Origin: Rhizobium sp. Q54
GTDB lineage: Bacteria; Pseudomonadota; Alphaproteobacteria; Rhizobiales; Xanthobacteraceae
DNA length: 64,000 bases
Direction of reading: 5' to 3'
Assembly: GCA_945907045.1 (NCBI GenBank)
Contig: CAMDSH010000002.1
Coordinates: 1-64,000, forward strand
Shown here: one piece after another, positions 1-64,000 of the stretch
Numbering within the stretch: position 1 is the first letter of the stretch
How the letters are laid out: each line of letters begins with the position of its first letter
Made by a program: the position numbers and the translations under genes
Notes under the pieces: model-generated
What the model was told of the DNA's origin: nothing
Seen by the model: only the letters and a program-made list of their open reading frames with translations
The model's database searches: none

Positions 1-828
1 CCGCCGATCACCGAGCAGGGCTACAAGTTCGTGTTCCGCAACTTCCCGACCGCGCCGATGATTCTGGGCGACGCCTTCGCCAACCAGAAGGAAATCTTCG
101 CCAGCAGCGGCACGGTGCCGAAGTCGGTGGCCTTCCTGCATACCAACGACACATTCGGCTCGGCGATGAAGGGCGGCATCGGCGCCGTCATGCCGAAATT
201 CGACATGCCGTACAAAATCCTCGACACCATCGCTTACGATCCGGCCGCGCGCGATCTCTCGGTCGAGATTTCCAAGGCGAAGGCGACTGGCGCCGAGGCG
301 CTGCTCGTGGTCAGCCGTCTCAACGACGCCATCTTGCTCACGCGCGAAATGGTCAAGCAGCGCTGGACGCCGATGGCCGTGCTCAGCATGGGGCCCGGCT
401 GGTATGAGGATCAGTATCTCAAGACGCTCGGCAAGTTGTCCGACGGGCCGCTCTCCTTCGTGCCGTGGTACGACCCGAACAAGAAACTCAGCAAGGCGCT
501 GGAAGCCGCGCTCGCCAAGGCGCATCCGGGCGTCAACGTGAACACCAACCACGTTTACACCTTCGAGGCGTTGCTGACCGCCGCCGACGCCTTCAAGCGC
601 GCCGGCTCGACCGATCCGAAGGCGCTCGCGGACGCCATCCGCAAGACCAACATCACCGACAACGTCAGCACCGGCCCCGGCATCGCGTTCAACGAAAAGG
701 GCCAGAACGACAAGCTGAAAAATTCGGCGATTCAAAACCGCGGCGGCAAGCTGGTCACGGTGGCGCCGAAAGCGGCGGCCAACGCCAAGCTGGAATGGCC
801 GCTGAAGCCATACGACAAGCGCGCCTGA
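1..828 (+). CDS. Branched-chain amino acid ABC transporter substrate-binding protein (5' truncated)
   Basis: This is the periplasmic ligand-binding component (type I periplasmic binding protein, Peripla_BP_6/LivK family) of a branched-chain amino acid or related amide importer. The frame is open from the first base of the window, so the signal peptide and roughly the first third are missing; 275 residues remain against about 400 usual. The visible part has the expected alternating lobes, including the segment beginning PITEQGYKF and the C-terminal run that places ligand contacts in this family. It is followed by permease and ATPase genes in the order livH-livM-livG-livF. The true ligand cannot be told from sequence; this family also takes urea, amides and aromatic compounds. 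Confidence 0.9.
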   Translation, partial: PPITEQGYKFVFRNFPTAPMILGDAFANQKEIFASSGTVPKSVAFLHTNDTFGSAMKGGIGAVMPKFDMPYKILDTIAYDPAARDLSVEISKAKATGAEALLVVSRLNDAILLTREMVKQRWTPMAVLSMGPGWYEDQYLKTLGKLSDGPLSFVPWYDPNKKLSKALEAALAKAHPGVNVNTNHVYTFEALLTAADAFKRAGSTDPKALADAIRKTNITDNVSTGPGIAFNEKGQNDKLKNSAIQNRGGKLVTVAPKAAANAKLEWPLKPYDKRA

Positions 829-909
829 TCCGCGCTTTGCCCGCTATTGCTCCGGCCGCGCCTCTTTTGATCTAGAGCGCGGTTGGAGTTTCGCATCGCA
901 AGGATCGCT

Positions 910-1782
910 GTGCCGGCAGAGGTTTATCTCAACGTCGCCGTTGGCGGAGTGCTGGCCGGGCTGGTCTACGGCCTGATGGCGCTCGGGCTTTCCGTCATTT
1001 TCGGCGTGGTGCGCGTGGTCAATTTCGCGCACGGCGAGATGATGACCATCGCGATGTATCTCGCGGTGGTGCTGTTCTCGGCGTTTCATCTCGATCCGTT
1101 GCTGATGCTGGTGCCGATCTCCGCGGTGCTGTTCGTCTTCGGTTATGCGCTGCAGGCAGGCGTGATCAACAGGTTCATCACCCGGCCCGAGCACAGCCAG
1201 TTCCTGCTGTTGGTCGCCATTGCGATCATCATGGTCAACGTTCTGCTGATTATTTTCGGGCCCGACGCGCAGAACGTGCAGACTTCGTATTCGTATGACA
1301 GCTTTCAGATTGGCGCGCTGATCGTCGATGCGACCAAACTCTATGCCGGCTGCGCCGCGATTGTGGTCGCAGCCGCGCTGTTCGCCTTCTTCCGTTACAC
1401 AACGTTGGGTACTGCGATCCGCGCCTGCGCCGACAATTACACCGGCGCGCTGGTGGTTGGTCTCGACGTGCATCGGCTGTATGCGCTGACCTTCGGTCTT
1501 GGCGCGGCCTGCGTTGGCGCCGCCGGCGTGATGCTGGTGCTGATTGTCGATGTCACGCCTGCGCTCGGTCCGGCTTACACCCTGCTTGCGTTTGTCATTG
1601 TCATCACCGGTGGCCTCGGCTCGATGCCGGGCGCGCTGCTCGGCGGCGTGCTGATCGGCTTCACCGAGGCGATGGCAGGGCTGCTGTTCACGCCTTCGGC
1701 GAAAAGCATGTTCGCCTTCGCCATTCTCGTGCTGGTGCTGCTGTTCCGCCCACAAGGCATCATGGGCAAGAGAGCCGCATGA
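910..1782 (+). CDS. livH: Branched-chain amino acid ABC transporter permease LivH
   Basis: This is the inner-membrane permease of the LivH family (290 aa, usual size 288-308), with about eight hydrophobic segments. The family motif NFAHGE follows the second transmembrane segment, and a glycine-rich GGLGSMPGALLGG stretch lies near the C-terminus. I chose the GTG at 910 because AAGGA lies five bases upstream; an in-frame TTG at 883 would add nine residues but has no comparable ribosome-binding site. The gene sits 81 bases after the binding-protein gene and just before livM, and the two permeases are expected to form a heterodimer. Confidence 0.92.
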   Translation: MPAEVYLNVAVGGVLAGLVYGLMALGLSVIFGVVRVVNFAHGEMMTIAMYLAVVLFSAFHLDPLLMLVPISAVLFVFGYALQAGVINRFITRPEHSQFLLLVAIAIIMVNVLLIIFGPDAQNVQTSYSYDSFQIGALIVDATKLYAGCAAIVVAAALFAFFRYTTLGTAIRACADNYTGALVVGLDVHRLYALTFGLGAACVGAAGVMLVLIVDVTPALGPAYTLLAFVIVITGGLGSMPGALLGGVLIGFTEAMAGLLFTPSAKSMFAFAILVLVLLFRPQGIMGKRAA

Positions 1783-1792
1783 TGAGAACCGC

Positions 1793-2797
1793 ATGATCGC
1801 GCGATTGATCGAAGGAGTGCCGCGCCGCACGCTGGCGATGCTGGCCGCGTTGCTGATCGCATTGATCGCCGCGCCTTTGGTCTCTGGCGATTATCTGCTC
1901 ACCGTGATGATCCTGATCTTGTATTTCGCCTACATCGGCCAAGCCTGGAACATCATGATGGGCTTTGCCGGGCAGCTTTCGCTTGGGCATGCGCTTTATG
2001 TCGGGCTTGGCGCTTACACCGCCGCCGCGCTGTACGTGCATTACGGCATCGGCCCTTGGATCGGGCTGCTGGTGGCTGTGCCGATTGCGGCGCTCGCGGG
2101 TGCGTTCATCGGCTTTCTGGCGTTTCGCTTTCGCGTCGCCGGTGTTTACTTCGCGATCCTGACGATTGCCTTCGCGGAATTTGCCCGCGTTGGCTTCGAT
2201 CATCTGGCCTGGACCAGCGGATCGTCGGGGCTCTTTTTGCCGGTCGCGCAATACACCCACAACGATCTGTGGCTGCTGCGCGGCCATCCGGTGATGTTCT
2301 ATTACGTCATCCTCGCCGCCACCGCGCTTGCATTCATCATCTGCCGTGCGCTGCTGCAAAGTCGCGTCGGCTACTTCTGGCTGGCGATCCGCGAGGACGA
2401 AGAAGCCGCGCGCTCCGCCGGCATCGACACGTTTCACTACAAGATGGTGGCGGTGGTGATTTCCGCCGGCATGACGTCGTTCGCGGGCGTGTTCTACGCG
2501 TTCTTCTACAACAATTTGTTTCCCGAGCAGGTGTTTCATATCTCGCGCTCGATCGAAATCATTCTCGGCCCGATTGTCGGCGGCATCGGCACGCTGTTCG
2601 GGCCGATCCTCGGCGCACTGCTGCTCACGGGCCTCGCCGAAACGCTTACCGCCGCGCTGGCGGCGCTCGGCGTCGATCTGCCCGGCGCCAAGCAGGTGTT
2701 CTACGGCATCTGCCTGCTGCTGGTGATCGTGGCGCTGCCCGACGGCGTTTGGCCATGGCTGGCGCGCAAGCTCGGTGTGAGGGAGCGCAAATCATGA
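1793..2797 (+). CDS. livM: Branched-chain amino acid ABC transporter permease LivM
   Basis: This is the second inner-membrane permease (334 aa) of the importer, LivM family. The family signature GFAGQLSLGHALYVGLGAY lies at about residues 54-72, and the protein has eight to ten hydrophobic segments. The C-terminal GGIGTLFGPILGA stretch is the counterpart of the coupling loop that contacts LivG/LivF. The gene begins ten bases after livH stops and its TGA overlaps the livG ATG (ATGA), so the two are translationally coupled. Confidence 0.93.
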   Translation: MIARLIEGVPRRTLAMLAALLIALIAAPLVSGDYLLTVMILILYFAYIGQAWNIMMGFAGQLSLGHALYVGLGAYTAAALYVHYGIGPWIGLLVAVPIAALAGAFIGFLAFRFRVAGVYFAILTIAFAEFARVGFDHLAWTSGSSGLFLPVAQYTHNDLWLLRGHPVMFYYVILAATALAFIICRALLQSRVGYFWLAIREDEEAARSAGIDTFHYKMVAVVISAGMTSFAGVFYAFFYNNLFPEQVFHISRSIEIILGPIVGGIGTLFGPILGALLLTGLAETLTAALAALGVDLPGAKQVFYGICLLLVIVALPDGVWPWLARKLGVRERKS

Positions 2798-3522
2798 CTG
2801 CGCTTCTCAAGGTCGATGCGGTGAGCAAGCGCTTTCGCGGCCTGCTGGCGGTCGACCGCGTCAGCTTCGAAGTGCCGGAGGGCTCGATCTTCGCAGTGAT
2901 CGGTCCGAACGGCGCCGGCAAGACAACGCTTTTCAATATGATTGCGGGCGTATTCGCTCCGAACGATGGCGCGATCTCGTTCAATGGCGAGCGCATCGAC
3001 GGGCTGACGCCCGATAAAGTGTGCCGCCGCGGCATCGGGCGCACTTTTCAGTTGGTGCGGCCATTTCCGGCACTCAGCGTCGAGGACAATGTCATCATCG
3101 GCGCGCTGTTGCATCGCCCACACGTGGAAACCGCACGTGAGCGCGCGCATGAGGTGCTTCGCCGTCTCGACCTTTACGACAAGCGTGCGCAGCGGGCGTC
3201 GGGGCTAACGCTGCCCGACCGCAAGCGGCTGGAAGTGGCGCGCGCGCTGGCGACAGATCCGAAATTGCTGCTGCTCGACGAGGTGATGGCGGGGCTGCGC
3301 CCGACCGAGACCGACCGCATGGTCGCGATTCTCACATCGCTCAATCGCGATACCGGGCTTACCATTTTGCTGATCGAGCACGTTATGCGCGCGGTGATGG
3401 CGCTCGCCTCTCGCATTCTTGTTCTGCATCACGGCGCGGCCATCGCGGAAGGTGCGCCGGAAGCTGTGGTGCGCGAACCCGCTGTGATTTCGTCTTATCT
3501 CGGCGCGGAGGCAATCACATGA
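2794..3522 (+). CDS. livG: Branched-chain amino acid ABC transporter ATP-binding protein LivG
   Basis: This is a cytoplasmic ATPase of the importer (242 aa). Walker A GPNGAGKT is at residues 37-44, the Q-loop follows in GRTFQLVRPF, and Walker B LLLLDE is at about 158-163. The ABC signature is unusual: where LSGGQ or YGQQR is normal, residues 138-148 read LTLPDRKRLEV, a variant I recall from rhizobial LivG proteins rather than a sign of inactivity. The ATG overlaps the livM stop. The livG stop lies inside a palindromic element (3519-3559) that separates it from livF. The alternative longer open frame upstream is a shadow of livM. Confidence 0.93.
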   Translation: MTALLKVDAVSKRFRGLLAVDRVSFEVPEGSIFAVIGPNGAGKTTLFNMIAGVFAPNDGAISFNGERIDGLTPDKVCRRGIGRTFQLVRPFPALSVEDNVIIGALLHRPHVETARERAHEVLRRLDLYDKRAQRASGLTLPDRKRLEVARALATDPKLLLLDEVMAGLRPTETDRMVAILTSLNRDTGLTILLIEHVMRAVMALASRILVLHHGAAIAEGAPEAVVREPAVISSYLGAEAIT

Positions 3523-3559
3523 TCCCGAAAAGTGCGAAGCGGTTTTCGGAAAAGATCAT
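3519..3559. repeat. Palindromic intergenic element between livG and livF
   Basis: An imperfect palindrome with two nested arms: ATGATC (3519-3524) pairs with GATCAT (3554-3559), and CCGAAAA (3525-3531) with TTTTCGG (3543-3549). The left end contains the livG stop codon. From memory, near-identical stretches (CCGAAAA, a short spacer, TTTTCGG, then AGATCATGCGC) recur between genes in Bradyrhizobium, Rhodopseudomonas and Nitrobacter, which suggests a dispersed repeat family. No second copy was noticed in this window. Confidence 0.6.
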
Positions 3560-3574
3560 GCGCAAGGATAAGCC

Positions 3575-4282
3575 ATGATGCTTCGCGTCAAAAATCTCGA
3601 CGTCTTCTACGGCGACGCGCAGGCGCTCGACGGCGTCACGCTCGACATCGATGAAGGCGCCATCATCGCCATCGTCGGCGCCAACGGCGCGGGGAAAACA
3701 TCGCTGATCCGCACCATCGCCGGCATGCACACGCCCGCGCGCGGGCAGGTGCTCTATCGCGGGGCGAATATCGCCGGCTGGCCGAGCCACAAGGTTTGCG
3801 AACTCGGCATCGGGCAGGTGGCGGAAGGGCGGCAGGTATTCCCGACGCTCAGCATTGCCGAAAACCTGGAGATGGGCGCGCTGTTGCCGCGCGCCCGCGC
3901 CGACCGAACTAAAAATCTCGATCGCGTGTTCTCGTTGTTTCCGAAACTGGCGGAGCGGCGCGAACAGTCGGCGGGCACGCTGTCAGGCGGCGAACAGCAG
4001 ATGCTCGCCATCGGCCGTTGTCTGATGGGAAAGCCGGAACTTGTGATGTTCGACGAGCCTTCGCTCGGCCTTGCACCCGCCGTGGTGCAAAGCGTGCTGC
4101 AGACGGTGCGCGATCTTAACCGCGAAGGACTCACATGCGTACTGGTGGAGCAAAACGTCGCGGTGTCGCTCAAGCTCGCGAGCCGGGCTTATGTGCTGGA
4201 GAACGGGCGCATTACGCTATCGGGGAGCGGCGCGGAACTGCTCGCGGACGATCGCGTGCGGCAGGCTTATCTCGGAATGTAG
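3575..4282 (+). CDS. livF: Branched-chain amino acid ABC transporter ATP-binding protein LivF
   Basis: This is the second ATPase of the importer (235 aa). Walker A GANGAGKT is at residues 35-42, the ABC signature LSGGE at 136-140, and Walker B LVMFDEPSLGLAP at about 156-166. AAGGA lies eight bases before the ATG; the following codon is also ATG. A 52-base spacer holding the palindromic element separates it from livG. Its last 16 bases overlap the end of the convergent small gene on the other strand. It ends the liv operon. Confidence 0.93.
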   Translation: MMLRVKNLDVFYGDAQALDGVTLDIDEGAIIAIVGANGAGKTSLIRTIAGMHTPARGQVLYRGANIAGWPSHKVCELGIGQVAEGRQVFPTLSIAENLEMGALLPRARADRTKNLDRVFSLFPKLAERREQSAGTLSGGEQQMLAIGRCLMGKPELVMFDEPSLGLAPAVVQSVLQTVRDLNREGLTCVLVEQNVAVSLKLASRAYVLENGRITLSGSGAELLADDRVRQAYLGM

Positions 4283-4536
4283 TTCCGGCGGCCGTTGTGG
4301 TAGCGCGCGAGGAATGCGAGCGCCGCAACCCGCAGGCTCAACGACGAAGACGGAAAGACCGAGCGCAACAATTTCAGCGCCTCGGCGTCGGAGGCGGGCG
4401 AAAAACTCATAATGCGGTCGGCCATGGTCTGCGCGAGATCCGAAGTGCCGTCCGGCACCAGCAGCCCGGCGAGCGGGGGCGAGTCATGGACCGGCAGCAT
4501 GTCGAGCGAAATATCGGCTTGTAAGGCCCGTCCCAT
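4267..4536 (-). CDS. Small hypothetical protein
   Basis: An 89-residue protein with no recognised domain, rich in Ala, Leu and Ser, with a basic C-terminus ending NYIPR. I chose the ATG at 4536 because AAGGAG lies eight bases upstream; an in-frame upstream ATG at 4581 lacks such a site. The good ribosome-binding site and stand-alone position support a real gene. It is convergent with livF and overlaps its last 16 bases. The arrangement resembles short conserved hypothetical proteins of Rhizobiales, but I cannot assign a function. Confidence 0.55.
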   Translation of the reverse strand: MGRALQADISLDMLPVHDSPPLAGLLVPDGTSDLAQTMADRIMSFSPASDAEALKLLRSVFPSSSLSLRVAALAFLARYHNGRRNYIPR

Positions 4537-4652
4537 CGCCGGCTCCTTCGATCCGCATTTCAATTTAAGATGCAGACGCATCAGTTTTGGTCCCCGGCGA
4601 TTACCGTTTCGTTAACAAAATCGGGGCGGGCGGGTTCCTGCCTGGGCCTATA

Positions 4653-4685
4653 AAAAAGGCCCGCCGTGATCTGGCGGGCCTTTTT
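4653..4685. terminator. Bidirectional intrinsic terminator
   Basis: A perfect hairpin: AAAAAGGCCCGCC (4653-4665), loop GTGATCT, GGCGGGCCTTTTT (4673-4685). The eight-base G+C stem is flanked by A5 and T5, so it works as a Rho-independent terminator on either strand. It lies just past the end of the fumarylacetoacetate-hydrolase-family gene (- strand). Confidence 0.9.
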
Positions 4686-4704
4686 GCATTCGATAGCGCG
4701 CCGA

Positions 4705-5406
4705 TTATTTCAGCGGCGGCCCGATGGTCACCGACAGCTTGCCGATGCCTTCGACTTCGCACTCGATCTTGTCACCGGCGATGGTGGCGGCGACGCCCGC
4801 GGGCGTGCCGGTCATGATGATGTCGCCGGCCGCGAGCGCGACCATGTCGGACAGCTTGGCGATGATTTCCGGCACGTTCCAGATCAGCTGATTGAGATCG
4901 CCGTCCTGGCGCAGCTTGCCGTTTACTTTCAGCGTGATCTTGCCCTTGGACGGATGCCCGCTCTCGGATGCCGGCTTGATCGGCCCGCACGGCGCGGAAG
5001 AGTCGAACGCCTTGCCGACTTCCCACGGGCGCTTGAGATCGCGCGAGGCGATCTGCAGATCGCGGCGGGTGAGGTCGATGCCGACGGCGTAGCCGTAGAT
5101 GCAATCGTTCGCCTTAGCGACCGGGATGCTGCGCCCGCCTGACTTGAGCGCGACGACGAGTTCGACCTCGTGGTGCATGTCTTTGGTAAGCGATGGATAG
5201 GGGACGGTGCCGCCGTCGGGGACGACGGCGTCCGCGGGCTTGGCGAAAAAGAACGGCGGCGCGCGCTCGTCCTGTCCCATCTCGCGGATATGCTCGATGT
5301 AATTGCGGCCCACGCACCAGATGCGGCGCACGGGGAAAAGCTTGGAGGAACCGGCGACCGCGAGACTTGGCTGCGGCGGCGGGGGAATCACATAATCCGC
5401 GCTCAT
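4705..5406 (-). CDS. Fumarylacetoacetate hydrolase family protein
   Basis: A 233-residue enzyme made of a single FAH C-terminal catalytic domain. The family includes fumarylpyruvate and acylpyruvate hydrolases and 2-hydroxyhepta-diene-dioate isomerases of aromatic catabolism. Visible marks are the opening GRNYIEHIRE, the metal-binding stretch HHEVELVVALK, and GDIIMTGTPAGV near the C-terminus. It is a single-gene unit: 120 bases separate it from the upstream gene, and an intrinsic terminator follows its stop. The substrate cannot be given from sequence; short FAH proteins of this type most often act on acylpyruvates. Confidence 0.85.
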   Translation of the reverse strand: MSADYVIPPPPQPSLAVAGSSKLFPVRRIWCVGRNYIEHIREMGQDERAPPFFFAKPADAVVPDGGTVPYPSLTKDMHHEVELVVALKSGGRSIPVAKANDCIYGYAVGIDLTRRDLQIASRDLKRPWEVGKAFDSSAPCGPIKPASESGHPSKGKITLKVNGKLRQDGDLNQLIWNVPEIIAKLSDMVALAAGDIIMTGTPAGVAATIAGDKIECEVEGIGKLSVTIGPPLK

Positions 5407-5525
5407 TTGTCGTTTTGCCTGTGAGAATGAAACGGTGAGACTTCTGCCGACCGGAAACGGCTGCGGCCGGGCATCCGGTACCGCATTTTACCAATAACGT
5501 ATAGGGGCAAAGAGACCGGGCCGCT

Positions 5526-6719
5526 TTAGCGGCTGCGCCATACCGCCAGCGAGGCGACGACGTAATTCCACACCACGCTCATCACCGCGCCGCCAAGTCC
5601 GGCAACCCACCAGGTCTGTTCGTTGCTGAACAGCCAGTTGCTCACGCCGACGTTGGACAGCATGCCGACGAGCGAGACGACGTAGAAGCGCGCCAGCCCG
5701 GTGACGAATTCATGCCCGACGAGGCGTTGGTCGCGATAGGTGAAGGCATTGTTCAGCGCGAAGTTGCTGGCGATCGCCACCACGGTCGCCACCGTCTGCG
5801 CCCAGGCGAACGGCAAGCCGAAAACGTCGAAGCTGGCGAGCAACACGGCGAAGTGCACCCCAATGCCGACAGCACCGACGATGCAGAAGAAGACGAAACG
5901 CAGCGAGATGACGTCGTAGGTCGCCTTCGACAGAACCAGCCCGAGGAAATCGAGCGTGGCGCGGGCGTCGAGCTTGCTCTCGCCCAGATGGCGGGGACCG
6001 AATTGATAGGGCAGCTCGGCGAGCCGCAAGGTTTTGCCGGCAGTCATCACGATGTCGAGCAGAATTTTGAAGCCTTGCGTCGAAAGCTTGCGCGCGAGCC
6101 CTTCGACGATGCCGCGCTTGAGCATGAAGAAGCCGCTCATCGGATCGGAGAGGCTGAGACCCATGACGGCGTTGGCGATGCGCGTGGCAAAACGGCTGAT
6201 CCAGCGGCGGCTGGACGACATGGCTTCCGCCGATCCACCCTGCGCGTAGCGCGTGCCGACCACGAGATCGGCGTCGCCCCGGCGCAGCGCCGCCAGCATC
6301 GGAACCAGCAGCCGTTCGTCGTGCTGAAGATCGGCGTCCATGACGGCGGTGAACGGCGCCTGGCTCGCCAGCATGCCTTCGAGGCAAGCGCCGGAAAGCC
6401 CGCGGCGGCCGACGCGCCGCAAGCAGCGGACGCGGGCATCGTTGCTGCCGATTTTCCGCGCCACTTCGGCGGTGCCGTCGGGCGAGTCGTCATCGACGAC
6501 GATCAATTCCCAAGTGGTGTCGCCCATCACTTCGCGCAGCCGATCGACCAGGACCGGGAGGTTATCGCGTTCGTTGAATGTCGGGACGACGATGCTCAAT
6601 TCCGGCGCCGGTCTTATCGGCTCCAGTTGCTGCCATCCGGCATCGGCGATGGTCGTCGTTTCGCCGGCAGGCAGATCAAGCAAATCAGGTTTAACTAACT
6701 GCGCCACAACTACACCCAA
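5526..6719 (-). CDS. Polyprenyl-phosphate glycosyltransferase (GT2) fused to a GtrA-like membrane domain
   Basis: A 397-residue protein with two domains. Residues about 40-265 form a GT2 DPM1-type domain (LSIVVPTFNERDNL, VVDDDSPDGT, DAD metal-binding motif in VMDADLQHD). It transfers a hexose or aminosugar from a nucleotide sugar to undecaprenyl phosphate. Residues about 270-395 hold four transmembrane segments of the GtrA/DPMS family, implied in flipping the lipid-linked sugar. Such fusions supply donors for periplasmic modification of LPS or lipid A. The TTG at 6719 is the longest start; GTG at 6707 is an alternative, and neither has a strong ribosome-binding site. Confidence 0.88.
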   Translation of the reverse strand: MGVVVAQLVKPDLLDLPAGETTTIADAGWQQLEPIRPAPELSIVVPTFNERDNLPVLVDRLREVMGDTTWELIVVDDDSPDGTAEVARKIGSNDARVRCLRRVGRRGLSGACLEGMLASQAPFTAVMDADLQHDERLLVPMLAALRRGDADLVVGTRYAQGGSAEAMSSSRRWISRFATRIANAVMGLSLSDPMSGFFMLKRGIVEGLARKLSTQGFKILLDIVMTAGKTLRLAELPYQFGPRHLGESKLDARATLDFLGLVLSKATYDVISLRFVFFCIVGAVGIGVHFAVLLASFDVFGLPFAWAQTVATVVAIASNFALNNAFTYRDQRLVGHEFVTGLARFYVVSLVGMLSNVGVSNWLFSNEQTWWVAGLGGAVMSVVWNYVVASLAVWRSR

Positions 6720-6809
6720 CCCCCACGTAAACTCACGCCATATTCATAAGCTTTTGCAAGGTTCTATACAATCAAACCTGTTCCGGCATTGTTAATAAGG
6801 GCGCGAGGT

Positions 6810-8624
<1,815 letters not shown>

Positions 8625-8770
8625 TCGCCGTCCGCTGGCTCCGGAAGTTTTGATTGCCGCGTTTGAAGCCTGCCGCCGCCGTCCGGGCGCCAAGGCCTGT
8701 TTCCTGCCTGCCTTGGGGCGATATTTCAAGCCAAAAGGTATTTTAAGCGGGCCGTGGCGCTACCGCCGCG

Positions 8771-9763
8771 TTATTTTTGGGTGCTTTCAGCCAGCAGGCG
8801 GCGCTCCCAGCCGAGCGCATGCTTAACGATGGTGTCGAGATCGTCGTATTGCGGCTTCCAGTCGAGCGCCGCTCGGATGCGCGTCACATCGGCGATGAGC
8901 GAGACGGGATCGCCCTCGCGCCGCTCCGCGACTTCCACGGGAAAGTCGACGCCGGAGACGCGTTTCACCGCGGCCAGTACCTCGCGCACGGAAGCGCCGC
9001 GGCCATAGCCGCAATTGTAGATCGCGTTCGCGCCGCCTTTGCGCAGGTAAGAAAGCGCCGCCGAATGCGCGCGCACGAGGTCGCTGACGTGAATGTAATC
9101 GCGAATGCAGGTGCCGTCGGGCGTCGGATAATCCGTGCCGTAGATCGATACTCTCTGCCGCTTGCCGACGACCGCCTCGGCCGCGACCTTGATGAGATGT
9201 GTGGCGCCGGGAGACGACTGCCCGGTGCGCAATTTCGGGTCGGCGCCTGCGACGTTGAAATAGCGCAAGGCGACGAAGCGCAAACCATGCGCCTGCGCGG
9301 TGTCGTGCAGCAGCGTCTCCGACATCAATTTGGAACTGCCGTAGGGCGAGACCGGATGCGTCGGTGCATTCTCGCTGATGGGGGCTTTATCCGGGTTGCC
9401 ATAAACGGCGGCGGTGGAGGAAAAGATGAAATGTTTTACGCCACCCGCGACTGCGGACTCGAGCAGCAGGCAGGTGTTCATGGTGTTGTTGCGGTAATAG
9501 CCGAGCGGGTCGCGCACCGAGTCCGGCACCACGATGGACGCCGCGAAATGGATGATGGCGTCGATGCGGTGTTCCGCGATCAGCTTGGCGGTGAGCGCGC
9601 GGTCGCCTGTGTTGCCGGTGATCAACGGCACGGATTTCGGCAGCGAGGCGGCGCGTCCGGTGGACAGGTTGTCGAGCACGGCTACGGGCTCGCCCGCGTC
9701 CGCGAGCTCATGCACCATGTGGCTGCCGATATACCCGGCCCCGCCGGTGACCAGAATGGTCAT
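8771..9763 (-). CDS. galE: UDP-glucose 4-epimerase
   Basis: A 330-residue extended short-chain dehydrogenase that interconverts UDP-glucose and UDP-galactose (or the N-acetyl forms) with bound NAD. Visible features are the NAD-binding TGGAGYIGSH at the N-terminus, the catalytic serine region in FSSTAAVYG, the YxxxK pair in YGSSKLMSE, and the substrate-loop sequence YFNVAGADP. It is the first gene of a - strand group with the MsbA-like exporter and the GtrA fusion downstream, and it diverges from waaC. It likely supplies galactose-type donors for the LPS core. Confidence 0.93.
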   Translation of the reverse strand: MTILVTGGAGYIGSHMVHELADAGEPVAVLDNLSTGRAASLPKSVPLITGNTGDRALTAKLIAEHRIDAIIHFAASIVVPDSVRDPLGYYRNNTMNTCLLLESAVAGGVKHFIFSSTAAVYGNPDKAPISENAPTHPVSPYGSSKLMSETLLHDTAQAHGLRFVALRYFNVAGADPKLRTGQSSPGATHLIKVAAEAVVGKRQRVSIYGTDYPTPDGTCIRDYIHVSDLVRAHSAALSYLRKGGANAIYNCGYGRGASVREVLAAVKRVSGVDFPVEVAERREGDPVSLIADVTRIRAALDWKPQYDDLDTIVKHALGWERRLLAESTQK

Positions 9764-9817
9764 GGCCTTCGTCCCCGTGTCGCTTAGCTACCCCAATCTT
9801 CCATAGACCTGTACGAG

Positions 9818-9919
9818 ATGGCCGTGAAAGAGCGATTATCCGCGGCGATGGCCGGCGTGCTTCTGGCGGTCATGCTTAACGCCGCGTATATGGGCGCGGC
9901 GAACCGGACGATTCCCTGA
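9818..9919 (+). CDS. Possible small single-pass membrane peptide upstream of waaC
   Basis: A 33-codon frame (MAVKERLSAAMAGVLLAVML at the start, ending NRTIP) with one hydrophobic helix of about 18 residues. It ends nine bases before the waaC ATG. There is no convincing ribosome-binding site and no family match I can name, so it may be chance. The in-phase hydrophobic profile and close spacing to waaC, which also lacks a clear ribosome-binding site, leave room for a leader peptide. Confidence 0.2.
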   Translation: MAVKERLSAAMAGVLLAVMLNAAYMGAANRTIP

Positions 9920-9928
9920 CCTTCAGTC

Positions 9929-10879
9929 ATGAACGACATTCTCTATATCAAGACATCCTCGCTCGGCGACGTGATCCATCACATGCCGGCGCTTACCGAG
10001 GCGAGGCGGAAGCTTGCCGGCGCGCGCTTTTCCTGGGTGGTGGAGGAAGCGTTCGCGCCGCTGGTGCGGCTGCATCCGGGGGTGGACGCGGTGGTCCCGG
10101 TGGCCTCGCGCCGCTGGCGCTCGGCGCTGCACAAGCCGTCAAGCTGGCGCGAGATGGGGGATTTTTGGGCTGCATTGCGCGCGCAAGGTTACGACGAGGT
10201 CGTCGATACGCAGGGGCTGCTGCGCACGGCACTGATCGCGCGCTCCGCGCGCGGGCGGCGGCATGGATACGACAGCGCCAGCATCCGCGAGAGACTGGCC
10301 TCGCCGTTTTACGACGTGCGGCACCGCGTCAGCCGCGATCTGCATGCCGTCGCGCGCAATCGCATGCTCAGTGGCCTTGCACTTGGCTATGCGCCGGAGG
10401 GCGCGCCGGATTACGGGCTTGACCGCGCCCGGCTCGCGGCGTCCGGCACAAAGCGCTACGCCGTGTTGCTGCATGCGACCGCGCGGCCGGGAAAAGAATG
10501 GCCGGAGCAGAACTGGATCGCGCTGGGTCAGGCGCTGACGAAATCCGGCGTCGAGCTTGTGCTGCCGTGGGGCAATGAAGCCGAGCGCGTGCGCAGCGAC
10601 CGCATCGCAGCGGCGCTGTCCAATGCGCGCGTGCCGGACCGCGCGCCGCTCGATGCGGTGGCGCGGTTGATTGCGGGCGCTTCGTTCGTTGTCGGCGTCG
10701 ATACCGGATTGCTGCATCTTGCGGCGGCATTAAGCGTGCCGCTGGTCGCGATCTTTACGGGAAGCGTTCCTAGCCTCACCGGCCCGATGGGTGCGGGGCC
10801 GCTGGCGGTCGTTGGCTCGGACGGGCATGCGCCGCCGGTTGCCGACGTAATGAGCGCGGTCGAGCGGACGGCCCGCTAG
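9929..10879 (+). CDS. waaC: Lipopolysaccharide heptosyltransferase I
   Basis: A 316-residue GT9 protein that adds the first L-glycero-D-manno-heptose to Kdo of lipid A at the inner face of the inner membrane, using ADP-heptose. The N-terminal [19 protein letters not shown] and the C-terminal [18 protein letters not shown], which forms the nucleotide-sugar site, are typical of WaaC. No strong ribosome-binding site is visible. Its TAG stop and the TAG of gmhB on the other strand share the tetranucleotide CTAG at 10876-10879. Confidence 0.92.
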
Positions 10880-11394
10880 CGCAGCAGGCGTTCGACGAAT
10901 TCGGCAAGATCGCCGCCGCCGAACAGATGCCCGGCGATGCCCGCGGCATTCGCCGCTTCCAGATCGGACGGTTTGTCGCCGATGAGAAAGCTGCCGGCGC
11001 GTGCGACCGGCCAGATGCGCATCAGATCGAGGATCATGCCGGGCGCGGGCTTGCGCCAGTCGCTGGCGCGGCGATAGGCGGGAATGGCGGCCTCGGCGAG
11101 ATAAGGGCAGTAGCGCACGTCGTCGATCTTCGCATTCTGCGCGGCGAGTTCCGCGCGCATCCAGACATCGAGCGATTTCATGTCGGCTTCGCTGAACAAT
11201 CCGCGTGCGACGCCGGATTGGTTGGAGACAACGAAAACGAAATATCCGTTGGCATTTAGCTTCTGGATGGCCTGCGCCGCGCCTGCCATCCAGCGGAAAC
11301 GCTCGCGCGTGCCGACATAGCCGTCGTCATGATTGATGACGCCGTCGCGGTCGAGAAACGCAGCGGGGCGCGGCGTTTTGTCGTTAGCGGGCAT
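10876..11394 (-). CDS. gmhB: D-glycero-beta-D-manno-heptose-1,7-bisphosphate 7-phosphatase
   Basis: A 172-residue HAD-superfamily phosphatase that removes the 7-phosphate during ADP-heptose synthesis. The DxD nucleophile motif is in [14 protein letters not shown] at the N-terminus, SNQSGVARG carries the second HAD motif, and [10 protein letters not shown] the Mg-binding acidic motif. Its ATG overlaps the waaF stop by one base (TAATG), so the two are co-transcribed and translationally coupled. It complements hldE and hldD downstream on the + strand. Confidence 0.9.
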
Positions 11395-12440
11395 TACTTG
11401 GCCTTTGCGCCGAGTGCGTTGCGCAGCGCGGCGAGCGCTTTGTCCGGCGCGACATCGGCGGTGAGGCGGTGGCTGACGGCTTCGTTGCCCAACGCCCGGG
11501 CGCGCGCCGTTGTTTCAAGATCGGTCGGCGGTTCGAGAATGGCGGCGATCGGATTGAGCGGCTTCCAGTGCCATGGGCTGGTCGGCCCGAAAATCGCAAC
11601 GGTGGGCGTGCCGATGGCGGCGGCGATATGCATCAATCCGGAATCGTTTGTCACGGCTGCGTCAGCCGCCGCGAGCGCGAGGATGGCGTTGCGTAAATCG
11701 GTTCCGGTCAAATCGCGTACGCGCGCACCGCCCGCTTGCGCGATCTGTGCTGCAAGCGGCGTCTCGTTCGGCCCGCCCAGCACCCAGACCGAAATGTTTT
11801 CCTTCGCCAATGCGCGCGCGAGTTCGGCGTAATGCGTCACCGGCCATGCCTTGCCCGCACCAACCGCGCCGGGCGCGAAGGCGACGATGGGCCGCGCATC
11901 GTTGTTCAATCCCATGCGTGTGCGCCACGCCGCAATTTCGTCTTGCGGCACCACCAATTCCGGCAGCGGCCAATCCGGTGGCAGCGTCGCATTCTTCGGT
12001 AGCGCCAGTGCACCCATGCGATCGATCATGCGCGGCAACGCCCGCTCGCCCCAGCGCACGTCGTTGAGCAGGCCAAAGCGAACTTCGCCGGCAAACCCGG
12101 TGCGCACGGGAATTCCGGCGAGTGCAGGCGCCAGCGCGGATTTCCAGGTGCGCAGCATCACCAGCGCCTGTCCGTAATTTTCCGTCCGCAGCCGCTTTGC
12201 GAGTGCCATGTGCCGCCGCAATGCGATGCGCCGGCGCGGCAGGTCGTGCACGATGCAGCGGCGGATGCCGGGCATGTAATCGGCAAGCGGCGCGCACAGC
12301 GTGCTGGAGACGATATCGATGGGACGCTCCGGCGCCTGCGCGCGCAGCAGTTTCACGATCGAATGGCAGCGGACGAAATCGCCGATCCAGACATAGGGGA
12401 CGATCAGTAGCGGGCGATCTTTCGCCGGGGCGTCCGCCAT
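11394..12440 (-). CDS. waaF: Lipopolysaccharide heptosyltransferase II
   Basis: A GT9 protein of about 348 residues that adds the second heptose to the inner core from ADP-heptose. The N-terminus [19 protein letters not shown] and the C-terminal block [24 protein letters not shown] are typical of WaaF. I place the start at 12440 (MADAPAK), with GAG five bases upstream. An in-frame ATG at 12470 would add ten residues (NNISFHSEN) whose A+T-rich codons look non-coding. It is co-transcribed with gmhB. Confidence 0.9.
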
Positions 12441-12668
12441 ATTCTCGCTATGAAATGAAATATTGTTCATTCTTATGTGAAAGCGAGCCTTCTTGAGCTA
12501 TCCCGGAGCCATTCCGGCAAAGGCAGGAGCGCGATAGCCCGGTCTGCCGCGCCCTGTCCAGACGCAAATATTAGCCGTTTGCGGGGCTATTAGGCCTATG
12601 TCGGGCCCGGCGTTGCGTTGAGGGGCCGGTCTGGGGCACATGAAGGCCGTCGGCGAGGGCAGGCGTGC

Positions 12669-13649
12669 ATGTTTTTGGTCACCGGCGGAGCCGGTTTCAT
12701 AGGGTCGAACGTGGTTGCCAGCCTCAATGAGGCCGGCCGCTCTGACATCGTCGTCAACGACGTGCTCGGCACCGACGACAAGTGGCGCAACCTCGGCAAG
12801 CACCAGGTCGCCGACGTGGTGCCGCCGGCTGACCTGATGAAATGGCTCGACAACCGCAAGCTCGATGCCGTCGTCCACATGGGCGCCATCTCAGACACCA
12901 CGGCGACCGACGGCGAGCTGGTGATGGAAACCAATTTCCGCCTCTCGCTGCGGCTGCTCGACTGGTGCACGGCGACGCGCACGCCGTTCATCTACGCATC
13001 CTCGGCGGCGACCTATGGCGACGGCTCGCTCGGCTTCAAGGACGACTCGTCGCCGGAAGCTTTACGCAAGCTCAAGCCGATGAATCTCTACGGCTGGAGC
13101 AAATATCTTTTCGATATCGTCGTCGCCGACCGCTTTGCCAAGAAAGAAAAACTGCCGCCGCAATGGGCCGGGTTGAAATTCTTCAACGTGTTCGGGCCGA
13201 ACGAATATCACAAAGGCCACATGGCAAGCGTGCTGGCGAAAGTTTTCGACTCCGCCAAGGGCGGCGCGCCGGTGCGGCTGTTCAAGTCGCATCGCGAGGG
13301 GATAGAGGACGGCGACCAGCGTCGCGATTTCATTTATGTCGACGACGCGGTATCGGTGGTGCGCTGGCTCATCGATAGCCCGAAGGTGAGCGGTATCTTC
13401 AACGTCGGCACCGGCAAGGCGCGCAGCTTCCGCGACATGATTACCGCGATGTTCAAATCAATGGGTCGTCCGGCCAAGATCGAATATATCGACATGCCGG
13501 ATTCGATCCGCGAGCAGTATCAATATTTCACGCAGAGCGAAGTCGAGAACCTGCGCCACGCCGGTTATAATGCCGGCTTCACGCCGCTCGAAGATGCGGT
13601 CGGGCAATATGTCACCGGCTTCCTCGATCGCGCCGACCGTTACCGGTAA
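12669..13649 (+). CDS. hldD: ADP-L-glycero-D-manno-heptose 6-epimerase
   Basis: A 326-residue extended SDR enzyme that converts ADP-D-glycero- to ADP-L-glycero-D-manno-heptose with NADP. Visible features are the nucleotide-binding [14 protein letters not shown] at the N-terminus, the serine region [11 protein letters not shown], YxxxK in YGWSKYLFD, and [18 protein letters not shown], which is close to a family signature. I chose the ATG at 12669 because the nucleotide-binding strand starts there. It is followed two bases later by hldE, completing the last steps of ADP-heptose synthesis. Confidence 0.94.
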
Positions 13650-13651
13650 AC

Positions 13652-15127
13652 ATGTTCGATTTTGAAAAACAGCTTTCCGCGCTGGGCCAGCAGACCGTGC
13701 TGTGCATCGGCGATCTCATGCTCGATGATTTTGTCTATGGCGAAGTCACGCGCATCTCGCCGGAAGCGCCTGCGCCGGTGTTCGCCGCCAAACGAAGCGA
13801 GGTGGTGATCGGCGGCGCCGGCAACGTGGCGCGCAATCTGGCTTCGCTCGGCGCGCGCTGTGTGTTCGTCGGCATTGTCGGCGACGATGAAGCGGGGCGC
13901 ATCGTTACCGCGGCGCTCAAAGCCGAGAAACTGATTTCGCCGCATCTGGTCGTCGATGCTGCGCGCCCGACGACGCGAAAAGTGCGTTTCGTCTCAGAGC
14001 ATCATTCGACGCATCTTCTGCGCGCCGACTGGGAGCAGGCAAAGCCCGCCAGCGCTGGACACGAAAAGGTGCTGATCGATCATGCACTCAAGGCGATGTC
14101 TGGCGCAGGTGCGGTGGTGCTCTCCGACTACGCCAAGGGCGTGCTCACGCCGCGTGTCATTCGCGCCGTGATCGATGCCGCCAACAAGGCCAAGAAACCC
14201 GTCATCGTCGATCCCAAGGGCGCTGACTATTCGATCTACAAGGGCGCGACGCTCATTACGCCGAACCGCCAGGAACTGGCCGACGCAACGAGAACTGCTG
14301 CGCTGACTGACGTGGAGGTGGCGTCCGCCGCGGCGGAGCTTGGCCGTACGCTGGGAACCAAAGCTGTGCTGGTCACGCGCAGCGAAGCCGGCATGACGCT
14401 AGTGATCGCGGATGCAACACCCGTGCATGTGCCGGCTTATCCGGTGCGCGTGCGCGATGTCTCCGGCGCCGGCGATACGGTGGTCGCGGTGCTCGCGGCG
14501 ATGCTGGCAATGAACGCGGATTTCGAATCCGCCATGCGCGCGGCCAACGCGGCGGCGGCCATCGTCGTTGGAAAACGCGGTACGGCCACGGTCACCCCTG
14601 CCGAACTGCGCTCGCGCATCTTGCCGGCGGCCTCGCTCGCGCCTGAGGAAAAAATCGTATTCGACTGGTCGCAGATTGAAGAGCGCCTCGCCGAATGGCG
14701 GCGCGCGGGCCTGCGCATCGGCTTTACCAACGGCTGCTTCGACCTTCTGCATCCCGGGCACATCAAGGTGCTGGCCGGTGCGCGCGCCGCCTGCGACCGT
14801 CTCGTCGTCGGCCTCAATGGCGATGCTTCCGTGACGCGGCTTAAAGGCGCTGGCCGCCCGGTGCAGAACGCGCACGCGCGCGCCGAAGTTTTGGCCGCGC
14901 TCGAGGCGGTCGATCTCGTCGTCGTGTTCGACGAGGACACGCCGCGCAAGCTGATCGAGCGCGTGCGTCCCAAGGTTCTGGTCAAGGGCGGCGACTACAA
15001 GCGCGCGGATGTCGTCGGACACGATCTGGTTGAAGCCGACGGCGGCGAGGTCGTGCTGATCGATCTCGTGCCCGGTCATTCGACCAGCAGCATGGTCGAG
15101 CGCACGCGCTCGCCCAAGTTGCGATAA
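13652..15127 (+). CDS. hldE: Bifunctional heptose-7-phosphate kinase / heptose-1-phosphate adenylyltransferase
   Basis: A 491-residue two-domain enzyme of ADP-heptose synthesis. The first about 325 residues are a PfkB-family sugar kinase ([10 protein letters not shown] substrate region, catalytic SGAGDTVV). The C-terminal about 150 residues are a cytidylyltransferase-like adenylyltransferase ([12 protein letters not shown] with the HxGH motif). It phosphorylates C1 of D-glycero-D-manno-heptose 7-phosphate and, after GmhB acts, transfers AMP. It lies between hldD and LPS transferase genes. gmhA, for the first pathway step, is not in the window. Confidence 0.95.
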
Positions 15128-15164
15128 AGCTTTGCCGCGCTAACAACATCGAAAGGCGGCTCGT

Positions 15165-15908
15165 TTGGCTCACGCTCATCTTTCGCCGGAGCACGAGAAG
15201 CGCCTCGTGCGCGAATTTTTCGGCGGCACGAAAGGCTTCTTCGTCGACGTCGGAGCCAACGATCCGCGCGAAGGCTCGCAAAGCTGGCATCTGGAAGAAG
15301 CCGGCTGGACCGGCATTCTGGTCGAGCCGCAGCCGCAACTGGCGGCGAAATTGCGCGAGATGCGCCGTGCACCCGTTTTCGCCGTCGCCTGCTCGTCGCC
15401 GGAAAATTCCGGCCGCTCGCTGCCGTTTCATGTCGCGGGGCCGATGTCCTCGCTCGACCGCAACAAGATGGCGCCGGGCGCCGCGCCCGAAGCCGTGATC
15501 CAGGTTCCGGTTCGAACATTGGATGAATTACTCACCGAAGCGAAAGCGCCGACGCCGGTCGATCTGCTTTCCGTCGATGTGGAAGGCCACGAGATCGAAG
15601 TGCTCAGCGGTTTCGACTTCGCGCGCTGGCAGCCGCGGCTCATCATTCTGGAAGATCACGTCGGCAATCTCGACAAGCATCGCTTTCTGCAGGCGGCAGG
15701 TTATCGCGTCGTGCGCTATCTCGGCTTCAACGGCTGGTACGTTCCCGCTGGCGTGAAAGTGGATTTCGGCTGGCGCGACAGCTGGGAAGTGTTGCGGAAA
15801 TACTATCTCGCGCTACCCTTCCGCGTATTCCGCAACGTTTCGCGCCGCATCCGCCAGCCATTCAAGGACGCCCGCGCGGCGCGTGACCGTTCGCGTAGCG
15901 CAGGATAA
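15165..15908 (+). CDS. FkbM family methyltransferase
   Basis: A 247-residue SAM-dependent methyltransferase of the FkbM family. The SAM-binding motif is FFVDVGANDPREGS near residue 26, and the family-typical VDLLSVDVEGHEIEVLSGFD is in the middle. Members O-methylate sugars or polyketides; here a core or O-antigen sugar is the likely target. The start is TTG, with GAAAGG about ten bases upstream. The gene follows hldE by 37 bases and precedes two GT2 genes. Confidence 0.82.
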   Translation: MAHAHLSPEHEKRLVREFFGGTKGFFVDVGANDPREGSQSWHLEEAGWTGILVEPQPQLAAKLREMRRAPVFAVACSSPENSGRSLPFHVAGPMSSLDRNKMAPGAAPEAVIQVPVRTLDELLTEAKAPTPVDLLSVDVEGHEIEVLSGFDFARWQPRLIILEDHVGNLDKHRFLQAAGYRVVRYLGFNGWYVPAGVKVDFGWRDSWEVLRKYYLALPFRVFRNVSRRIRQPFKDARAARDRSRSAG

Positions 15909-15917
15909 AAGACATTC

Positions 15918-16667
15918 ATGCCGCGACTGAGCGCCATCATCATCGCCAAGAACGAGGCTTCGAATATCGCGGAGTGCCTCGACAGTGTCGCATTTGCGGA
16001 CGAGCGCATCGTCGTCGACAGCGGCAGTGAGGACGACACCGTTGCGATCGCGAAGGGTAAAGGCGCGCAGGTGTCGTTCAACGCCTTCACCGGATTCGGT
16101 AAGCAGTTCAATCACGCACTCTCGCTGGCAAAGGGCGACTGGGTATTTTCCATTGACGCCGACGAGCGGGTTTCTCCGGCGCTCGCCGCGCAATTGCAGC
16201 AGGCGATGCAGGACGGAAAAGCCGACGGTTACGAGATGCCGCGGCTCTCGTCATTTTGCGGACGGCAGATGCGTCATTCCGGCTGGTATCCCGATTACGT
16301 GCTGCGGCTGTGGCGGCGCGGCCGCGCGCGCTGGACCGAGGATCTCGTGCATCCGCGCCCGGTTTGCGACGGCCCCGTCGCGCGTCTGACCGAGCCGCTG
16401 CTGCATTATCCTGTGGAGCGGATCGAACAGGCGTTAAAGCGCATGGATCATTATTCGACGCTGGCCGCGGACATGCTAATCGCGAAGGGCAAGCGCGTTT
16501 CGTTCATGAGCGGTTTTATGCATGGCTTCTGGACGTTCATTCGTACGTACATTTTGCGCGCCGGATTTCTCGACGGACGGCAGGGCTTTTTGCTCGCGGT
16601 CGCCAACGCCGAAGGCACCTACTACAAATACATGAAGGCCTGGCTGGCGGGGCGCCGCCGTGGCTGA
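15918..16667 (+). CDS. Glycosyltransferase family 2, WaaE/KdtX-like LPS core transferase
   Basis: A 249-residue GT2 protein whose opening LSAIIIAKNEASNIAECLDSV, VDSGSEDDT and the DADER metal motif match the WaaE/KdtX group, which adds beta-1,4-glucose or another hexose to core heptose. The predicted C-terminal part is amphipathic and positively charged, suggesting membrane association. Its last eight bases overlap the next gene. The exact sugar is not readable from sequence. Confidence 0.85.
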   Translation: MPRLSAIIIAKNEASNIAECLDSVAFADERIVVDSGSEDDTVAIAKGKGAQVSFNAFTGFGKQFNHALSLAKGDWVFSIDADERVSPALAAQLQQAMQDGKADGYEMPRLSSFCGRQMRHSGWYPDYVLRLWRRGRARWTEDLVHPRPVCDGPVARLTEPLLHYPVERIEQALKRMDHYSTLAADMLIAKGKRVSFMSGFMHGFWTFIRTYILRAGFLDGRQGFLLAVANAEGTYYKYMKAWLAGRRRG

Positions 16668-17514
16668 TCTCATCTCGGTCATCGTCACGACGTATAATCG
16701 CGAGGACGCGCTCGACGCTGTGTTGCGCTCTCTGTCACACCAGAGCGATACGGATTTTGAAGTCATCGTGGCGGACGACGGCTCCGGGCCGGGCACGACG
16801 GCGATGATCGAATCCTGGAAGCCGCGGCTGGGGCGCAGTCTCGGTCATGTCTGGCACAAGGATGACGGATTCCGCGCGGCGGAAATTCGCAACCTCGCCA
16901 TCCTCGCTTCGCGCGGCGGTTATTGCGTCTTCCTCGATGGCGATTGCATCCCGCGCCCCGATTTTATCGCCACCCACCGGCGTCTCGCGCAAACCGGATA
17001 TTTTGTCACCGGTAACCGCGTGCTGCTCTCTCCCGCGCTCACGGATCAGATGCTGCGCGAAAAATTGAAACCTGAAGAGTGGAATTTCGCCGGCTGGCTA
17101 GGCAAGCGATTGAGCGGCGGCATCAATCGTCTCTCCGCCGTGTTGCGGTTGCCCTTGGGCCCGTTGCGTTACTTGCGCTCGAAAGCGTGGCGCGGCGCGC
17201 GCTCGTGCAATCTCGCGATCTGGCGCGCGGATTTGGATCGCGTCGACGGCTTCGATGCCGGGTTCAGCGGCTGGGGCAAGGAAGATTCCGACATCATCGT
17301 CCGCCTGCTGCACGCGGGCATACGGCGCAAGGACGGCGTGTTTGCGACTGCTGTCGTGCATTTGTGGCATAGGGAAGCCGACCGGTCGCGCCTGCAAGAA
17401 AATGAGCGCAAGCTTGACGATGTCGTGCGCGGCGATGCCGTGCGTGCGCAACGCGGTCTTTCGGCATTGCGCGCCGATGCCAAAAGCGCGTCAGCCGTGG
17501 CGACTAGCCGATGA
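16660..17514 (+). CDS. Glycosyltransferase family 2 with galactosyltransferase-type C-terminus
   Basis: A 284-residue GT2 protein. Residues 1-110 hold ISVIVTTYNRED, VADDGSGPGT and the FLDGDCIPR metal site. The C-terminal half carries GWGKEDSDIIVRLLHAG, the glyco_transf_7C block that places the catalytic base. It starts with GTG inside the preceding GT2 gene, and its TGA overlaps the waaL-like ATG (ATGA). It most likely extends the LPS core. Confidence 0.85.
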   Translation: MADLISVIVTTYNREDALDAVLRSLSHQSDTDFEVIVADDGSGPGTTAMIESWKPRLGRSLGHVWHKDDGFRAAEIRNLAILASRGGYCVFLDGDCIPRPDFIATHRRLAQTGYFVTGNRVLLSPALTDQMLREKLKPEEWNFAGWLGKRLSGGINRLSAVLRLPLGPLRYLRSKAWRGARSCNLAIWRADLDRVDGFDAGFSGWGKEDSDIIVRLLHAGIRRKDGVFATAVVHLWHREADRSRLQENERKLDDVVRGDAVRAQRGLSALRADAKSASAVATSR

Positions 17515-18764
17515 GTCCGTCGCCGACCATTTTTGGATTTGACCGGAAGCAGCTCGAGCTTAATTCCGACTGTGCGGCGGTGGCGGTCGCGATCTCGCTG
17601 CCGTGGTCGACATCGGCCACTGTAATTCTGGTCGGGCTCTGGCTGTACGCTCTTTTGGCCACGCTCTATTTTCCCGGCATCCGCCGCGAGCTGGCGACGG
17701 CGGCCGGCGGATTGCCGGCGCTGCTGTTCGCGCTCGGCGCACTCGGCATGTTGTGGGCCGACGTAACGTGGAGCGAGCGCCTGCGAGGTCTCGATTCATT
17801 TTTCAAAATACTGATGATTCCGCTGCTGCTTTACCAGTTCCGGCGCTCCGGGCGCGGTCATTGGGTGCTCGCTGCTTATCTCATTTCGTGCACGTTGCTT
17901 CTGGCGCTGTCGTTCACGATGGTGTTTAGCCCGCAGATCGCAGCGCTGCGTTTTCTCATAACGCATGACTTCGCGGTACCGACAAAAAATGCCGCCACGC
18001 AGAGCGGTGAGTTCATCACCTGTGCTTTCGTGCTCGCGTTTATCGCCATCGAGATGTTCAGGGCAGGCCGCCGGAAAGCGGCTGTTTGCGCGCTGGCCCT
18101 CGCACTCGGATTTCTCGCCAATGTATTTTATATTGCGGCCTCCCGTACGGGGCTGATCGTGATCGCGGTGTTGTTGCCGCTGCTGGCGTGCAAGCGTTTC
18201 ACGGTCAAGGGTGCGCTCGTCTTGCTCGCTGCTGGTGCTGTATTGTTTGCCGGCGCATGGACATCGTCACGATATTTGCAAGATCGAACGACGGCGGTGT
18301 TGGAGGAAATACAGATTTATCGTTCCGAAAATATTCGCACATCGTCAGGCGAGCGGATTGAATTTGCGAAAAAGTCGATGGATTTCATCAAGCAAGCGCC
18401 GGTTATTGGCAACGGCACCGGCTCGATCGGCGAGTTGTTCCGCCGCGCAGCGGCTGGAGAATCCGGTGCGGCGGCATTGGCGACGGCCAATCCGCACAAT
18501 CAGACCTTCGCAGTCGGCATCCAGCTTGGGATCATCGGTATTGCGGTGCTGTGGGCGATGTGGATAGCGCACCTGCTCTTGTTCCGCGGCGTAAGTTTAC
18601 CGGCATGGGTCGGACTCGTTGTCGTTGTGCAAAATATCGTGGGCTCGATTTTCAACTCGCATTTGTTCGATTTCACGCAAGGCTGGGTTTACGTCTTTGG
18701 CGTCGGCGTTGCGGGCGGAATGGTTCTCCGGGCGCGTGAGACGAAACCGGCGCCATCGCAATGA
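17511..18764 (+). CDS. waaL: O-antigen ligase family protein
   Basis: A 417-residue integral membrane protein with about ten hydrophobic helices and a large periplasmic loop, as in the Wzy_C/O-antigen ligase family. The loop carries the typical arginine and the ERIEFAKKSMDFIKQAPVIGNG type segment, followed by ANPHNQTFAVGIQLG, with the histidine these ligases need. It would transfer undecaprenyl-linked O-antigen to lipid A-core in the periplasm. The location amid core transferases favours ligase over polymerase. It is coupled to both neighbours by ATGA overlaps. Confidence 0.8.
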   Translation: MSPSPTIFGFDRKQLELNSDCAAVAVAISLPWSTSATVILVGLWLYALLATLYFPGIRRELATAAGGLPALLFALGALGMLWADVTWSERLRGLDSFFKILMIPLLLYQFRRSGRGHWVLAAYLISCTLLLALSFTMVFSPQIAALRFLITHDFAVPTKNAATQSGEFITCAFVLAFIAIEMFRAGRRKAAVCALALALGFLANVFYIAASRTGLIVIAVLLPLLACKRFTVKGALVLLAAGAVLFAGAWTSSRYLQDRTTAVLEEIQIYRSENIRTSSGERIEFAKKSMDFIKQAPVIGNGTGSIGELFRRAAAGESGAAALATANPHNQTFAVGIQLGIIGIAVLWAMWIAHLLLFRGVSLPAWVGLVVVVQNIVGSIFNSHLFDFTQGWVYVFGVGVAGGMVLRARETKPAPSQ

Positions 18765-19840
18765 GCCGCGTTGATCTCCCTGAACGCCCGCGCATCCTGG
18801 TCGTCGCGCTGCGGCGGCTGGGCGACGTGCTGTTGACGACGCCGCTGATCCGCAGCCTGCGGCGCGCCTGGCCGCAGGCCACGATTGACGCGCTGGTCTT
18901 CGCCGACACCGCCAGCATCCTGCAAGGCAACCCCGATCTCAACAGCGTGATCACCATGCCGCCGTCACCGACATCGATGCAGAGTCTCGATCTCGCGCGG
19001 CGACTGTGGGCGCGCTACGCGCTTTCGGTCTCGACGCAGGCCGGAGACCGTCCGACATTTTTCGCGCGTGCCGCGGGCCGCATTGCCATTGCGCCGGTCG
19101 AGGACAAGTTCAACGGTTACATCAAGCGTCTTTTACTATCCCGCAGCGTATCGGTGACTTCCGGCGTGCATCGCGTGGAGGAAAATTTGCGGCTGGCCGA
19201 TGCGCTTGGCATTGCGCGCGTGCCCGAACTCGTTGCGCCACAGGCCGCCGCCGGGCCTGAGCTGATCGTCGATGAGCCTTACGCGGTGATCCATGCAACG
19301 CCGATGTTCCGCTACAAACAATGGACACAAGCGGGCTGGCGCGAGCTGGCCGCAGCCCTCATCAAGCGCGGCCTTTCCGTCGTTGCGACCGGCGGCCCGG
19401 CTTCGAGCGAGCGCAGCTATCTCGACGAGCTCTGGAATAAAGATGCGCCGCCGGTGCGCCGGCTGGATGGGCGGCTGAGCTGGCCGCAACTGGCCGGACT
19501 GCTCGCCAAGGCGAAAATTTATGTCGGTCCGGATACGTCGGTGACGCATCTCGCGGCGGCTGCTGGCTGCCCGACCATCGCGCTGTTCGGGCCGAGCGAT
19601 CCGCGCTGGTGGGGGCCGTGGCCGGTCGGCGGGTTGCGCGAACCGTGGGCGGCGACCGGCGAAATTCAGCTGCGCGGAAATGTCTGGCTGGTGCAGAGCG
19701 CTTTTCCCTGTACGCCCTGCCAGCTGGAAGGTTGCGAGCGGCGGCTTGAGAGCTACAGCGCGTGTCTCGACGAACTTTCGCCGCGGCATGTGATCGCGGT
19801 CGCCGAGCGGGCACTGGCGGCGGTACCGGCGAAAAGTTGA
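18761..19840 (+). CDS. Heptosyltransferase family GT9 protein, WaaQ-like
   Basis: A 359-residue GT9 protein. The N-terminus RILVVALRRLGDVLLTTPLIRSL and the C-terminal YVGPDTSVTHLAAAAGCPTIALFGPSDP are typical of WaaQ-type heptosyltransferase III, which adds a branch heptose. A cysteine-rich tail (FPCTPCQLEGCERR) is like that of many GT9 proteins. Together with waaC and waaF it gives three heptosyltransferase-like genes in 9 kb. It ends three bases before the convergent epimerase gene. Confidence 0.82.
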   Translation: MSRVDLPERPRILVVALRRLGDVLLTTPLIRSLRRAWPQATIDALVFADTASILQGNPDLNSVITMPPSPTSMQSLDLARRLWARYALSVSTQAGDRPTFFARAAGRIAIAPVEDKFNGYIKRLLLSRSVSVTSGVHRVEENLRLADALGIARVPELVAPQAAAGPELIVDEPYAVIHATPMFRYKQWTQAGWRELAAALIKRGLSVVATGGPASSERSYLDELWNKDAPPVRRLDGRLSWPQLAGLLAKAKIYVGPDTSVTHLAAAAGCPTIALFGPSDPRWWGPWPVGGLREPWAATGEIQLRGNVWLVQSAFPCTPCQLEGCERRLESYSACLDELSPRHVIAVAERALAAVPAKS

Positions 19841-19843
19841 CCG

Positions 19844-20767
19844 TTACGGATGGGGGGAGGACCGCGCCATGGCCATCAGTCCGGCGCGCGTTTCAACTTT
19901 TGGACGCCAGCCGGCGGCGATCAGTTTGCGCGGATCGGCAATAAGATTGCCGCCGAGTCGTTGCCATACATCTTTGCGGCCCAACAGCGACAGGGCGATT
20001 TCGAATAATTTAGGCGGGACGGACAGCAAGCGGGGCGGGCGGTCTAATGCCTGACGCAATGCCGCTACGATTTCCGCCAGCGTGAGCGCGGCAGGGTCGG
20101 CAAGCACATAAGTCTCGTTGCGGGTGGATGGCGTTTCCATCGCGAAGGCGATTGCGGCGACGAGATTGCCGAGGGCGAGCCACGAGCGGCGGTTATCGAA
20201 CGCGCCGAAGGGGAGCGGCCACGGCGACGCAGCGAGACGCATGAGGCTCGCCAGATTTCCCTTCACGCCATCGCCGCAAACCAGAACGGGGCGGAAGATC
20301 GTGAACGGTATTCCGGCGGAACGCACGGCGTCTTCGGCGGCGAGCTTGGAGCGGCCATAAGCGTCCGTCGGTTGTGGCGCGCTGGCTTCGGTAATGATGC
20401 CTTCGGCGGCAGGGCCGGTTTGCGCGCGGATCGAAGAGATAAAGACGAAATGCTTCACGCCGGAACTGGTAGCGGCTTGCGCAAGTCCGGCGGTCGCTGT
20501 GCGATTGACGCGGTCGTAGATAGCTTCCGCGATGCCGGGGCCTGCGTGAGCGATACCGGCGAGATGCACGACGACGTCGATATCCGTCATCATCGCGCGC
20601 GCATCGAATGTTTCACGAAAATCCGGCGAGCGTACAATTTCGACGCTGGATGGGAACGAAACCGCCTCGCGTGTCAGTGCGCGCACCTTATGTCCGCTTT
20701 GCGCGAGCGCCGCGGCCAGCGGACGGCCGATGAAACCCGATGCCCCGGTGACGAGGACGCGCGTCAA
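19844..20767 (-). CDS. NAD-dependent epimerase/dehydratase, WbpV/WbpK-like
   Basis: A 307-residue extended SDR protein. It has the N-terminal VTGASGFIGRPLAAALAQSG, a serine region in FISSIRAQTG, and the YxxxK pair in YGRSKLAAE. It is the last gene of the long - strand operon, and its ATG overlaps the stop of the WecA-like gene. In other O-antigen loci an SDR paired with a WbpL-type transferase makes UDP-QuiNAc or UDP-FucNAc for the first unit sugar. That pairing is the basis for the suggested role. Confidence 0.8.
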   Translation of the reverse strand: MTRVLVTGASGFIGRPLAAALAQSGHKVRALTREAVSFPSSVEIVRSPDFRETFDARAMMTDIDVVVHLAGIAHAGPGIAEAIYDRVNRTATAGLAQAATSSGVKHFVFISSIRAQTGPAAEGIITEASAPQPTDAYGRSKLAAEDAVRSAGIPFTIFRPVLVCGDGVKGNLASLMRLAASPWPLPFGAFDNRRSWLALGNLVAAIAFAMETPSTRNETYVLADPAALTLAEIVAALRQALDRPPRLLSVPPKLFEIALSLLGRKDVWQRLGGNLIADPRKLIAAGWRPKVETRAGLMAMARSSPHP

Positions 20768-21786
20768 TGTTTGCTCCGGCTAAAGCTCCAGAGCAGCGCG
20801 CCGACCAGCGCTGCGCCCGCGATCAGCGCGCCGATGTGCAGCCACATCACAGGACGCGATAGCGTCAGCATCGCGAGCGCCACGAGCGCGGCGTTCACCG
20901 CGAAGACGCGGGCGATGATTCCATAAACCGGAAAACCGGCATCCATCGCGCGCTGATAAAAATGCGAACGGTGCGCGCGCAAGACCTGCTCGCCTTTCGC
21001 CAGACGGCGGAGCATCGTGACGGTTGCGTCGGCGAGATAATAGAGCGGCAGCAGCAGCGCCGCCGCGATGTGGCCCCCGCCTGCCAGCAGGACGAGCAGC
21101 CAGCCAAGCAACAGTCCGATCGGGAGGCTGCCGACATCGCCGAGAAAAAGCTTTGCTACCGGCCGGTTGAACGGCGCAAAGCCGAGCATGGCGCCGCCCA
21201 GCGCGAGCGCGGCCACGGTGGCATCGGAAGGCAGCGCGCCCATCAAGCCTGCGAGCACGAGCCCGGCGCTGACCGGCACGGTTTCAGCGACTGTCATCCA
21301 GTCGATGCCATCCATGAAATTGACGAGGTTCACGAACCACAGGCCGCTTAGCAGAAGCAACGCGCGCTCGATCCACCAGGGCATCACGTGGAAAATGCGA
21401 AGCTCCGGCGGCAGCGCGGCAATGACCACGCCGACGGCGATGGCTTGCAGCAGTAGGCGGGGAATGACCTCCAGCGCATAGATGTCGTCGGTGACACCGA
21501 CGATGGCAAGGCCGGCGGCGGCGGCCAGCACGACGGCAAGCCGCGCGGGGTCGCCACCCGAGGGCGCAAGAACAATTGCGGCTGTTATCACAACTATGGC
21601 GGCCGCCATCACCGCGATGCCGCCGCCTTGCGGCGTCGGTTCGCGATGTGAAGAGCGCCGGTTCGGGCGCGCTAGCGCATAGCGTTTCAACCATGGCTGC
21701 AGCAGCACGATCAAAACCGCGCACAGTACGGCTGCCGCTATTACGACCCACAATCCCGCAATGCCTCCGATCGATCCGAAATTCAT
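20764..21786 (-). CDS. Undecaprenyl-phosphate sugar-1-phosphate transferase, WecA/WbpL family
   Basis: A 340-residue polytopic membrane protein of the MraY/WecA family with about ten helices. It has the metal-binding acidic motifs TDDIYALEV, NFMDGIDW and FLGDVGSLPIG. It starts O-antigen unit synthesis by moving an N-acetyl-6-deoxyhexosamine or GlcNAc phosphate from the UDP-sugar to undecaprenyl phosphate. The start MNFGSIGG lies 16 bases after the GT4 stop. A longer in-frame start would lie within the GT4 gene. The partner SDR downstream hints at UDP-QuiNAc or FucNAc as substrate. Confidence 0.87.
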   Translation of the reverse strand: MNFGSIGGIAGLWVVIAAAVLCAVLIVLLQPWLKRYALARPNRRSSHREPTPQGGGIAVMAAAIVVITAAIVLAPSGGDPARLAVVLAAAAGLAIVGVTDDIYALEVIPRLLLQAIAVGVVIAALPPELRIFHVMPWWIERALLLLSGLWFVNLVNFMDGIDWMTVAETVPVSAGLVLAGLMGALPSDATVAALALGGAMLGFAPFNRPVAKLFLGDVGSLPIGLLLGWLLVLLAGGGHIAAALLLPLYYLADATVTMLRRLAKGEQVLRAHRSHFYQRAMDAGFPVYGIIARVFAVNAALVALAMLTLSRPVMWLHIGALIAGAALVGALLWSFSRSKH

Positions 21787-21802
21787 TACTCGCTTCCGTT
21801 TT

Positions 21803-22945
21803 TCATCTCGCGTGCGCCAGCAGCCGATCGTAAAGCGCGACCGTCTGGCGTCCAATGACATCGGCCCCAAATTTTTCGACTACGAGGCTGCGTGCGGCGG
21901 CGCCGTAATGCGCGCGCAGCTTCGGGGATGCCGCTAGCGTCGCGATCGCGTCTGCAAGCGCTGCAGCGTCGTCCACCGGCACCAGCAGCCCCGTTGTGCC
22001 GGGCAGGACGACTTCGCGGCAGCCGGGAACGTCGGCAGCGATCATGGCCCGGCCGCAGGCCGCGGCTTCCAGCAGCGCTTTCGGCAAGCCTTCGCGGCGC
22101 GAGGGCAGCACCGCGATGTGCGCGCTCGCCCAAACTTTCGTAATCGGCTCAACGTGGCCAAGCATCGAGATGCCGTCTTCGCGGCCCCAATCGGCGATTT
22201 CCTTCTCGCTGATCGAAGCGGGATTGGCCGCGTCCGGCGTGCCGGCAAGACGCAGTTCGATTTTCATTCCGCGTGTTCGCAACAACCGGTGCGCCTCGAC
22301 CAGCGCGCGGACGCCTTTGTCTTCGAGCAGCCGCCCGACATAAGCCGCAACGGGCGGGCCGTCCGGCTCAGGCAATGGCTGCAACGTCTTGGTATCGACG
22401 CCTGAGCCGGGGATCAGCGCGATATGACTTTCGGGAATTCCCAGCGCGAGAAGCGTTTCGCGGTCGTCGGGGTTTTGCACCAGCGCGGCGCTGTTGTTGC
22501 GGGTGAAAAGAATCCGAAGCAGGCCCCCGGCGAAAAATCGCAACAGGCGAGCTTTCAAATCCTTGGCGATGAAGGTGTAACCGAAGCCCGTCATTGCATT
22601 CACGAGCGCCACTCGTTTCCCGAGCGCGGCCAGCGATCCGAAAACGGAAGCCTGCAAAGCAACGTGATGGCAAATCGCCGGTGAAATGGCGCGGTGGATG
22701 CGGCGCAACGCCGCGACTGTGCGCAGCGCGGCGAGCGGCGAGAGCGTCCCGCGCGCGAACGGAATGGGATGGAGCGTGAAACCTTCGGCTTCTATCGCCG
22801 CCCCGCCTTGCGCGACCCGCGCCGCCACGTGCACCTCGAAGCCTGCGCCGCGCGCCGCGCGCGCCATCGGCAGGCGGTGCGAGAGAAAATACCAGTCTTC
22901 GGAGACGACATAGAGGAGGCGGCGCGGCATGCTTTCTCGTGGCAC
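21803..22945 (-). CDS. Glycosyltransferase family 4
   Basis: A 380-residue GT-B-fold transferase. It has an N-terminal Rossmann domain (LLYVVSEDWYFLSHRLPMARAA), a linker with IPGSGVDTKTLQPLPEPDG, and a nucleotide-sugar motif with the E-x7-E pattern in SRREGLPKALLEAAACGRAM. Homologues act as the second transferase after WbpL-type initiation. The GTG at 22945 has GAGGTG five bases ahead; the ATG at 22930, five codons in, is the alternative. It is separated from the cupin gene by 46 bases. Confidence 0.86.
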   Translation of the reverse strand: MPRESMPRRLLYVVSEDWYFLSHRLPMARAARGAGFEVHVAARVAQGGAAIEAEGFTLHPIPFARGTLSPLAALRTVAALRRIHRAISPAICHHVALQASVFGSLAALGKRVALVNAMTGFGYTFIAKDLKARLLRFFAGGLLRILFTRNNSAALVQNPDDRETLLALGIPESHIALIPGSGVDTKTLQPLPEPDGPPVAAYVGRLLEDKGVRALVEAHRLLRTRGMKIELRLAGTPDAANPASISEKEIADWGREDGISMLGHVEPITKVWASAHIAVLPSRREGLPKALLEAAACGRAMIAADVPGCREVVLPGTTGLLVPVDDAAALADAIATLAASPKLRAHYGAAARSLVVEKFGADVIGRQTVALYDRLLAHAR

Positions 22946-22991
22946 GGCTACACCTCGACCACAATGGTCTTCAACGCGGGCGGCTTAAGGC

Positions 22992-23312
22992 TCACGCCGC
23001 GTATTTATCGCCCTTGATGGACGGCAGCTTGACCACGACGGTGGTGACGTCGGTGATCGCCTTAAACGGCGTGACTTCACCCGGAGCGAGCTTGACGATT
23101 TCGCCGGCGTTGATGCGGTGCCCGCACATTTCGACCGCGCCGTCGAGCACCAGCGTGATTTCGGTGGCGACTTTATGAAAATGCGCGGCCTCGGTATCGC
23201 CGGCCTTGTAACGCTTGACCGCGACTTCCGCTTCGGACGAAGAAAAGACGCTGGGTTTGAAATCGCCGACGAACCAGCCCTTGGTCATGTCGGCAAGCTT
23301 AAACAGTTCCAA
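22992..23312 (-). CDS. Cupin domain protein of a polysaccharide operon
   Basis: A 106-residue single-domain cupin. The metal-site histidines are in AAHFHKVATE, and the second cupin motif lies around VTPFKAITD. It is too small for anything beyond a one-domain barrel; such proteins may be isomerases, epimerases or ligand sensors. I chose the TTG at 23312 (protein opening MELFKLADMTKGW) because a GGGGGACGAAAG stretch precedes it and a shorter ATG start would cut the first strand. It overlaps the end of the tandem nucleotidyltransferase gene by 14 bases. The reaction is unknown. Confidence 0.72.
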   Translation of the reverse strand: MELFKLADMTKGWFVGDFKPSVFSSSEAEVAVKRYKAGDTEAAHFHKVATEITLVLDGAVEMCGHRINAGEIVKLAPGEVTPFKAITDVTTVVVKLPSIKGDKYAA

Positions 23313-24813
23313 CTTTCGTCCCCCGCAGGTGTTGAAGATATTTTTCCAGATCCTCGGGGACACCCAGGCCGTGCATCGCGGTGCGCGGAATTTCGTAAAC
23401 CCCGATCTTGAGGCCCTGCGCGATCATGTAGTTGTAAACGGGGCAGGTGTAGAACTCGTTATTGACGCGGTCGTTGTGCGCGATCATGTCCATCGCGGCG
23501 TCGAGGAAGTAGCCGCCTTTGGCGAAGAAGTAAATTCCGACCGTGGCCAGATCGGAGATCGCGACCTTCTCCTTGGTCTCGGCGACGAGACCGGCGGCGT
23601 TCGTGCGCGCATAGGACCACTTCGGGCTGCGGCCGGGCTCGCGGAAAACAAGAATGGAGCCATCGAGATTGCGGTTGAAGCAGTCGTCGATAAATTCCTT
23701 GCAGTCGAAATCGACAATCTGATCGCAGTTGGCGATAAGCAGCGGCGCGTTACGTTCAATCTCGCGCTGCGCCAGCAGCACAGTGCAGGCCGTGCCTTCT
23801 GTCGTCTGATCGACGCTGACCATACGGATGCGGCTCGCCTCGTTGGTCAGGGTTTCGACCAGCTTGGGCTCGGCGCGAAGATGTTCGCCGCGCGCGACCA
23901 GCACGGTGTTGAAATTGGTGAAATTGAGATTTTCGAGCACGCGCCGGATCATCGGCTTGCCGGCGACATCGATGAACGGCTTTGGATGCTTGTAGCCCGC
24001 GCGAGCGAAGCGCTGGCCTTCGCCGGCCATCGGCACGACGAGAACGGGGCGTGCCGCCGGCGGCGGTCCGGCGGCGCGGTCGGCGAACAGCGTTTCTTCG
24101 TACTCGACGATTTTCTGCGGGCTGTAGAGCGGATGATAGGCACTCGGCGGGATTTGATGGTGTCCGAGATTTTTGCCCGCGAGGATCATCTCGTTGAGCG
24201 CCTGCGAGATGAAGAACGAGCCCTGATAAGGATTGTCGTTGAGCAGCACGCGTTTCGCGCTTTCGATGAAATCGCTGCCGCGGCGGAAATAGTAAAACCC
24301 CGCGATGCCGAGGCGGCTGATGACCTGCTTTTCTTCCGTCGCGATGATCCGCGCGTTTTCGTCGATACGAATGTAGGAGAAGCGCGGGTGCGTGGAGTCG
24401 AAGGTAATCACCGCGCCATCGAGCCGCCGGGCGCGGAAATCCGCGACGATCTCCTCAAGATTCGGAAGGATGACCTGATCGCTGTTGGAGATCACCAGTT
24501 CTTCATCCGGGTCGATATGATCGATCGCCATCAAACAGGAGCAGACCGCGCCTTGCGTCGGCGCTTTCAGCCGTACGACTGCCATGCCGCGCCCTTGCGT
24601 GATGACTTTCAGCACGTTGTCGAGGCTGAACAGGCGGCAATCTTCGTTCTGCACGACGAAGGTAAACCGGGCATCCGCGCCGGCGCTCATCAAACGTTTT
24701 AGCGTGTGCTCGATCAGCGGCGAGCCGGCGATGTCGATCAGCGGTTTTGGAAAAATATACTCCCCTTCGGGGAAGTATTTGTCGCGGCCCGCGATGGGAA
24801 CGAGGATGTTCAA
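23299..24813 (-). CDS. Tandem (two-domain) sugar/alditol-phosphate nucleotidyltransferase
   Basis: A 504-residue protein made of two nucleotidyltransferase domains in a row. The first (about 1-240) opens NILVPIAGRDKYFPEGEYIF and carries PKPLIDIAGSPLIEHTL and NSDQ. The second (about 256-500) opens VVPMAGEGQRFARAGYKH and carries PKPFIDVAGKPMIRRVL and NCDQ. Both keep the PKP substrate motif and the metal-binding NxDQ. Only the second has a canonical GxGxRF loop; in the first the loop is longer and altered. The TTG start at 24813 overlaps the HAD stop (TTGA), with GGGAG upstream. Neighbours suggest it activates a small phosphate ester or sugar phosphate with CTP or UTP, but the substrate is unknown. 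Confidence 0.78.
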   Translation of the reverse strand: MNILVPIAGRDKYFPEGEYIFPKPLIDIAGSPLIEHTLKRLMSAGADARFTFVVQNEDCRLFSLDNVLKVITQGRGMAVVRLKAPTQGAVCSCLMAIDHIDPDEELVISNSDQVILPNLEEIVADFRARRLDGAVITFDSTHPRFSYIRIDENARIIATEEKQVISRLGIAGFYYFRRGSDFIESAKRVLLNDNPYQGSFFISQALNEMILAGKNLGHHQIPPSAYHPLYSPQKIVEYEETLFADRAAGPPPAARPVLVVPMAGEGQRFARAGYKHPKPFIDVAGKPMIRRVLENLNFTNFNTVLVARGEHLRAEPKLVETLTNEASRIRMVSVDQTTEGTACTVLLAQREIERNAPLLIANCDQIVDFDCKEFIDDCFNRNLDGSILVFREPGRSPKWSYARTNAAGLVAETKEKVAISDLATVGIYFFAKGGYFLDAAMDMIAHNDRVNNEFYTCPVYNYMIAQGLKIGVYEIPRTAMHGLGVPEDLEKYLQHLRGTKVGTV

Positions 24814-25451
24814 CGCACCATCTCCCGCTCGACCAGTTTCAGCCGCTCGGCGATGCGCTCGTAAGTCGCGTCGTTCGGATCGGCGACAACGAGAACCTCG
24901 ACGCCGGCGGAATTCGCCGACGCGATGCCATTGGCGTTGTCCTCTATCGCAAGGCATTCGTGCGGCGCAAGCCCCATGCGGCGCGCGGCCTCGATGTAAA
25001 TGTCGGGCGACGGTTTCGGATTGACGATATCTTCGTTCGACAATGTGAATTCAAAAAAATCGCCGATGCTGGCGGAGCGCGTCATCTCGTTGACGGAGTC
25101 GCGCACCGAATTGGAGCAGAGCGCCAGCCGGAATCCTTCGCGCTTCAATCGCGAGAGCATATAGCGATGATGGAAGACGGGGCGGCAATGCGTGCTGATT
25201 TTGCTTTGCGTGTGCTTTTGTTTGAGATCGTGGATTAGGTCATGCAGGCCGGCGGGCAGGCCGAGCGTTTCCGAGAGGATCACGAGTTTTTGCCGCGTCG
25301 ACAATCCATCGAAGGTGGCGAGATGTGCGTCGCGGCTGATCGGCATTCCGAACGGCGCGAGCGCGGCGTTGAGCGCTTCGAAATGCAGGTCCCTGGCGTC
25401 GATCAACACGCCGTCCATGTCGAAGAAAATCGCTTTAATCTTCGCCATCAA
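24810..25451 (-). CDS. HAD-superfamily phosphatase/phosphomutase (subfamily IA)
   Basis: A 213-residue HAD hydrolase. The nucleophile motif is FFDMDGVLID at residues 9-18, a helical cap follows, and the third motif is in CLAIEDNANGIASANSAG. The size and cap fit beta-phosphoglucomutase, phosphatase or glycerol-phosphatase types. It overlaps the GDPD-like gene upstream by 17 bases and the tandem nucleotidyltransferase downstream by four, so it is part of the same module. It probably prepares or removes a phosphate from the compound activated by the nucleotidyltransferase. Confidence 0.8.
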   Translation of the reverse strand: MMAKIKAIFFDMDGVLIDARDLHFEALNAALAPFGMPISRDAHLATFDGLSTRQKLVILSETLGLPAGLHDLIHDLKQKHTQSKISTHCRPVFHHRYMLSRLKREGFRLALCSNSVRDSVNEMTRSASIGDFFEFTLSNEDIVNPKPSPDIYIEAARRMGLAPHECLAIEDNANGIASANSAGVEVLVVADPNDATYERIAERLKLVEREMVR

Positions 25452-26091
25452 AGTAGGTCCTGGCTTCGGCGGGATGGTCGGTGCAGATCATGAGTTGATC
25501 CGCCCGGCCTTGGCTACGCAGGCCGTTTGCGGCCTCTCGCCAGTTCTTCCACGCGATCGACTTATCCCGTCCGTGTAATTCCGGCGACACCAGCGCTACC
25601 CGGCGTCCAGCGTCGATATGCTTAAGAATCGTGCCCTTGTTTATCCAGTCCTGGAAGAAGCAATCAAGCCAAACTCCCGCAGCCTGGTTAACGTAGGCGG
25701 GGGCCGGTTCCAGCTCGCTTTCGCGCGTAAAACAGGGCATTTCCAGCTGAAAATAGCCCAGAGCGTCCGGAACGGCCATATCGAACAGGAAGTATTTCTC
25801 CGGCCCGATATGCCGGTCGGCCAAGGCTTTTTGGACTTTTTCCTGCAATCCGTCCGATTTTACGTTGAGCGCCAGCGTATGGGCCGATCCAGTTTCCACA
25901 TACATATCCAGGAATTGTTCGAGCGCCGGGGCGGTCCCCGTTGGCGGGTCGTGGCTGATGACGACGCGGCCATCGTGGTCGCGCAAGTCGGTTTCGATGC
26001 CGAAACCTTGCGTCAGCGCCTCACGCAGCGCGCCAAGACTGTTTTTCTCGGCGGCCGTGCGCCAAAGCCCGCGATGCGCCAGGACGATCAT
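25435..26091 (-). CDS. Glycerophosphodiester phosphodiesterase-like TIM-barrel protein
   Basis: A 218-residue single-domain protein of the PLC-like phosphodiesterase superfamily. The GDPD catalytic pattern is visible: H6 and R7 in AHRG, E33 and D35 in IETDL, H47 and D48 in ISHD. The usual ENT motif reads KNS here. It has no signal peptide, so it is cytoplasmic. The position between a carbamoyltransferase and a HAD/nucleotidyltransferase pair is not that of a phospholipid-degrading enzyme. It may hydrolyse or transfer a phosphodiester in nucleotide-sugar chemistry. The exact reaction is not known. Confidence 0.72.
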   Translation of the reverse strand: MIVLAHRGLWRTAAEKNSLGALREALTQGFGIETDLRDHDGRVVISHDPPTGTAPALEQFLDMYVETGSAHTLALNVKSDGLQEKVQKALADRHIGPEKYFLFDMAVPDALGYFQLEMPCFTRESELEPAPAYVNQAAGVWLDCFFQDWINKGTILKHIDAGRRVALVSPELHGRDKSIAWKNWREAANGLRSQGRADQLMICTDHPAEARTYFDGED

Positions 26092-26105
26092 GAACTATCT
26101 CTCGA

Positions 26106-27857
26106 CTATTTCTTGCGGATGAGAAACGAACCGAGTGCGAGATTTTTCAGTCCGGATTTTTTTAGCGTGAACAGCGCCTGCTCCGGCGTCGCCACCAGCG
26201 GATAGCCATGCAGATTCAGGCTGGTATTGAGTACGGCGCCGACGCCCGTGATCTCGCTAAAATGCTGGATCAGGGAATAATATTTCGGATTGGCCTCGCG
26301 CCGCAGCACTTGCGGGCGGACGCTAAAATCGCCGGAATGCATGACCGCGCGCAAGGCCGTCACCGCTTCGGGTTTTATTTCAAACGCCGTGATCATGTAA
26401 GCCGCATCGGTTTTCGCCGGATCGTAGCCTTGCAGATAGCGGTCTGCGAAGGTGTCGAGGATCGTCGGTGCGAACGGCATCCAAAAGTCGCGTGACTTGA
26501 TCTGATCGTTGACCGTGTAAAAGGATTCCATCTGCGAAGGATGCGCAAGTATAGCGCGGTTGCCCAGCGAGCGCGCGCCCCATTCGCCGCGCCCGGCGAA
26601 ACGGGCAACCACTTCGCCCGCCGCGATCATTTCCGCAAGCTTCCGTTCGATATCGGGGGTGCGTTCGACATCGTAATCCTTGCCGGCATCGTTGCTATTG
26701 AGGAAAGTTTCGATCTGCGCGTCGGAATAGTTGTTGCCGAGATAGAGATTTGGCAGTGGCTGCGTGTGCAGTTCATTGCGCGCGGCGAAATCGTATAGCG
26801 CGCCGATAGGGAGGGACTCATCGCCGCATGAGGGGAGAAAATCGGCGTGCGTAACTTCGGGGAGTTCCTGAATCCGCTTGTTCAGTTTCACGTTCATGAA
26901 CACGCCGCCGCCGGTACAGATATTGCCGATCCCGGTCTGGCGTATCGCGGCCCGCACCCAGGCGATTACCATGTCCTCGATCAGTTGTTGCGCGGCGGCC
27001 GCGATGTTGTCGAAGCGCTCGCCGACCGCGTTCTCGACGAGATGGTCATAAAAATGGGCGGTATTGATTGACGATTTGAACGTTAGCGGGTTCGCGGCGT
27101 CGAGCCAGATCGCGGGCGCGAAAACGCGTTCATAGACGTCGCGGAAATATTGCTTGGCGTAAGGCGCAAGGCCCATCACCTTGTATTCGTGCTCCAGCAT
27201 TTTCATCCCGAGGAAACGCGTGGTGGCGGAATAAATCCATCCCAGCGAATGTTCGGCCGGAGACGATGCCAGCCGTCGCCAGTTTCCCAGTGCGTCCACT
27301 GCCGTCACCGTAGAGCTGATGCCGTCGCCTTCGCCGTCCAGCGTGAACACGAGAACGGGGCCGGGCGCCGAACGGTGCGCCGCGTGATACGCCGCGCGCG
27401 CGTGACAAAGATGATGTTCGACGCGCTGCAGTGGTTTGCTGTCGAGTTTGGCGACCTTGAGGCAATCGGCGAGGTAGCGCTCGCCCGCAATTTTCTGCCG
27501 CTGCCGCAGCTGCGTCCGCGCAAAGGCGAAAGGTGCGGGAAAGACTGCCCCCACACTGCGCTCCAATCGCCGCGCCAGCGCGATGACGGGTTGTGTGCTG
27601 TGCTGCCTGTTCTTGCGATCCAGCGTCGTCGCGAAAGCGTCGGGGCGATAGACGATCTTACTGGAGAGCAGAACCTGACCGACGCCGTCCAGATGCCAGC
27701 CGGCGTGCTCGCATAACGCGGCCGCGGCCTCGATGGGAAACGCGCCCGAATTTTTGACGTTGTCGATTTTTTCCTGGCTCAGGACCCCGAGGATCGTGCC
27801 GTCCTGCATGATGGCGGCGGTGGCGTTGTGGCCAAGATGCAGCGCCAAAGCCTTCAT
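26106..27857 (-). CDS. Carbamoyltransferase, NodU/CmcH family
   Basis: A 583-residue two-domain enzyme. The N-terminal Kae1-like ATP/carbamoyladenylate domain (ALHLGHNATAAIM at the start, histidine motif VEHHLCHARAAYHAA, then LDGEGDGISSTV) is followed by a YrdC-like C-terminal domain (FAGRGEWGARSLGNRAILAHP). The family moves a carbamoyl group from carbamoyl phosphate to a sugar or nodulation factor hydroxyl. I chose ATG 27857 (MKALALHLGHN); an earlier in-frame ATG would lie inside the preceding gene. It lies ten bases after that glycosyltransferase gene, so the O-antigen probably carries a carbamoyl decoration. Confidence 0.88.
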   Translation of the reverse strand: MKALALHLGHNATAAIMQDGTILGVLSQEKIDNVKNSGAFPIEAAAALCEHAGWHLDGVGQVLLSSKIVYRPDAFATTLDRKNRQHSTQPVIALARRLERSVGAVFPAPFAFARTQLRQRQKIAGERYLADCLKVAKLDSKPLQRVEHHLCHARAAYHAAHRSAPGPVLVFTLDGEGDGISSTVTAVDALGNWRRLASSPAEHSLGWIYSATTRFLGMKMLEHEYKVMGLAPYAKQYFRDVYERVFAPAIWLDAANPLTFKSSINTAHFYDHLVENAVGERFDNIAAAAQQLIEDMVIAWVRAAIRQTGIGNICTGGGVFMNVKLNKRIQELPEVTHADFLPSCGDESLPIGALYDFAARNELHTQPLPNLYLGNNYSDAQIETFLNSNDAGKDYDVERTPDIERKLAEMIAAGEVVARFAGRGEWGARSLGNRAILAHPSQMESFYTVNDQIKSRDFWMPFAPTILDTFADRYLQGYDPAKTDAAYMITAFEIKPEAVTALRAVMHSGDFSVRPQVLRREANPKYYSLIQHFSEITGVGAVLNTSLNLHGYPLVATPEQALFTLKKSGLKNLALGSFLIRKK

Positions 27858-27867
27858 GGTGTCGGAC

Positions 27868-29082
27868 TCAACTCGCCGCGGCCGCGCCGGACAGGCGGCG
27901 CTGAAGATTGTCCCAAACCGCCGGTCCCAGACAATGATCGGAGATGTATTTTTTCCCGGCTTCCGAGATGGCCTCAAGCCGTTCCGGGTCGGCGAGCGCG
28001 GCGTCGATCAGCACGCGGATGTTTTCGATCGTGCCGTCATGCGCGAGGTAATGCACGCCGGGGGTCAGCCCGATGCCGTCGTAGAAATGGCCCTGCTGGC
28101 CCAGCATGACGCAGCCGCACGCCATCGCCTCGAAAAAACCGATAGCGGGCAGGCCGGAGGCCTCCTCGCCGATGATTGCGAATTTATGGTCGCAATAGAA
28201 GTCGACGATATCGAAGGAAAAATATTCCGTTTGCGCGATATCGAGACCGAAAAATGAAAACAGCTTCGCCATCAATTCGCTGCTGCTGCTTTTTTCGCGA
28301 TAGAATGAAACCCGGATGTCGAACCGGCCGGCAAGTTCGTTGCGGTGCTGAAACAACAGCTTTCGGATGGGATGATAAGTGTCCAGGCCGAAGAAGTTGA
28401 TGAACTCGTCGTAATAGCTGCGCGGTTTTTCATCCAAGAGATTGTGAAATGAGCCGGTGGCCGCGCAAATCCCGGCGCGCACAGCGAGGGATTTCACGGT
28501 CGCGAAACGTTCGCTCACTGCGAAAGGCACGACGCAGAGCGGCTGGTTCGGAAAATAATGTTTGTAATAAGGGTTGCTGGTCATGTCGGCTTCGGCAACG
28601 AGCGTCACGCCACGCAGCGAGGAAATGTTGCGCGCTTTTTCTCCGGTCCTGATGAAGTAGTGGCTGAGATTGACGAGTTTTAGCGGGAACGCGTCGATCG
28701 CCTGTTTTCTTTGGGCGAACGCGCCGACGCAGTTTTTGTAGGAGAAAACATAAAGCGCATCGCGCCCGGTGATGGTCTCCGGCGACCAGTGGACCGCCAC
28801 TTTCCCCTTAAGGCCGTTGATGGCGATCCAGACCGGAATCTCGATTTTAAGAACGAGCAGCCGGAGGAAGCGCGGCAGCATCGTGAACCAATCCTGGCCG
28901 CAGAGGGACGACAACGTGCCGTCGATCAGAATATCGACGCGCTGACCGTGCTTACCCGGTTCGTCGATGAGATAAGCGTATTTCCGCAATCCCCGCCGGC
29001 GCGCGAGCCAAAAGGAGACCGGCGTTTTGACGAAATCGTCGGCGTGCGGATTTAATAGCGTGATACGGCGCGGTTCAGTCAT
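27868..29082 (-). CDS. Putative GT-B-fold glycosyltransferase
   Basis: A 404-residue soluble protein with no family I can name exactly. The C-terminal part reads like a GT1/GT4 nucleotide-sugar domain: EEASGLPAIGFFEAMACGCVML, with acidic residues at both ends of a helix, then a loop and a final helix, as in capsule transferases. The N-terminal half lacks the usual GxGxxG opening. It overlaps the next upstream GT2 gene by eight bases and feeds directly into the carbamoyltransferase gene, so a role in adding a sugar of the repeat unit is likely. Confidence 0.65.
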   Translation of the reverse strand: MTEPRRITLLNPHADDFVKTPVSFWLARRRGLRKYAYLIDEPGKHGQRVDILIDGTLSSLCGQDWFTMLPRFLRLLVLKIEIPVWIAINGLKGKVAVHWSPETITGRDALYVFSYKNCVGAFAQRKQAIDAFPLKLVNLSHYFIRTGEKARNISSLRGVTLVAEADMTSNPYYKHYFPNQPLCVVPFAVSERFATVKSLAVRAGICAATGSFHNLLDEKPRSYYDEFINFFGLDTYHPIRKLLFQHRNELAGRFDIRVSFYREKSSSSELMAKLFSFFGLDIAQTEYFSFDIVDFYCDHKFAIIGEEASGLPAIGFFEAMACGCVMLGQQGHFYDGIGLTPGVHYLAHDGTIENIRVLIDAALADPERLEAISEAGKKYISDHCLGPAVWDNLQRRLSGAAAAS

Positions 29083-29872
29083 GGGGCCGGAACAGCGCGT
29101 AAAGTTTTCCCATTATTGAGTACACGAGCGCTTTCGCGCGTAACGCTGCTCGTTGATGTGGGACCATGTCGTCGCCGCATATGGCTATAAACCGAAGATG
29201 TCCGATCGCCAGCAATTGCGCGCGCCGCATGAGGCCAGCCGGGCGGGAAAGACGATCCCGGCGCGCACGGTTGTAGCGCCGCGCCACGATAGTGGAAAGT
29301 AGCGCGGGGCCATATTTTTTGATCAGTTTGACGCATCCAAGCCCTTCATAGCCGCGCAGGTCGGCATCGAACGGCGCGTTCGCGTCGATTCGCTTATTGA
29401 TGGCGACGAGCGCTTCGCCATAAGACGTGTGCGCGATGTAGCGTTGCAAATCGATGCTCTGCGGCTCGTCGAAGGCTCGCCCGACAAAGGCGTTGGCCTC
29501 GTTCATGCACCGGAAGAACACCACCGGAGCATCGCGATTTCCTATCAGGCATAATTGCACCGGATAGCCGGTTCGCGGGATCAGTTCATCGTCGGAATCG
29601 AGAAAAATAACCCAGTCGGCATCGGCTTTTTCAAAGGCGGCATTCTTCGCGCCGGTGACACCGTGATTGTCCTCGATCCGGACGAAGGTCAGCAGTCCGC
29701 TTGCGAGCTGTTCGGAAAACAGCCGCCGTATTTTCACATCGGTGTTGTCGGTTGAGCCGTCATCGACAAGCACGACGCGGGCCTGCGCCGTAATCGCGAA
29801 CGCAAGCGCCGACCGCAGGGCTTTTTCGACGATGTCGCCGCGATTGTAGGTCGTTATGGCAACGGTGATCAC
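29075..29872 (-). CDS. Glycosyltransferase family 2
   Basis: A 265-residue GT2 transferase with ITVAITTYNRGDIVEKALRSA, VDDGSTDNT and the metal motif in VIFLDSDDELIPR. The C-terminal part is basic, with hydrophobic patches. It is the first gene of the roughly 10-kb - strand operon that runs to 19844, and its stop overlaps the next gene. Upstream lies a 210-base divergent intergenic region with several inverted repeats. The sugar transferred is not readable from sequence. Confidence 0.84.
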   Translation of the reverse strand: MITVAITTYNRGDIVEKALRSALAFAITAQARVVLVDDGSTDNTDVKIRRLFSEQLASGLLTFVRIEDNHGVTGAKNAAFEKADADWVIFLDSDDELIPRTGYPVQLCLIGNRDAPVVFFRCMNEANAFVGRAFDEPQSIDLQRYIAHTSYGEALVAINKRIDANAPFDADLRGYEGLGCVKLIKKYGPALLSTIVARRYNRARRDRLSRPAGLMRRAQLLAIGHLRFIAICGDDMVPHQRAALRAKALVYSIMGKLYALFRPHD

Positions 29873-29918
29873 AAAAGTCCTCAGTCCTGCGGTCGTGTAA
29901 ATCTCATGGGAAAGGCTG

Positions 29919-30064
29919 GAGAGTCTGTCAACTCTCGACCCTGCTGCGCGCTAGTAACTCTTGGGCCATTGAGAACTTGACCGGGGCGCGATTTGCCAAC
30001 AAAGCTCACCACCCAAGGGCTTGCGGCAGCCAATTTGCCGCAAAAACTTTGCCGTTAGACGGCA
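29919..30064. promoter_or_regulatory. Divergent regulatory region with three inverted repeats
   Basis: The 210-base gap between two divergent transcription units holds three perfect inverted repeats. These are GAGAGT/ACTCTC (29919-29936, six-base loop), TTGCGGCA/TGCCGCAA (30021-30043, seven-base loop) and TGCCGT/ACGGCA (30050-30064, three-base loop). None has a T-run, so they are not terminators. The last two lie in the leader of the 30083 gene, just before its AGAGG ribosome-binding site. They could be operators or mRNA hairpins. I could not place a convincing -35/-10 pair. Confidence 0.4.
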
Positions 30065-30082
30065 GGCTGGAGAGGTCGCCGC

Positions 30083-30874
30083 GTGGATAAATTACTGAGC
30101 ATTTATGTGTCGTCGTTCGACGACTACGCCGATATTTGGAAGCCTTTCTTCACGAGGTTTTTCAAATATTGGCCGGATTGTCCTTATCCGGTCCATCTTG
30201 GCGCCGTCAGAAAATCCTATGACGATGCCCGTGTACAGGCGCTGCATTCCGAAGATCACAAGAACTGGTCGTCGCGCGCACTGACGCATCTGCAGCAGCT
30301 CGACAGCAAATATGTGTTGATGATGCTGGAAGACTACATGCTCGACCGCGTGGTGGAAAACGGCGAAATCGAAAAAATCGTCACACTGATGGAAATTTAC
30401 GATCTGCATGCCGTCCGGCTTTATCCAGAACCGCGGCCGGCCATCGCCATGCCGGGCGTGCCGACGCTTGGGTTTCAGGGGCTTGGACAACTCAACCGCA
30501 CCAGTACGCACGCCACCATTTGGCGGCGGCAATCGCTGATCGAACTGATCCGCCCCGGCGAAAGCCTGTGGGAATTTGAGATCAACGCGTCGATCCGTTC
30601 CAATCGTTTTCCTGGCGGCATCTGCGGATGCTGGAAGCCGGCCTTGCACTATGTGATGGCGATCGGAAAAGGCCGCTGGTTCCGGCGTGCGCTGCGCTCC
30701 CTCGCGCGCGACGATATTCATCCGGATTTGTCGGTTCGCCGTGTGCAAACGCATGGCGAGGAATTCTTCGCCTGTATGGAAAGCATCGCGGGCGCGGTCG
30801 TCCGTGCATTCCTGCCGTTGCGAGGGCGTCAGCGGCTGCAAAAGAAAATAAATCCGGGCGCTTATCGCCACTAA
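30083..30874 (+). CDS. Hypothetical protein, possibly a GT-A-like transferase
   Basis: A 263-residue cytoplasmic protein. I do not recognise a named family with certainty. The opening LLSIYVSSFDDYADIWKPFF and the acidic motif MMLEDYML near residue 90 resemble the strand and metal-binding acidic pair of small GT-A transferases found in capsule loci. The C-terminal third is basic with a hydrophobic patch (FRRALRSLAR), suggesting membrane association. The start is GTG with AGAGG eight bases upstream. It directly precedes the wzx gene, so a sugar-transfer role fits by context. Confidence 0.55.
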   Translation: MDKLLSIYVSSFDDYADIWKPFFTRFFKYWPDCPYPVHLGAVRKSYDDARVQALHSEDHKNWSSRALTHLQQLDSKYVLMMLEDYMLDRVVENGEIEKIVTLMEIYDLHAVRLYPEPRPAIAMPGVPTLGFQGLGQLNRTSTHATIWRRQSLIELIRPGESLWEFEINASIRSNRFPGGICGCWKPALHYVMAIGKGRWFRRALRSLARDDIHPDLSVRRVQTHGEEFFACMESIAGAVVRAFLPLRGRQRLQKKINPGAYRH

Positions 30875-30907
30875 TTCAGGCTGAGCGCTCTCACCGGGGA
30901 TGACGGC

Positions 30908-32419
30908 TTGCTGGTCCGCAACTCATTGGCTCATCTTGCTGCGCGTGTGACCTCGCTGGCCGCGGGCCTGGTGACCATTCCGCTCGTCACCATGACGCTG
31001 GGCACCGAGGCGCTGGGTTTGGCGGGCGCTTACGCGACCTTGCAGGCGATGGTCGGGCTGTTCGATCTCGGCGTGCCGACGGCGGCCAGCCGCGAACTGG
31101 CGGTGCTGATCGGACGGCGCGCTTCCCCGCGCACGCAGGCACTGCTGGTCCGCTCGCTGGAATTTCTATTTTGGGCAATGGCAGCGGCGTTCTGCCTGAT
31201 CGGATTCGTGTTCGCAGGCGCGCTGGCGGAATCCTGGTTCAACGTTCAGGTTATTTCGCGCGAGGTCGTGTACACCTCGCTGCTGCTGATTATTGCGGGC
31301 GTGGCGGCGCGTTTTCCGGTCGCGTTTTATTCCAATATTTTTTTTGCGCTCGGCCGGCACATTTATCCAAACGTGGTTTTGTCGATTTCGTCGGTTGCGC
31401 GGGCGGTGGTTGCTATTATCGCGCTGGTCAAATTCGACGTGGGTCTTGTCGGGTTTTTCGTTATCCAGCTGTTGTTCAATGCGGCGGAAGCTGCGCTGCT
31501 GGTGTTCGGCGTCTGGTGGTCGAGCAAATTCAAATTTCTTGCGCCACGGTTGCAGCCGCTGCGCCGCGTTGCAAGGCAAGCCGGAATATTGACCGTCATC
31601 GCGCTCACCGCCGTGGCTTTGTCGCAAGTCGACAAGATCGTGCTGTCGCGGATCTTGACGCTCGGCGATTTTGGCGTTTACAGCGCGGCCTATACGCTTG
31701 CGAGTGGTTTGCTGGCGCTGGCCTATCCGGTCGGCAACGCTATTTTCCCGGAACTCAATCAAAGCCTCGACCGGGGCAGGTCTGACGCCGCGGCAAGACT
31801 GGTTCGCCTTGGTACGGAGATGACCATCCTCATCGTCGTCCCGCTCGGCGCCACGATTGCCATGCAGGCTGAACCTGCGCTCGACATTCTTTTTTTGGTG
31901 AAAAAATTTCCGCCCGAGCTCGCGATAATCCTGCCGCTGATGATGCTGGGCGGCATCGCGCAAGCGTTCGTGACACTGCCGCATCTGTTTCAGGTGGCGG
32001 CGGGACGTGCACAAACCGTGCTGTGGATCAACGCGGCGTTTCTGCTTCCCTACATCCTGCTGGTCGTTGTTTTGACTCAAGCATGGGGCATCTGGGGCGC
32101 GGCGGCTGCTTTCGCGGCCTTCAACATCGCACGGCTCCTGTTGCACTGGGCGCTGCTGCTCATGGATAAATATGCAGGAAATCTCTGGCGTGCGGTTCCG
32201 ATATCGGTGGTTGCAATTAACGCCGTTTGTTTTGTGCTCGCCTGGACGGCCGCGATGCTGCCGGGCGCGAAATTGAGCAAGATGATATTAGCTGCCGTGA
32301 CGGCAGCCATCATCACGCTCGTTGTTGCGATGTGCCTTCCGGCATCGCGGGAGAAAATTCTAGCAAAGCTGCAAACCGGATCAGCGCCGGCAGCCAGATC
32401 CAGAAAATCACGTAAGTAA
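30908..32419 (+). CDS. wzx: O-antigen flippase Wzx (MOP superfamily polysaccharide exporter)
   Basis: A 503-residue membrane protein with 12-14 hydrophobic helices. Its N-terminus LAARVTSLAAGLVTIPLVTMTLG is typical of the polysaccharide transporter (PST/Wzx) family, which flips the undecaprenyl-linked repeat unit across the inner membrane. The TTG at 30908 is the most upstream start that keeps the first helix. The last about 107 bases run through the 3' end of the convergent polymerase-like gene, so the charged tail (REKILAKLQTGSAPAARSRK) is encoded on the strand opposite that gene's end. Confidence 0.85.
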   Translation: MLVRNSLAHLAARVTSLAAGLVTIPLVTMTLGTEALGLAGAYATLQAMVGLFDLGVPTAASRELAVLIGRRASPRTQALLVRSLEFLFWAMAAAFCLIGFVFAGALAESWFNVQVISREVVYTSLLLIIAGVAARFPVAFYSNIFFALGRHIYPNVVLSISSVARAVVAIIALVKFDVGLVGFFVIQLLFNAAEAALLVFGVWWSSKFKFLAPRLQPLRRVARQAGILTVIALTAVALSQVDKIVLSRILTLGDFGVYSAAYTLASGLLALAYPVGNAIFPELNQSLDRGRSDAAARLVRLGTEMTILIVVPLGATIAMQAEPALDILFLVKKFPPELAIILPLMMLGGIAQAFVTLPHLFQVAAGRAQTVLWINAAFLLPYILLVVVLTQAWGIWGAAAAFAAFNIARLLLHWALLLMDKYAGNLWRAVPISVVAINAVCFVLAWTAAMLPGAKLSKMILAAVTAAIITLVVAMCLPASREKILAKLQTGSAPAARSRKSRK

Positions 32420-33539
32420 TCAGCGGATAAGTCGTGAAAGCGAACGCGAGCGCAGCAAGAACAAAAAGCTTGTCTCGCGGTTTAAGTCCTCGCAGCGCTA
32501 ACCCCAGACTCAGGAACAGTGCGAGCAGACCGGCTGCGCCAAACGACTTGAACAGAAAATGCAGGCCGTTGGCGGGCAGGCAATTGAGGAAATGCGCGGT
32601 CGTTAAACCTTCGCCGAAAATCCAGCTGGCGATCCGCCGGGGAGCGCCGGTATTGTCCGCCGTAATTTTCGGAGCGCCGGCTTCGTTCATATCGCAGCTG
32701 TTCTGAATGTACCGCTCGCGAAAACTGCCATCGTTGGCGATGTCGAGAATGCGAGAATAAAGCGACGGTATTTCCTGCCCCGACGTTCTGGTGGTCCAGA
32801 TGTAGACATTGAGTATTGCAAAGGCGCCGAGCGTTATCGCGCATGCCATGCTGATAAATCTTTTGAGCGAGGCTGCGTTGCGAAATTCGTTGAGAAACAA
32901 CAGCGTGATGGCCGCGCCGGCGCCCCATAACGATTCCGATAGCATCATGGTAGTCGCGGCGAATAATACCAGCACGCGATTTGACCGGTGCAAGATCGAG
33001 AGCGCGGTCAGCACAAAAACGTTGAGGCAATAACTATTGGCCTCCTGCATCAGGCCCGTGCCTTTGACGGCGACGCCTGAGCTCAAGTACCGGGATATCT
33101 GGTCGTAAGAATGAAAATAGATCGCGGCGTCGAATACGCGATACCCAACCATCTGAATCAGAAAAAATCCGACATGAAGGACAACGAGCCATTTGTAGAC
33201 TCGCGCGGACCATAGCCAATCGTTTCGGCCGATAAGGTGCAGGCCGACAAGGCTCAATGCGATGATGGCAATCGAGGAGCGGTGCTGATGGAGCGCATAA
33301 CCGAACGCGGCATAAGCGATGATGATCGCGAACAGCGGAATATAAATTTTTCTCTGCTTGAGCCAGCCGCGGCCGCTCTCCGGCGAAAGCAAAAAATATC
33401 CGAGCAGCAGCGCGAGCGACGCGACATCGAAAATGCGCACCTCGGAAAAGCGGAAATCCCAAAGGCTGGCGCTCGCAGCGGCGGCGGCGAACAGGATCGC
33501 GGCCCAGCGATCTCTCGTTTCATGCAGCAGTGCGTGCAT
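32313..33539 (-). CDS. O-antigen polymerase/ligase-like membrane protein
   Basis: A 408-residue polytopic membrane protein of the Wzy/WaaL type, with about ten helices and a long hydrophilic loop (about residues 250-320). The loop carries arginines in FRERYIQNSC and APRRIASWIFGEG, features associated with O-antigen polymerases. Position 33539 (MHALLHETRDRW) is chosen, 31 bases after the upstream gene's stop; an earlier in-frame start would lie in that gene. No sequence feature separates polymerase from ligase with certainty. Because a WaaL-like protein exists at 17.5 kb, this one is the better Wzy candidate. Confidence 0.68.
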   Translation of the reverse strand: MHALLHETRDRWAAILFAAAAASASLWDFRFSEVRIFDVASLALLLGYFLLSPESGRGWLKQRKIYIPLFAIIIAYAAFGYALHQHRSSIAIIALSLVGLHLIGRNDWLWSARVYKWLVVLHVGFFLIQMVGYRVFDAAIYFHSYDQISRYLSSGVAVKGTGLMQEANSYCLNVFVLTALSILHRSNRVLVLFAATTMMLSESLWGAGAAITLLFLNEFRNAASLKRFISMACAITLGAFAILNVYIWTTRTSGQEIPSLYSRILDIANDGSFRERYIQNSCDMNEAGAPKITADNTGAPRRIASWIFGEGLTTAHFLNCLPANGLHFLFKSFGAAGLLALFLSLGLALRGLKPRDKLFVLAALAFAFTTYPLITYVIFWIWLPALIRFAALLEFSPAMPEGTSQQRA

Positions 33540-33570
33540 CCGGCCGAATCCGATTTTGCTTTGAAACAAC

Positions 33571-35757
33571 CTAGCGTTTGGCCGGAATGACGGACTGCTC
33601 CGCAATCCCCGCCTTACCAAGCCACCAGTCGAGACCCCCGGTTATTATCCCCTTGATGCGTAGGGCGCTCAATTTGCCGGTCCAGCGCGGAAACCGGCGC
33701 TGCACCAGCGCAACGCCTTCCTGTTGTACCCAAGTCGCGACGGCCATGGACGTCAGCAGCCAGGTGACCAGATGATATCGTGGATTGGGATAAATTAAGA
33801 GCGCGACGGCGTGCCCGCTTAAAGTAGCCCAGGTGGTCAGCCGCAGCCAATTGTCGTAGAGCGCCGACAGCGCCACTCTGATGAGGATGACGACGGCCGC
33901 TGCGTGAACCGGAATCAATGCGGACAGTTCCAGCGGGCCCGTCAGCCAGTTTTCGATTTGGGAAAATGCGAGCGTGAAATATGCGCCGGAAAAATCAAGC
34001 CGCAGCAAATCCTGCAAGGCGAAGAGATAGCCCAGAGGCGAAATTCTGATCGGCGCGGTGCTTAAATCGGCGAAGGCGAGATAAGCGTTCGAACTGAACG
34101 GAACGAATACGCCGCCGTAATACCAATTGTGTATCGCGGCCAGCGAGACGGGCAGGAACCCTATGCACATGCCCGCAAGGTGCCGGACGTTGCGCAGGTA
34201 CAGCGCGGCGATGCCCGCGCCGCCCAGCAACACGCCGGTGATGGGCGCAAGGTTCGGCCTTAGCAGCACCGCCAGAGCGAGCAGCAGCGCGCCGCAGAAG
34301 CCTTTGCCGAACGAGCGATCCGGATTTGGCTCCCTGCGTCCCACGATCAGCAGCAGGCCGGCGAGCAGCAACGTGAAAGCTGCGGGATCGGCATAGCCGC
34401 GCGAGGTGAATTTCAAATACAGGAAGAAGTTTGAACCGAAGGCAAGGCCGAGCGGGGTGAGCAGAAAAATCAGAATCAGCGCAAGCGCCCAGCGCGGTGG
34501 CAGGAAGCGGCGGAACAGCGTCATCGTGACGACGGGAAGTATCAGCAGCAGCGAAAGGTAACCGAGATTGCTTTCGCCGAAGATAATTCGCTCGAGCAGA
34601 CGAAAGTAACGAAACCCCGGCACGAAATAGAAAACCTCCTCTTCGCCGCGCAGCGCCGTGAACCAGTCGCCGCGCAGCGCCGCCTGCAGCATGCGCCGCG
34701 CATAGCCCTCGTAGACCAGCCCGTCGTCGCCGCCGTCGTGATAGCGAAAGCCGCCGAGCAGGCTGGCGTCGCTTAAAATAACCACGGCCAGTGCGAGCCC
34801 TATCACGCTTGCGGGCATGACGATCTCACGCCAGCGGCAGCGTACGAGAACACCCAGCATCAACGCGATGGCGGCGAGTGAGAGCAGCGGCGTGAGCAGT
34901 TGCAGGGTTTGAATCTTGGCCGTCGGTTCAAGCTTCATCGCCAAAGAGTCAGGACGAATGGCGGAAGCGAAGATGCGCTTGCCGGCGTCTTCAGGCGCGA
35001 GTGTCCGGCAGGCCATCGTGGCGTGGCTCGTCACGGTGAAGCGTTCGCCGGAGCCTTCCCACAGCACGTCGCCGCGCCAGCACAGTTCGCTGCCAACGAA
35101 CGCGGCGGGGAAGCGGTACATGGTGAACCACGGCATGGTCAGCCGCCATCGATGCAGGAACAGCCATACGCGCGGATCGCGATAGCCGCGATGCATGTCG
35201 TGACGAAGATCGTTCCAGTTGTAGCCACCGTCATTGATGAAGCCGAGGCGGTGCCAGATCGGATCCTCGAAATCGATGCCGGTGACGCGCCGGGAAAAAG
35301 GGCTGGGGTCGAACACGCTGTCGGCGGAAAAAGCAAATGTCTGGGCGGGAAAATTCTGTCCGCGCCAGCAGCCGGCGTCGCGTGGCACGCAGCGGTTTGC
35401 GAGTGGATAGGCTTTGTCGAATTCCGCGGACAGAAAATTAAAGACGTCCGGCGGCAATCCGTTCTTCAGGACATTCTCGGTGCGGTCCGGGTCGATGAGG
35501 AATGCATTGTGTCCTTCCTCGATGCGCGGTGGCGACAACGCGAATTGCGCGAGCAGGATCAGCGCGAGCGCTGCGACCACAGCAAGCCAGCGTTTGATAT
35601 CAAGCGTGACGTTGCCGTAGAAAACCAGAATGGTTGCGGTGAGCAGCAGCGCGTAACCAAACAAGTGATTGACCGGCAGGCCGAAGGCAGCGACTGCAAG
35701 ACCCAGCACAGCGATTCTGAGCCAAACGCTGTTCGTGCGCAGCCGAACGTCCATCAT
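33571..35757 (-). CDS. Large polytopic membrane protein, possible lipid-sugar-dependent glycosyltransferase
   Basis: A 728-residue protein with two hydrophobic N-terminal helices and a soluble part (about residues 75-280). Twelve or so further helices follow to about residue 690, then a basic tail. The soluble part is cysteine-containing (CVPRDAGCW, ELCWRGD), suiting a periplasmic location. The arrangement resembles GT-C-type membrane transferases, but I see no named signature. The ATG overlaps the asnB stop (ATGA), tying it to asparagine synthase. A role in O-antigen modification on the periplasmic face is an inference from context. Confidence 0.6.
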   Translation of the reverse strand: MMDVRLRTNSVWLRIAVLGLAVAAFGLPVNHLFGYALLLTATILVFYGNVTLDIKRWLAVVAALALILLAQFALSPPRIEEGHNAFLIDPDRTENVLKNGLPPDVFNFLSAEFDKAYPLANRCVPRDAGCWRGQNFPAQTFAFSADSVFDPSPFSRRVTGIDFEDPIWHRLGFINDGGYNWNDLRHDMHRGYRDPRVWLFLHRWRLTMPWFTMYRFPAAFVGSELCWRGDVLWEGSGERFTVTSHATMACRTLAPEDAGKRIFASAIRPDSLAMKLEPTAKIQTLQLLTPLLSLAAIALMLGVLVRCRWREIVMPASVIGLALAVVILSDASLLGGFRYHDGGDDGLVYEGYARRMLQAALRGDWFTALRGEEEVFYFVPGFRYFRLLERIIFGESNLGYLSLLLILPVVTMTLFRRFLPPRWALALILIFLLTPLGLAFGSNFFLYLKFTSRGYADPAAFTLLLAGLLLIVGRREPNPDRSFGKGFCGALLLALAVLLRPNLAPITGVLLGGAGIAALYLRNVRHLAGMCIGFLPVSLAAIHNWYYGGVFVPFSSNAYLAFADLSTAPIRISPLGYLFALQDLLRLDFSGAYFTLAFSQIENWLTGPLELSALIPVHAAAVVILIRVALSALYDNWLRLTTWATLSGHAVALLIYPNPRYHLVTWLLTSMAVATWVQQEGVALVQRRFPRWTGKLSALRIKGIITGGLDWWLGKAGIAEQSVIPAKR

Positions 35758-37679
35758 AACGAATGCCAACGTTCGGCCCAGGCGCGAACCATGAGGATAT
35801 TCCACAGGCCCGTTGAATTATCTTCCGCGCCGGAAAGATGCCGCCGCCACAGAGCCTGCACGCGGTCCGCGTCGAAAAAGTCATGCTTGGCGAGCGAGGC
35901 GGGCGTCAGCAGTTCTTCGGCCCAGCCGCGCAAAGGCCCGGAGAGCCATGCGCCGAGCGGAACGGAAAAACCACGCTTCGGGCGATCGATCATGGTGCGC
36001 GGCAGGTAACGTTCCAGCACCGCTCGCAACAAAGCTTTCGGACTGCCGTCGCCGCGCTTTGTCGCCGTGGGAAGCGACCAGACGTATTCAACCAGCCGGT
36101 GGTCGAGCAAAGGTTCGCGTGCTTCAAGCGCGACGGCCATCGAGCAGCGGTCCACCTTCGCCAGGATGTCGTCTGGCAAATATGTCTGCATGTCCGCGTA
36201 CTGCATGCGGGAAACCAGATCGGTGGATTCGCCGGGAGCGTGTGGAGGGGTAAGCGTCAGTGAACCAGAGGCTCCCTTGACGATACGGCCATCGTCGATC
36301 CCAACCATCGCAAGCGCAAGCGCGGCCTCATCGGAGGACGGCGCGGCAAGCGCCACTCCGAGCCGCCGGGCTTTCTCGCCGATGCGTTCGGCGCGGCCCG
36401 GATCCATGAATGCCGAGACGGTGTGGCGGAGTATGTATTCTGGCATTGCTGAAAGACCGCGCCCCAGCATCGCGCGCATCGGCTGCGGCAGGCCGCCCGC
36501 ACTTTTCCAGATGCGATCGAGCAATGCATATTTTGGATAGCCCGCGAACACTTCGTCGCCGCCATCACCGGAGAGCGCAACCGTCACGTGCTCACGCGTC
36601 ATGCGCGAGACGAGATAAGTGGGAAGCTGCGATGAATCCGCGAACGGCTCGTCAAACCACTCGGGGATTTGTCCGACGAGATCGAGCGCATCCTTAGGCG
36701 CAAGCACGACATCGGTGTGATCAGTGCCGAGATGGGTGGCGACCTGCCGCGCATAGCCGGATTCATCATAAGCTGCGTCGCGAAAACCGATGGTGAAGGT
36801 GCGCACTGGACGGTTCGAGACCGCCTGCATGATGGCGACAACGGTGGAGGAGTCAGCGCCGCCGGAAAGGAACGCGCCGAGAGGCACATCCGCGATCATC
36901 CGCAGGCGGATGGCATCGCGTAAAATTTCATCGACCTTATTCGTAGCCTCGGCGAAGTCGCGGCAACCGGTGTTGGCACCGCCGGCGCCGAGCTGCCAGT
37001 AGGACTTGATGATCGGCTCGCTACCTGCACGCACGCTGAGGATCGAGGCCGCCGGCAATTTGTATACGCCGCGAAAGATTGTCGCCGGCGCGGGTATGTA
37101 GCTGTAGCGCAGCACGGCGGATATCGCTTCGCGGTCGATCTCGCGGCGAAATGATGGATGCGCCATGAGCGCGCGCAATTCCGAACCGAACAGAAGGACG
37201 CCGTCCGCGATAGTCCAGTACAGTGGCTTTACGCCGAGACGATCGCGAACGAGATGGAGCGTGCGCGTCTGCCGGTCGAACAATGCGATGGCGAACATTC
37301 CGACGAAGCGCTGTACGGCTTTTTCGGGTCCCCACTGCACGCAGGCGGCGAGCATCACTTCGGTGTCGGAGGTGCCGCGAAATTTATGCCCGCTTTTTTC
37401 CAGTTCCGCGCGCAATTCCCGGAAGTTATAAACTTCGCCGTTATAACTGATGACATAACGGTCATTGGCGGAGTGCATCGGCTGCGCGCCGGTCGGCGTG
37501 AGATCAACGATGGCAAGGCGGCGGTGGCCGAGGCCGACGCCGGGTTCGGCGTCGCCCCAGCTGTCATGGCCGTCAGGTCCGCGATGGGCGATAGCGTCGA
37601 CCATGCGCAGCGCGGTGGCGGCGGGATCCGAATCCCGCGGCCGCCCGGCCATCGCCATTAATCCCGCAATACCGCACAT
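35754..37679 (-). CDS. asnB: Asparagine synthase (glutamine-hydrolysing), polysaccharide-locus type
   Basis: A 641-residue two-domain amidotransferase. The N-terminal class II glutaminase starts with the catalytic Cys2 (MCGIAGLMA) and includes HRRLAIVDL. The ATP-pyrophosphatase domain carries LSGGADSSTVVAIM. It transfers glutamine nitrogen to a carboxylate: aspartate in the classic reaction, or a uronic acid of a polysaccharide in O-antigen loci such as those holding wbpS-like genes. It is the first gene of a - strand group with the 728-residue membrane protein and the polymerase-like protein. The association suggests amidation of a hexuronic acid. Confidence 0.86.
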   Translation of the reverse strand: MCGIAGLMAMAGRPRDSDPAATALRMVDAIAHRGPDGHDSWGDAEPGVGLGHRRLAIVDLTPTGAQPMHSANDRYVISYNGEVYNFRELRAELEKSGHKFRGTSDTEVMLAACVQWGPEKAVQRFVGMFAIALFDRQTRTLHLVRDRLGVKPLYWTIADGVLLFGSELRALMAHPSFRREIDREAISAVLRYSYIPAPATIFRGVYKLPAASILSVRAGSEPIIKSYWQLGAGGANTGCRDFAEATNKVDEILRDAIRLRMIADVPLGAFLSGGADSSTVVAIMQAVSNRPVRTFTIGFRDAAYDESGYARQVATHLGTDHTDVVLAPKDALDLVGQIPEWFDEPFADSSQLPTYLVSRMTREHVTVALSGDGGDEVFAGYPKYALLDRIWKSAGGLPQPMRAMLGRGLSAMPEYILRHTVSAFMDPGRAERIGEKARRLGVALAAPSSDEAALALAMVGIDDGRIVKGASGSLTLTPPHAPGESTDLVSRMQYADMQTYLPDDILAKVDRCSMAVALEAREPLLDHRLVEYVWSLPTATKRGDGSPKALLRAVLERYLPRTMIDRPKRGFSVPLGAWLSGPLRGWAEELLTPASLAKHDFFDADRVQALWRRHLSGAEDNSTGLWNILMVRAWAERWHSL

Positions 37680-37773
37680 CGTTTAAGCTCTGTTGAAGTG
37701 CCTGATTTGTGCTCTCGGCCAGTGCGTGGCCGTCAATTGCATCCAAATTCTGGCTACAGTATCACATCCCGCA

Positions 37774-39189
37774 ATGTCCACTTCTTCAGCCCCATCCGGC
37801 ACCGTTGCCGCCTCATTCCGTACGGCGCTGCTGATTTTCGCCGCCTTCGTCGCCGTCAATGCGCTGATGGCGGCATTCCTCCTCGATAACGCGGCATTCA
37901 AATTCGGCGGCGATGCGGGAAGCTGGTACCAGCCGACGCTTGGGCTGCTCAAGCACGGCTGGTTCGTCGATCCGGACGATCCGGCCAAGCTGCTTACTTT
38001 CCGTCCACCGCTCTATCCACTGTTCGCGGCTTTGCTGCTGTGGCTGAGCGGCGGGGCAATGTGGACGATCGTCGTCACGCAACTGGCGCTGCTGTTCGCG
38101 ACGGGGTGGATCGCGCGCGCGTTCACCGAACGCTGGTTGCCCGGCTACGGCAATCTGATGCTGGCGTTGGTGATCTTCAATCCGAACGCGCTCGGCACCG
38201 CGCATCTGTTCCAGAGCGACACGCTTTATACGTTTCTGATGACTGCGTTATTTTGGAGCCTGTTCGCGTTTGCAAAAACGCCTGCGTGGTCTTTGGCACT
38301 CGCCAGCGGCGCGTTGCTGGGCCTCTCGTTGCTGGCGCGTACGACAGGACAGTTCCTTATGTATGTCTGGCCGTTGGCGCTGCTGCTGCTCGGCATGCTG
38401 GCAGGCGGAGCGCGCATTTGGGTTCGCTCGCTGACGATGGGACTTGCAGCGACCTTGGTCGCGTTCCTGGTGATCGCGCCTTGGATGCTGCACAATCAGC
38501 GCGCGGGCGAGGGCTTCACGTTGTCGAACAATTTTCTGAAATCGTATTTTCTTTGGGACAACATTTCGTATCTTGAGAAATACAGCAAGAACATCGGACA
38601 GACTCCAGCCGAGCGGTCAGCCGAAGCCATTCGCGACCGGTTTGGCGAACAGTACGGACCCGATTTCAACCGGCTCACCGATCGCGACAAATATGCCTAT
38701 CTCGCCGACAAGGGCCGCGAGCAATTCTTTTCCTATCCGGCGGGCACGTATGCGCGCGCATTCGGCTGGGCCTGGGTGCAATATTTCGGCATTGCGGGCG
38801 TCAGCAATTTCATGAATCTATTCGGCCTTGGCGAGGAAACCGCGTTTGCCAGATTCCGTCACGCGCAATACGACAATTACATCGACGCTGGGATCGATGC
38901 GTTGAAAAAAGCGTCGCCGGCTTTCCTCGCGTTGTCGGCATTTGGATTCCTGTTCGTAATCGTCCTGCGCGCGCTCGGACTGATCGGCGTGGTCACGCTG
39001 CTGCGGCGGCGGGTTTGGCCCGTTCTGCTGATTGTTGGCGCAGGGCTTGGATACTTCACGCTGATACATCTATTCGTCGCGAATTCGCGCTATCGTTTAC
39101 CGATTGAACCGATACTGTTCCTGCTCGCGCTTTATGGCCTGGACGGCATCCGTAACCGACGGATAACGTCATCATCGTCATCATCATGA
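37774..39189 (+). CDS. Glycosyltransferase family 39/PMT-like membrane protein
   Basis: A 471-residue polytopic protein with about ten helices. The first periplasmic loop has FGGDAGSWYQPTLGLLKHGWF, carrying the acidic residue typical of GT39/ArnT-type enzymes that use polyprenyl-phosphate sugars, followed by PPLYPLFAALLLWLSGG. I prefer the ATG at 37774; a TTG at 37693 would add 27 residues in the intergenic gap. It ends in six serine codons made of a trinucleotide repeat, and its stop overlaps the next gene (ATGA). It would add a sugar on the periplasmic side. Confidence 0.75.
   Translation: MSTSSAPSGTVAASFRTALLIFAAFVAVNALMAAFLLDNAAFKFGGDAGSWYQPTLGLLKHGWFVDPDDPAKLLTFRPPLYPLFAALLLWLSGGAMWTIVVTQLALLFATGWIARAFTERWLPGYGNLMLALVIFNPNALGTAHLFQSDTLYTFLMTALFWSLFAFAKTPAWSLALASGALLGLSLLARTTGQFLMYVWPLALLLLGMLAGGARIWVRSLTMGLAATLVAFLVIAPWMLHNQRAGEGFTLSNNFLKSYFLWDNISYLEKYSKNIGQTPAERSAEAIRDRFGEQYGPDFNRLTDRDKYAYLADKGREQFFSYPAGTYARAFGWAWVQYFGIAGVSNFMNLFGLGEETAFARFRHAQYDNYIDAGIDALKKASPAFLALSAFGFLFVIVLRALGLIGVVTLLRRRVWPVLLIVGAGLGYFTLIHLFVANSRYRLPIEPILFLLALYGLDGIRNRRITSSSSSS
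39169..39186 (+). repeat. Short TCA/TCG trinucleotide repeat at a gene junction
   Basis: Six consecutive serine codons, TCA TCA TCG TCA TCA TCA, end the GT39-like protein just before its TGA. The next gene's ATG begins at the final A. Six units with one interruption are too few to claim phase variation, but repeat-length change would alter only the serine tail without breaking the frame. Confidence 0.5.
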
Positions 39190-40742
39190 ATATCGAACCC
39201 GATATGAGCAAAGTCACGGCGGGGCGGACCGGCAAGCCGCGCGTGCTCATTTTCATCGTCGCGTATAACGCCGAAAAGACGATCCAGGACGTCTCGCGCC
39301 GGATTCCGGCCGAATTGCAGCAATTCGACACCGAAGTCCTCATCATCGACGATGCCTCGCAGGACCAGACCTTCGAGAAGGGCGAGGAATTCCGCCGCGC
39401 CGGAAAAATCCCTTTCAAGCTCACCGTGCTGTTCAACCCGGCCAACCAGGGTTACGGCGGCAACCAGAAGATCGGGTTCCACTACGCCATCCAGAACGGA
39501 TTCGACTACGTGGTGCTGCTGCACGGCGACGGGCAATACGCCCCGGAATGCCTGCCGATGCTGTTGAAGCCGTTAGTCGACGGCGAAGCGGACGCGGTGT
39601 TCGGCTCGCGCATGCTCACGCGCGATGGGGCGCTCAAAGGCGGCATGCCGCTTTATAAATTTGCCGGAAACAAGATTCTGACCGCGTATCAGAATTTCAT
39701 GCTCGGTTCTCACCTGAGCGAATTTCATTCCGGCTACCGGCTCTATTCGGTGAAGGCGCTGGCGAAGATTCCGTTCAACCTCAACGCCAACGTGTTTCAC
39801 TTCGATACCGAGATCATCATTCAGTTCCTGTTCGCCGGTCTGCGGATCAAGGAACTGCCGATCCCGACTTATTACGGCGATGAAATCTGCCACGTGAACG
39901 GCCTGCAATATGCGTGGGACGTGGCCGCCGCGACGTTCCTGGCGCGCTGCCAGAAATGGGGAATTTTCTACCGCCGCAATTTCGATGTCGCGCCGGACGG
40001 CTTCGGTCATTACGCGCCGAAGCTGGACTTCCCGAGTCCGCACGCCATCGCCATCGCACGCGTTAATTCCGGCGAGCGTGTGGTCGATGTCGGCTGCGCG
40101 AGCGGTTACGTCGGTGCGGCGCTCAAGAAGAAGGGCTGCACCGTCATCGGCATCGACCAGTTCGAGCCGCCGAAGGAAGTTAATCTCGACCGCTTCATCA
40201 AGCACGATCTTAATTCGGACCGCTTCCCGCTCACGCTCGACCAGACCGATACGGTGTTGCTGCTCGACGTAATCGAGCACGTGCAATCGCCTGAGAAATT
40301 CATCGAGCAGCTTTACGACGCCGCGAAAATGAACCCGAAAATCCGTTTCATCGCCAGCTCCGGCAATATCGGCTTCATGGTGGCGCGGCTGATGCTGCTG
40401 TTCGGGCAATTCAATTACGGCAAGCGCGGCATCCTCGATCTCACCCATACGCGCCTGTTCAGCTTTGCCAGCTTCCGGCGGCTGTTCGAGCAGAGCGGCT
40501 TCAAGGTGGAAAAAATCTGGGGCGTGCCCGCGCCGTTTCCGCTGGCGATGGGGGAGGGTGCCGTTCCGGCGATCTTGCTCCGCATCAACCAGCTACTCAT
40601 CATGCTGTCGCGGCGGATGTTCGCCTATCAGATGGTGATGGAAGTGCGCCCGATGCCGTCGCTGGAATATCTGTTGCAGAGCGCGCACAGCGAAAGCGCC
40701 ACGCGCGCCAACCGCCTGCCGCCGCAAAAAGCTTCCGAATAA
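39186..40742 (+). CDS. Fused glycosyltransferase (GT2) and SAM-dependent methyltransferase
   Basis: A 518-residue bifunctional protein. Residues about 15-260 are a GT2 domain (VLIFIVAYNAEKTIQDV, IIDDASQDQT, LLHGDGQYAPE, and DTEIIIQFLFAGL). Residues about 290-460 are a class I methyltransferase (VVDVGCASGYVGAALKKKG as motif I, VLLLDVIEHV as motif II). GT2 proteins of this type often glycosylate polyprenyl phosphate. The fused methyltransferase suggests that the sugar is methylated, or that methylation caps the chain. The gene overlaps the end of the GT39-like gene by four bases, so the pair may form a lipid-sugar donor and membrane-acceptor system. Confidence 0.82.
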   Translation: MNIEPDMSKVTAGRTGKPRVLIFIVAYNAEKTIQDVSRRIPAELQQFDTEVLIIDDASQDQTFEKGEEFRRAGKIPFKLTVLFNPANQGYGGNQKIGFHYAIQNGFDYVVLLHGDGQYAPECLPMLLKPLVDGEADAVFGSRMLTRDGALKGGMPLYKFAGNKILTAYQNFMLGSHLSEFHSGYRLYSVKALAKIPFNLNANVFHFDTEIIIQFLFAGLRIKELPIPTYYGDEICHVNGLQYAWDVAAATFLARCQKWGIFYRRNFDVAPDGFGHYAPKLDFPSPHAIAIARVNSGERVVDVGCASGYVGAALKKKGCTVIGIDQFEPPKEVNLDRFIKHDLNSDRFPLTLDQTDTVLLLDVIEHVQSPEKFIEQLYDAAKMNPKIRFIASSGNIGFMVARLMLLFGQFNYGKRGILDLTHTRLFSFASFRRLFEQSGFKVEKIWGVPAPFPLAMGEGAVPAILLRINQLLIMLSRRMFAYQMVMEVRPMPSLEYLLQSAHSESATRANRLPPQKASE

Positions 40743-40751
40743 ACGTTTCGC

Positions 40752-41570
40752 TCAGGGGCGCTTGGTGAAGCGGCTGATCACGCCGTCGCTCAGCTTGGTG
40801 TAGCGTTTGAGGAACGAATAGACCCGCACCGCCTGCCGGTCGACGGTGATGAGCGCGCGCTTGATAACGCTGTCTTCCGGCCGCGCGCGGTAATTCGTCG
40901 AGGAGAGCACCTGCTTGGTGCCTTCGTCGCGGAAATAATACAGCGCGATGGATTTGCGGCTCACGTCCGGCGGGCATGTCAGCTTGGCCGGATGGCCGTG
41001 GAACGACTTCTCGCGGGTGTGGAAGATCACGCAGCGATTCAAGATGGGCGTGATCGATTTGACCGAATGGGTCATCTCGTCGTCCCACAATTCCAGATCG
41101 CCGTTCCAGTCCTTCTGCCAATCCTTGTTGAAGTAAATGAGCAGATTGATCTGCCGGCTCCAGTGATGGTTCTTGGTGTGCGAGAGAAAATCGGTGTGCA
41201 CATTGAGGAATCCGCCGCGCTTGATCTCATGCATGCCGGCGCCGTCGAGATCGGGATCCGCGATCAGCCCTTTGATGCCGCTGAGTTTGCCGACGAGCGC
41301 GATGAACGGCTTGGATTGCAGGTCGGCGAACACTTTCTGGGTCACAGGTCCCATGCGCTCGATCTTGGTCATCGCCAGCTTGTCTTCGTTGTAGTGGCGG
41401 TAGCTGTTCCAGCCCTCGCCGGTGCGCGAGAATTCGGCCAGCACCTGCTCGGCGACATCCGCGGGAAGGAAGTTGTCGATCACCGTGTGCGGATAGGGCT
41501 CGGCGCGCTCGAAATCGGCATGGCGCTCAGTTGCGAGCCGTTCAAATCTGGCCAGATCGATGACGCTCAT
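40752..41570 (-). CDS. 2-oxoglutarate/Fe(II)-dependent oxygenase
   Basis: A 272-residue enzyme of the prolyl-4-hydroxylase-like 2OG-Fe(II) family. The iron ligands are visible: HTD at residues 125-127 and a distal histidine in SFHGHPAKL (H191 or H193). The 2-oxoglutarate-binding arginine is R205 in SRKSIAL. The C-terminal about 50 residues are basic. It is convergent with the GT2-methyltransferase gene (nine-base gap), and its start lies upstream of the rfb operon end. A small molecule or sugar hydroxylation is likely, but the substrate is unknown. Confidence 0.82.
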   Translation of the reverse strand: MSVIDLARFERLATERHADFERAEPYPHTVIDNFLPADVAEQVLAEFSRTGEGWNSYRHYNEDKLAMTKIERMGPVTQKVFADLQSKPFIALVGKLSGIKGLIADPDLDGAGMHEIKRGGFLNVHTDFLSHTKNHHWSRQINLLIYFNKDWQKDWNGDLELWDDEMTHSVKSITPILNRCVIFHTREKSFHGHPAKLTCPPDVSRKSIALYYFRDEGTKQVLSSTNYRARPEDSVIKRALITVDRQAVRVYSFLKRYTKLSDGVISRFTKRP

Positions 41571-41635
41571 CGGTGCTCTCGTTGATGTTTGGGGCGGTCA
41601 GGCGACCGGGTCACCTTTTTCTATTCCACGCTCAT

Positions 41636-42523
41636 CTAATGAGCAAGCCGATCCATCACCTCGGTTAACGCGTCGCGCCATGACGCAGGCGCAATGCCGA
41701 ATTCCCGGTTCAGCCGCGTCAAATCCAGCACGGAATAATTCGGGCGCCGCGCCGGCGTTGGATATTGCGCGGTGGCGACCGGCTCGACGGTTTCAACCGC
41801 AAGCCGCATGCCGCGCCTGCGCGCTTCGTCGAAAATAGTGGTGGCAAAGCCGTGCCATGTCGTTTGTCCCGCGCAAGTGGCGTTCAGAACGCCACCGTGC
41901 TGGCGCAAGTATTGAGTTGGCGCATTGCCCATCTGCGTCACAATCGCCGCGACAATCGAAGCCATCGCATTCGCCGAGGTAGGGGCGCCCGTCTGGTCCA
42001 CCACCACGCGCAGGATGGGCCGCTCGGCGCCCAAACGGAGCATCGTCATAAGAAAGTTCTTGCCCGCCGCGGCGTAAATCCAGGACGTGCGGACGATGAG
42101 ATATTCGCCGCCGGCCGCCGCGATGGCTTGCTCGCCTTGCAGCTTCGTGCGGCCATAGGCGTTGAGCGGCATGCAGCCGTCGGTTTCGCGATAAGGCTGT
42201 TTGGCCAGACCATCGAAAACGTAATCGGTGGAAAAGTGGATGAGGCCCGCGCCTGCCGCTTTCGCCGCGGCGGCGATCAGCCCCGGCGCGATGCCGTTAA
42301 TCTGCGCAGCCCGCTGGCGGTCCTGCTCGGCATCGTCAACGGCGGTATATGCGGCACAATTAATGATGAGATGCGGGCGCACGCGGTCGATGAAAGGGGC
42401 GATGGTCTCGCTTTGTTCAAGATCGAATGCTTTCCGGTCCGGCGCGACAACGTCATGGCCGGAAAGGCGGACCTTAAGCGACCCGCCGATTTGCCCCGTT
42501 GCGCCGGTGAGCAGGATGCGCAT
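41636..42523 (-). CDS. rfbD: dTDP-4-dehydrorhamnose reductase
   Basis: A 295-residue SDR enzyme that performs the last step of dTDP-L-rhamnose synthesis, reducing dTDP-4-keto-L-rhamnose with NADPH. Visible features are MRILLTGATGQIGGSL, the FSTDYVFDG block and YGRTKLQGEQ with the catalytic Tyr/Lys. It is the final gene of a rfbB-A-C-D operon, transcribed on the - strand with 2-11-base gaps between genes. Its presence means that L-rhamnose is part of the core or O-antigen. Confidence 0.94.
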   Translation of the reverse strand: MRILLTGATGQIGGSLKVRLSGHDVVAPDRKAFDLEQSETIAPFIDRVRPHLIINCAAYTAVDDAEQDRQRAAQINGIAPGLIAAAAKAAGAGLIHFSTDYVFDGLAKQPYRETDGCMPLNAYGRTKLQGEQAIAAAGGEYLIVRTSWIYAAAGKNFLMTMLRLGAERPILRVVVDQTGAPTSANAMASIVAAIVTQMGNAPTQYLRQHGGVLNATCAGQTTWHGFATTIFDEARRRGMRLAVETVEPVATAQYPTPARRPNYSVLDLTRLNREFGIAPASWRDALTEVMDRLAH

Positions 42524-42534
42524 GCGCTACGCCG

Positions 42535-43095
42535 TCACTTGCCCGCGTAGGCGGGCAGGATTTTCGCCTCCGACAGGAGAACGCCGGCTGCGTCATTCGC
42601 CGATAATTGCGGGGCGGCGTTTAGTCCGGGCCAGACAATCCCGATGCCGGGGTCGCTCCACAGCAGCGTGCGCTCGTGCTGGGGGGCGTAATAGTCGGTG
42701 CACTTGTAACTCACGTGGGTTGCGTCGATGAGGGTCAGAAAGCCGTGAGCGAAGCCAGGTGGAATCCATATCTGGCGATGATTGTCGCCGGTGAGTTCGA
42801 CGCCGGTCCAGCGGCCGAAACCGGGCGAGCCGCGCCGGATATCGACGGCGACATCGAAGATCGCGCCGCGCACCACCCGCACCAATTTGCCCTGCGGCGT
42901 GGGCTCCTGAAAATGCAGGCCGCGCAGCACGCCCTTGTTCGAGCGCGAATGGTTGTCCTGAACGAATTCGTACGGGATGCCGGCTTCGCGATAGCGGTCG
43001 CGCCGGTAGGTTTCGAGAAAAAATCCGCGATCGTCGCCGAACACTTTCGGCTCGATGACCAGCACTCCATCAAGCTCGGTCGGCGTAACGCGCAT
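42535..43095 (-). CDS. rfbC: dTDP-4-dehydrorhamnose 3,5-epimerase
   Basis: A 186-residue cupin-fold epimerase of dTDP-L-rhamnose synthesis, acting at C3 and C5. The family signature RGLHFQEPTPQGKLVRVVRG carries the catalytic His, and WIPPGFAHGF follows. I chose the ATG at 43095 (MRVTPTELDGV), two bases after the rfbA stop; the frame is open further upstream but without a matching start. Size and motifs match the family well. Confidence 0.94.
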   Translation of the reverse strand: MRVTPTELDGVLVIEPKVFGDDRGFFLETYRRDRYREAGIPYEFVQDNHSRSNKGVLRGLHFQEPTPQGKLVRVVRGAIFDVAVDIRRGSPGFGRWTGVELTGDNHRQIWIPPGFAHGFLTLIDATHVSYKCTDYYAPQHERTLLWSDPGIGIVWPGLNAAPQLSANDAAGVLLSEAKILPAYAGK

Positions 43096-43097
43096 GA

Positions 43098-43973
43098 TTA
43101 TTTGCGTTCGAGCAGCGAGAGCAGATACTGGCCGTAGCTGAAATTGCTCATCGGCTCTGCCAGTCTGCGCAGGCGGGCGTCGTCGATCCAGCCCTGGCGC
43201 CAGGCGATTTCTTCCAGGCATGCGATCTTCATGCCTTGCCGGCGTTCGATTGCCGCCACGTAAGCGCCGGCATCCAGCAACGAGTCATGCGTGCCGGTAT
43301 CGAGCCACGCAAAGCCGCGGCCGAGGCGCTCCACATTCAGATCGCCTTGCTGCAGATACAACCTGTTGAGGTCGGTGATTTCCAACTCGCCGCGCGGCGA
43401 GGGTTTCAACTGCCGGGCCATCGAGACGACCCGCTCGTCGTAGAAATACAATCCGGTCACCGCCCAGTTCGATTTCGGCGCTTTCGGTTTTTCCTCGATG
43501 CTCAGGGCTTTGCCGTTCGTTCCGAGTTCGACCACGCCGTAGGATTGCGGATCTTTGACCTGATAGGCGAACACCGTTGCGCCCTTTGCGCGCTCACCGG
43601 CGCCAACCAGACTTTCGGTCAGCCCGTGGCCGTAGAAAATGTTGTCACCGAGGACCAGCGCCGCCGGCGCGCCGGTCAAAAACTTCTCGCCAATGATGAA
43701 TGCCTGCGCGAGGCCGTCGGGGGAGGGTTGTTCGGCATAGGAAATGCGCAGGCCGAAGTCGCCGCCGTCCGCCAGCAATTCGCGAAAACGCGGTACATCG
43801 TGCGGCGTCGAGATGATGAGCACATCGCGGATGCCGGCGAGCATCAGGACCGACAGCGGATAATAAATCATCGGCTTGTCGTAGACCGGCAACAACTGCT
43901 TGGAAGTCGCGCGCGTGACGGGGTAAAGCCGCGTGCCTTTGCCGCCTGCCAGAACAATTCCCTTGCGGGTCAT
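43098..43973 (-). CDS. rfbA: Glucose-1-phosphate thymidylyltransferase
   Basis: A 291-residue nucleotidyltransferase that makes dTDP-glucose, the first step of dTDP-L-rhamnose synthesis. The signature loop [11 protein letters not shown] and the substrate motif [17 protein letters not shown] are intact, and [10 protein letters not shown] carries the metal-binding Asp. It follows rfbB by ten bases and precedes rfbC by two. All four rhamnose genes are intact. Confidence 0.95.
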
Positions 43974-43983
43974 TTTGCCGCCC

Positions 43984-45036
43984 TCATCCCGCGCGCCCCA
44001 AGCCTGCGCGCGCTACCCGGTAACCGCCGCTTTTGATGCGTTCGCACCAGCTAAGGTTTTCAAGATACCACGTAACGGTCTGCGCCAGCCCGGTCTCGAA
44101 CGGAACGGCGGGACGCCAGCCGAGTTCGCGCTCAAGCTTGGATGCATCGAGCGAATAGCGGCGGTCATGTCCGGGGCGGTCGGTGACATAGCTGATCAGC
44201 TTGCGATGGGATTCTTTGCGCTGGCGATTCCGGTCCAGCACATCGCAAATGGCGTGGACGACATCGATGTTGGGCCGCTCGCCGTGCCCGCCGACATTAT
44301 AGGTGCCGCCCGGCTTGCCGGCCTCGATCACCCGCAGCAAGGCGTCGCAGTGATCGTCCACATGCAACCAGTCGCGCACATGCATGCCGTCGCCATAAAC
44401 CGGGAGCGGCTGGCCTGCGAGCGCCGTGAGGATCATGTGCGGGATCAGCTTTTCGGGGAACTGCCGCGGGCCGTAGTTGTTGCCGCAGTTGGTGATGAGA
44501 ACCGGCAGGCCGTAGGTGGCGTGGAAGGCGCGCGCGAGATGATCAGCCGCAGCTTTCGAGGCGGCATAAGGCGAGTTCGGCGCGTAGCGGCTTTCCTCGG
44601 TGAATTTTCCGGTGGCGATCGAGCCGTAAACTTCATCGGTCGAGACCTGCAGGAAACGGAAATTCGCGCGCGCGGCGTCGGGCATCGCGCGCCAATAAGC
44701 GAGCGCCGCTTCCAGCAGTTCATAAGTGCCGCCGATGTTGGTGCGGATGAATGCGCCGGGATCATCGATTGAGCGGTCGACATGGGTCTCGGCTGCAAAA
44801 TTGACGATGGCTGTGGGCTGATGCTGCGAGAGCAGTTTTGCAACCAGAGCGCGGTCGTTGATCGAGCCGTGCACGAATTTGTGCCGGGCGTGGTCGTGTA
44901 ACCCGGTCAGGTTGTCGGGATTTCCCGCGTAACTGAGCGCATCCAGATTGACGGCCGAATGACCGGCGGCCACCGCGCGATGGACGAAATTGCTGCCGAT
45001 GAAGCCCGCACCGCCGGTGACGAGAAAGGTGGTCAT
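43984..45036 (-). CDS. rfbB: dTDP-glucose 4,6-dehydratase
   Basis: A 350-residue extended SDR enzyme that converts dTDP-glucose to dTDP-4-keto-6-deoxyglucose with bound NAD. Visible features are [16 protein letters not shown], the catalytic STDEVYG block and [16 protein letters not shown] with the Tyr/Lys pair. It is the first gene of the rhamnose operon and diverges from the 45247 methyltransferase across a 210-base region. The last about 25 residues differ from the well-conserved core but stay in frame. Confidence 0.95.
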
Positions 45037-45110
45037 GGCTCAGTCCTATGAATGTGGACGCCGTGAGGGTCAAGCGGATGCGGCATCGAATTTAGGCGCA
45101 TTCCAACAAA

Positions 45111-45228
45111 GGCCAAATTGGACGTCGCATTTTTTTGGCCCGAATAGGTTAACGATGCTGCTGAAAGCGTCCCGGATGCTGCCGTTTGGCTTCCGCCTAC
45201 CGGTGAAGAATGCTAGCGTTCACGCTAG
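45111..45228. promoter_or_regulatory. Divergent control region with two inverted repeats between rfbB and a methyltransferase
   Basis: The 210-base gap between rfbB (-) and the 45247 gene (+) contains GGCCAAA (45111-45117) paired with TTTGGCC (45134-45140) across 16 bases. It also holds a perfect palindrome CTAGCG-TTCA-CGCTAG (45213-45228) that ends 18 bases before the ATG at 45247. The second could occlude translation or bind a repressor. No clear promoter hexamers were seen. Confidence 0.4.
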
Positions 45229-45246
45229 TCTTTGGTGACCTTTGGA

Positions 45247-45930
45247 ATGTCGGTTAACTCAACAATGGCGCAAGAATATCTCAGCACGCTGCTGCAAACG
45301 GGGAAGTATCAAGCTGACAAGCAATTGCTGCTCAAGGAGAGGGTGTTCATCACATTCGATAGCTTGCTGCGATATGCCGGACTGGGAGGACTAAAGCCTG
45401 GTCAGAAACTGCTTGATCTGGGATCTGCCGATGGTGCACTCGTTGTGGTGTCCCGAAGGCGCGGACTTGATGCTCACGGCCTTGATGTCGCCGACAATGT
45501 CGATTTTGAATCCGACCGGCTGCCGCATGGCGATGGTGTGTTCGATGTTGTCACGGCCGTGTCATTGATAGAGCATTTGCGCTCGCCAACGTGCATGCTA
45601 CGAGAGGCGCTACGGGTGTTAAAGCCCGGGGGCGTCCTCATTCTGGTGACACCCAATTGGCGCTTTAGTTACAAGAGGTTTTTCGACGATCCAACCCACG
45701 TGCATCCATACAGCGACACGTCGATTGGCTTCTTACTTCGCAGCGTGGGCTTTGGTAAAATCCTGGTCGTACCGTGGCTGGTGTGCAAGCCGAGTTGGCT
45801 GTGGAGTGTGCCGTTGACGTTCCACATTGCGCGAATGCTGCCATTTCGCTGGTCCGAGAGTAAGATGATTCCGAACGTGCTAATGGGTAAGTCAAAATCA
45901 ATACTGGCGCTGGCGGTGAAACCTGCATAG
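45247..45930 (+). CDS. Class I SAM-dependent methyltransferase
   Basis: A 227-residue methyltransferase with motif I LLDLGSADGALVVVS, then DVADNVDFESDRLP, VVTAVSLIEHL and the substrate-side GGVLILVTPNWRFS. The family (methyltransf_11/23) commonly methylates sugars or small acceptors; the substrate is not readable. I chose the ATG at 45247 because GGTGA lies eight bases before it; a TTG at 45232 is also in frame. It is the first gene of the lower-G+C + strand block and may be co-transcribed with the PhyH gene 26 bases downstream. Confidence 0.82.
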   Translation: MSVNSTMAQEYLSTLLQTGKYQADKQLLLKERVFITFDSLLRYAGLGGLKPGQKLLDLGSADGALVVVSRRRGLDAHGLDVADNVDFESDRLPHGDGVFDVVTAVSLIEHLRSPTCMLREALRVLKPGGVLILVTPNWRFSYKRFFDDPTHVHPYSDTSIGFLLRSVGFGKILVVPWLVCKPSWLWSVPLTFHIARMLPFRWSESKMIPNVLMGKSKSILALAVKPA

Positions 45931-45956
45931 GCGCATTAAGGCGAGGTAGATTCCCG

Positions 45957-46799
45957 ATGGTACAATTAGCGGCAATGACTAAGACCCAGGCGGGTGAATC
46001 CACTCATCTCGCAAGTGATATCGTCAAAGAGGTCCGTCGCGAAGGCGTAAGCGTAGTCCCGGGCGTCTTTTCGCCGAGCGAATGTCGAAAATTTACCGAT
46101 GTTCTAGACCGCGTCGTCCGCGAGCTGGTGAACAGCAAGGCCTATTACGGTTCCAGTTCAACGCAGGTCGTTTATAACTATTTTTTCTATGACGATGCGC
46201 TGTACGACCTGTTCGCGCATCCGTTGATCGACTCGGTTATGTCGGCGCTCATCGACCCTGATTACGTTCTGATCTCGCCTTCCGCGCGTAACCCCTACAT
46301 CAACAAAGATCTGCCTGGCGGAGGACAAACTTCCGGGTCCGGCTGGCACGTCGACTCGCGCGTTGCAAATCCGGAGACGGGCGATCTGTTTCGGCCTTCT
46401 CTCAGCTATTACGCGGCGATCGCACTAGAGCCATTCGAGCGCGACAATTCGGCGACGAATTATGTTCCCCGCTCACATCTTCTCTATAAGAAGCCACAGG
46501 ACCGAAACGCCAATCTGGATTTTGAAATTTTGGAAGCGAAGGCCGGGTCGATGCTCTTTTTCGATTCGGCTTTGTGGCACCGCACCGGAATTCCGACTGA
46601 TAGATCGCGCTGGTCGATATTCAACATGTACGGTCCATGGCACATGAAGCCGTATTTCCGGTTTGCGGAGAATTTTAGCCGTGACAAAATTCAGAGCTTG
46701 CCGGTGCATGTACAAAAACTATTGCACCTGTGCAGCGTTCCGCCCAAACACGCGAATGGTAGGACTACGACAGTGACAAAGACACCTACACACGATTGA
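45957..46799 (+). CDS. Phytanoyl-CoA dioxygenase family (2OG/Fe(II)) protein
   Basis: A 280-residue PhyH-family oxygenase. The iron ligands are H131 and D133 (GWHVDSR) and H208 (ALWHRTG), with the 2-oxoglutarate arginine R218 (RSRWS). The rest shows the double-stranded beta-helix pattern. The start ATG has GAGG ten bases upstream. It differs from the 40752 oxygenase in subfamily and position, so the locus holds two different Fe(II)/2OG enzymes. In such clusters PhyH proteins hydroxylate or desaturate sugars or small metabolites; the substrate is unknown. Confidence 0.83.
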   Translation: MVQLAAMTKTQAGESTHLASDIVKEVRREGVSVVPGVFSPSECRKFTDVLDRVVRELVNSKAYYGSSSTQVVYNYFFYDDALYDLFAHPLIDSVMSALIDPDYVLISPSARNPYINKDLPGGGQTSGSGWHVDSRVANPETGDLFRPSLSYYAAIALEPFERDNSATNYVPRSHLLYKKPQDRNANLDFEILEAKAGSMLFFDSALWHRTGIPTDRSRWSIFNMYGPWHMKPYFRFAENFSRDKIQSLPVHVQKLLHLCSVPPKHANGRTTTVTKTPTHD

Positions 46800-46953
46800 C
46801 AAATTTGGGCAGTCCCTTGTTGCGGCGAGCGTTTTATCGAAACGAAAATTGCTTTGTTTGTTGCGATAAGATTTTGGATCGAATCCTGGCAGGCTCTACG
46901 CAAAGCCTTTCGTCCGTACTCGTTGCCTGAATTGCTGGATCGGGCGTAATAAA

Positions 46954-48624
46954 ATGGAAACTGCAACAGGATTTGCGCGTGTGCTTGAGCCGGATTCATC
47001 GCGCGGTTGGCATTATTACGTTTTTCAGAAATATTCTGTCTGGTTTTGCGGGCATCTTTACAATCATAAAGACGCGCGAGCGGCGCTCGCGAATTGGCCA
47101 GTGCTTGGCAGCAGCGATGACGTTGCTCGGTATCTGAATGGACTCGACGGGCACTATGCCCTGATCTGCGAGATGCAGGGTCGAATAGTGGCGGCTGTCG
47201 ATCCTATTCGATCGTTGCCGATCTTTTTTGCTCGCTATCAAGGCACCACATGGATAGCGGAAGATCCGGAGCGATTGCTTGTCTGCGCGCGTCTCGATGA
47301 TGTTGATTCTGAATCGGCTCTTGCCCTCGCAATGTCGGGTTACACCATCGGCGTTCGAACGCTGTTTCGCGGGCTCGAACAATTGGGGCCGGGTGAATTC
47401 TTTTTTGCCGATGCCGGAGGAACACCACGGCGTCTGCGATATCACCGTTATTCGCCTTGGCTGGTGCAAGATGACGACGATGCGGTGTATGAAAAGCGCT
47501 TAGGTGACATAACTCTCGCGCTGACCGAACGGATGGTAAATCAGGCTGATGGACGCACCATCGCTGTTCCGCTCAGTGCAGGCCGCGATTCCCGTCTTTT
47601 GGTGTCGGCGCTGGCGCAAGTCGGGGCGCGCAATGTGGTCTGTTTTGCCTATGGCCTGGCGGGAAATTATGAAGCTGAGGCCAGCCAAAAAATCGCCAAT
47701 TATCTCGGCTTTGAATGGCATTTCGCGCCATTTTCAATTGCTTCGCAGCGGCGCTTTTGGTGGAGTGAAGGCAATGCTCGCTATCAAAAGTTTGCCGACA
47801 GTTGCTGCTCGACAACAGTCGTGCATGATTTGCCAGCGGTTCAAGATCTGCTCGATCGCGGAGTGATTGACCGGCGGACAATTATCGTGAATGGCAATTC
47901 CGGTGATTTTATCAGTGGGCTGCACATCCAGCCGCCGGTGAGCCAAGGATTGCCCGATATCAGCCATGAGCGCCGCATTGGCATCATCGTCGCCACGATG
48001 GTCAAGAAGCATTTCCGACTATGGCAGGGGCTTGCAACGCCAGAGAATGACGAGACGATTGCGAGTCAATTGCGGTGTGAGTTGGAACAATTAGGTTTAG
48101 GAGAAGTCGCAGTTGAGCAAGCCCACGGTCTTTACGAATATCTCGAGTTTCAGGACCGGCAATCGAAATATGTTGTCAGTCGTCAACGGATTTACGATTT
48201 CATAGGTTTGGAATGGCGGCTTCCGCTATGGAGTCGGGATTATCTGGATTTTTGGCAATCTGTGCCGTTGCGATTGAAACGCGGCCAAATTCTTTACGCT
48301 CGCATGTTGGACAATCGTAACTGGGGTGGCGTGTGGAAAGGCAACGATTGGAAGTTTGCCCGGCGCGTCAGCCCGGATTGGATACGTTGGATCGTGCGCC
48401 CGTTGGCGATGGCAGCATGCGCGCCGTTCGGACGATCGGCCTGGCACAGTTTCGAACGCAAGTTCCTCAGCTATTGGACCGACCTGCTTGCCTTTCAGTC
48501 GATAGAACCTTATCGGCGCATCGTCATGGACCGTCGTGGGGCCCGCCACCTTGTGGCTTGGCATACTGAAGCGTACTTGCAGCGAAAGGGATTGGGCTGG
48601 GACGGCCAGTCACGATGTCGGTAA
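46954..48624 (+). CDS. Asparagine synthase-like protein lacking the glutaminase cysteine
   Basis: A 556-residue protein that resembles class II asparagine synthetases in its C-terminal half. The PP-loop is PLSAGRDSR at residues 206-214, with SGGxDS changed to SAGRDS, followed by helical segments typical of Asn_synthase. The N-terminal half has a degenerate glutaminase fold (residues 1-170) and no MCGI start, so no catalytic Cys2. It therefore cannot hydrolyse glutamine in the usual way and might use free ammonia or an amine donor, as in beta-lactam synthetase or lasso-type proteins. Its substrate is not known. It follows the PhyH gene by 154 bases and precedes a GT4. Confidence 0.75.
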   Translation: METATGFARVLEPDSSRGWHYYVFQKYSVWFCGHLYNHKDARAALANWPVLGSSDDVARYLNGLDGHYALICEMQGRIVAAVDPIRSLPIFFARYQGTTWIAEDPERLLVCARLDDVDSESALALAMSGYTIGVRTLFRGLEQLGPGEFFFADAGGTPRRLRYHRYSPWLVQDDDDAVYEKRLGDITLALTERMVNQADGRTIAVPLSAGRDSRLLVSALAQVGARNVVCFAYGLAGNYEAEASQKIANYLGFEWHFAPFSIASQRRFWWSEGNARYQKFADSCCSTTVVHDLPAVQDLLDRGVIDRRTIIVNGNSGDFISGLHIQPPVSQGLPDISHERRIGIIVATMVKKHFRLWQGLATPENDETIASQLRCELEQLGLGEVAVEQAHGLYEYLEFQDRQSKYVVSRQRIYDFIGLEWRLPLWSRDYLDFWQSVPLRLKRGQILYARMLDNRNWGGVWKGNDWKFARRVSPDWIRWIVRPLAMAACAPFGRSAWHSFERKFLSYWTDLLAFQSIEPYRRIVMDRRGARHLVAWHTEAYLQRKGLGWDGQSRCR

Positions 48625-48691
48625 TGGCACGGAGCATCGTATCTACTAAGGCATCAAACATGATGCCACCGGGCATAGGAAGTTTCTGCTC

Positions 48692-49906
48692 GTGCATATT
48701 CTGCTAGCCACGACCGGATATCCTCCGGAACATGCCGGCGCCGGTGGCCGGCTGCATGCCATGTATCGGCGCCTTACCGCTGGCAATTCCTCGTTTACCT
48801 GGTCGGTGATGACCAAACGTCGCAACGCTGTCGCGGTGGAGGTCGCTGGTCCGCGGCAGATATTTGCCTTCCCTCGCGGCGAACATGAATTTTCACCTGC
48901 GCTGGAAGGATTGTCCGAAGCTGTTTGGATGCGGCGGAGGCTGGCGAAGGGTCTGTTGGATTCAGTCGATGTTGTGCATGCCGCCGGCTGGAGTTGGGCG
49001 ACGCCGATTCTTGTTCAAGCTGCGAGACGTCGCGGTATTCCAATCGTGCGCGAACTGACAACGCCTGGCGATCCTGGAAGCAACAGCTTGGGCGGTCGTT
49101 TTATCCGCTGGATCAATCGCCAAGCGGATGAGATCGTGGCGATCTCACCTGCGCTTGAGCAGGCCGCGCGCCGCGCCGCGCCGAACGTCCCCATCTGGTG
49201 CCGGCCAAATGGCGTTGATACGAACCGATTTTGTCCGGCGGATAACGATAAGCGTGCGCGCGGCCGCGCTGCGCTTCGCGAATGGCTGCCAGGTCTGAAA
49301 GTGGATGATGTTGTCGTTCTTCAAATCGGACGAATCCGGCCGTTGAAAAACCAGCTGTTCCTCGCAGAGTCTGTTGCTCGTCTGCCGGCGAAATTCCATC
49401 TGCTGTTCATCGGCCCGGTTTATCATTCTGATGACAGCTATGTTGCAGCGTTGCGCCGGCGACTTGCCGAACCAGATCTTCGTTCACGTGTGGCATTGAT
49501 CGAGGACGCTATTCCAGACGTCGAGCGGTTTATGCAAGCCGCGGACATTCTGGCGTTCCCTTCGGCGGCAGAAGGTCTGGGAACGGTCATGATCGAGGCG
49601 CTCTGCTGCGGGCTTCCGGTGGTGGCATCGCGGCTGCCGGGCGTAACCGATTGGGTGGTAAGTGACGGCGAAAATGGTTTTCTGGCGCCGCTCGACCGCG
49701 AGCAATTTGCCGCGCGGTTAACTGACGCCGAGGCACTGATTTCCTCGCAGGCGCGCATCGCTGCTGCTGCCGGGAAAAGCTACGATCAGGGCAATATGGA
49801 TGCGGGTTATCGCGAACTGTTCGAGCGGCTTCATGCGCACCGTGAGGACGCTGGTCCTGATTCCAGCCGCAGTGTGCGGAGCGGCTTTTTGAGCCAGCAG
49901 GGTTAA
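48692..49906 (+). CDS. Glycosyltransferase family 4
   Basis: A 404-residue GT-B-fold transferase. The opening is HILLATTGYPPEHAGAGGRLHAM, the linker carries WCRPNGVDTNRFCP, and the nucleotide-sugar site has the E-x7-E pattern in AAEGLGTVMIEALCCGLPVVAS. AGGA lies about a dozen bases before the GTG start at 48692. It follows the asparagine-synthase-like gene by 67 bases and precedes the regulator gene. The sugar is not assigned. Confidence 0.85.
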   Translation: MHILLATTGYPPEHAGAGGRLHAMYRRLTAGNSSFTWSVMTKRRNAVAVEVAGPRQIFAFPRGEHEFSPALEGLSEAVWMRRRLAKGLLDSVDVVHAAGWSWATPILVQAARRRGIPIVRELTTPGDPGSNSLGGRFIRWINRQADEIVAISPALEQAARRAAPNVPIWCRPNGVDTNRFCPADNDKRARGRAALREWLPGLKVDDVVVLQIGRIRPLKNQLFLAESVARLPAKFHLLFIGPVYHSDDSYVAALRRRLAEPDLRSRVALIEDAIPDVERFMQAADILAFPSAAEGLGTVMIEALCCGLPVVASRLPGVTDWVVSDGENGFLAPLDREQFAARLTDAEALISSQARIAAAAGKSYDQGNMDAGYRELFERLHAHREDAGPDSSRSVRSGFLSQQG

Positions 49907-49949
49907 TTTTCGCCCTCAATGGCCCGCACCAAAGATGACGGAGCATAAA

Positions 49950-49964
49950 GTTCATGCTATGAAC
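49950..49964. promoter_or_regulatory. Palindromic operator candidate GTTCATGCTATGAAC upstream of the winged-helix regulator gene
   Basis: A near-perfect inverted repeat, GTTCAT-GCT-ATGAAC, ends 25 bases before the regulator ATG at 49990. A CATAAA hexamer (49944-49949) sits directly before it and could be a -10 element, which the operator would then cover on its downstream side. A second copy with the same arms lies at 52946. It fits autoregulation by the 49990 gene product, but this was not tested. Confidence 0.65.
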
Positions 49965-49989
49965 ATCCAAATCAATTTGCAGATTTGCC

Positions 49990-50667
49990 ATGCCGTATCC
50001 TTCACGCGACGCGCCGCAAGAACCGTCCCGGTTTCAAAACCAGGATGAAATCCTGCTTGGTCTTCTTTCGGCCGTTGATCGGGATTCTAAAATTTCGCAG
50101 CGAACGATATCTCGTGAACTCGGGGTAGCGCTCGGACTTGCCAACGCGTATTTGAAGCGCTGCGTGAGCAAGGGCTGGATCAAGATCCATGAGGTGCCTC
50201 GCCGCCGCTTTATTTATTATTTGACTCCTCAGGGTTTTGCCGAAAAGACACGTTTGGCCGGCCAATATTTCTCTGCGTCGTTCACTTTTTTCCGGCGCGC
50301 TCGACAGCAGATGTCGGACCTTATGGCGGAATGTGCAGCCAATGGCTGGCATCGAATTGTATTTGTAGGAGTTTCTGAGCTCGCGGAGGTCGGTACGCTC
50401 TGCGCTTACGACCATCCAATCAAGCTCGTAGCGATCATCGATCCTGTGCACATAGGAGAAAAGTTTTGTGGTCTCTCGGTGAAAACGACCCTCTCTCAAT
50501 GTGAACCTTACGATGCGGTAATCGTGACCAGTCTATCGACGCCCGAGAAAGTCTTTGAAGCGGTTAAAGCCGAGATTGGTTCTGATCGTGTCCTGGCTCC
50601 CAGACTGCTGCGGCTTGCATTGCCTCAATCGGACAAAAGTAGACCTTCGATTGAGGCGGCTGAATGA
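49990..50667 (+). CDS. Winged-helix (MarR-like) transcriptional regulator with C-terminal Rossmann-like domain
   Basis: A 225-residue protein. Residues about 18-85 are a winged helix-turn-helix (ISQRTISRELGVALGLANAYLKRCVSKGWIKIHE, then RRFIYYLTPQGF as wing), as in MarR-type EPS-associated regulators. Residues about 105-205 form an alternating strand-helix region (RIVFVGVSELAEVGTLCAY, KLVAIIDP, DAVIVTSL) that reads like a nucleotide- or CoA-binding Rossmann fold, reminiscent of Rex. It overlaps the NusG-like gene by four bases (ATGA). The operator copies and the NusG partner suggest it controls O-antigen or EPS genes. The effector is unknown. Confidence 0.75.
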   Translation: MPYPSRDAPQEPSRFQNQDEILLGLLSAVDRDSKISQRTISRELGVALGLANAYLKRCVSKGWIKIHEVPRRRFIYYLTPQGFAEKTRLAGQYFSASFTFFRRARQQMSDLMAECAANGWHRIVFVGVSELAEVGTLCAYDHPIKLVAIIDPVHIGEKFCGLSVKTTLSQCEPYDAVIVTSLSTPEKVFEAVKAEIGSDRVLAPRLLRLALPQSDKSRPSIEAAE

Positions 50668-51167
50668 AGCGTTGGTATGCAGCTTATACGCAGCCGCGTC
50701 ACGAAGGCTTGGCGACGGAGCACTTGGCGCGCCAGGGTTTCGAGGTCTATTTTCCACGCTATCTGAAGCGCCGCAGCCACGCTCGCAAGATTGAAATTGT
50801 TCCGGCCCCGTTATTCCCCCGATATGTCTTTGTCGCATTCGATGCAGGCGAGAGCGGCTGGCGCGTTATTCGGTCCACACGCGGAATCGTCGATCTGGTG
50901 CGTAACGGGCTCGATCCGATACCGGTTCTTGATCCGATCATTGAAGAGATCAGGGCGCGGCAGGACAACGAAGGGTTCGTTGTTCTCACGCGCCATCTCA
51001 AACTGGCGCGTGGCGCGCGCGTTCGCATCGAGGAAGGCCCGTTCGCTGCCTACGAGGCCATCTTCGAGTCCCAACGTGACAACGAGCGAGTAATTGCGCT
51101 GCTCTCGCTTCTTGGTCGCAAAGTAGTCGTCGACTTGCCGATTCGCGCGGTGGTTCCTGCGGATTGA
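50664..51167 (+). CDS. NusG/RfaH family transcription antitermination paralogue
   Basis: A 167-residue protein with an N-terminal NGN domain (RWYAAYTQPRHEGLATEHLA, then EVYFPRYLKRR and PLFPRYVFVAFD) and a C-terminal KOW-like segment (GARVRIEEGPFAAYEAIFE). It differs from the housekeeping NusG in its basic insert and short KOW. RfaH-type paralogues are loaded at an ops element in the leader of long polysaccharide operons. The overlap with the winged-helix gene suggests joint control. An ops-like sequence lies at 53055 in the next operon's leader. Confidence 0.85.
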   Translation: MKRWYAAYTQPRHEGLATEHLARQGFEVYFPRYLKRRSHARKIEIVPAPLFPRYVFVAFDAGESGWRVIRSTRGIVDLVRNGLDPIPVLDPIIEEIRARQDNEGFVVLTRHLKLARGARVRIEEGPFAAYEAIFESQRDNERVIALLSLLGRKVVVDLPIRAVVPAD

Positions 51168-51174
51168 AATTCCA

Positions 51175-51218
51175 TTGACACCTATGCCTCTGCCAAGGAA
51201 TGACGAGTTGGTAGTCGT
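51175..51218 (+). promoter_or_regulatory. Putative -35 and ops-like GGTAGTCGT element before the PIG-L gene
   Basis: TTGACA (51175-51180) is followed 30 bases later by GTTGGTAGTCGT (51207-51218). GGTAGTCGT shares eight of nine positions with GGTAGCCGT in the 53-kb leader. No good -10 hexamer was found at the usual spacing, so the promoter is unproven; the ops-like match is short and could be chance. Confidence 0.25.
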
Positions 51219-51258
51219 AAGGCATCTGGCCCCACTCAATCTGTAACGGAGTCCGAGT

Positions 51259-51966
51259 ATGCAACAAGAATCAGTCGCAGTGGTGGTCGCGCATCCTGAC
51301 GACGAGGTATTGGCATTTGGCGGCACGATTTGCCGCCACGTTGATGCCGGTATTCCTGTCAACGTATTGATCCTCGCAACCGGGCTTGCCGCACGGACGG
51401 CTGGTGGCGTGGTCGATCCCAAGGAATTGGAGAAACTCCGCAATAACGCGCGAGCGGCTGGCGCCATTTTGGGACTCACTGAAATTGAGTTCGCCGCCTT
51501 TCCCGACAATCGGATGGATTCAGTGCCGCTCCTCGATGTGGTCAAAGAGATTTCCGCCTTCATCGAGAAAGTCGATGCGACAACTGTCTATACCCATCAT
51601 GTTGGAGACTTGAATATCGATCACTCGATTACCGCACGTGCGGTTATGACGGCATGCCGTCCATTACCGGATTCGCACGTGCGGCGCATCTACGCCGGCG
51701 AAGTCATATCTTCTAGCGAGTATTCATTCAGGCAGGACAGGTTTGTGCCAAACATTTATGGCGGGATTGATCGTTACCTTGATCGTAAATGCGAGGCCTT
51801 GAAATGCTATTCAACGGAGTTGCGCGGTTGGCCGCACCCCCGTTCCGTGGAAGCAGTGGTTCATCTGGCTCGGCTGCGCGGTTCTGAATGCGGGTTGACC
51901 GCGGCTGAAGCATTGCTGCTGGTGTTTGAGCGAATACCGGAACCGGCTGTGAGGCAGATGAAATGA
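51259..51966 (+). CDS. PIG-L family N-acetylglucosamine deacetylase (LmbE-like)
   Basis: A 235-residue zinc hydrolase of the LmbE/PIG-L family. The metal motif AHPDDE is at residues 11-16, and THHVGDLNIDHS carries the second histidine pair (about residue 115). The family removes acetyl groups from GlcNAc or related amide-bearing molecules. It starts with an ATG and overlaps the next gene (ATGA). Its place beside a sulfotransferase-like gene suggests it prepares an amine on a sugar of the polymer. Confidence 0.85.
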   Translation: MQQESVAVVVAHPDDEVLAFGGTICRHVDAGIPVNVLILATGLAARTAGGVVDPKELEKLRNNARAAGAILGLTEIEFAAFPDNRMDSVPLLDVVKEISAFIEKVDATTVYTHHVGDLNIDHSITARAVMTACRPLPDSHVRRIYAGEVISSSEYSFRQDRFVPNIYGGIDRYLDRKCEALKCYSTELRGWPHPRSVEAVVHLARLRGSECGLTAAEALLLVFERIPEPAVRQMK

Positions 51967-52850
51967 GCACAGTCTCTGGCATCGACCGGTTTATTTTTAC
52001 AGTTGCCACGGGCCGCTGCGGCCAGTCTTCTCTGAGGGATATCATCGAGGCTCATGTTCCAGGATGCTACCCAGCATTTGAGGAGCCAAGTATTCACACC
52101 GTACTCCCACGTCCTTTCGAATCTTATGAGCGGCGTTTTCGCCGCCAGTTTATCGAGACCCATGAATTGCTCGGCCGAGGGAAGGTTTTGAAGGCATTTG
52201 AAATAGGCAATGATACTTTCATCGATCGCACTGCCGCCAAGCGGTTACGTCGAATTCAGCGGGAAATGGCCACGCGTGAAAGCGCGATTTATTTTGATAT
52301 TAGTAAATTTTTTGCGCGCGGGCTGCATGTTGGTTTTCTTAAGGCTGTTGGCAAGCACGCACTTGTCAATCTGGTGCGTGATCCAGTGTGCAACATGCGG
52401 AGCTTCCTTAATCGCGATAAGACTTTCGCCCTCGACAATAATCGGCCGGATGCAAGTTCGAATATTCTGCGCCTTGCTTGCGCGGATATGACGGCCAGTG
52501 ATTTCTATCTCTGGGCGTGGTGCGAACTCAATCTGCGCTTCGAAGCGATGTGCCAATCTGACAAGGTGACTCACGCAGTCGAAATTCGCACCGAGCGACT
52601 TCAGGATGCCGGGTACATGAATGCGGCATTCGATGCGCTCAGCCTCGTTCACTCGCCGGTCGTATCGCAGCCACCGAGCAACACCAACCGTGAGCGAGGC
52701 CTAAACGCCACGGTAGTCGGGGCTGACGACATCCGAACATTTGAAAAATTTCTCGATCGCGTGCCGACCGTTTTGCGCTCACGCATCGCCTATTTGCAGG
52801 ACTATAACCCTTGGGCCTTTCACCAGCTCGATCCCGCTGCAGCTGCATAA
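51963..52850 (+). CDS. Sulfotransferase-like P-loop protein
   Basis: A 295-residue protein with a PAPS-type P-loop near its start: TGRCGQSSL at residues 16-24, preceded by the strand FIFTVA. LVNLVRDPVCNMRSF near residue 140 matches the 3'-phosphate binding loop of carbohydrate sulfotransferases (RDP plus Ser). The rest is not typical enough to name a subfamily. It overlaps the PIG-L gene by four bases. Deacetylation by PIG-L followed by N-sulfation would be a consistent two-step hypothesis, but O-sulfation or another transfer is equally possible. Confidence 0.6.
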   Translation: MSTVSGIDRFIFTVATGRCGQSSLRDIIEAHVPGCYPAFEEPSIHTVLPRPFESYERRFRRQFIETHELLGRGKVLKAFEIGNDTFIDRTAAKRLRRIQREMATRESAIYFDISKFFARGLHVGFLKAVGKHALVNLVRDPVCNMRSFLNRDKTFALDNNRPDASSNILRLACADMTASDFYLWAWCELNLRFEAMCQSDKVTHAVEIRTERLQDAGYMNAAFDALSLVHSPVVSQPPSNTNRERGLNATVVGADDIRTFEKFLDRVPTVLRSRIAYLQDYNPWAFHQLDPAAAA

Positions 52851-52934
52851 CGATCGTATTCGAAATCACCGGCCTCATCGGAATCTTCATGAATCCGAAG
52901 CTAATAACTATATTCACCGGAACTACTAGACCGG

Positions 52935-53066
52935 TTGACAAGAATGTTCATAGTATGAACAGTGCTCTCTTTTTTGGGAGCTATTTTAGCGCTGACTAAA
53001 GGTCAGGGCTCCCTGATGATCAGCGTTGTTTTGGGTGATTGGCGTCACCCGGAGTGCGGTAGCCGT
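52935..53066 (+). promoter_or_regulatory. Leader of the amidino-sugar operon: -35 box, operator, hairpins and JUMPstart/ops-like element
   Basis: From left to right the 237-base gap holds several elements. TTGACA (52935-52940) is a perfect -35. The second operator GTTCATAGTATGAAC (52946-52960) overlaps the likely promoter. CAGTGCTCT (52960-52968) matches the 5' end of enteric JUMPstart as I recall it. GGGAGC/GCTCCC (52976-52981, 53008-53013) encloses CTGAC/GTCAG (52992-52996, 53002-53006). A perfect hairpin follows, GGGTGA-TTGGCG-TCACCC (53033-53050). Last is TGCGGTAGCCGT (53055-53066), which contains the GCGGTAG core of ops. The first gene starts 20 bases later. No good -10 could be placed. 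Confidence 0.55.
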
Positions 53067-53086
53067 TCAATCACCTCGGAAATTTT

Positions 53087-54088
53087 GTGAAAGCATTGCG
53101 CGCGGGTGTCATAGGTCTCGGTGTGGGCGAAGCACACCTGCGGTCCTATCAGGCGATTGACGGTGTTGAGGTCGCAGCAATTTGCGACATCAACCCAACT
53201 CGCCTCGCCGAGATTGGCGATCGGTACGGGATTGGTGGCCGCCACGCGGACTACCGCGCCATCACCGAAGACTCCGAAATTGATGTCATCTCGATTTGCT
53301 CACATGACAATTTTCATACTGAGCAAATTTTGTCGGCGTTTCGAAATGGCAAACATGTAATGGTTGAAAAGCCGGTGGTCTTGCACCGGCGCGAGGCTGA
53401 AGAAGTCTACCGCGCCTTCGTGGATAGCAAATGTAAGATCACATCGAACCTAATTCTGCGCCAAAGCCCGCGCTTTTGTGAAATCAGGGACATGATTCGT
53501 GAAGGCGCGTTCGGAGATATCTTTTACTTGGAGGGTGATTATCTCCACCAAATATTGTGGAAGATCACCGAAGGCTGGCGCGGACAAATGGATTTCTACT
53601 GCACCTTTTATGGTGGCGGTATTCATCTTGTCGATTTAATGCGTTGGATGGTGGACGACGAATTCACCGAAGTTTCAGCAATGGCCAACGACATTCTGAC
53701 CCGCGGAACGGGTTATAAATATCCGGATTTTTTCGCTGCATTGATGCGCTTTCAGTCCGGAGCGATCGCAAAATGCGCAACGACTCTGGGCCCACAGCGC
53801 ACGAAATTTCACGCGCTCAATGTCTATGGCTCGAAACTGACATTTGTAAATGACATGCCCTCCGCAAAGCTGTTCTCCAGTGATCGCCCAGAAGATGAGC
53901 GCGCTGTGACGACTGCCTATCCGGGTATGGAAAAGGGCGATCTGTTGCCTGACTTCATCGATGCAATCCGCAAGGATCGTTTGCCGGAAGTCAACGAGAT
54001 CGACATCTTCCGAGTGATGGATGTTTGTTTCGCGGTTTGGGAATCCGCCCAAACGGGCCGTTCCATCAAAGTACAATATCTAGTCTGA
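53087..54088 (+). CDS. Gfo/Idh/MocA family oxidoreductase, WbpB-like
   Basis: A 333-residue NAD(P)-dependent sugar oxidoreductase. The N-terminal Rossmann motif is GVIGLGVGEAHLRSY, and the catalytic lysine is in VEKPVV, the family EKP motif, near residue 93. The C-terminal half has the alpha/beta fold of the substrate domain, with GGGIHLVDLMRWM carrying a catalytic-like His/Asp pair. It starts with GTG 20 bases after the ops-like element. A WbpB-type role would be oxidation at C3 of a UDP-uronic acid or 2-acetamido sugar, to prepare the amination by the next enzyme. Confidence 0.8.
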   Translation: MKALRAGVIGLGVGEAHLRSYQAIDGVEVAAICDINPTRLAEIGDRYGIGGRHADYRAITEDSEIDVISICSHDNFHTEQILSAFRNGKHVMVEKPVVLHRREAEEVYRAFVDSKCKITSNLILRQSPRFCEIRDMIREGAFGDIFYLEGDYLHQILWKITEGWRGQMDFYCTFYGGGIHLVDLMRWMVDDEFTEVSAMANDILTRGTGYKYPDFFAALMRFQSGAIAKCATTLGPQRTKFHALNVYGSKLTFVNDMPSAKLFSSDRPEDERAVTTAYPGMEKGDLLPDFIDAIRKDRLPEVNEIDIFRVMDVCFAVWESAQTGRSIKVQYLV

Positions 54089-54092
54089 AACC

Positions 54093-55247
54093 GTGCACGC
54101 GATCCGTACAATTCCTTTTGGCCGGCCGATGTTAGGCGATACCGAAAAACGCCTTGTGGCAGAGGTGCTCGACGGCTTTGTGCTGACACACGGTCCGCGT
54201 TGCACCGAATTCGAACAGCGGTTTGCCGAGCGGATCGGTGTCCGGCATGCGGTGACGGTATCCTCATGCACGACCGGGCTGCAGCTCTCACTAATGACGA
54301 TCGGGCTCAAGCCCGGGGATGAAGTGCTGGTGCCGGCTGAAACGCATGTTGCGACGGGCCACGTCGTTGAGCATGCTGGCGGCCGTCCGGTCTTCGTTGA
54401 TGTTGGGCGTGCCACTGGGAATATCGATGCGGTGAAGGCCGCAGCCGCGGTGACCGGCCGAACCCGAGCTATCATTCCGGTGCACTATCTGGGACTTCCT
54501 TGCGAAATGGAGACCTTGCACGCGCTCGCCGAGCGCCACAGCCTGGCGATTATCGAAGATTGCGCGCTCGCACTTGGAGCATCCTATGATGGTCGGCATC
54601 CGGGGGCGTTCGGAACGACGGGATCATTTTCGTTCTATCCTGCCAAGCATATTACGACGCTTGAGGGCGGTATGGTGACGACTAACGACGACGCCATTGC
54701 CGCGCGTCTGCGCAACCTGCGCGCTTTCGGCTACGATAAGAGTCTAGGTGAGCGAAAAATTCCCGGCATTTACGACGTCGTAGCGCTCGGCCATAATTTT
54801 CGAATGTCGGAGGTTCAGGCCGCCGTCGGCATTGGCCAACTTGAGCAACTTGATAGCTTTCTTGCTGTGCGCAGGCGCAATACGAAAATTCTCCTCGATG
54901 GACTTTCCAGTTTGAATGGAATCACAACATTCCCCATCAAACATGGCAAAGCGGAATCGGCTTGTTATTGTGTCAACATCGTCTTGCCGGAAGACGGACG
55001 TATCGATCGAAACAAAATGATCGTCAAACTGAACGCTGCCGGTGTGGGCACCAGCGTCCACTATCCGGTGCCGGTTCCTCTGATGACGTACTATCGTGAC
55101 AAGTACGGCTATCGCGATGGCAACTTTCCGGTTGCGGAATGGATCAGTGGGCAGGCGATTTCGCTGCCGGTTGGCCCTCACGTCTCGGTGGACGACGCTG
55201 AATTTATTGTCGCGATGGTTCGGCAGATCGTATCTGAACTGAGCTAG
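54093..55247 (+). CDS. DegT/DnrJ/EryC1 family sugar aminotransferase, WbpE-like
   Basis: A 384-residue PLP-dependent aminotransferase. The PLP lysine is in SFYPAKHITTLEGG, with the Asp region in IIEDCALALGASY and the C-terminal substrate region YPVPVPLMTYYRDKY. It would place an amino group on the keto-sugar made by the preceding oxidoreductase, as WbpE does on the 3-keto sugar of the P. aeruginosa O5 pathway. The GTG start lies four bases after the previous stop. Its tail ends nineteen bases before the epimerase gene. Confidence 0.85.
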   Translation: MHAIRTIPFGRPMLGDTEKRLVAEVLDGFVLTHGPRCTEFEQRFAERIGVRHAVTVSSCTTGLQLSLMTIGLKPGDEVLVPAETHVATGHVVEHAGGRPVFVDVGRATGNIDAVKAAAAVTGRTRAIIPVHYLGLPCEMETLHALAERHSLAIIEDCALALGASYDGRHPGAFGTTGSFSFYPAKHITTLEGGMVTTNDDAIAARLRNLRAFGYDKSLGERKIPGIYDVVALGHNFRMSEVQAAVGIGQLEQLDSFLAVRRRNTKILLDGLSSLNGITTFPIKHGKAESACYCVNIVLPEDGRIDRNKMIVKLNAAGVGTSVHYPVPVPLMTYYRDKYGYRDGNFPVAEWISGQAISLPVGPHVSVDDAEFIVAMVRQIVSELS

Positions 55248-55266
55248 AAGGAAGCGACTGATAAGC

Positions 55267-56343
55267 ATGAACGAGTCATCGCAGATCTCCTACAATACCG
55301 TCAGTCTTGCCGGCCAGAGGGTCATGCTTGTCGGCGGAGCAGGCTTCATCGGTCATCACCTGGCGCTTGAATGCCGCCGCATGGGCGCGGAGGTGTTGGT
55401 TGTTGATAACATGCAGATCAATAACATCGTAAAAATCGTCAGCGACAGAATGATCGGTGATCTACAGCGGCGGCTCTACACCAACTTTCTACTCGACCGT
55501 TTCTCGTTGATGCGAGAAGCGAATATCTCGATCGAGAACGTCGATGCGCGGCAAATGGCGGAACTTACCAATTCGTTCAACGAATTCCAGCCGACGAAGG
55601 CGGTTCATCTGGCGGCGATCTCAAGCGCTGTAACGGCCAATCAAATGCCCGGTCTTGCTTACGATCTGCAGATCACGACTCTCCGGAACTTGCTTGAATT
55701 GTGTCGATTGAAAAACTCAAGTTGCAATCATGTCGCGTTCATGTCGTCGAGTACGGTGTACGGCGACTTTGAAGGGGACTCAGTCGACGAGACAATCTAC
55801 CCGCGGCCGCGTGGCGTTTACGCCAACGGCAAGTACATCGGCGAACGCATGGTACGAGAGGCCAAAGAACTTTACGGCATCGACTTCACGATCGTGCGGC
55901 CAAGCGCGCTCTATGGCATCCGTTGCGTCTCGGGCCGTGTGACCCAGAAATTCATCGAGAACGCACTCATGGGCAAGCCTCTATTGCTCGAAGGCGGCGG
56001 CAGCGGCAGGCTCGATTTCACCAATGTTGACGATCTGGTCGAGGGCATCGTGCGCGCGTTGGCGCTTGAGGGCGGCCGATCGCGCACCTTCAACATCACC
56101 TACGGAAGTGCGCGTACCATTGCGGATCTTGCCGCGATCATTAAGGAGATCATACCGGGCGCGAAATTGGAGGAGCGACCGCCAGCCCCTGAGAAGCCCA
56201 AACGCGGTACCCTCGAAATGAGCCGGGCGCGGGAATTCCTTGGCTTCTTGCCCAGTCGGGGGCTCGACATCGCTTACCGCGAATATTGTCAGTGGTATGT
56301 GGAGCAGTGGCGGCGTTCCGAAGGCCGTTCGAACCTATTGTGA
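55267..56343 (+). CDS. NAD-dependent epimerase/dehydratase of the SDR family
   Basis: A 358-residue extended SDR protein. It has the N-terminal VMLVGGAGFIGHHLALECRRMGAE, the SSSTVYG catalytic region and the YxxxK pair in VYANGKYIGERM. A 4-epimerase or dehydratase acting on the nucleotide sugar of this pathway is likely, but the substrate is unknown. AAGGA upstream supports the ATG at 55267. Its stop overlaps the start of the GNAT gene (GTGA). Confidence 0.8.
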   Translation: MNESSQISYNTVSLAGQRVMLVGGAGFIGHHLALECRRMGAEVLVVDNMQINNIVKIVSDRMIGDLQRRLYTNFLLDRFSLMREANISIENVDARQMAELTNSFNEFQPTKAVHLAAISSAVTANQMPGLAYDLQITTLRNLLELCRLKNSSCNHVAFMSSSTVYGDFEGDSVDETIYPRPRGVYANGKYIGERMVREAKELYGIDFTIVRPSALYGIRCVSGRVTQKFIENALMGKPLLLEGGGSGRLDFTNVDDLVEGIVRALALEGGRSRTFNITYGSARTIADLAAIIKEIIPGAKLEERPPAPEKPKRGTLEMSRAREFLGFLPSRGLDIAYREYCQWYVEQWRRSEGRSNLL

Positions 56344-57176
56344 GAGTGCGTCATGCCAGTGAAGCCGACGCTGCTTTACTCGCGCCGCATGGTCTCGGTA
56401 GCGGCAATGGGGCAGTCATTGTGCTTGAGCGCGAAGGGGCCGTGATTGCTGGGCTGTCGGTTGCGCCACGGCCATTCGAGAGTGAGATTCTGGGACAGCG
56501 AATCGCTCATATCGAAACAATAGCGACGTGGGAAAAGAATGTTTCTATCGTCGCTCTTATTGAGGGCAGCCTGGATCTTCTCGCCAGCGAGGGCTATCGG
56601 TTTGTTTCTACCCGTCACAATGAAACCAACCGGCGCATTCTTGCTGCGTTGCAGACTGTTGGTTTTCGGGTGATTGAATGTCTTCTCACTTTGGATCGTC
56701 CTTTCGATGTGGGCACCCCCACGATGCCTACGAATGTCAGGATCGCTGAAAAAGCCGATGTGGAAGGCTGCGCCGCGATCGCCGGTCACACTTTCCGCTT
56801 CGACCGGTTTCACGCCGATCCGGAGATTGATGACGATCTTGCTGATAAACTCAAGGTGCAGTGGGCGCGAAATTCCGTGCTGGGCCGGGCCGATGTTGTG
56901 TTTGTGACATACGACCAAGAAAAGATCACCGGCTTCAATGCATGTCTTGTGTGCAACGACTCTGTGATTATCGATCTCATCGGCGTTGCGCCGGAACAAC
57001 AGGGAAGGGGACTTGGCCGCGCGCTGACGACAGCGGCGCTTGCCCATTATGCCGGTAAGGCCACGCGAATGCTCGTTGGCACCCAGTCCTGCAACGTTGC
57101 CTCGCTCGCGCTCTATCAAAGCATGGGTTTTCGCATCGCAGCTTCGGCACTCACATTGCACGCACATCTGCCATGA
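56340..57176 (+). CDS. GNAT acyltransferase with two GNAT-like domains
   Basis: A 278-residue protein. The C-terminal half is a typical GNAT domain with the acyl-CoA loop VAPEQQGRGLGRAL and the YQSMGF element. The N-terminal half repeats the pattern in weaker form (NRRILAALQTVGF parallels NVASLALYQSMGF). I chose GTG at 56340, which overlaps the epimerase stop (GTGA); an earlier in-frame start would lie inside that gene. It probably acylates the amino group made by the DegT-type enzyme, as WecD-type proteins do. Its ATGA overlap with the next gene shows co-translation. Confidence 0.78.
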   Translation: MRVRHASEADAALLAPHGLGSGNGAVIVLEREGAVIAGLSVAPRPFESEILGQRIAHIETIATWEKNVSIVALIEGSLDLLASEGYRFVSTRHNETNRRILAALQTVGFRVIECLLTLDRPFDVGTPTMPTNVRIAEKADVEGCAAIAGHTFRFDRFHADPEIDDDLADKLKVQWARNSVLGRADVVFVTYDQEKITGFNACLVCNDSVIIDLIGVAPEQQGRGLGRALTTAALAHYAGKATRMLVGTQSCNVASLALYQSMGFRIAASALTLHAHLP

Positions 57177-57727
57177 TCGTCATTGTCATCCCAGCCAAAG
57201 GCGCGTCAAACCGCTTGCCGAACAAAAATATGGTAGCAATAAACGGACGGCCCATGATCGACTATGCAGTCGATGAAGCCTTGGCCAGCAAACGGGCTGA
57301 GGCTGTCTATGTTTCGACCGACAGCGATGCGATTGCAAAGCATGCCGCTTCGCGTGACGTGCAAGTGATCCGTCGGCCGGTCTCGCTCGGCGGTGAGGTG
57401 CCAATCATTAACGTTTACCAGCACGCACTCGCAAATATGCCAAGCGGCGAAAAGGTAACCGTCGTGGTGGGCCTGCAGCCTGATCACCCTGATCGTGACG
57501 TGACCATCGATGAAGCAATCGCGGTCTTTGAACGCGAGAATGCTGATGTGCTGAACAGCACCGACGCGAACGGCACTAAAAACGGCGCGCATTATGTATT
57601 GTCGCGTCATTTCGTGGATACTGGCGAGGCGCGACGGAAGATCGCCATCATCGACGATTCCACAAATATACACGTTGCCGCGGATCTCGGTCGAGCCGGC
57701 GAACGCCTCGCTGCTCGCAGAAAATGA
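57173..57727 (+). CDS. Short CMP-sugar synthetase-like (NeuA/KdsB-type) cytidylyltransferase
   Basis: A 184-residue protein of the acylneuraminate/Kdo cytidylyltransferase fold, about 40 residues shorter than usual. The nucleotide-binding start IPAKGASNRLPNKNM is modified from PARGGSKRIPRKN. VYVSTDSDAIAKHA and QPDHPDRD keep the family core, and the C-terminus IHVAADLGRAGERLA corresponds to the family's terminal IDTEEDLELA. The shortening is thus internal, in the sugar-acid pocket, not an end truncation. It would make a CMP-linked acid; the substrate is unknown. It overlaps both neighbours by four bases. Confidence 0.72.
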   Translation: MIVIVIPAKGASNRLPNKNMVAINGRPMIDYAVDEALASKRAEAVYVSTDSDAIAKHAASRDVQVIRRPVSLGGEVPIINVYQHALANMPSGEKVTVVVGLQPDHPDRDVTIDEAIAVFERENADVLNSTDANGTKNGAHYVLSRHFVDTGEARRKIAIIDDSTNIHVAADLGRAGERLAARRK

Positions 57728-58701
57728 CCTTCACGATCGTCAATACACTGGATCTTTCGAAGGCGCCCGAAGCAATCGCGTCGCTGGAAGCCGTGGGTAA
57801 TCTGATCTCCCTGCCTCCCCAACGCGGCAAAGTACTTGAGGCAATGGCACAGGCCGACGCATATCTTGCCAGCGCCAGTATCGTGGTCGACGAGGAGTTT
57901 CTCGATGCGGCACCGAGGCTGAAACTTATCGGCTCGCCGTCGACCGGAACGGATCACATGAACCTTACCGCAATCGACAAGCGCAGCATCGTACGCTTCG
58001 ATATCTCGCGCGAACGTGATCTGATCAACAGTTTCACCGCGACCGCGGAACTCGCTTTCGGTCTGATGCTGTCCGTAAATCGGAAGTTGAAACCAGCCTT
58101 CGCTGCTGCGGAGCGGGGCGATTGGGCACGTGAGCGGTTCACGGGCTTCCAATTTCACGGCAAAACGCTTGGCATTCTTGGTCTTGGTCGTCTCGGTTGT
58201 ATCAGTGCCCGCATCGGCCAAGGCTTTGGGATGAAGGTGATTGCGAACGACCTGCGCAAAGTCGAAGCGCCTGGCGTGAGCATGGTTGATTTCGACACGC
58301 TATTGCGCCAATCCGATGTGCTGACCATCCATGTGCATCTCACGCCTGCCACGGAAGGTTTGTTCGACGAGCGCGTTTTCTTGCGTATGAAGCCGAATTC
58401 AATCGTCATAAATACCAGCCGTGGTCGCATCGTCGATGAGATCGCATTGCTCAAGGCATTGGAGACAGGCCTCATCGCGGGGGCCGGGCTTGATGTCATT
58501 GACGGCGAGTGGCTCACCGACGAGGAACGGGCCCTACATCCATTGATCGCTTTTGCTCGTGCACACCCCAATCTTGTGATCACACCGCACATTGCAGGGG
58601 CGACGATCGAATCGATTTACGGCGCGCGCGTGTTCATGGCGCACAAGATGGCGGAGTGGTTGCGCACGCAACAGGCGTCAACGGAAGCTGCGCGGGGTTA
58701 G
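57724..58701 (+). CDS. D-isomer-specific 2-hydroxyacid dehydrogenase family protein
   Basis: A 325-residue NAD-dependent dehydrogenase. The NAD-binding GILGLGRLGCISARIGQG is at about residues 150-167, INTSRGRIVDE carries the catalytic Arg, VIDGEW the Glu, and TPHIAGAT the His. It therefore looks catalytically complete, related to phosphoglycerate and glyoxylate reductases. Inside a nucleotide-sugar operon, with ATGA overlap to the cytidylyltransferase, it may reduce or oxidise the 2-keto or 2-hydroxy acid that the cytidylyltransferase activates. This is unlike the usual nonulosonic acid routes, which have no such enzyme. Confidence 0.78.
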   Translation: MTFTIVNTLDLSKAPEAIASLEAVGNLISLPPQRGKVLEAMAQADAYLASASIVVDEEFLDAAPRLKLIGSPSTGTDHMNLTAIDKRSIVRFDISRERDLINSFTATAELAFGLMLSVNRKLKPAFAAAERGDWARERFTGFQFHGKTLGILGLGRLGCISARIGQGFGMKVIANDLRKVEAPGVSMVDFDTLLRQSDVLTIHVHLTPATEGLFDERVFLRMKPNSIVINTSRGRIVDEIALLKALETGLIAGAGLDVIDGEWLTDEERALHPLIAFARAHPNLVITPHIAGATIESIYGARVFMAHKMAEWLRTQQASTEAARG

Positions 58702-58706
58702 GCGGC

Positions 58707-59339
58707 ATGCGTGTGGCATTGGTTGAATACGGCATCGGCAACGTGCTCTCAGTTGCAAATGCGCTGACGCGAGCAGGTGTCACGCCTGTAGTTGTGCGCG
58801 ATGGGGACGAGCTCACGGCGCTCGATGCGTCTTGCGTTGTGATGCCAGGCGTTGGTGCTGTCGGCGAAGCTTTGTTGCTGCTTCGTCAGCGCGGCCTCGA
58901 TGTCGCATTGCAGGCGCTGGTTGTGGATCGCGGTGTCCCGTTCCTGGGAATTTGCGTCGGTATGCAGGTGATGGCCGAGACCTGCGAAGAGTTTGGGGAA
59001 CACCGCGGCCTTGGCTGGATTCCGGGTCGCGTACGCCGACTGGCGCCGGAGGGCTCTTCATTACGGCTACCGCATGTTGGGTGGAACACCATTTCATTGC
59101 GCGATGACGGCGACTTCCTTACCGGGCTCGACGGCGAGCACTTTTATTTTGTGCATTCGTTCGTGATGGAGTGCCCGGATGAGTATGTGGTTGCGACAGC
59201 AAATTACGGTCATCCATTCGTTGCGGCAGTGTGTCATGGGCGCCTGATGGGTGTCCAATTTCATCCCGAAAAAAGCTCGCAAGCGGGCGCGGTTCTGCTA
59301 AGCGAGTTTCTCACGCGCGCAGCACCGATCGCGGCATAA
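58707..59339 (+). CDS. hisH: HisH-type glutamine amidotransferase paralogue of the amidino-sugar operon
   Basis: A 210-residue class I glutaminase. The nucleophile Cys83 lies in GICVGMQ, and the His-Glu pair is in GVQFHPEKSS near residue 193. It supplies ammonia to the partner HisF-like and WbpG-like proteins, not to histidine synthesis, as its gene is in a polysaccharide operon and the partner HisF has lost a catalytic residue. I chose ATG 58707 (MRVALVEYGIG); an upstream extension would be inside the dehydrogenase gene. It begins five bases after that gene. Confidence 0.87.
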   Translation: MRVALVEYGIGNVLSVANALTRAGVTPVVVRDGDELTALDASCVVMPGVGAVGEALLLLRQRGLDVALQALVVDRGVPFLGICVGMQVMAETCEEFGEHRGLGWIPGRVRRLAPEGSSLRLPHVGWNTISLRDDGDFLTGLDGEHFYFVHSFVMECPDEYVVATANYGHPFVAAVCHGRLMGVQFHPEKSSQAGAVLLSEFLTRAAPIAA

Positions 59340-59349
59340 GACGGCTCAC

Positions 59350-60162
59350 ATGCTAAAGCGACGCTTAGTTCCGGTATTGTATTTGCTCGACGGCTGGATG
59401 GTCCGTAGCCAGGAATTTCAGGAACATCAATATATTGGTGACCCGGTTCTGCACGTTGAACGAATGATTGATTGGGATGTTGACGAGTTGATCGTGCTCG
59501 ACATCGGCCGCGGCGAAATGACCTTCGAGCATCATAGACAAGATTATCGGCATAAACCGGTACTTACGTTGTTCGACTTCATCCAGCGGATCGCGGTGGA
59601 ATGCCGCATTCCACTGACTTTCGGCGGGCGTATCCGTACAATCGAGGACATCCGCACGCGCATTCAGAACGGCGCCGACAAGGTCAGTGTCAACACCATA
59701 TTGGCGGATTCGCCTCAGACAGTGACGCAAGCGGCTCGGATGTTTGGCAGTCAGGCCATTGTCGCTAGCGTCGATTTTCGCCGCGTTGAAGGGACCTCTC
59801 GCGTGTACCTTCGCCACGGACGTGAGGACTCCGGCGTTGTCCCGGCCAAATGGGCGCGCCGCGCGCAAGACCTGGGAGCGGGTGAGATTTTACTGAATGC
59901 CATCGATCGGGACGGAATCGCGCAGGGGTATGATCTTGAAGAGATTCGAAAAGTGGTGGACGCCGTGACAATTCCCGTAATCGCTTGCGGTGGTGCTGGC
60001 CATCAAAAGCATTTTCAGCAATGTTTGAATGACACTGACGCCAACGCTGTGGCCGCCGGAAATATATTTCATTTCACAGAAAACGCATATCCGCGGGCCA
60101 AAAAATTTCTGACTCAGGCTCGAAGCGATATCCGCCCGCTAACGGAAAACAGACCGGCATGA
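59350..60162 (+). CDS. hisF: HisF-like cyclase-fold subunit with altered catalytic site
   Basis: A 270-residue (beta/alpha)8 barrel of the HisF family. The usual PCLDVKDGRVV at the first strand reads PVLYLLDGWMV, so the catalytic Asp11 is replaced by Tyr. The second catalytic Asp is kept in IVASVDFRR. The loss agrees with paralogues paired with WbpG, which act as ammonia channel and not as imidazole-glycerol-phosphate cyclases. It lies ten bases after hisH and 58 before the WbpG-like gene. An eight-base inverted repeat GAGAATTT/AAATTCTC (60164-60213) spans most of that gap. Confidence 0.85.
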   Translation: MLKRRLVPVLYLLDGWMVRSQEFQEHQYIGDPVLHVERMIDWDVDELIVLDIGRGEMTFEHHRQDYRHKPVLTLFDFIQRIAVECRIPLTFGGRIRTIEDIRTRIQNGADKVSVNTILADSPQTVTQAARMFGSQAIVASVDFRRVEGTSRVYLRHGREDSGVVPAKWARRAQDLGAGEILLNAIDRDGIAQGYDLEEIRKVVDAVTIPVIACGGAGHQKHFQQCLNDTDANAVAAGNIFHFTENAYPRAKKFLTQARSDIRPLTENRPA

Positions 60163-60220
60163 AGAGAATTTCTGGTCGCTCCGTTTTCTTTGTGGTGCGG
60201 GCGCTAAATTCTCATTTACA

Positions 60221-61378
60221 ATGACCAAGCTTGATCTCCCTCCAATTAAGTGGTGTGTGCGCTGCGTGTACCCGTCGAGCTCGGCGGTGCCACTGAAGTT
60301 TGATGAGCACGGAGTGTGTAGCGGTTGCCGTGTTCACGATCAGAAGAAGCGCATTGATTGGGACGAAAGGTTAAAATGGCTACGCGAAGAAGTTGAGCCA
60401 TACCGCAAATCGTCCGGCTACGAATGCGTGATCGGCGTATCCGGCGGTAAGGACAGTTACTACCAGGCTCATTTCGTCAAAGAAAAACTCGGTCTCAAAC
60501 CGCTACTCGTCACATACAACGGAAACAATTATCTCGACGTTGGCTGGCGCAATATGCTGCGGATGAAAGAAGTATTCGGCGTCGACCACATCATCATCTC
60601 GCCGTCGGTCGATATGCTTATTCGCATTAACCGGCTTGGATTTCGCAAAACCGGCGACATGAATTGGCACGCACATGCCGGGATATTCACGCAACCGATG
60701 AAGATAGCGGCGCAGTTCAATATTCCTTTGGTCTTCTGGGGCGAGCATGGGTTTACCGATGTCGGCGGCATGCTGTCCATGAATGACTTCCCTGAGTTCA
60801 CATACCGCTATCGGAAAGATCAAGGTTTGCGCGGTTACGACTGGTGGGACTTTACCAACGACGCGGAAGATCCAATTCAGGAAAATGAACTTGAGTGTTA
60901 CAAATACCCGAATGATGAATTGATCGAAAAGATCGGGCTACGCGGATTATTTATCGGCAATTTTGACGCCTGGGATGCCAATGCGCACACAAGGCTAATA
61001 ACGGAAAAATACAAATGGGAACCTTCGCCCACTCCCTTCGAGCGAACCTATCGACGGATGTCAAACCTTGATGACCGTTACGAGAACGGCGCGCACGATT
61101 ATCTCAAATACGTGAAGTTCGGTTATGGCCGAGCTACCGATCATGCGAGCAAAGATATCCGCTCCGGCTATATGAAACGTGAGGAGGGTGTCGAGATGGT
61201 ACGTCAATACGACCACGTACGCTCGTCCGATATTAATTTCTGGCTCGACTATGTTGGGCGTCGAGAGGAATGGTTCGACGCGATCACCGACACTTTTCGC
61301 AGCGCCAAAGTCTGGACAAAACATGACGACGGCAGTTGGCGTAAGCGGAATATTTGGGACAGCGCTGTCCCAGCGTAA
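60221..61378 (+). CDS. wbpG: N-acetyl sugar amidotransferase, WbpG/PseA family
   Basis: A 385-residue ATP-PPase amidotransferase. Paired cysteines C12/C15 and C33/C36 (WCVRC, CSGC) form a probable zinc knuckle, and the PP-loop is SGGKDS at residues 74-79. The family converts an N-acetyl group of a nucleotide or CMP sugar to an acetamidino group, using ammonia from HisH and HisF, as in P. aeruginosa O5 (WbpG) and Campylobacter PseA. It ends the coupled part of the operon, 23 bases before a methyltransferase gene. It is the strongest evidence that the repeat unit contains an amidine. Confidence 0.88.
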   Translation: MTKLDLPPIKWCVRCVYPSSSAVPLKFDEHGVCSGCRVHDQKKRIDWDERLKWLREEVEPYRKSSGYECVIGVSGGKDSYYQAHFVKEKLGLKPLLVTYNGNNYLDVGWRNMLRMKEVFGVDHIIISPSVDMLIRINRLGFRKTGDMNWHAHAGIFTQPMKIAAQFNIPLVFWGEHGFTDVGGMLSMNDFPEFTYRYRKDQGLRGYDWWDFTNDAEDPIQENELECYKYPNDELIEKIGLRGLFIGNFDAWDANAHTRLITEKYKWEPSPTPFERTYRRMSNLDDRYENGAHDYLKYVKFGYGRATDHASKDIRSGYMKREEGVEMVRQYDHVRSSDINFWLDYVGRREEWFDAITDTFRSAKVWTKHDDGSWRKRNIWDSAVPA

Positions 61379-61401
61379 TCGTTTGAAAGCATGAACCTGA
61401 A

Positions 61402-62391
61402 ATGAAAGTTGATGATATCCGTCCAGCTTCTGTGCTGGTCGGCCAACGGGCTGCCATGCAGGCGGACATCGATTGGCTGGCCAAGCGTCAGGCCGCATTC
61501 GTCATCGTGAATTGTCCGGCTTGCGCTGCTAAGGATTTCGAAAATCTTTATGAAAAATATTGTATGCAACAGGTTCGCTGCCGCGAATGCGAGACGCAGT
61601 TCATCAATCCGCGGCCGAGCGAAGAAATCTTAGCGGCATTTTACGCGCAGTCCGCGAACTACGCGTATTGGGCGCGGAATATTTTTCCTGCAAGCAAGGA
61701 AGCTCGCCGAGAAAAGATATTTCAACCGCGCGCCGCGTATGCCGCAGGTTTGGTCCGCAAAGCCGGAATTCGGAATGGTGTACTGGTTGAAGTTGGTGCG
61801 GCCTATGGACAATTTTGCAGTGAGGTTGTCAAGACTGGTGTGTTTTCACGAGTGATTGCGATTGAGCCAACTCCTGATCTTGCAGGAGTTTGTCGAGGGC
61901 TAGGCATTGAAGTTCTGGAGTCCCCTTATGAGTCAGTGCTATTTGATACGCCGGTCGACTTCATCGCCAGCTTCGAAGTTATTGAGCATCTGTTTGATCC
62001 GGGGGCCTTCATGGCCTGGTGCCATGATGCGTTGCGGCCAGGCGGTATGGTCCTGCTGACATGCCCAAATATTGCAGGATTTGAAACTCTCCTGCTCGGC
62101 CGGGCCTCAGGGGCGGTCGATCACGAGCACATGAATCTCTTCACGCCCCAATCGCTCGCTCAACTCGCCGAGCGATGTGGCTTTATCGAGATTGAAGTCA
62201 CGACTCCAGGCGAATTGGACGTTGATCTCGTCCAACGGGCCTTGAAGGCGGGTGAAATTGGCAAAACGGATTTGGGCCCCTTGGTCATTCGTCTGGTCGA
62301 GGGAGCTAACCCCAAGCATCTTCAATCGCTAATTCAAGAGGCGAGTCTGTCATCAAACATGCGCATGATCGCCCGCAAACCGAAGAGTTAG
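61402..62391 (+). CDS. Class I SAM-dependent methyltransferase with zinc ribbon
   Basis: A 329-residue methyltransferase with an N-terminal zinc ribbon (C38-x2-C41 in CPAC and C60-x2-C63 in CREC) and the SAM motif LVEVGAAYGQFCSEV near residue 130. DFIASFEVIEHLFDPG is motif II, and PGGMVLLTCPNIAGFE follows. Members of this family (Methyltransf_23 with putative zinc-binding domain) methylate sugars in surface polysaccharides. It lies 23 bases after the amidotransferase gene and eight before the next, so it may be part of the same transcript. Confidence 0.82.
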   Translation: MKVDDIRPASVLVGQRAAMQADIDWLAKRQAAFVIVNCPACAAKDFENLYEKYCMQQVRCRECETQFINPRPSEEILAAFYAQSANYAYWARNIFPASKEARREKIFQPRAAYAAGLVRKAGIRNGVLVEVGAAYGQFCSEVVKTGVFSRVIAIEPTPDLAGVCRGLGIEVLESPYESVLFDTPVDFIASFEVIEHLFDPGAFMAWCHDALRPGGMVLLTCPNIAGFETLLLGRASGAVDHEHMNLFTPQSLAQLAERCGFIEIEVTTPGELDVDLVQRALKAGEIGKTDLGPLVIRLVEGANPKHLQSLIQEASLSSNMRMIARKPKS

Positions 62392-62399
62392 AAGTTTTC

Positions 62400-63593
62400 A
62401 TGCGCCGGCGTCAAATCGTTGTGTTTCTGAACAACAAGCTGATCACCTGCGATACAATTGTGCCATTGATGATTGAGCTTGCGGCAAAGCGTCCAAGCCT
62501 TGCTGTTGAATTCGCCGTTTTTGAGGAAAATACACATGATGTGATTCAGCGAAATACCGTTTTGCTCGGTGCGATCAATTCAGTCGGAAGACTCGTATTT
62601 CGCGGCCGAAGGATTTCCGCCCGTCAGAGCCTCCTACAACTTACAATTCACCGCGTTCGTTCGATCCTTTGGTTGTTGGGTCTTCTCGTTCGTGCGCTTG
62701 CCGGGTGGGTGTCCCTCGTGCATTTTAAATCACTCAATCAATGGCCGCTCCGCGCCGTCGGAATGTTGGCATCTCAACACACATTCTTCTTCGAGCCATC
62801 AGCTATTGGGTACGCGCCGCTTGAAAAACGCGCATCCGAACTGATGAAAATGCGCAAATATGACAACCGGCGGCCTGTGGGCAAATACTTGGTCGGTTTC
62901 AGCAAATATTGGCCGCCATTCACTGACGTGCGTTTGAAGAACACGATCAAGAAACGGTTGCCGCCGCCGTTTACGTCGCGATACTGGATAAAGTATCTGG
63001 ACGAACGCAGACTAGGCGATCTCGCAAGCTGCTTCGAGGCTGCAGGTATTCCGAAATCGGAAAGTCTTGTCCTCTATATCTTGGCTTGGATGGGTCCAAC
63101 CGGCCTTCTGCGCGAGCGCGACCTGTTCCCGAAGCTATATGAGGAAACACTTCAAGTGCTGGCTGAAACTTGCCCGCAATTGCCTATTTTCATAAAGCCG
63201 CATCCAGCAATGCGCGCCGACGAACGGCGTTGGGTCATGGAGAGGGCACTCAGTTACCAGGGATTGCAGGTTGTGGTCACGGATCTGCACCCAATGCTGC
63301 TCGCGCAATCCGCCAAGTTTGCAATCGGTAACTGCTACAGCACCGCATTTTCTTCGATCCATTATTTGGGTGTTCCCACGATTGAGTACACTAACTATTC
63401 TGAACGAATCCTTCAGGAGACCAATGGTGGATCGATGCGCCCTGAGTATGTCACCCAATTTATCAGTCGGAATCCCAACGAATTGCGTCTGGCCGTTCAC
63501 AAGTACGTTCAGAACGATTCTCCAAGAATGCCTGTTTTCCAGGATGTCTTGGACGATCCTGAATTGATTTCAGCTTTAGCTGGTTCGGCTTAA
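62400..63593 (+). CDS. Putative GT-B-like capsule/O-antigen transferase
   Basis: A 397-residue protein with no certain family. The region IFIKPHPAMRADERRW and a following FAIGNCYSTAFSSIHYLGVPTIEY are like the KPHP and SSxxxExxxxGxP motifs of GT-B transferases related to polysialyltransferase and CDP-glycerol glycerophosphotransferase. One hydrophobic stretch (IHRVRSILWLLGLLVRALAGW) near residue 90 may anchor it to the membrane. A CMP-linked donor made by the preceding operon would suit such a protein, but this is an inference. It lies eight bases after the methyltransferase gene. Confidence 0.6.
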   Translation: MRRRQIVVFLNNKLITCDTIVPLMIELAAKRPSLAVEFAVFEENTHDVIQRNTVLLGAINSVGRLVFRGRRISARQSLLQLTIHRVRSILWLLGLLVRALAGWVSLVHFKSLNQWPLRAVGMLASQHTFFFEPSAIGYAPLEKRASELMKMRKYDNRRPVGKYLVGFSKYWPPFTDVRLKNTIKKRLPPPFTSRYWIKYLDERRLGDLASCFEAAGIPKSESLVLYILAWMGPTGLLRERDLFPKLYEETLQVLAETCPQLPIFIKPHPAMRADERRWVMERALSYQGLQVVVTDLHPMLLAQSAKFAIGNCYSTAFSSIHYLGVPTIEYTNYSERILQETNGGSMRPEYVTQFISRNPNELRLAVHKYVQNDSPRMPVFQDVLDDPELISALAGSA

Positions 63594-63626
63594 ATTCAAA
63601 ATCTTGAAACAGAAAACAGATCAAAA

Positions 63627-64000
63627 ATGGAAAAACGCGCAGTGACGGCCGCCGCAAAGTATCTTAAAACCGTAAGGTCATTTGACGACGAGAGCTATTG
63701 GCCTCTCATTATGTTCTGCAATACGAATATTTTTATGTGGCACATCGATGCATTCCAGCATGCCGGCGATCCAGTGTCGGCATTCGTCGAACAATTTGAA
63801 CGGGCGGAGGTATTTTTGCGAGCCGCATCGGCTTCGCGGATTGCCCGCGAACATTTTCCGGTTCGCGCTATCGGCGAACGACCAAATTCAAGCGAGAGCT
63901 TCATCTCGACGATGTTCAGTGATGTCTGGCTGGCGCTGTCGGACGACGTTTATTTTGATGAGACGCACAACTTCATCGTTGAGCGATTCGCTCGCAATGG
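63627..64000 (+). CDS. Hypothetical protein, C-terminally truncated by window end
   Basis: An open frame of 124 codons from ATG 63627 to the window edge with no stop. The translation begins MEKRAVTAAAKYLKTVRSFD and includes YWPLIMFCNTNIFMWHI and YFDETHNFIVERFARNG. The YFDETHNF-type pattern near the end vaguely recalls putative sugar O-methyltransferases, where a similar segment precedes the SAM domain, but I cannot be sure. It follows the GT-B-like gene by 33 bases on the same strand and is probably part of the same cluster. A competing frame on the other strand (63695-63904) looks like a shadow. Confidence 0.45.
   Translation, partial: MEKRAVTAAAKYLKTVRSFDDESYWPLIMFCNTNIFMWHIDAFQHAGDPVSAFVEQFERAEVFLRAASASRIAREHFPVRAIGERPNSSESFISTMFSDVWLALSDDVYFDETHNFIVERFARN

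Follow-up and report, generated by a model that had tools for sequence, protein, structure and literature searches.

A compact cassette with a miniature cytidylyltransferase in Rhizobium sp. Q54: a candidate pathway for a CMP-activated, amidinated sugar acid

We analysed a stretch of 64,000 nucleotides from Rhizobium sp. Q54, here called the window (contig CAMDSH010000002.1 of assembly GCA_945907045.1, positions 1-64,000, forward strand). A surface-polysaccharide locus in this window contains a set of nine enzyme genes at 53087-61378, all on the + strand. The open reading frame list and Pfam/NCBIfam profiles confirmed the enzyme families that an earlier note had assigned to them, but the 'tandem GNAT' of that note proved to be one open reading frame with a single Pfam GNAT stretch, upstream of which a WecD-like profile match extends further. 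The nine genes and those that follow them are:

53087..54088, + strand: Gfo/Idh/MocA dehydrogenase (Gfo), 333 aa, WbpB-like fold family (Pfam GFO_IDH_MocA)
54093..55247, + strand: DegT-family sugar aminotransferase, 384 aa (Pfam DegT, 386 bits)
55267..56343, + strand: extended SDR, GalE-like epimerase/reductase, 358 aa (Pfam Epimerase)
56340..57176, + strand: WecD-like GNAT N-acyltransferase, likely GTG start at 56340 (Pfam GNAT, WecD-like profile)
57173..57727, + strand: short cytidylyltransferase CMPT_s, 184 aa (CTP_transf_3)
57724..58701, + strand: D-2-hydroxyacid dehydrogenase of a CMPT-linked group, 325 aa (Pfam 2-Hacid_dh_C)
58707..59339, + strand: glutaminase subunit of the HisH type, with a probable role in sugar amidination (TIGR01855)
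59350..60162, + strand: HisF-like subunit, nearest to the WbuZ/AglZ type by profile scores
60221..61378, + strand: WbpG/WbuX N-acetyl sugar amidotransferase (TIGR03573)
61402..62391, + strand: SAM methyltransferase following WbpG (Pfam Methyltransf_23)
62400..63593, + strand: 397-aa protein, candidate glycosyltransferase, no Pfam match
63627..64000, + strand, continuing to 64673 past the window: 348-aa methyltransferase, the first in a tandem pair (Methyltransf_11)

The coupling by ATGA/GTGA overlaps described earlier is real, as four-base overlaps are possible between the SDR and GNAT genes (GTG at 56340), GNAT and CMPT_s (57173), and CMPT_s and the dehydrogenase (57724). The HisH gene most likely starts at ATG 58707, five bases past the end of the dehydrogenase gene; the listed start at 58509 was rejected because it gives a spurious N-terminus. 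An AF2 model of the 397-aa protein, made without an alignment, was unusable (pLDDT 39.6).

The first genes of the cassette encode sugar-building enzymes. For the Gfo/Idh/MocA protein, no PDB relative was found at E<=1e-18. Among solved structures, the DegT aminotransferase scores higher with ArnB (225 bits) and perosamine synthases (225-207 bits for both types) than with WbpE (167-164 bits) or the Kdo8N transaminase (151 bits). Hence, of the proposed match to the WbpB/E/G-HisH-HisF set of Pseudomonas aeruginosa O5, the WbpG-HisH-HisF families stand, while close kinship with WbpE is not supported. Read by eye, the SDR carries an SSSTVYG motif and lacks a TDE motif, which we take to be marks of a GalE-like enzyme and of a dehydratase, respectively; it scores 83 bits with the dTDP-glucose 4,6-dehydratase profile (cut-off 365) and 52 bits with LegB (cut-off 475). 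Profiles recognised no sugar 4,6-dehydratase, NeuC or PseG among the nine genes, and neither a WbpA 6-dehydrogenase nor a WbpI 2-epimerase is among them. A UDP-sugar-dehydrogenase-like reading frame at C2:105093 of the same contig was seen by eye only.

The last three genes form an amidination trio. WbpG scores 314.7 bits with TIGR03573 (WbuX/WbpG; cut-off 203.2) and matches the PDB entry 8wex at 1e-39; a search for Pfam domains gave no match. HisH reaches 203 bits with TIGR01855 (cut-off 105). The HisF-like protein is nearest to WbuZ (238 bits, under the cut-off of 300), followed by AglZ/HisF2 (219) and HisF (210). Since a separate hisF with 352 bits, over the family cut-off, is located on another contig (C27), the cassette gene is not a histidine gene; both subunits adjoin WbpG and are distinct from the histidine genes.

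CMPT_s is unusually small: with 184 aa it is 44-67 residues shorter than the compared NeuA chains (228-251 aa). It carries the motifs LQPDHPDRD and TNIH, the latter (TNIH/TDIH) at the C-terminal end, where NeuA has an IDID-like motif. The AF2 model (mean pLDDT 94.4) suggests a CMP-sialate-synthetase fold, as its best PDB matches are the CMP-sialate (CMP-NeuAc) synthetases 6ifd and 1eyr (TMq 0.83-0.85); CMP-Kdn, CMP-Kdo and CMP-Pse synthetases rank next, above MobA, 3-phosphoglycerate guanylyltransferase and IspD. Further members of this compact family, recognised by LQPDHPD, occur in the marine cyanobacterium Synechococcus AG-679-A04, where a dehydrogenase and a DAHPS-type synthase accompany CMPT_s, and in 11 IMG/VR contigs, in one of which (L083) CMPT_s forms a fusion with a GT2 glycosyltransferase. 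Family membership rules out a decayed copy, and the inactive cytidylyltransferase gene considered in the earlier note is, judging from the sequence, probably not what lies here.

In a class-wide search with CMPT_s alone, 44 of 385 genomes had a match at 1e-10, mostly N-terminal matches to ordinary cytidylyltransferases; among the matches listed, only two extend past query residue 156, namely the query itself and, in genome G307, a fragment at a contig edge. The exact DNA pattern for QPDHPDRD was found in 1 of the 385 class genomes, the source genome itself. Alignment A1, searched against the phylum, matched 68 of 398 genomes; as it contained a full-size cytidylyltransferase, this search lacked specificity and its count was not used. 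Eight plasmid records matched, none spanning 80% of CMPT_s, and phage records held no match for the viral CMPT_s. IMG/VR yielded 16 loci, L085-L089 (ordinary cytidylyltransferases) being excluded from the counts, as was L041, a contig-edge fragment from Sphingobium.

What, then, is the role of the D-2-hydroxyacid dehydrogenase? R233, E262 and H289 as well as G153, G155 and G158 are invariant in 11 sequences; we take these to be the catalytic Arg-Glu-His residues and the glycine-rich NAD motif. In a tree including all 8 strong paralogues from the own genome and 5 of 9 viral dehydrogenases, one branch (support 97/93) separates the 12 CMPT-linked dehydrogenases from the 8 paralogues. The earlier note had linked the dehydrogenase to the cytidylyltransferase, and genomic neighbourhoods bear this out: of 16 loci, 14 have a dehydrogenase no more than 2.5 kb from CMPT_s (it is absent from L083 and L084), although independent cases are fewer than the locus counts because several rows are near-copies (L075/L076, L079/L080, G307/G1002). 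The two genes abut directly at 13 of these 14 loci; at the other, L082, one reading frame separates them. For full-size cytidylyltransferases, a dehydrogenase was found within about 1.5 kb in 2 of 28 loci, a contrast that is imperfectly matched as flanks were about 1.5 kb in L009-L037 and 2.5 kb around short-CMPT loci; the two exceptions carry NeuB-NeuC-dehydrogenase-CMPT and NeuB-dehydrogenase-CMPT runs. Thirteen of the 16 loci also have a NeuB or DAHP-synthase-type gene no further than 2.5 kb from CMPT_s; counting L105, in which NeuB comes second after the dehydrogenase, such a PEP-condensing synthase accompanies CMPT_s in 14.

At 1e-60, the dehydrogenase was found in 1 of 297 order-level genomes, the source genome. 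Phage records contained 42 generic dehydrogenase matches, which were not used. An Azospirillum plasmid region has an annotated cytidylyltransferase and, in the stretch shown, no annotated dehydrogenase of the CMPT-linked kind. In the literature searched, the pair was undescribed apart from one sentence in the accessible part of PMC4758666; the accessible parts of PMC8397731, PMC3438082, PMC7387560 and PMC6303947 held nothing relevant.

The close pairing, together with the shortened CMPT_s and the appearance of a 3-phosphoglycerate guanylyltransferase (7p97) at rank 49 of the fold search, might suggest that the substrate of CMPT_s has nothing to do with ulosonates and is instead a small hydroxy-acid or phosphate supplied by the dehydrogenase, for instance one derived from glycerate or lactate. 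We regard this as very improbable, given that NeuA, KdsB and CMP-Pse synthetase structures all outrank 7p97 and that PEP-condensing synthases are found beside CMPT_s at most loci.

Does the cassette hold together elsewhere? Cassette genes occur together in three other alphaproteobacterial genomes with 48-83% identity, in addition to one detached amidation set (44-52%), and this co-occurrence is more than chance. Most of the nine genes thus recur, but the order proposed as a search query is partly rearranged or split over contigs. Gfo has relatives of 69% identity in L105 and L039 and 68-69% in G307, the SDR of 77% in L038 and 68% in L039, CMPT_s of 74% in L038, and GNAT of 48% in L039; in L038 there is no room for GNAT between SDR and CMPT_s. 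Genome G001 has a 57% SDR relative about 8 kb from a NeuB-NeuC-dehydrogenase-CMPT run. The genes after WbpG recur as well: L038 has homologues of the first methyltransferase (55%, same place and order) and of the 397-aa protein (40%, same order), and a 59-61% homologue of the tandem methyltransferase is located between the dehydrogenase and NeuB in G307 and L105, NeuB being second after the dehydrogenase in both. In G1001, which contains L038, the only NeuB found lies on another contig, in a Pse-like module that includes a cytidylyltransferase domain of its own; gene absences may be gaps here since G1001 is a metagenome-assembled genome.

These neighbourhoods also bear on whether the operon serves one pathway or two. 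A UDP-acetamidino sugar could be made by Gfo, DegT, SDR, GNAT and HisH-HisF-WbpG, as comparable enzymes make such a UDP-linked sugar in P. aeruginosa O5, and a separate CMP-ulosonate by CMPT_s, the dehydrogenase and NeuB. In Synechococcus and the viral stretches, no close relatives of Gfo, DegT or WbpG lie near the dehydrogenase-CMPT_s-synthase set (weak exceptions being, in L081, a 27% Gfo-like match at a distance of about 8 kb and, in L084, a DegT-like match of 65 residues), so two pathways could share an operon; a WbpG match was sought and not found in the Synechococcus genome. A Sphingomonas exopolysaccharide locus likewise contains the sugar-building and amidination functions (PMC11340318, as far as accessible). 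We nevertheless consider this arrangement possible but less likely than a single pathway. In the window the six core genes follow one another closely, with four-base overlaps, and L105 keeps their order apart from one inserted gene. WbpG has relatives of 83%, 73% and 52% identity in three relatives of the source genome. In three genomes WbpG is next to the core genes or placed within them; in G307 a WbpG relative is directly upstream of Gfo-DegT, which links amidation and core genes in 3 of 4 genomes.

A PF03102 profile found no NeuB inside the window, in agreement with the earlier note; a route without NeuB is not supported, however, as NeuB and NeuC genes lie just outside and NeuB is near the dehydrogenase in relatives. 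The suggested search past position 64000 revealed, on the same contig, three NeuB genes at 68665-69729, 73996-75084 and 94810-95838 (4.7-32 kb downstream of the window end) and one NeuC at 75081-76286; these genes and Leg-like and Pse-like gene sets are located 4.7-35 kb past the end. Taken together with the match of CMPT_s to PseF (56 bits for the window protein, cut-off 206, and 64 bits for L105, N-terminal half only), one could view CMPT_s as an ordinary CMP-nonulosonate synthetase and the other genes as decorating legionaminic (Leg) or pseudaminic (Pse) acid. The earlier note had reasoned that synthases just outside would make this a normal route: the synthases are there, but the normal route does not follow. 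In the Leg-like set a full-size cytidylyltransferase of 242 aa (120 bits to PseF) is already present, so the nine genes are additional to it; in the Pse-like set a cytidylyltransferase domain (PF02348, 106 bits) is part of a fusion with another enzyme. The short chain and the TNIH/TDIH end of CMPT_s also depart from NeuA, and to our knowledge a D-2-hydroxyacid dehydrogenase is no part of known Leg/Pse pathways. An ordinary Leg/Pse locus hence seems improbable.

We favour, at roughly even odds, a variant nonulosonate-type pathway leading to a CMP-activated, amidinated and possibly methylated 3-deoxy-2-ulosonate. Computation shows which genes are present, how they are conserved, the modelled fold of CMPT_s and the recurring dehydrogenase-CMPT_s-PEP-synthase partnership; from this we infer the following scheme. 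Gfo, DegT, SDR and GNAT would yield an aminated, N-acylated sugar, and a PEP-condensing synthase, here perhaps one of the three downstream NeuB proteins, would convert an aldose to a 3-deoxy-2-ulosonate, which CMPT_s would activate with CMP. The dehydrogenase may act close to the CMP step, on an intermediate that bears a carboxylate. WbpG-HisH-HisF would turn the N-acetyl into an N-acetamidino group with glutamine as ammonia source, and the downstream methyltransferases might add O-methyl groups before entry into surface polysaccharide. Against this scheme speaks that the cassette itself is devoid of NeuB, NeuC/PseG and a recognised 4,6-dehydratase. In addition, were Gfo-DegT to place the amino group at C3 of a hexose, this carbon would be C6 in the nonulosonate, the position that supplies the ring oxygen, and a normal pyranose would not fit. 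A CMP-activated acetamidino acid, as the earlier note had proposed, is still the most economical product, whereas its single pathway is less firm given the possible sharing of the operon.

More tentatively, at somewhat less than even odds, CMP-3-deoxy-2-ulosonates that depend on a hydroxyacid dehydrogenase may form a class common to Alphaproteobacteria, picocyanobacteria and phages, built by a miniature CMP-synthetase with interchangeable NeuB/DAHP-synthase-type enzymes and, in the present case, amidinated and methylated. If so, this would be a new class of activated sugar acids in bacterial surface chemistry, would give a function to a recurrent, unexplained dehydrogenase adjoining CMP-sugar genes, and would suggest that this donor chemistry is also encoded by some phages, perhaps for remodelling host surfaces. 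The trio of dehydrogenase, CMPT_s and PEP-synthase is small enough for direct in vitro testing.

How does the cassette compare with known systems? The acetamidino mannuronate pathway of P. aeruginosa O5 employs WbpA/B/E/D/I with WbpG-HisH2-HisF2, WbpD being an acetyltransferase of the left-handed-helix type. Common to both are a Gfo dehydrogenase, a DegT aminotransferase, the WbuX/WbpG amidotransferase and HisH/HisF-like subunits; the cassette differs in having a GNAT instead of a left-handed-helix enzyme, an aminotransferase nearer to ArnB than to WbpE, additional SDR, CMPT_s and dehydrogenase genes, and no WbpA or WbpI among its nine genes. With the Leg/Pse pathways it shares a PLP aminotransferase, a GNAT, a NeuB partner (in relatives), the modelled CMP-sugar-synthetase fold and an amidotransferase, but its cytidylyltransferase is short, D-2-hydroxyacid and Gfo dehydrogenases are added, and a recognised 4,6-dehydratase and NeuC/PseG are missing. 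The Kdo8N pathway, comprising the aminotransferase KdnA, the dehydrogenase KdnB and a CMP-Kdo8N synthetase, follows the same logic of dehydrogenase, aminotransferase and cytidylyltransferase acting on an ulosonate, although the dehydrogenase family differs and the cassette DegT is nearer to ArnB than to the Kdo8N transaminase. In the accessible part of PMC11340318, cluster B for Sphingomonas exopolysaccharide has a WxcM-type acetyltransferase, its listed genes include neither a cytidylyltransferase nor a D-2-hydroxyacid dehydrogenase, and the string 'cytidylyl' does not occur in that text. Its MviM-family dehydrogenase, PLP aminotransferase, acetyltransferase, SDR, WbuX, HisF2 and HisH nonetheless place in one locus, as does the Rhizobium cassette, the enzymes for building and amidinating a sugar (PMC11340318, same part).

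Nine plus-strand genes at 53087-61378 of contig C2 (CAMDSH010000002.1; window at 1-64000; genome of 3.3 Mb on 74 contigs) form the tightly coupled set described in the earlier note, and 4-base overlaps are possible at three junctions. Pfam and NCBIfam searches returned the families named there, although the GNAT, described as tandem, is a single ORF. Contig C27 holds a hisF above the family cut-off (352 bits), indicating that the HisH/HisF pair of the cassette does not serve histidine synthesis.

Genes of the cassette, in order
53087-61378, plus strand: tightly packed nine-gene cassette
Genes 1-3, plus strand: Gfo/Idh/MocA dehydrogenase, DegT aminotransferase, extended SDR (Pfam, NCBIfam)
Gene 4, plus strand: WecD-like GNAT protein, single ORF (Pfam, NCBIfam)
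57173-57727, plus strand: CTP_transf_3 protein, 184 aa (Pfam, NCBIfam)
57724-58701, plus strand: D-2-hydroxyacid dehydrogenase (Pfam, NCBIfam)
Gene 7, plus strand, start most likely at 58707: HisH (203 bits, cut-off 105)
Gene 8, plus strand: HisF-like, nearest to WbuZ (Pfam, NCBIfam)
Gene 9, plus strand: WbuX/WbpG (315 bits, cut-off 203)

Upstream in a plus-strand run (49990-51167, by eye) lie a winged-helix regulator-like ORF and a NusG/RfaH-like ORF of 167 aa, possibly an operon-specific antiterminator.

The short cytidylyltransferase (CMPT_s) has 184 aa, compared to 228-251 aa for NeuA chains found by sequence and 242 aa for the other such enzyme of the locus. The segment it lacks is presumably the dimerisation/sugar-binding region of NeuA, and the metal-binding end motif of NeuA appears to be altered. 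The structure model (mean pLDDT 94.4, pTM 0.90) matched CMP-sialate synthetases best in the PDB (TMq 0.83-0.85), followed by CMP-Kdn, CMP-Kdo and CMP-Pse synthetases and, lower, by MobA, 3-phosphoglycerate guanylyltransferase and IspD. An alignment of 12 sequences (window, L038, L039, Synechococcus sp. AG-679-A04 and 8 of 11 full-length IMG/VR viral loci) revealed an invariant LQPDHPD, an IPxK..S.R...KN start and a T-x-IH...DL end. Such conservation across phyla speaks, at the sequence level, against a pseudogene.

With CMPT_s as query, four loci were found in a collection of 84,980 species. Locus L038 (Hyphomicrobiales MAG SZUA-148, G1001) shares SDR (77%), CMPT_s (74%), dehydrogenase (71%), HisH, HisF (72%) and WbpG with the window, as well as a methyltransferase following WbpG (55%) and a 397-aa protein (40%). 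Its SDR and CMPT_s lie too close together to fit a GNAT, and upstream of the SDR only about 0.4 kb of contig remains. Two ORFs are inserted between HisF and WbpG (L038:4430-7649), one for a KedN5-like B12 radical-SAM protein (160 bits, far below the cut-off of 700) and one of 385 aa with no Pfam match. The Rhodospirillaceae MAG SI072_bin169 (L039/L105, G1002) encodes Gfo (69%), another gene, DegT (63%), SDR (68%), GNAT (48%), CMPT_s (59%) and dehydrogenase (67%), followed by a methyltransferase (61% to the one at 63627), NeuB, an ABC-transporter-like gene, PseB and PseC; its HisH-HisF-WbpG set (44-52%) is on a separate contig. In a third relative, G307, one contig carries WbpG (73%), Gfo (69%) and DegT (65%), another the end of CMPT_s, dehydrogenase (66%), methyltransferase (59%) and NeuB. 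Three of the four genomes thus link the amidation genes to the core genes, and in two of the four a single gene separates the dehydrogenase from a NeuB downstream.

The Synechococcus locus L040 reads GT2, dehydrogenase, CMPT_s, DAHP-synthase-type enzyme; the IMG/VR locus L074 reads dehydrogenase, CMPT_s, one gene, DAHPS-type, GT2; and L075 and L081 read dehydrogenase, CMPT_s, NeuB-type (265-275 aa), GT2 (in L075 by similarity only). In L083, GT2 and CMPT_s are fused in one ORF of 411 aa (L083:9302-10537), which follows a DAHPS-type gene. In L084, a NeuB-type domain, joined in one ORF (L084:7555-9933) to a UDP-galactopyranose-mutase-like part (by eye), lies upstream of CMPT_s. Within 2.5 kb of the short enzyme, a dehydrogenase was found at 14 of 16 loci (absent in L083 and L084) and a NeuB or DAHPS-type gene at 13, plus L105, where one gene lies between the dehydrogenase and the NeuB that follows; none was found near CMPT_s in the window or L038. 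Of 28 loci whose cytidylyltransferase is full-size (flanks of about 1.5 kb; short-family fragment L016 left out), 12 had NeuB nearby and two the dehydrogenase, namely a NeuB-NeuC-dehydrogenase-CMPT run in L107, about 8 kb from an SDR 57% like that of the cassette, and a NeuB-dehydrogenase-CMPT run in L108. As several entries are near-copies, these figures count loci, not independent events.

An Arg, a Glu and a His, which we take to be the catalytic residues of the family, are invariant in 11 aligned dehydrogenases. In a maximum-likelihood tree, the branch separating 12 CMPT-linked dehydrogenases (ten beside short, two beside full-size enzymes) from eight other strong PF02826 proteins of the window genome had a support of 97/93 and occurred in 97% of bootstrap trees; since long branches and uneven composition were flagged and the outgroup came from the same genome only, the former are a distinct group here but not a proven clade. 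These facts tie the dehydrogenase to CMP-ulosonate synthesis, though not to a particular reaction. As the glycosyl donor would be lost if the keto acid itself were reduced, the enzyme may instead act elsewhere on a carboxylate-bearing intermediate, on a precursor or on an N-acyl building block.

The earlier note reported neither neuB nor neuC in the window. PF03102 indeed detected no NeuB within the 64 kb, but three NeuB genes and a NeuC soon follow on C2.

Contig C2 beyond the window
68.7-79 kb: NeuB, CBS-nucleotidyltransferase, 242-aa cytidylyltransferase, SDR, LegC-like aminotransferase, NeuD-like protein; then second NeuB, NeuC, HisF-like, HisH-like (by similarity), WbpG
82.5-85.3 kb: third HisF-HisH-WbpG set
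89.7-99.5 kb: PseB, PseG-like, PseC, third NeuB, cytidylyltransferase domain fused to aminomutase-like domain

NeuC, PseB, PseC and WbuX proteins passed NCBIfam cut-offs; the NeuB, LegC-like, NeuD-like and PseG-like proteins missed them, so that 'Leg-like' and 'Pse-like' are labels for modules with putative products. By the terms of the note, a NeuB/NeuC just past the window would refute its reading in favour of a normal legionaminic or pseudaminic acid route. Both genes exist, yet the Leg-like module brings a full-size cytidylyltransferase of its own, which makes the cassette additional to it. HisF-HisH-WbpG sets occur three times within 26 kb (window 59350-61378; L004:16273-18962 and L005:2477-5285, both further along C2), which suggests that one glycan carries several amidinated sugars; the WbpG of L038 is 83% identical to the first WbpG and 31-34% to the other two. 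The fused protein of the Pse-like module (L005:17435-19492, C2:97435-99492; SpsF-like by eye, plus a glutamate-1-semialdehyde-aminomutase-like domain) recurs in G1001 (71%) and Synechococcus G1003 (36%). The same polysaccharide locus holds an APS kinase gene (C2:65708) and a 716-aa ORF (L005:7499-9649, C2:87499-89649) combining pyruvate kinase (residues 6-327) and ATP sulfurylase (340-710) regions, a fusion that may use PEP to drive sulfate activation for a sulfated glycan.

The observation of the earlier note is confirmed and its interpretation partly supported. The cassette is most economically read as a single pathway to an amidinated, CMP-activated 3-deoxy-2-ulosonate. Gfo, DegT, SDR and GNAT would yield an aminated, acylated sugar, from which a NeuB-type enzyme would form the ulosonate; CMPT_s would activate it, WbpG-HisH-HisF would amidinate it and methyltransferases would decorate it. 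The NeuB partner would lie outside the cassette, and any of the three on C2 could serve. By a rough tally, the locus has three NeuB and three CTP_transf_3 genes; elsewhere, PF02348 matched strongly on C1, taken to be the Kdo enzyme, and weakly on C44 (23 bits). PF03102 found one NeuB each in G307, G1001 and G1002. Those of G307 and G1002 are 89% alike and 34-40% identical to the NeuBs of the window genome; that of G1001, a 59% counterpart of the third NeuB on C2, belongs to a Pse-like module that has a cytidylyltransferase domain of its own, an argument against strict one-to-one pairing. The main rival, two pathways within one operon, draws on the occurrence of each set without the other: dehydrogenase-CMPT_s-synthase without Gfo-aminotransferase-WbuX, and the reverse among the genes listed for a Sphingomonas EPS locus (PMC11340318).

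What appears new is a conserved trio, in which a miniature CMP-ulosonate-type synthetase is accompanied by a distinct hydroxyacid dehydrogenase and a PEP-condensing synthase. It spans Alphaproteobacteria, a picocyanobacterium and IMG/VR viral contigs; the literature searched yielded one sentence on Leptospira (PMC4758666) as its only description. Among known systems, the amidation trio agrees with the WbuX/WbpG trio. The cassette departs from the Wbp pathway of P. aeruginosa O5, as its aminotransferase is closer to ArnB (225 bits) than to WbpE (167) and WbpA and WbpI are absent from the nine genes. It also differs from standard Leg/Pse cassettes by a shortened CMPT and the lack of a recognised 4,6-dehydratase and of NeuC/PseG. 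The cassette works like a nonulosonate pathway, of which it is a putative member.
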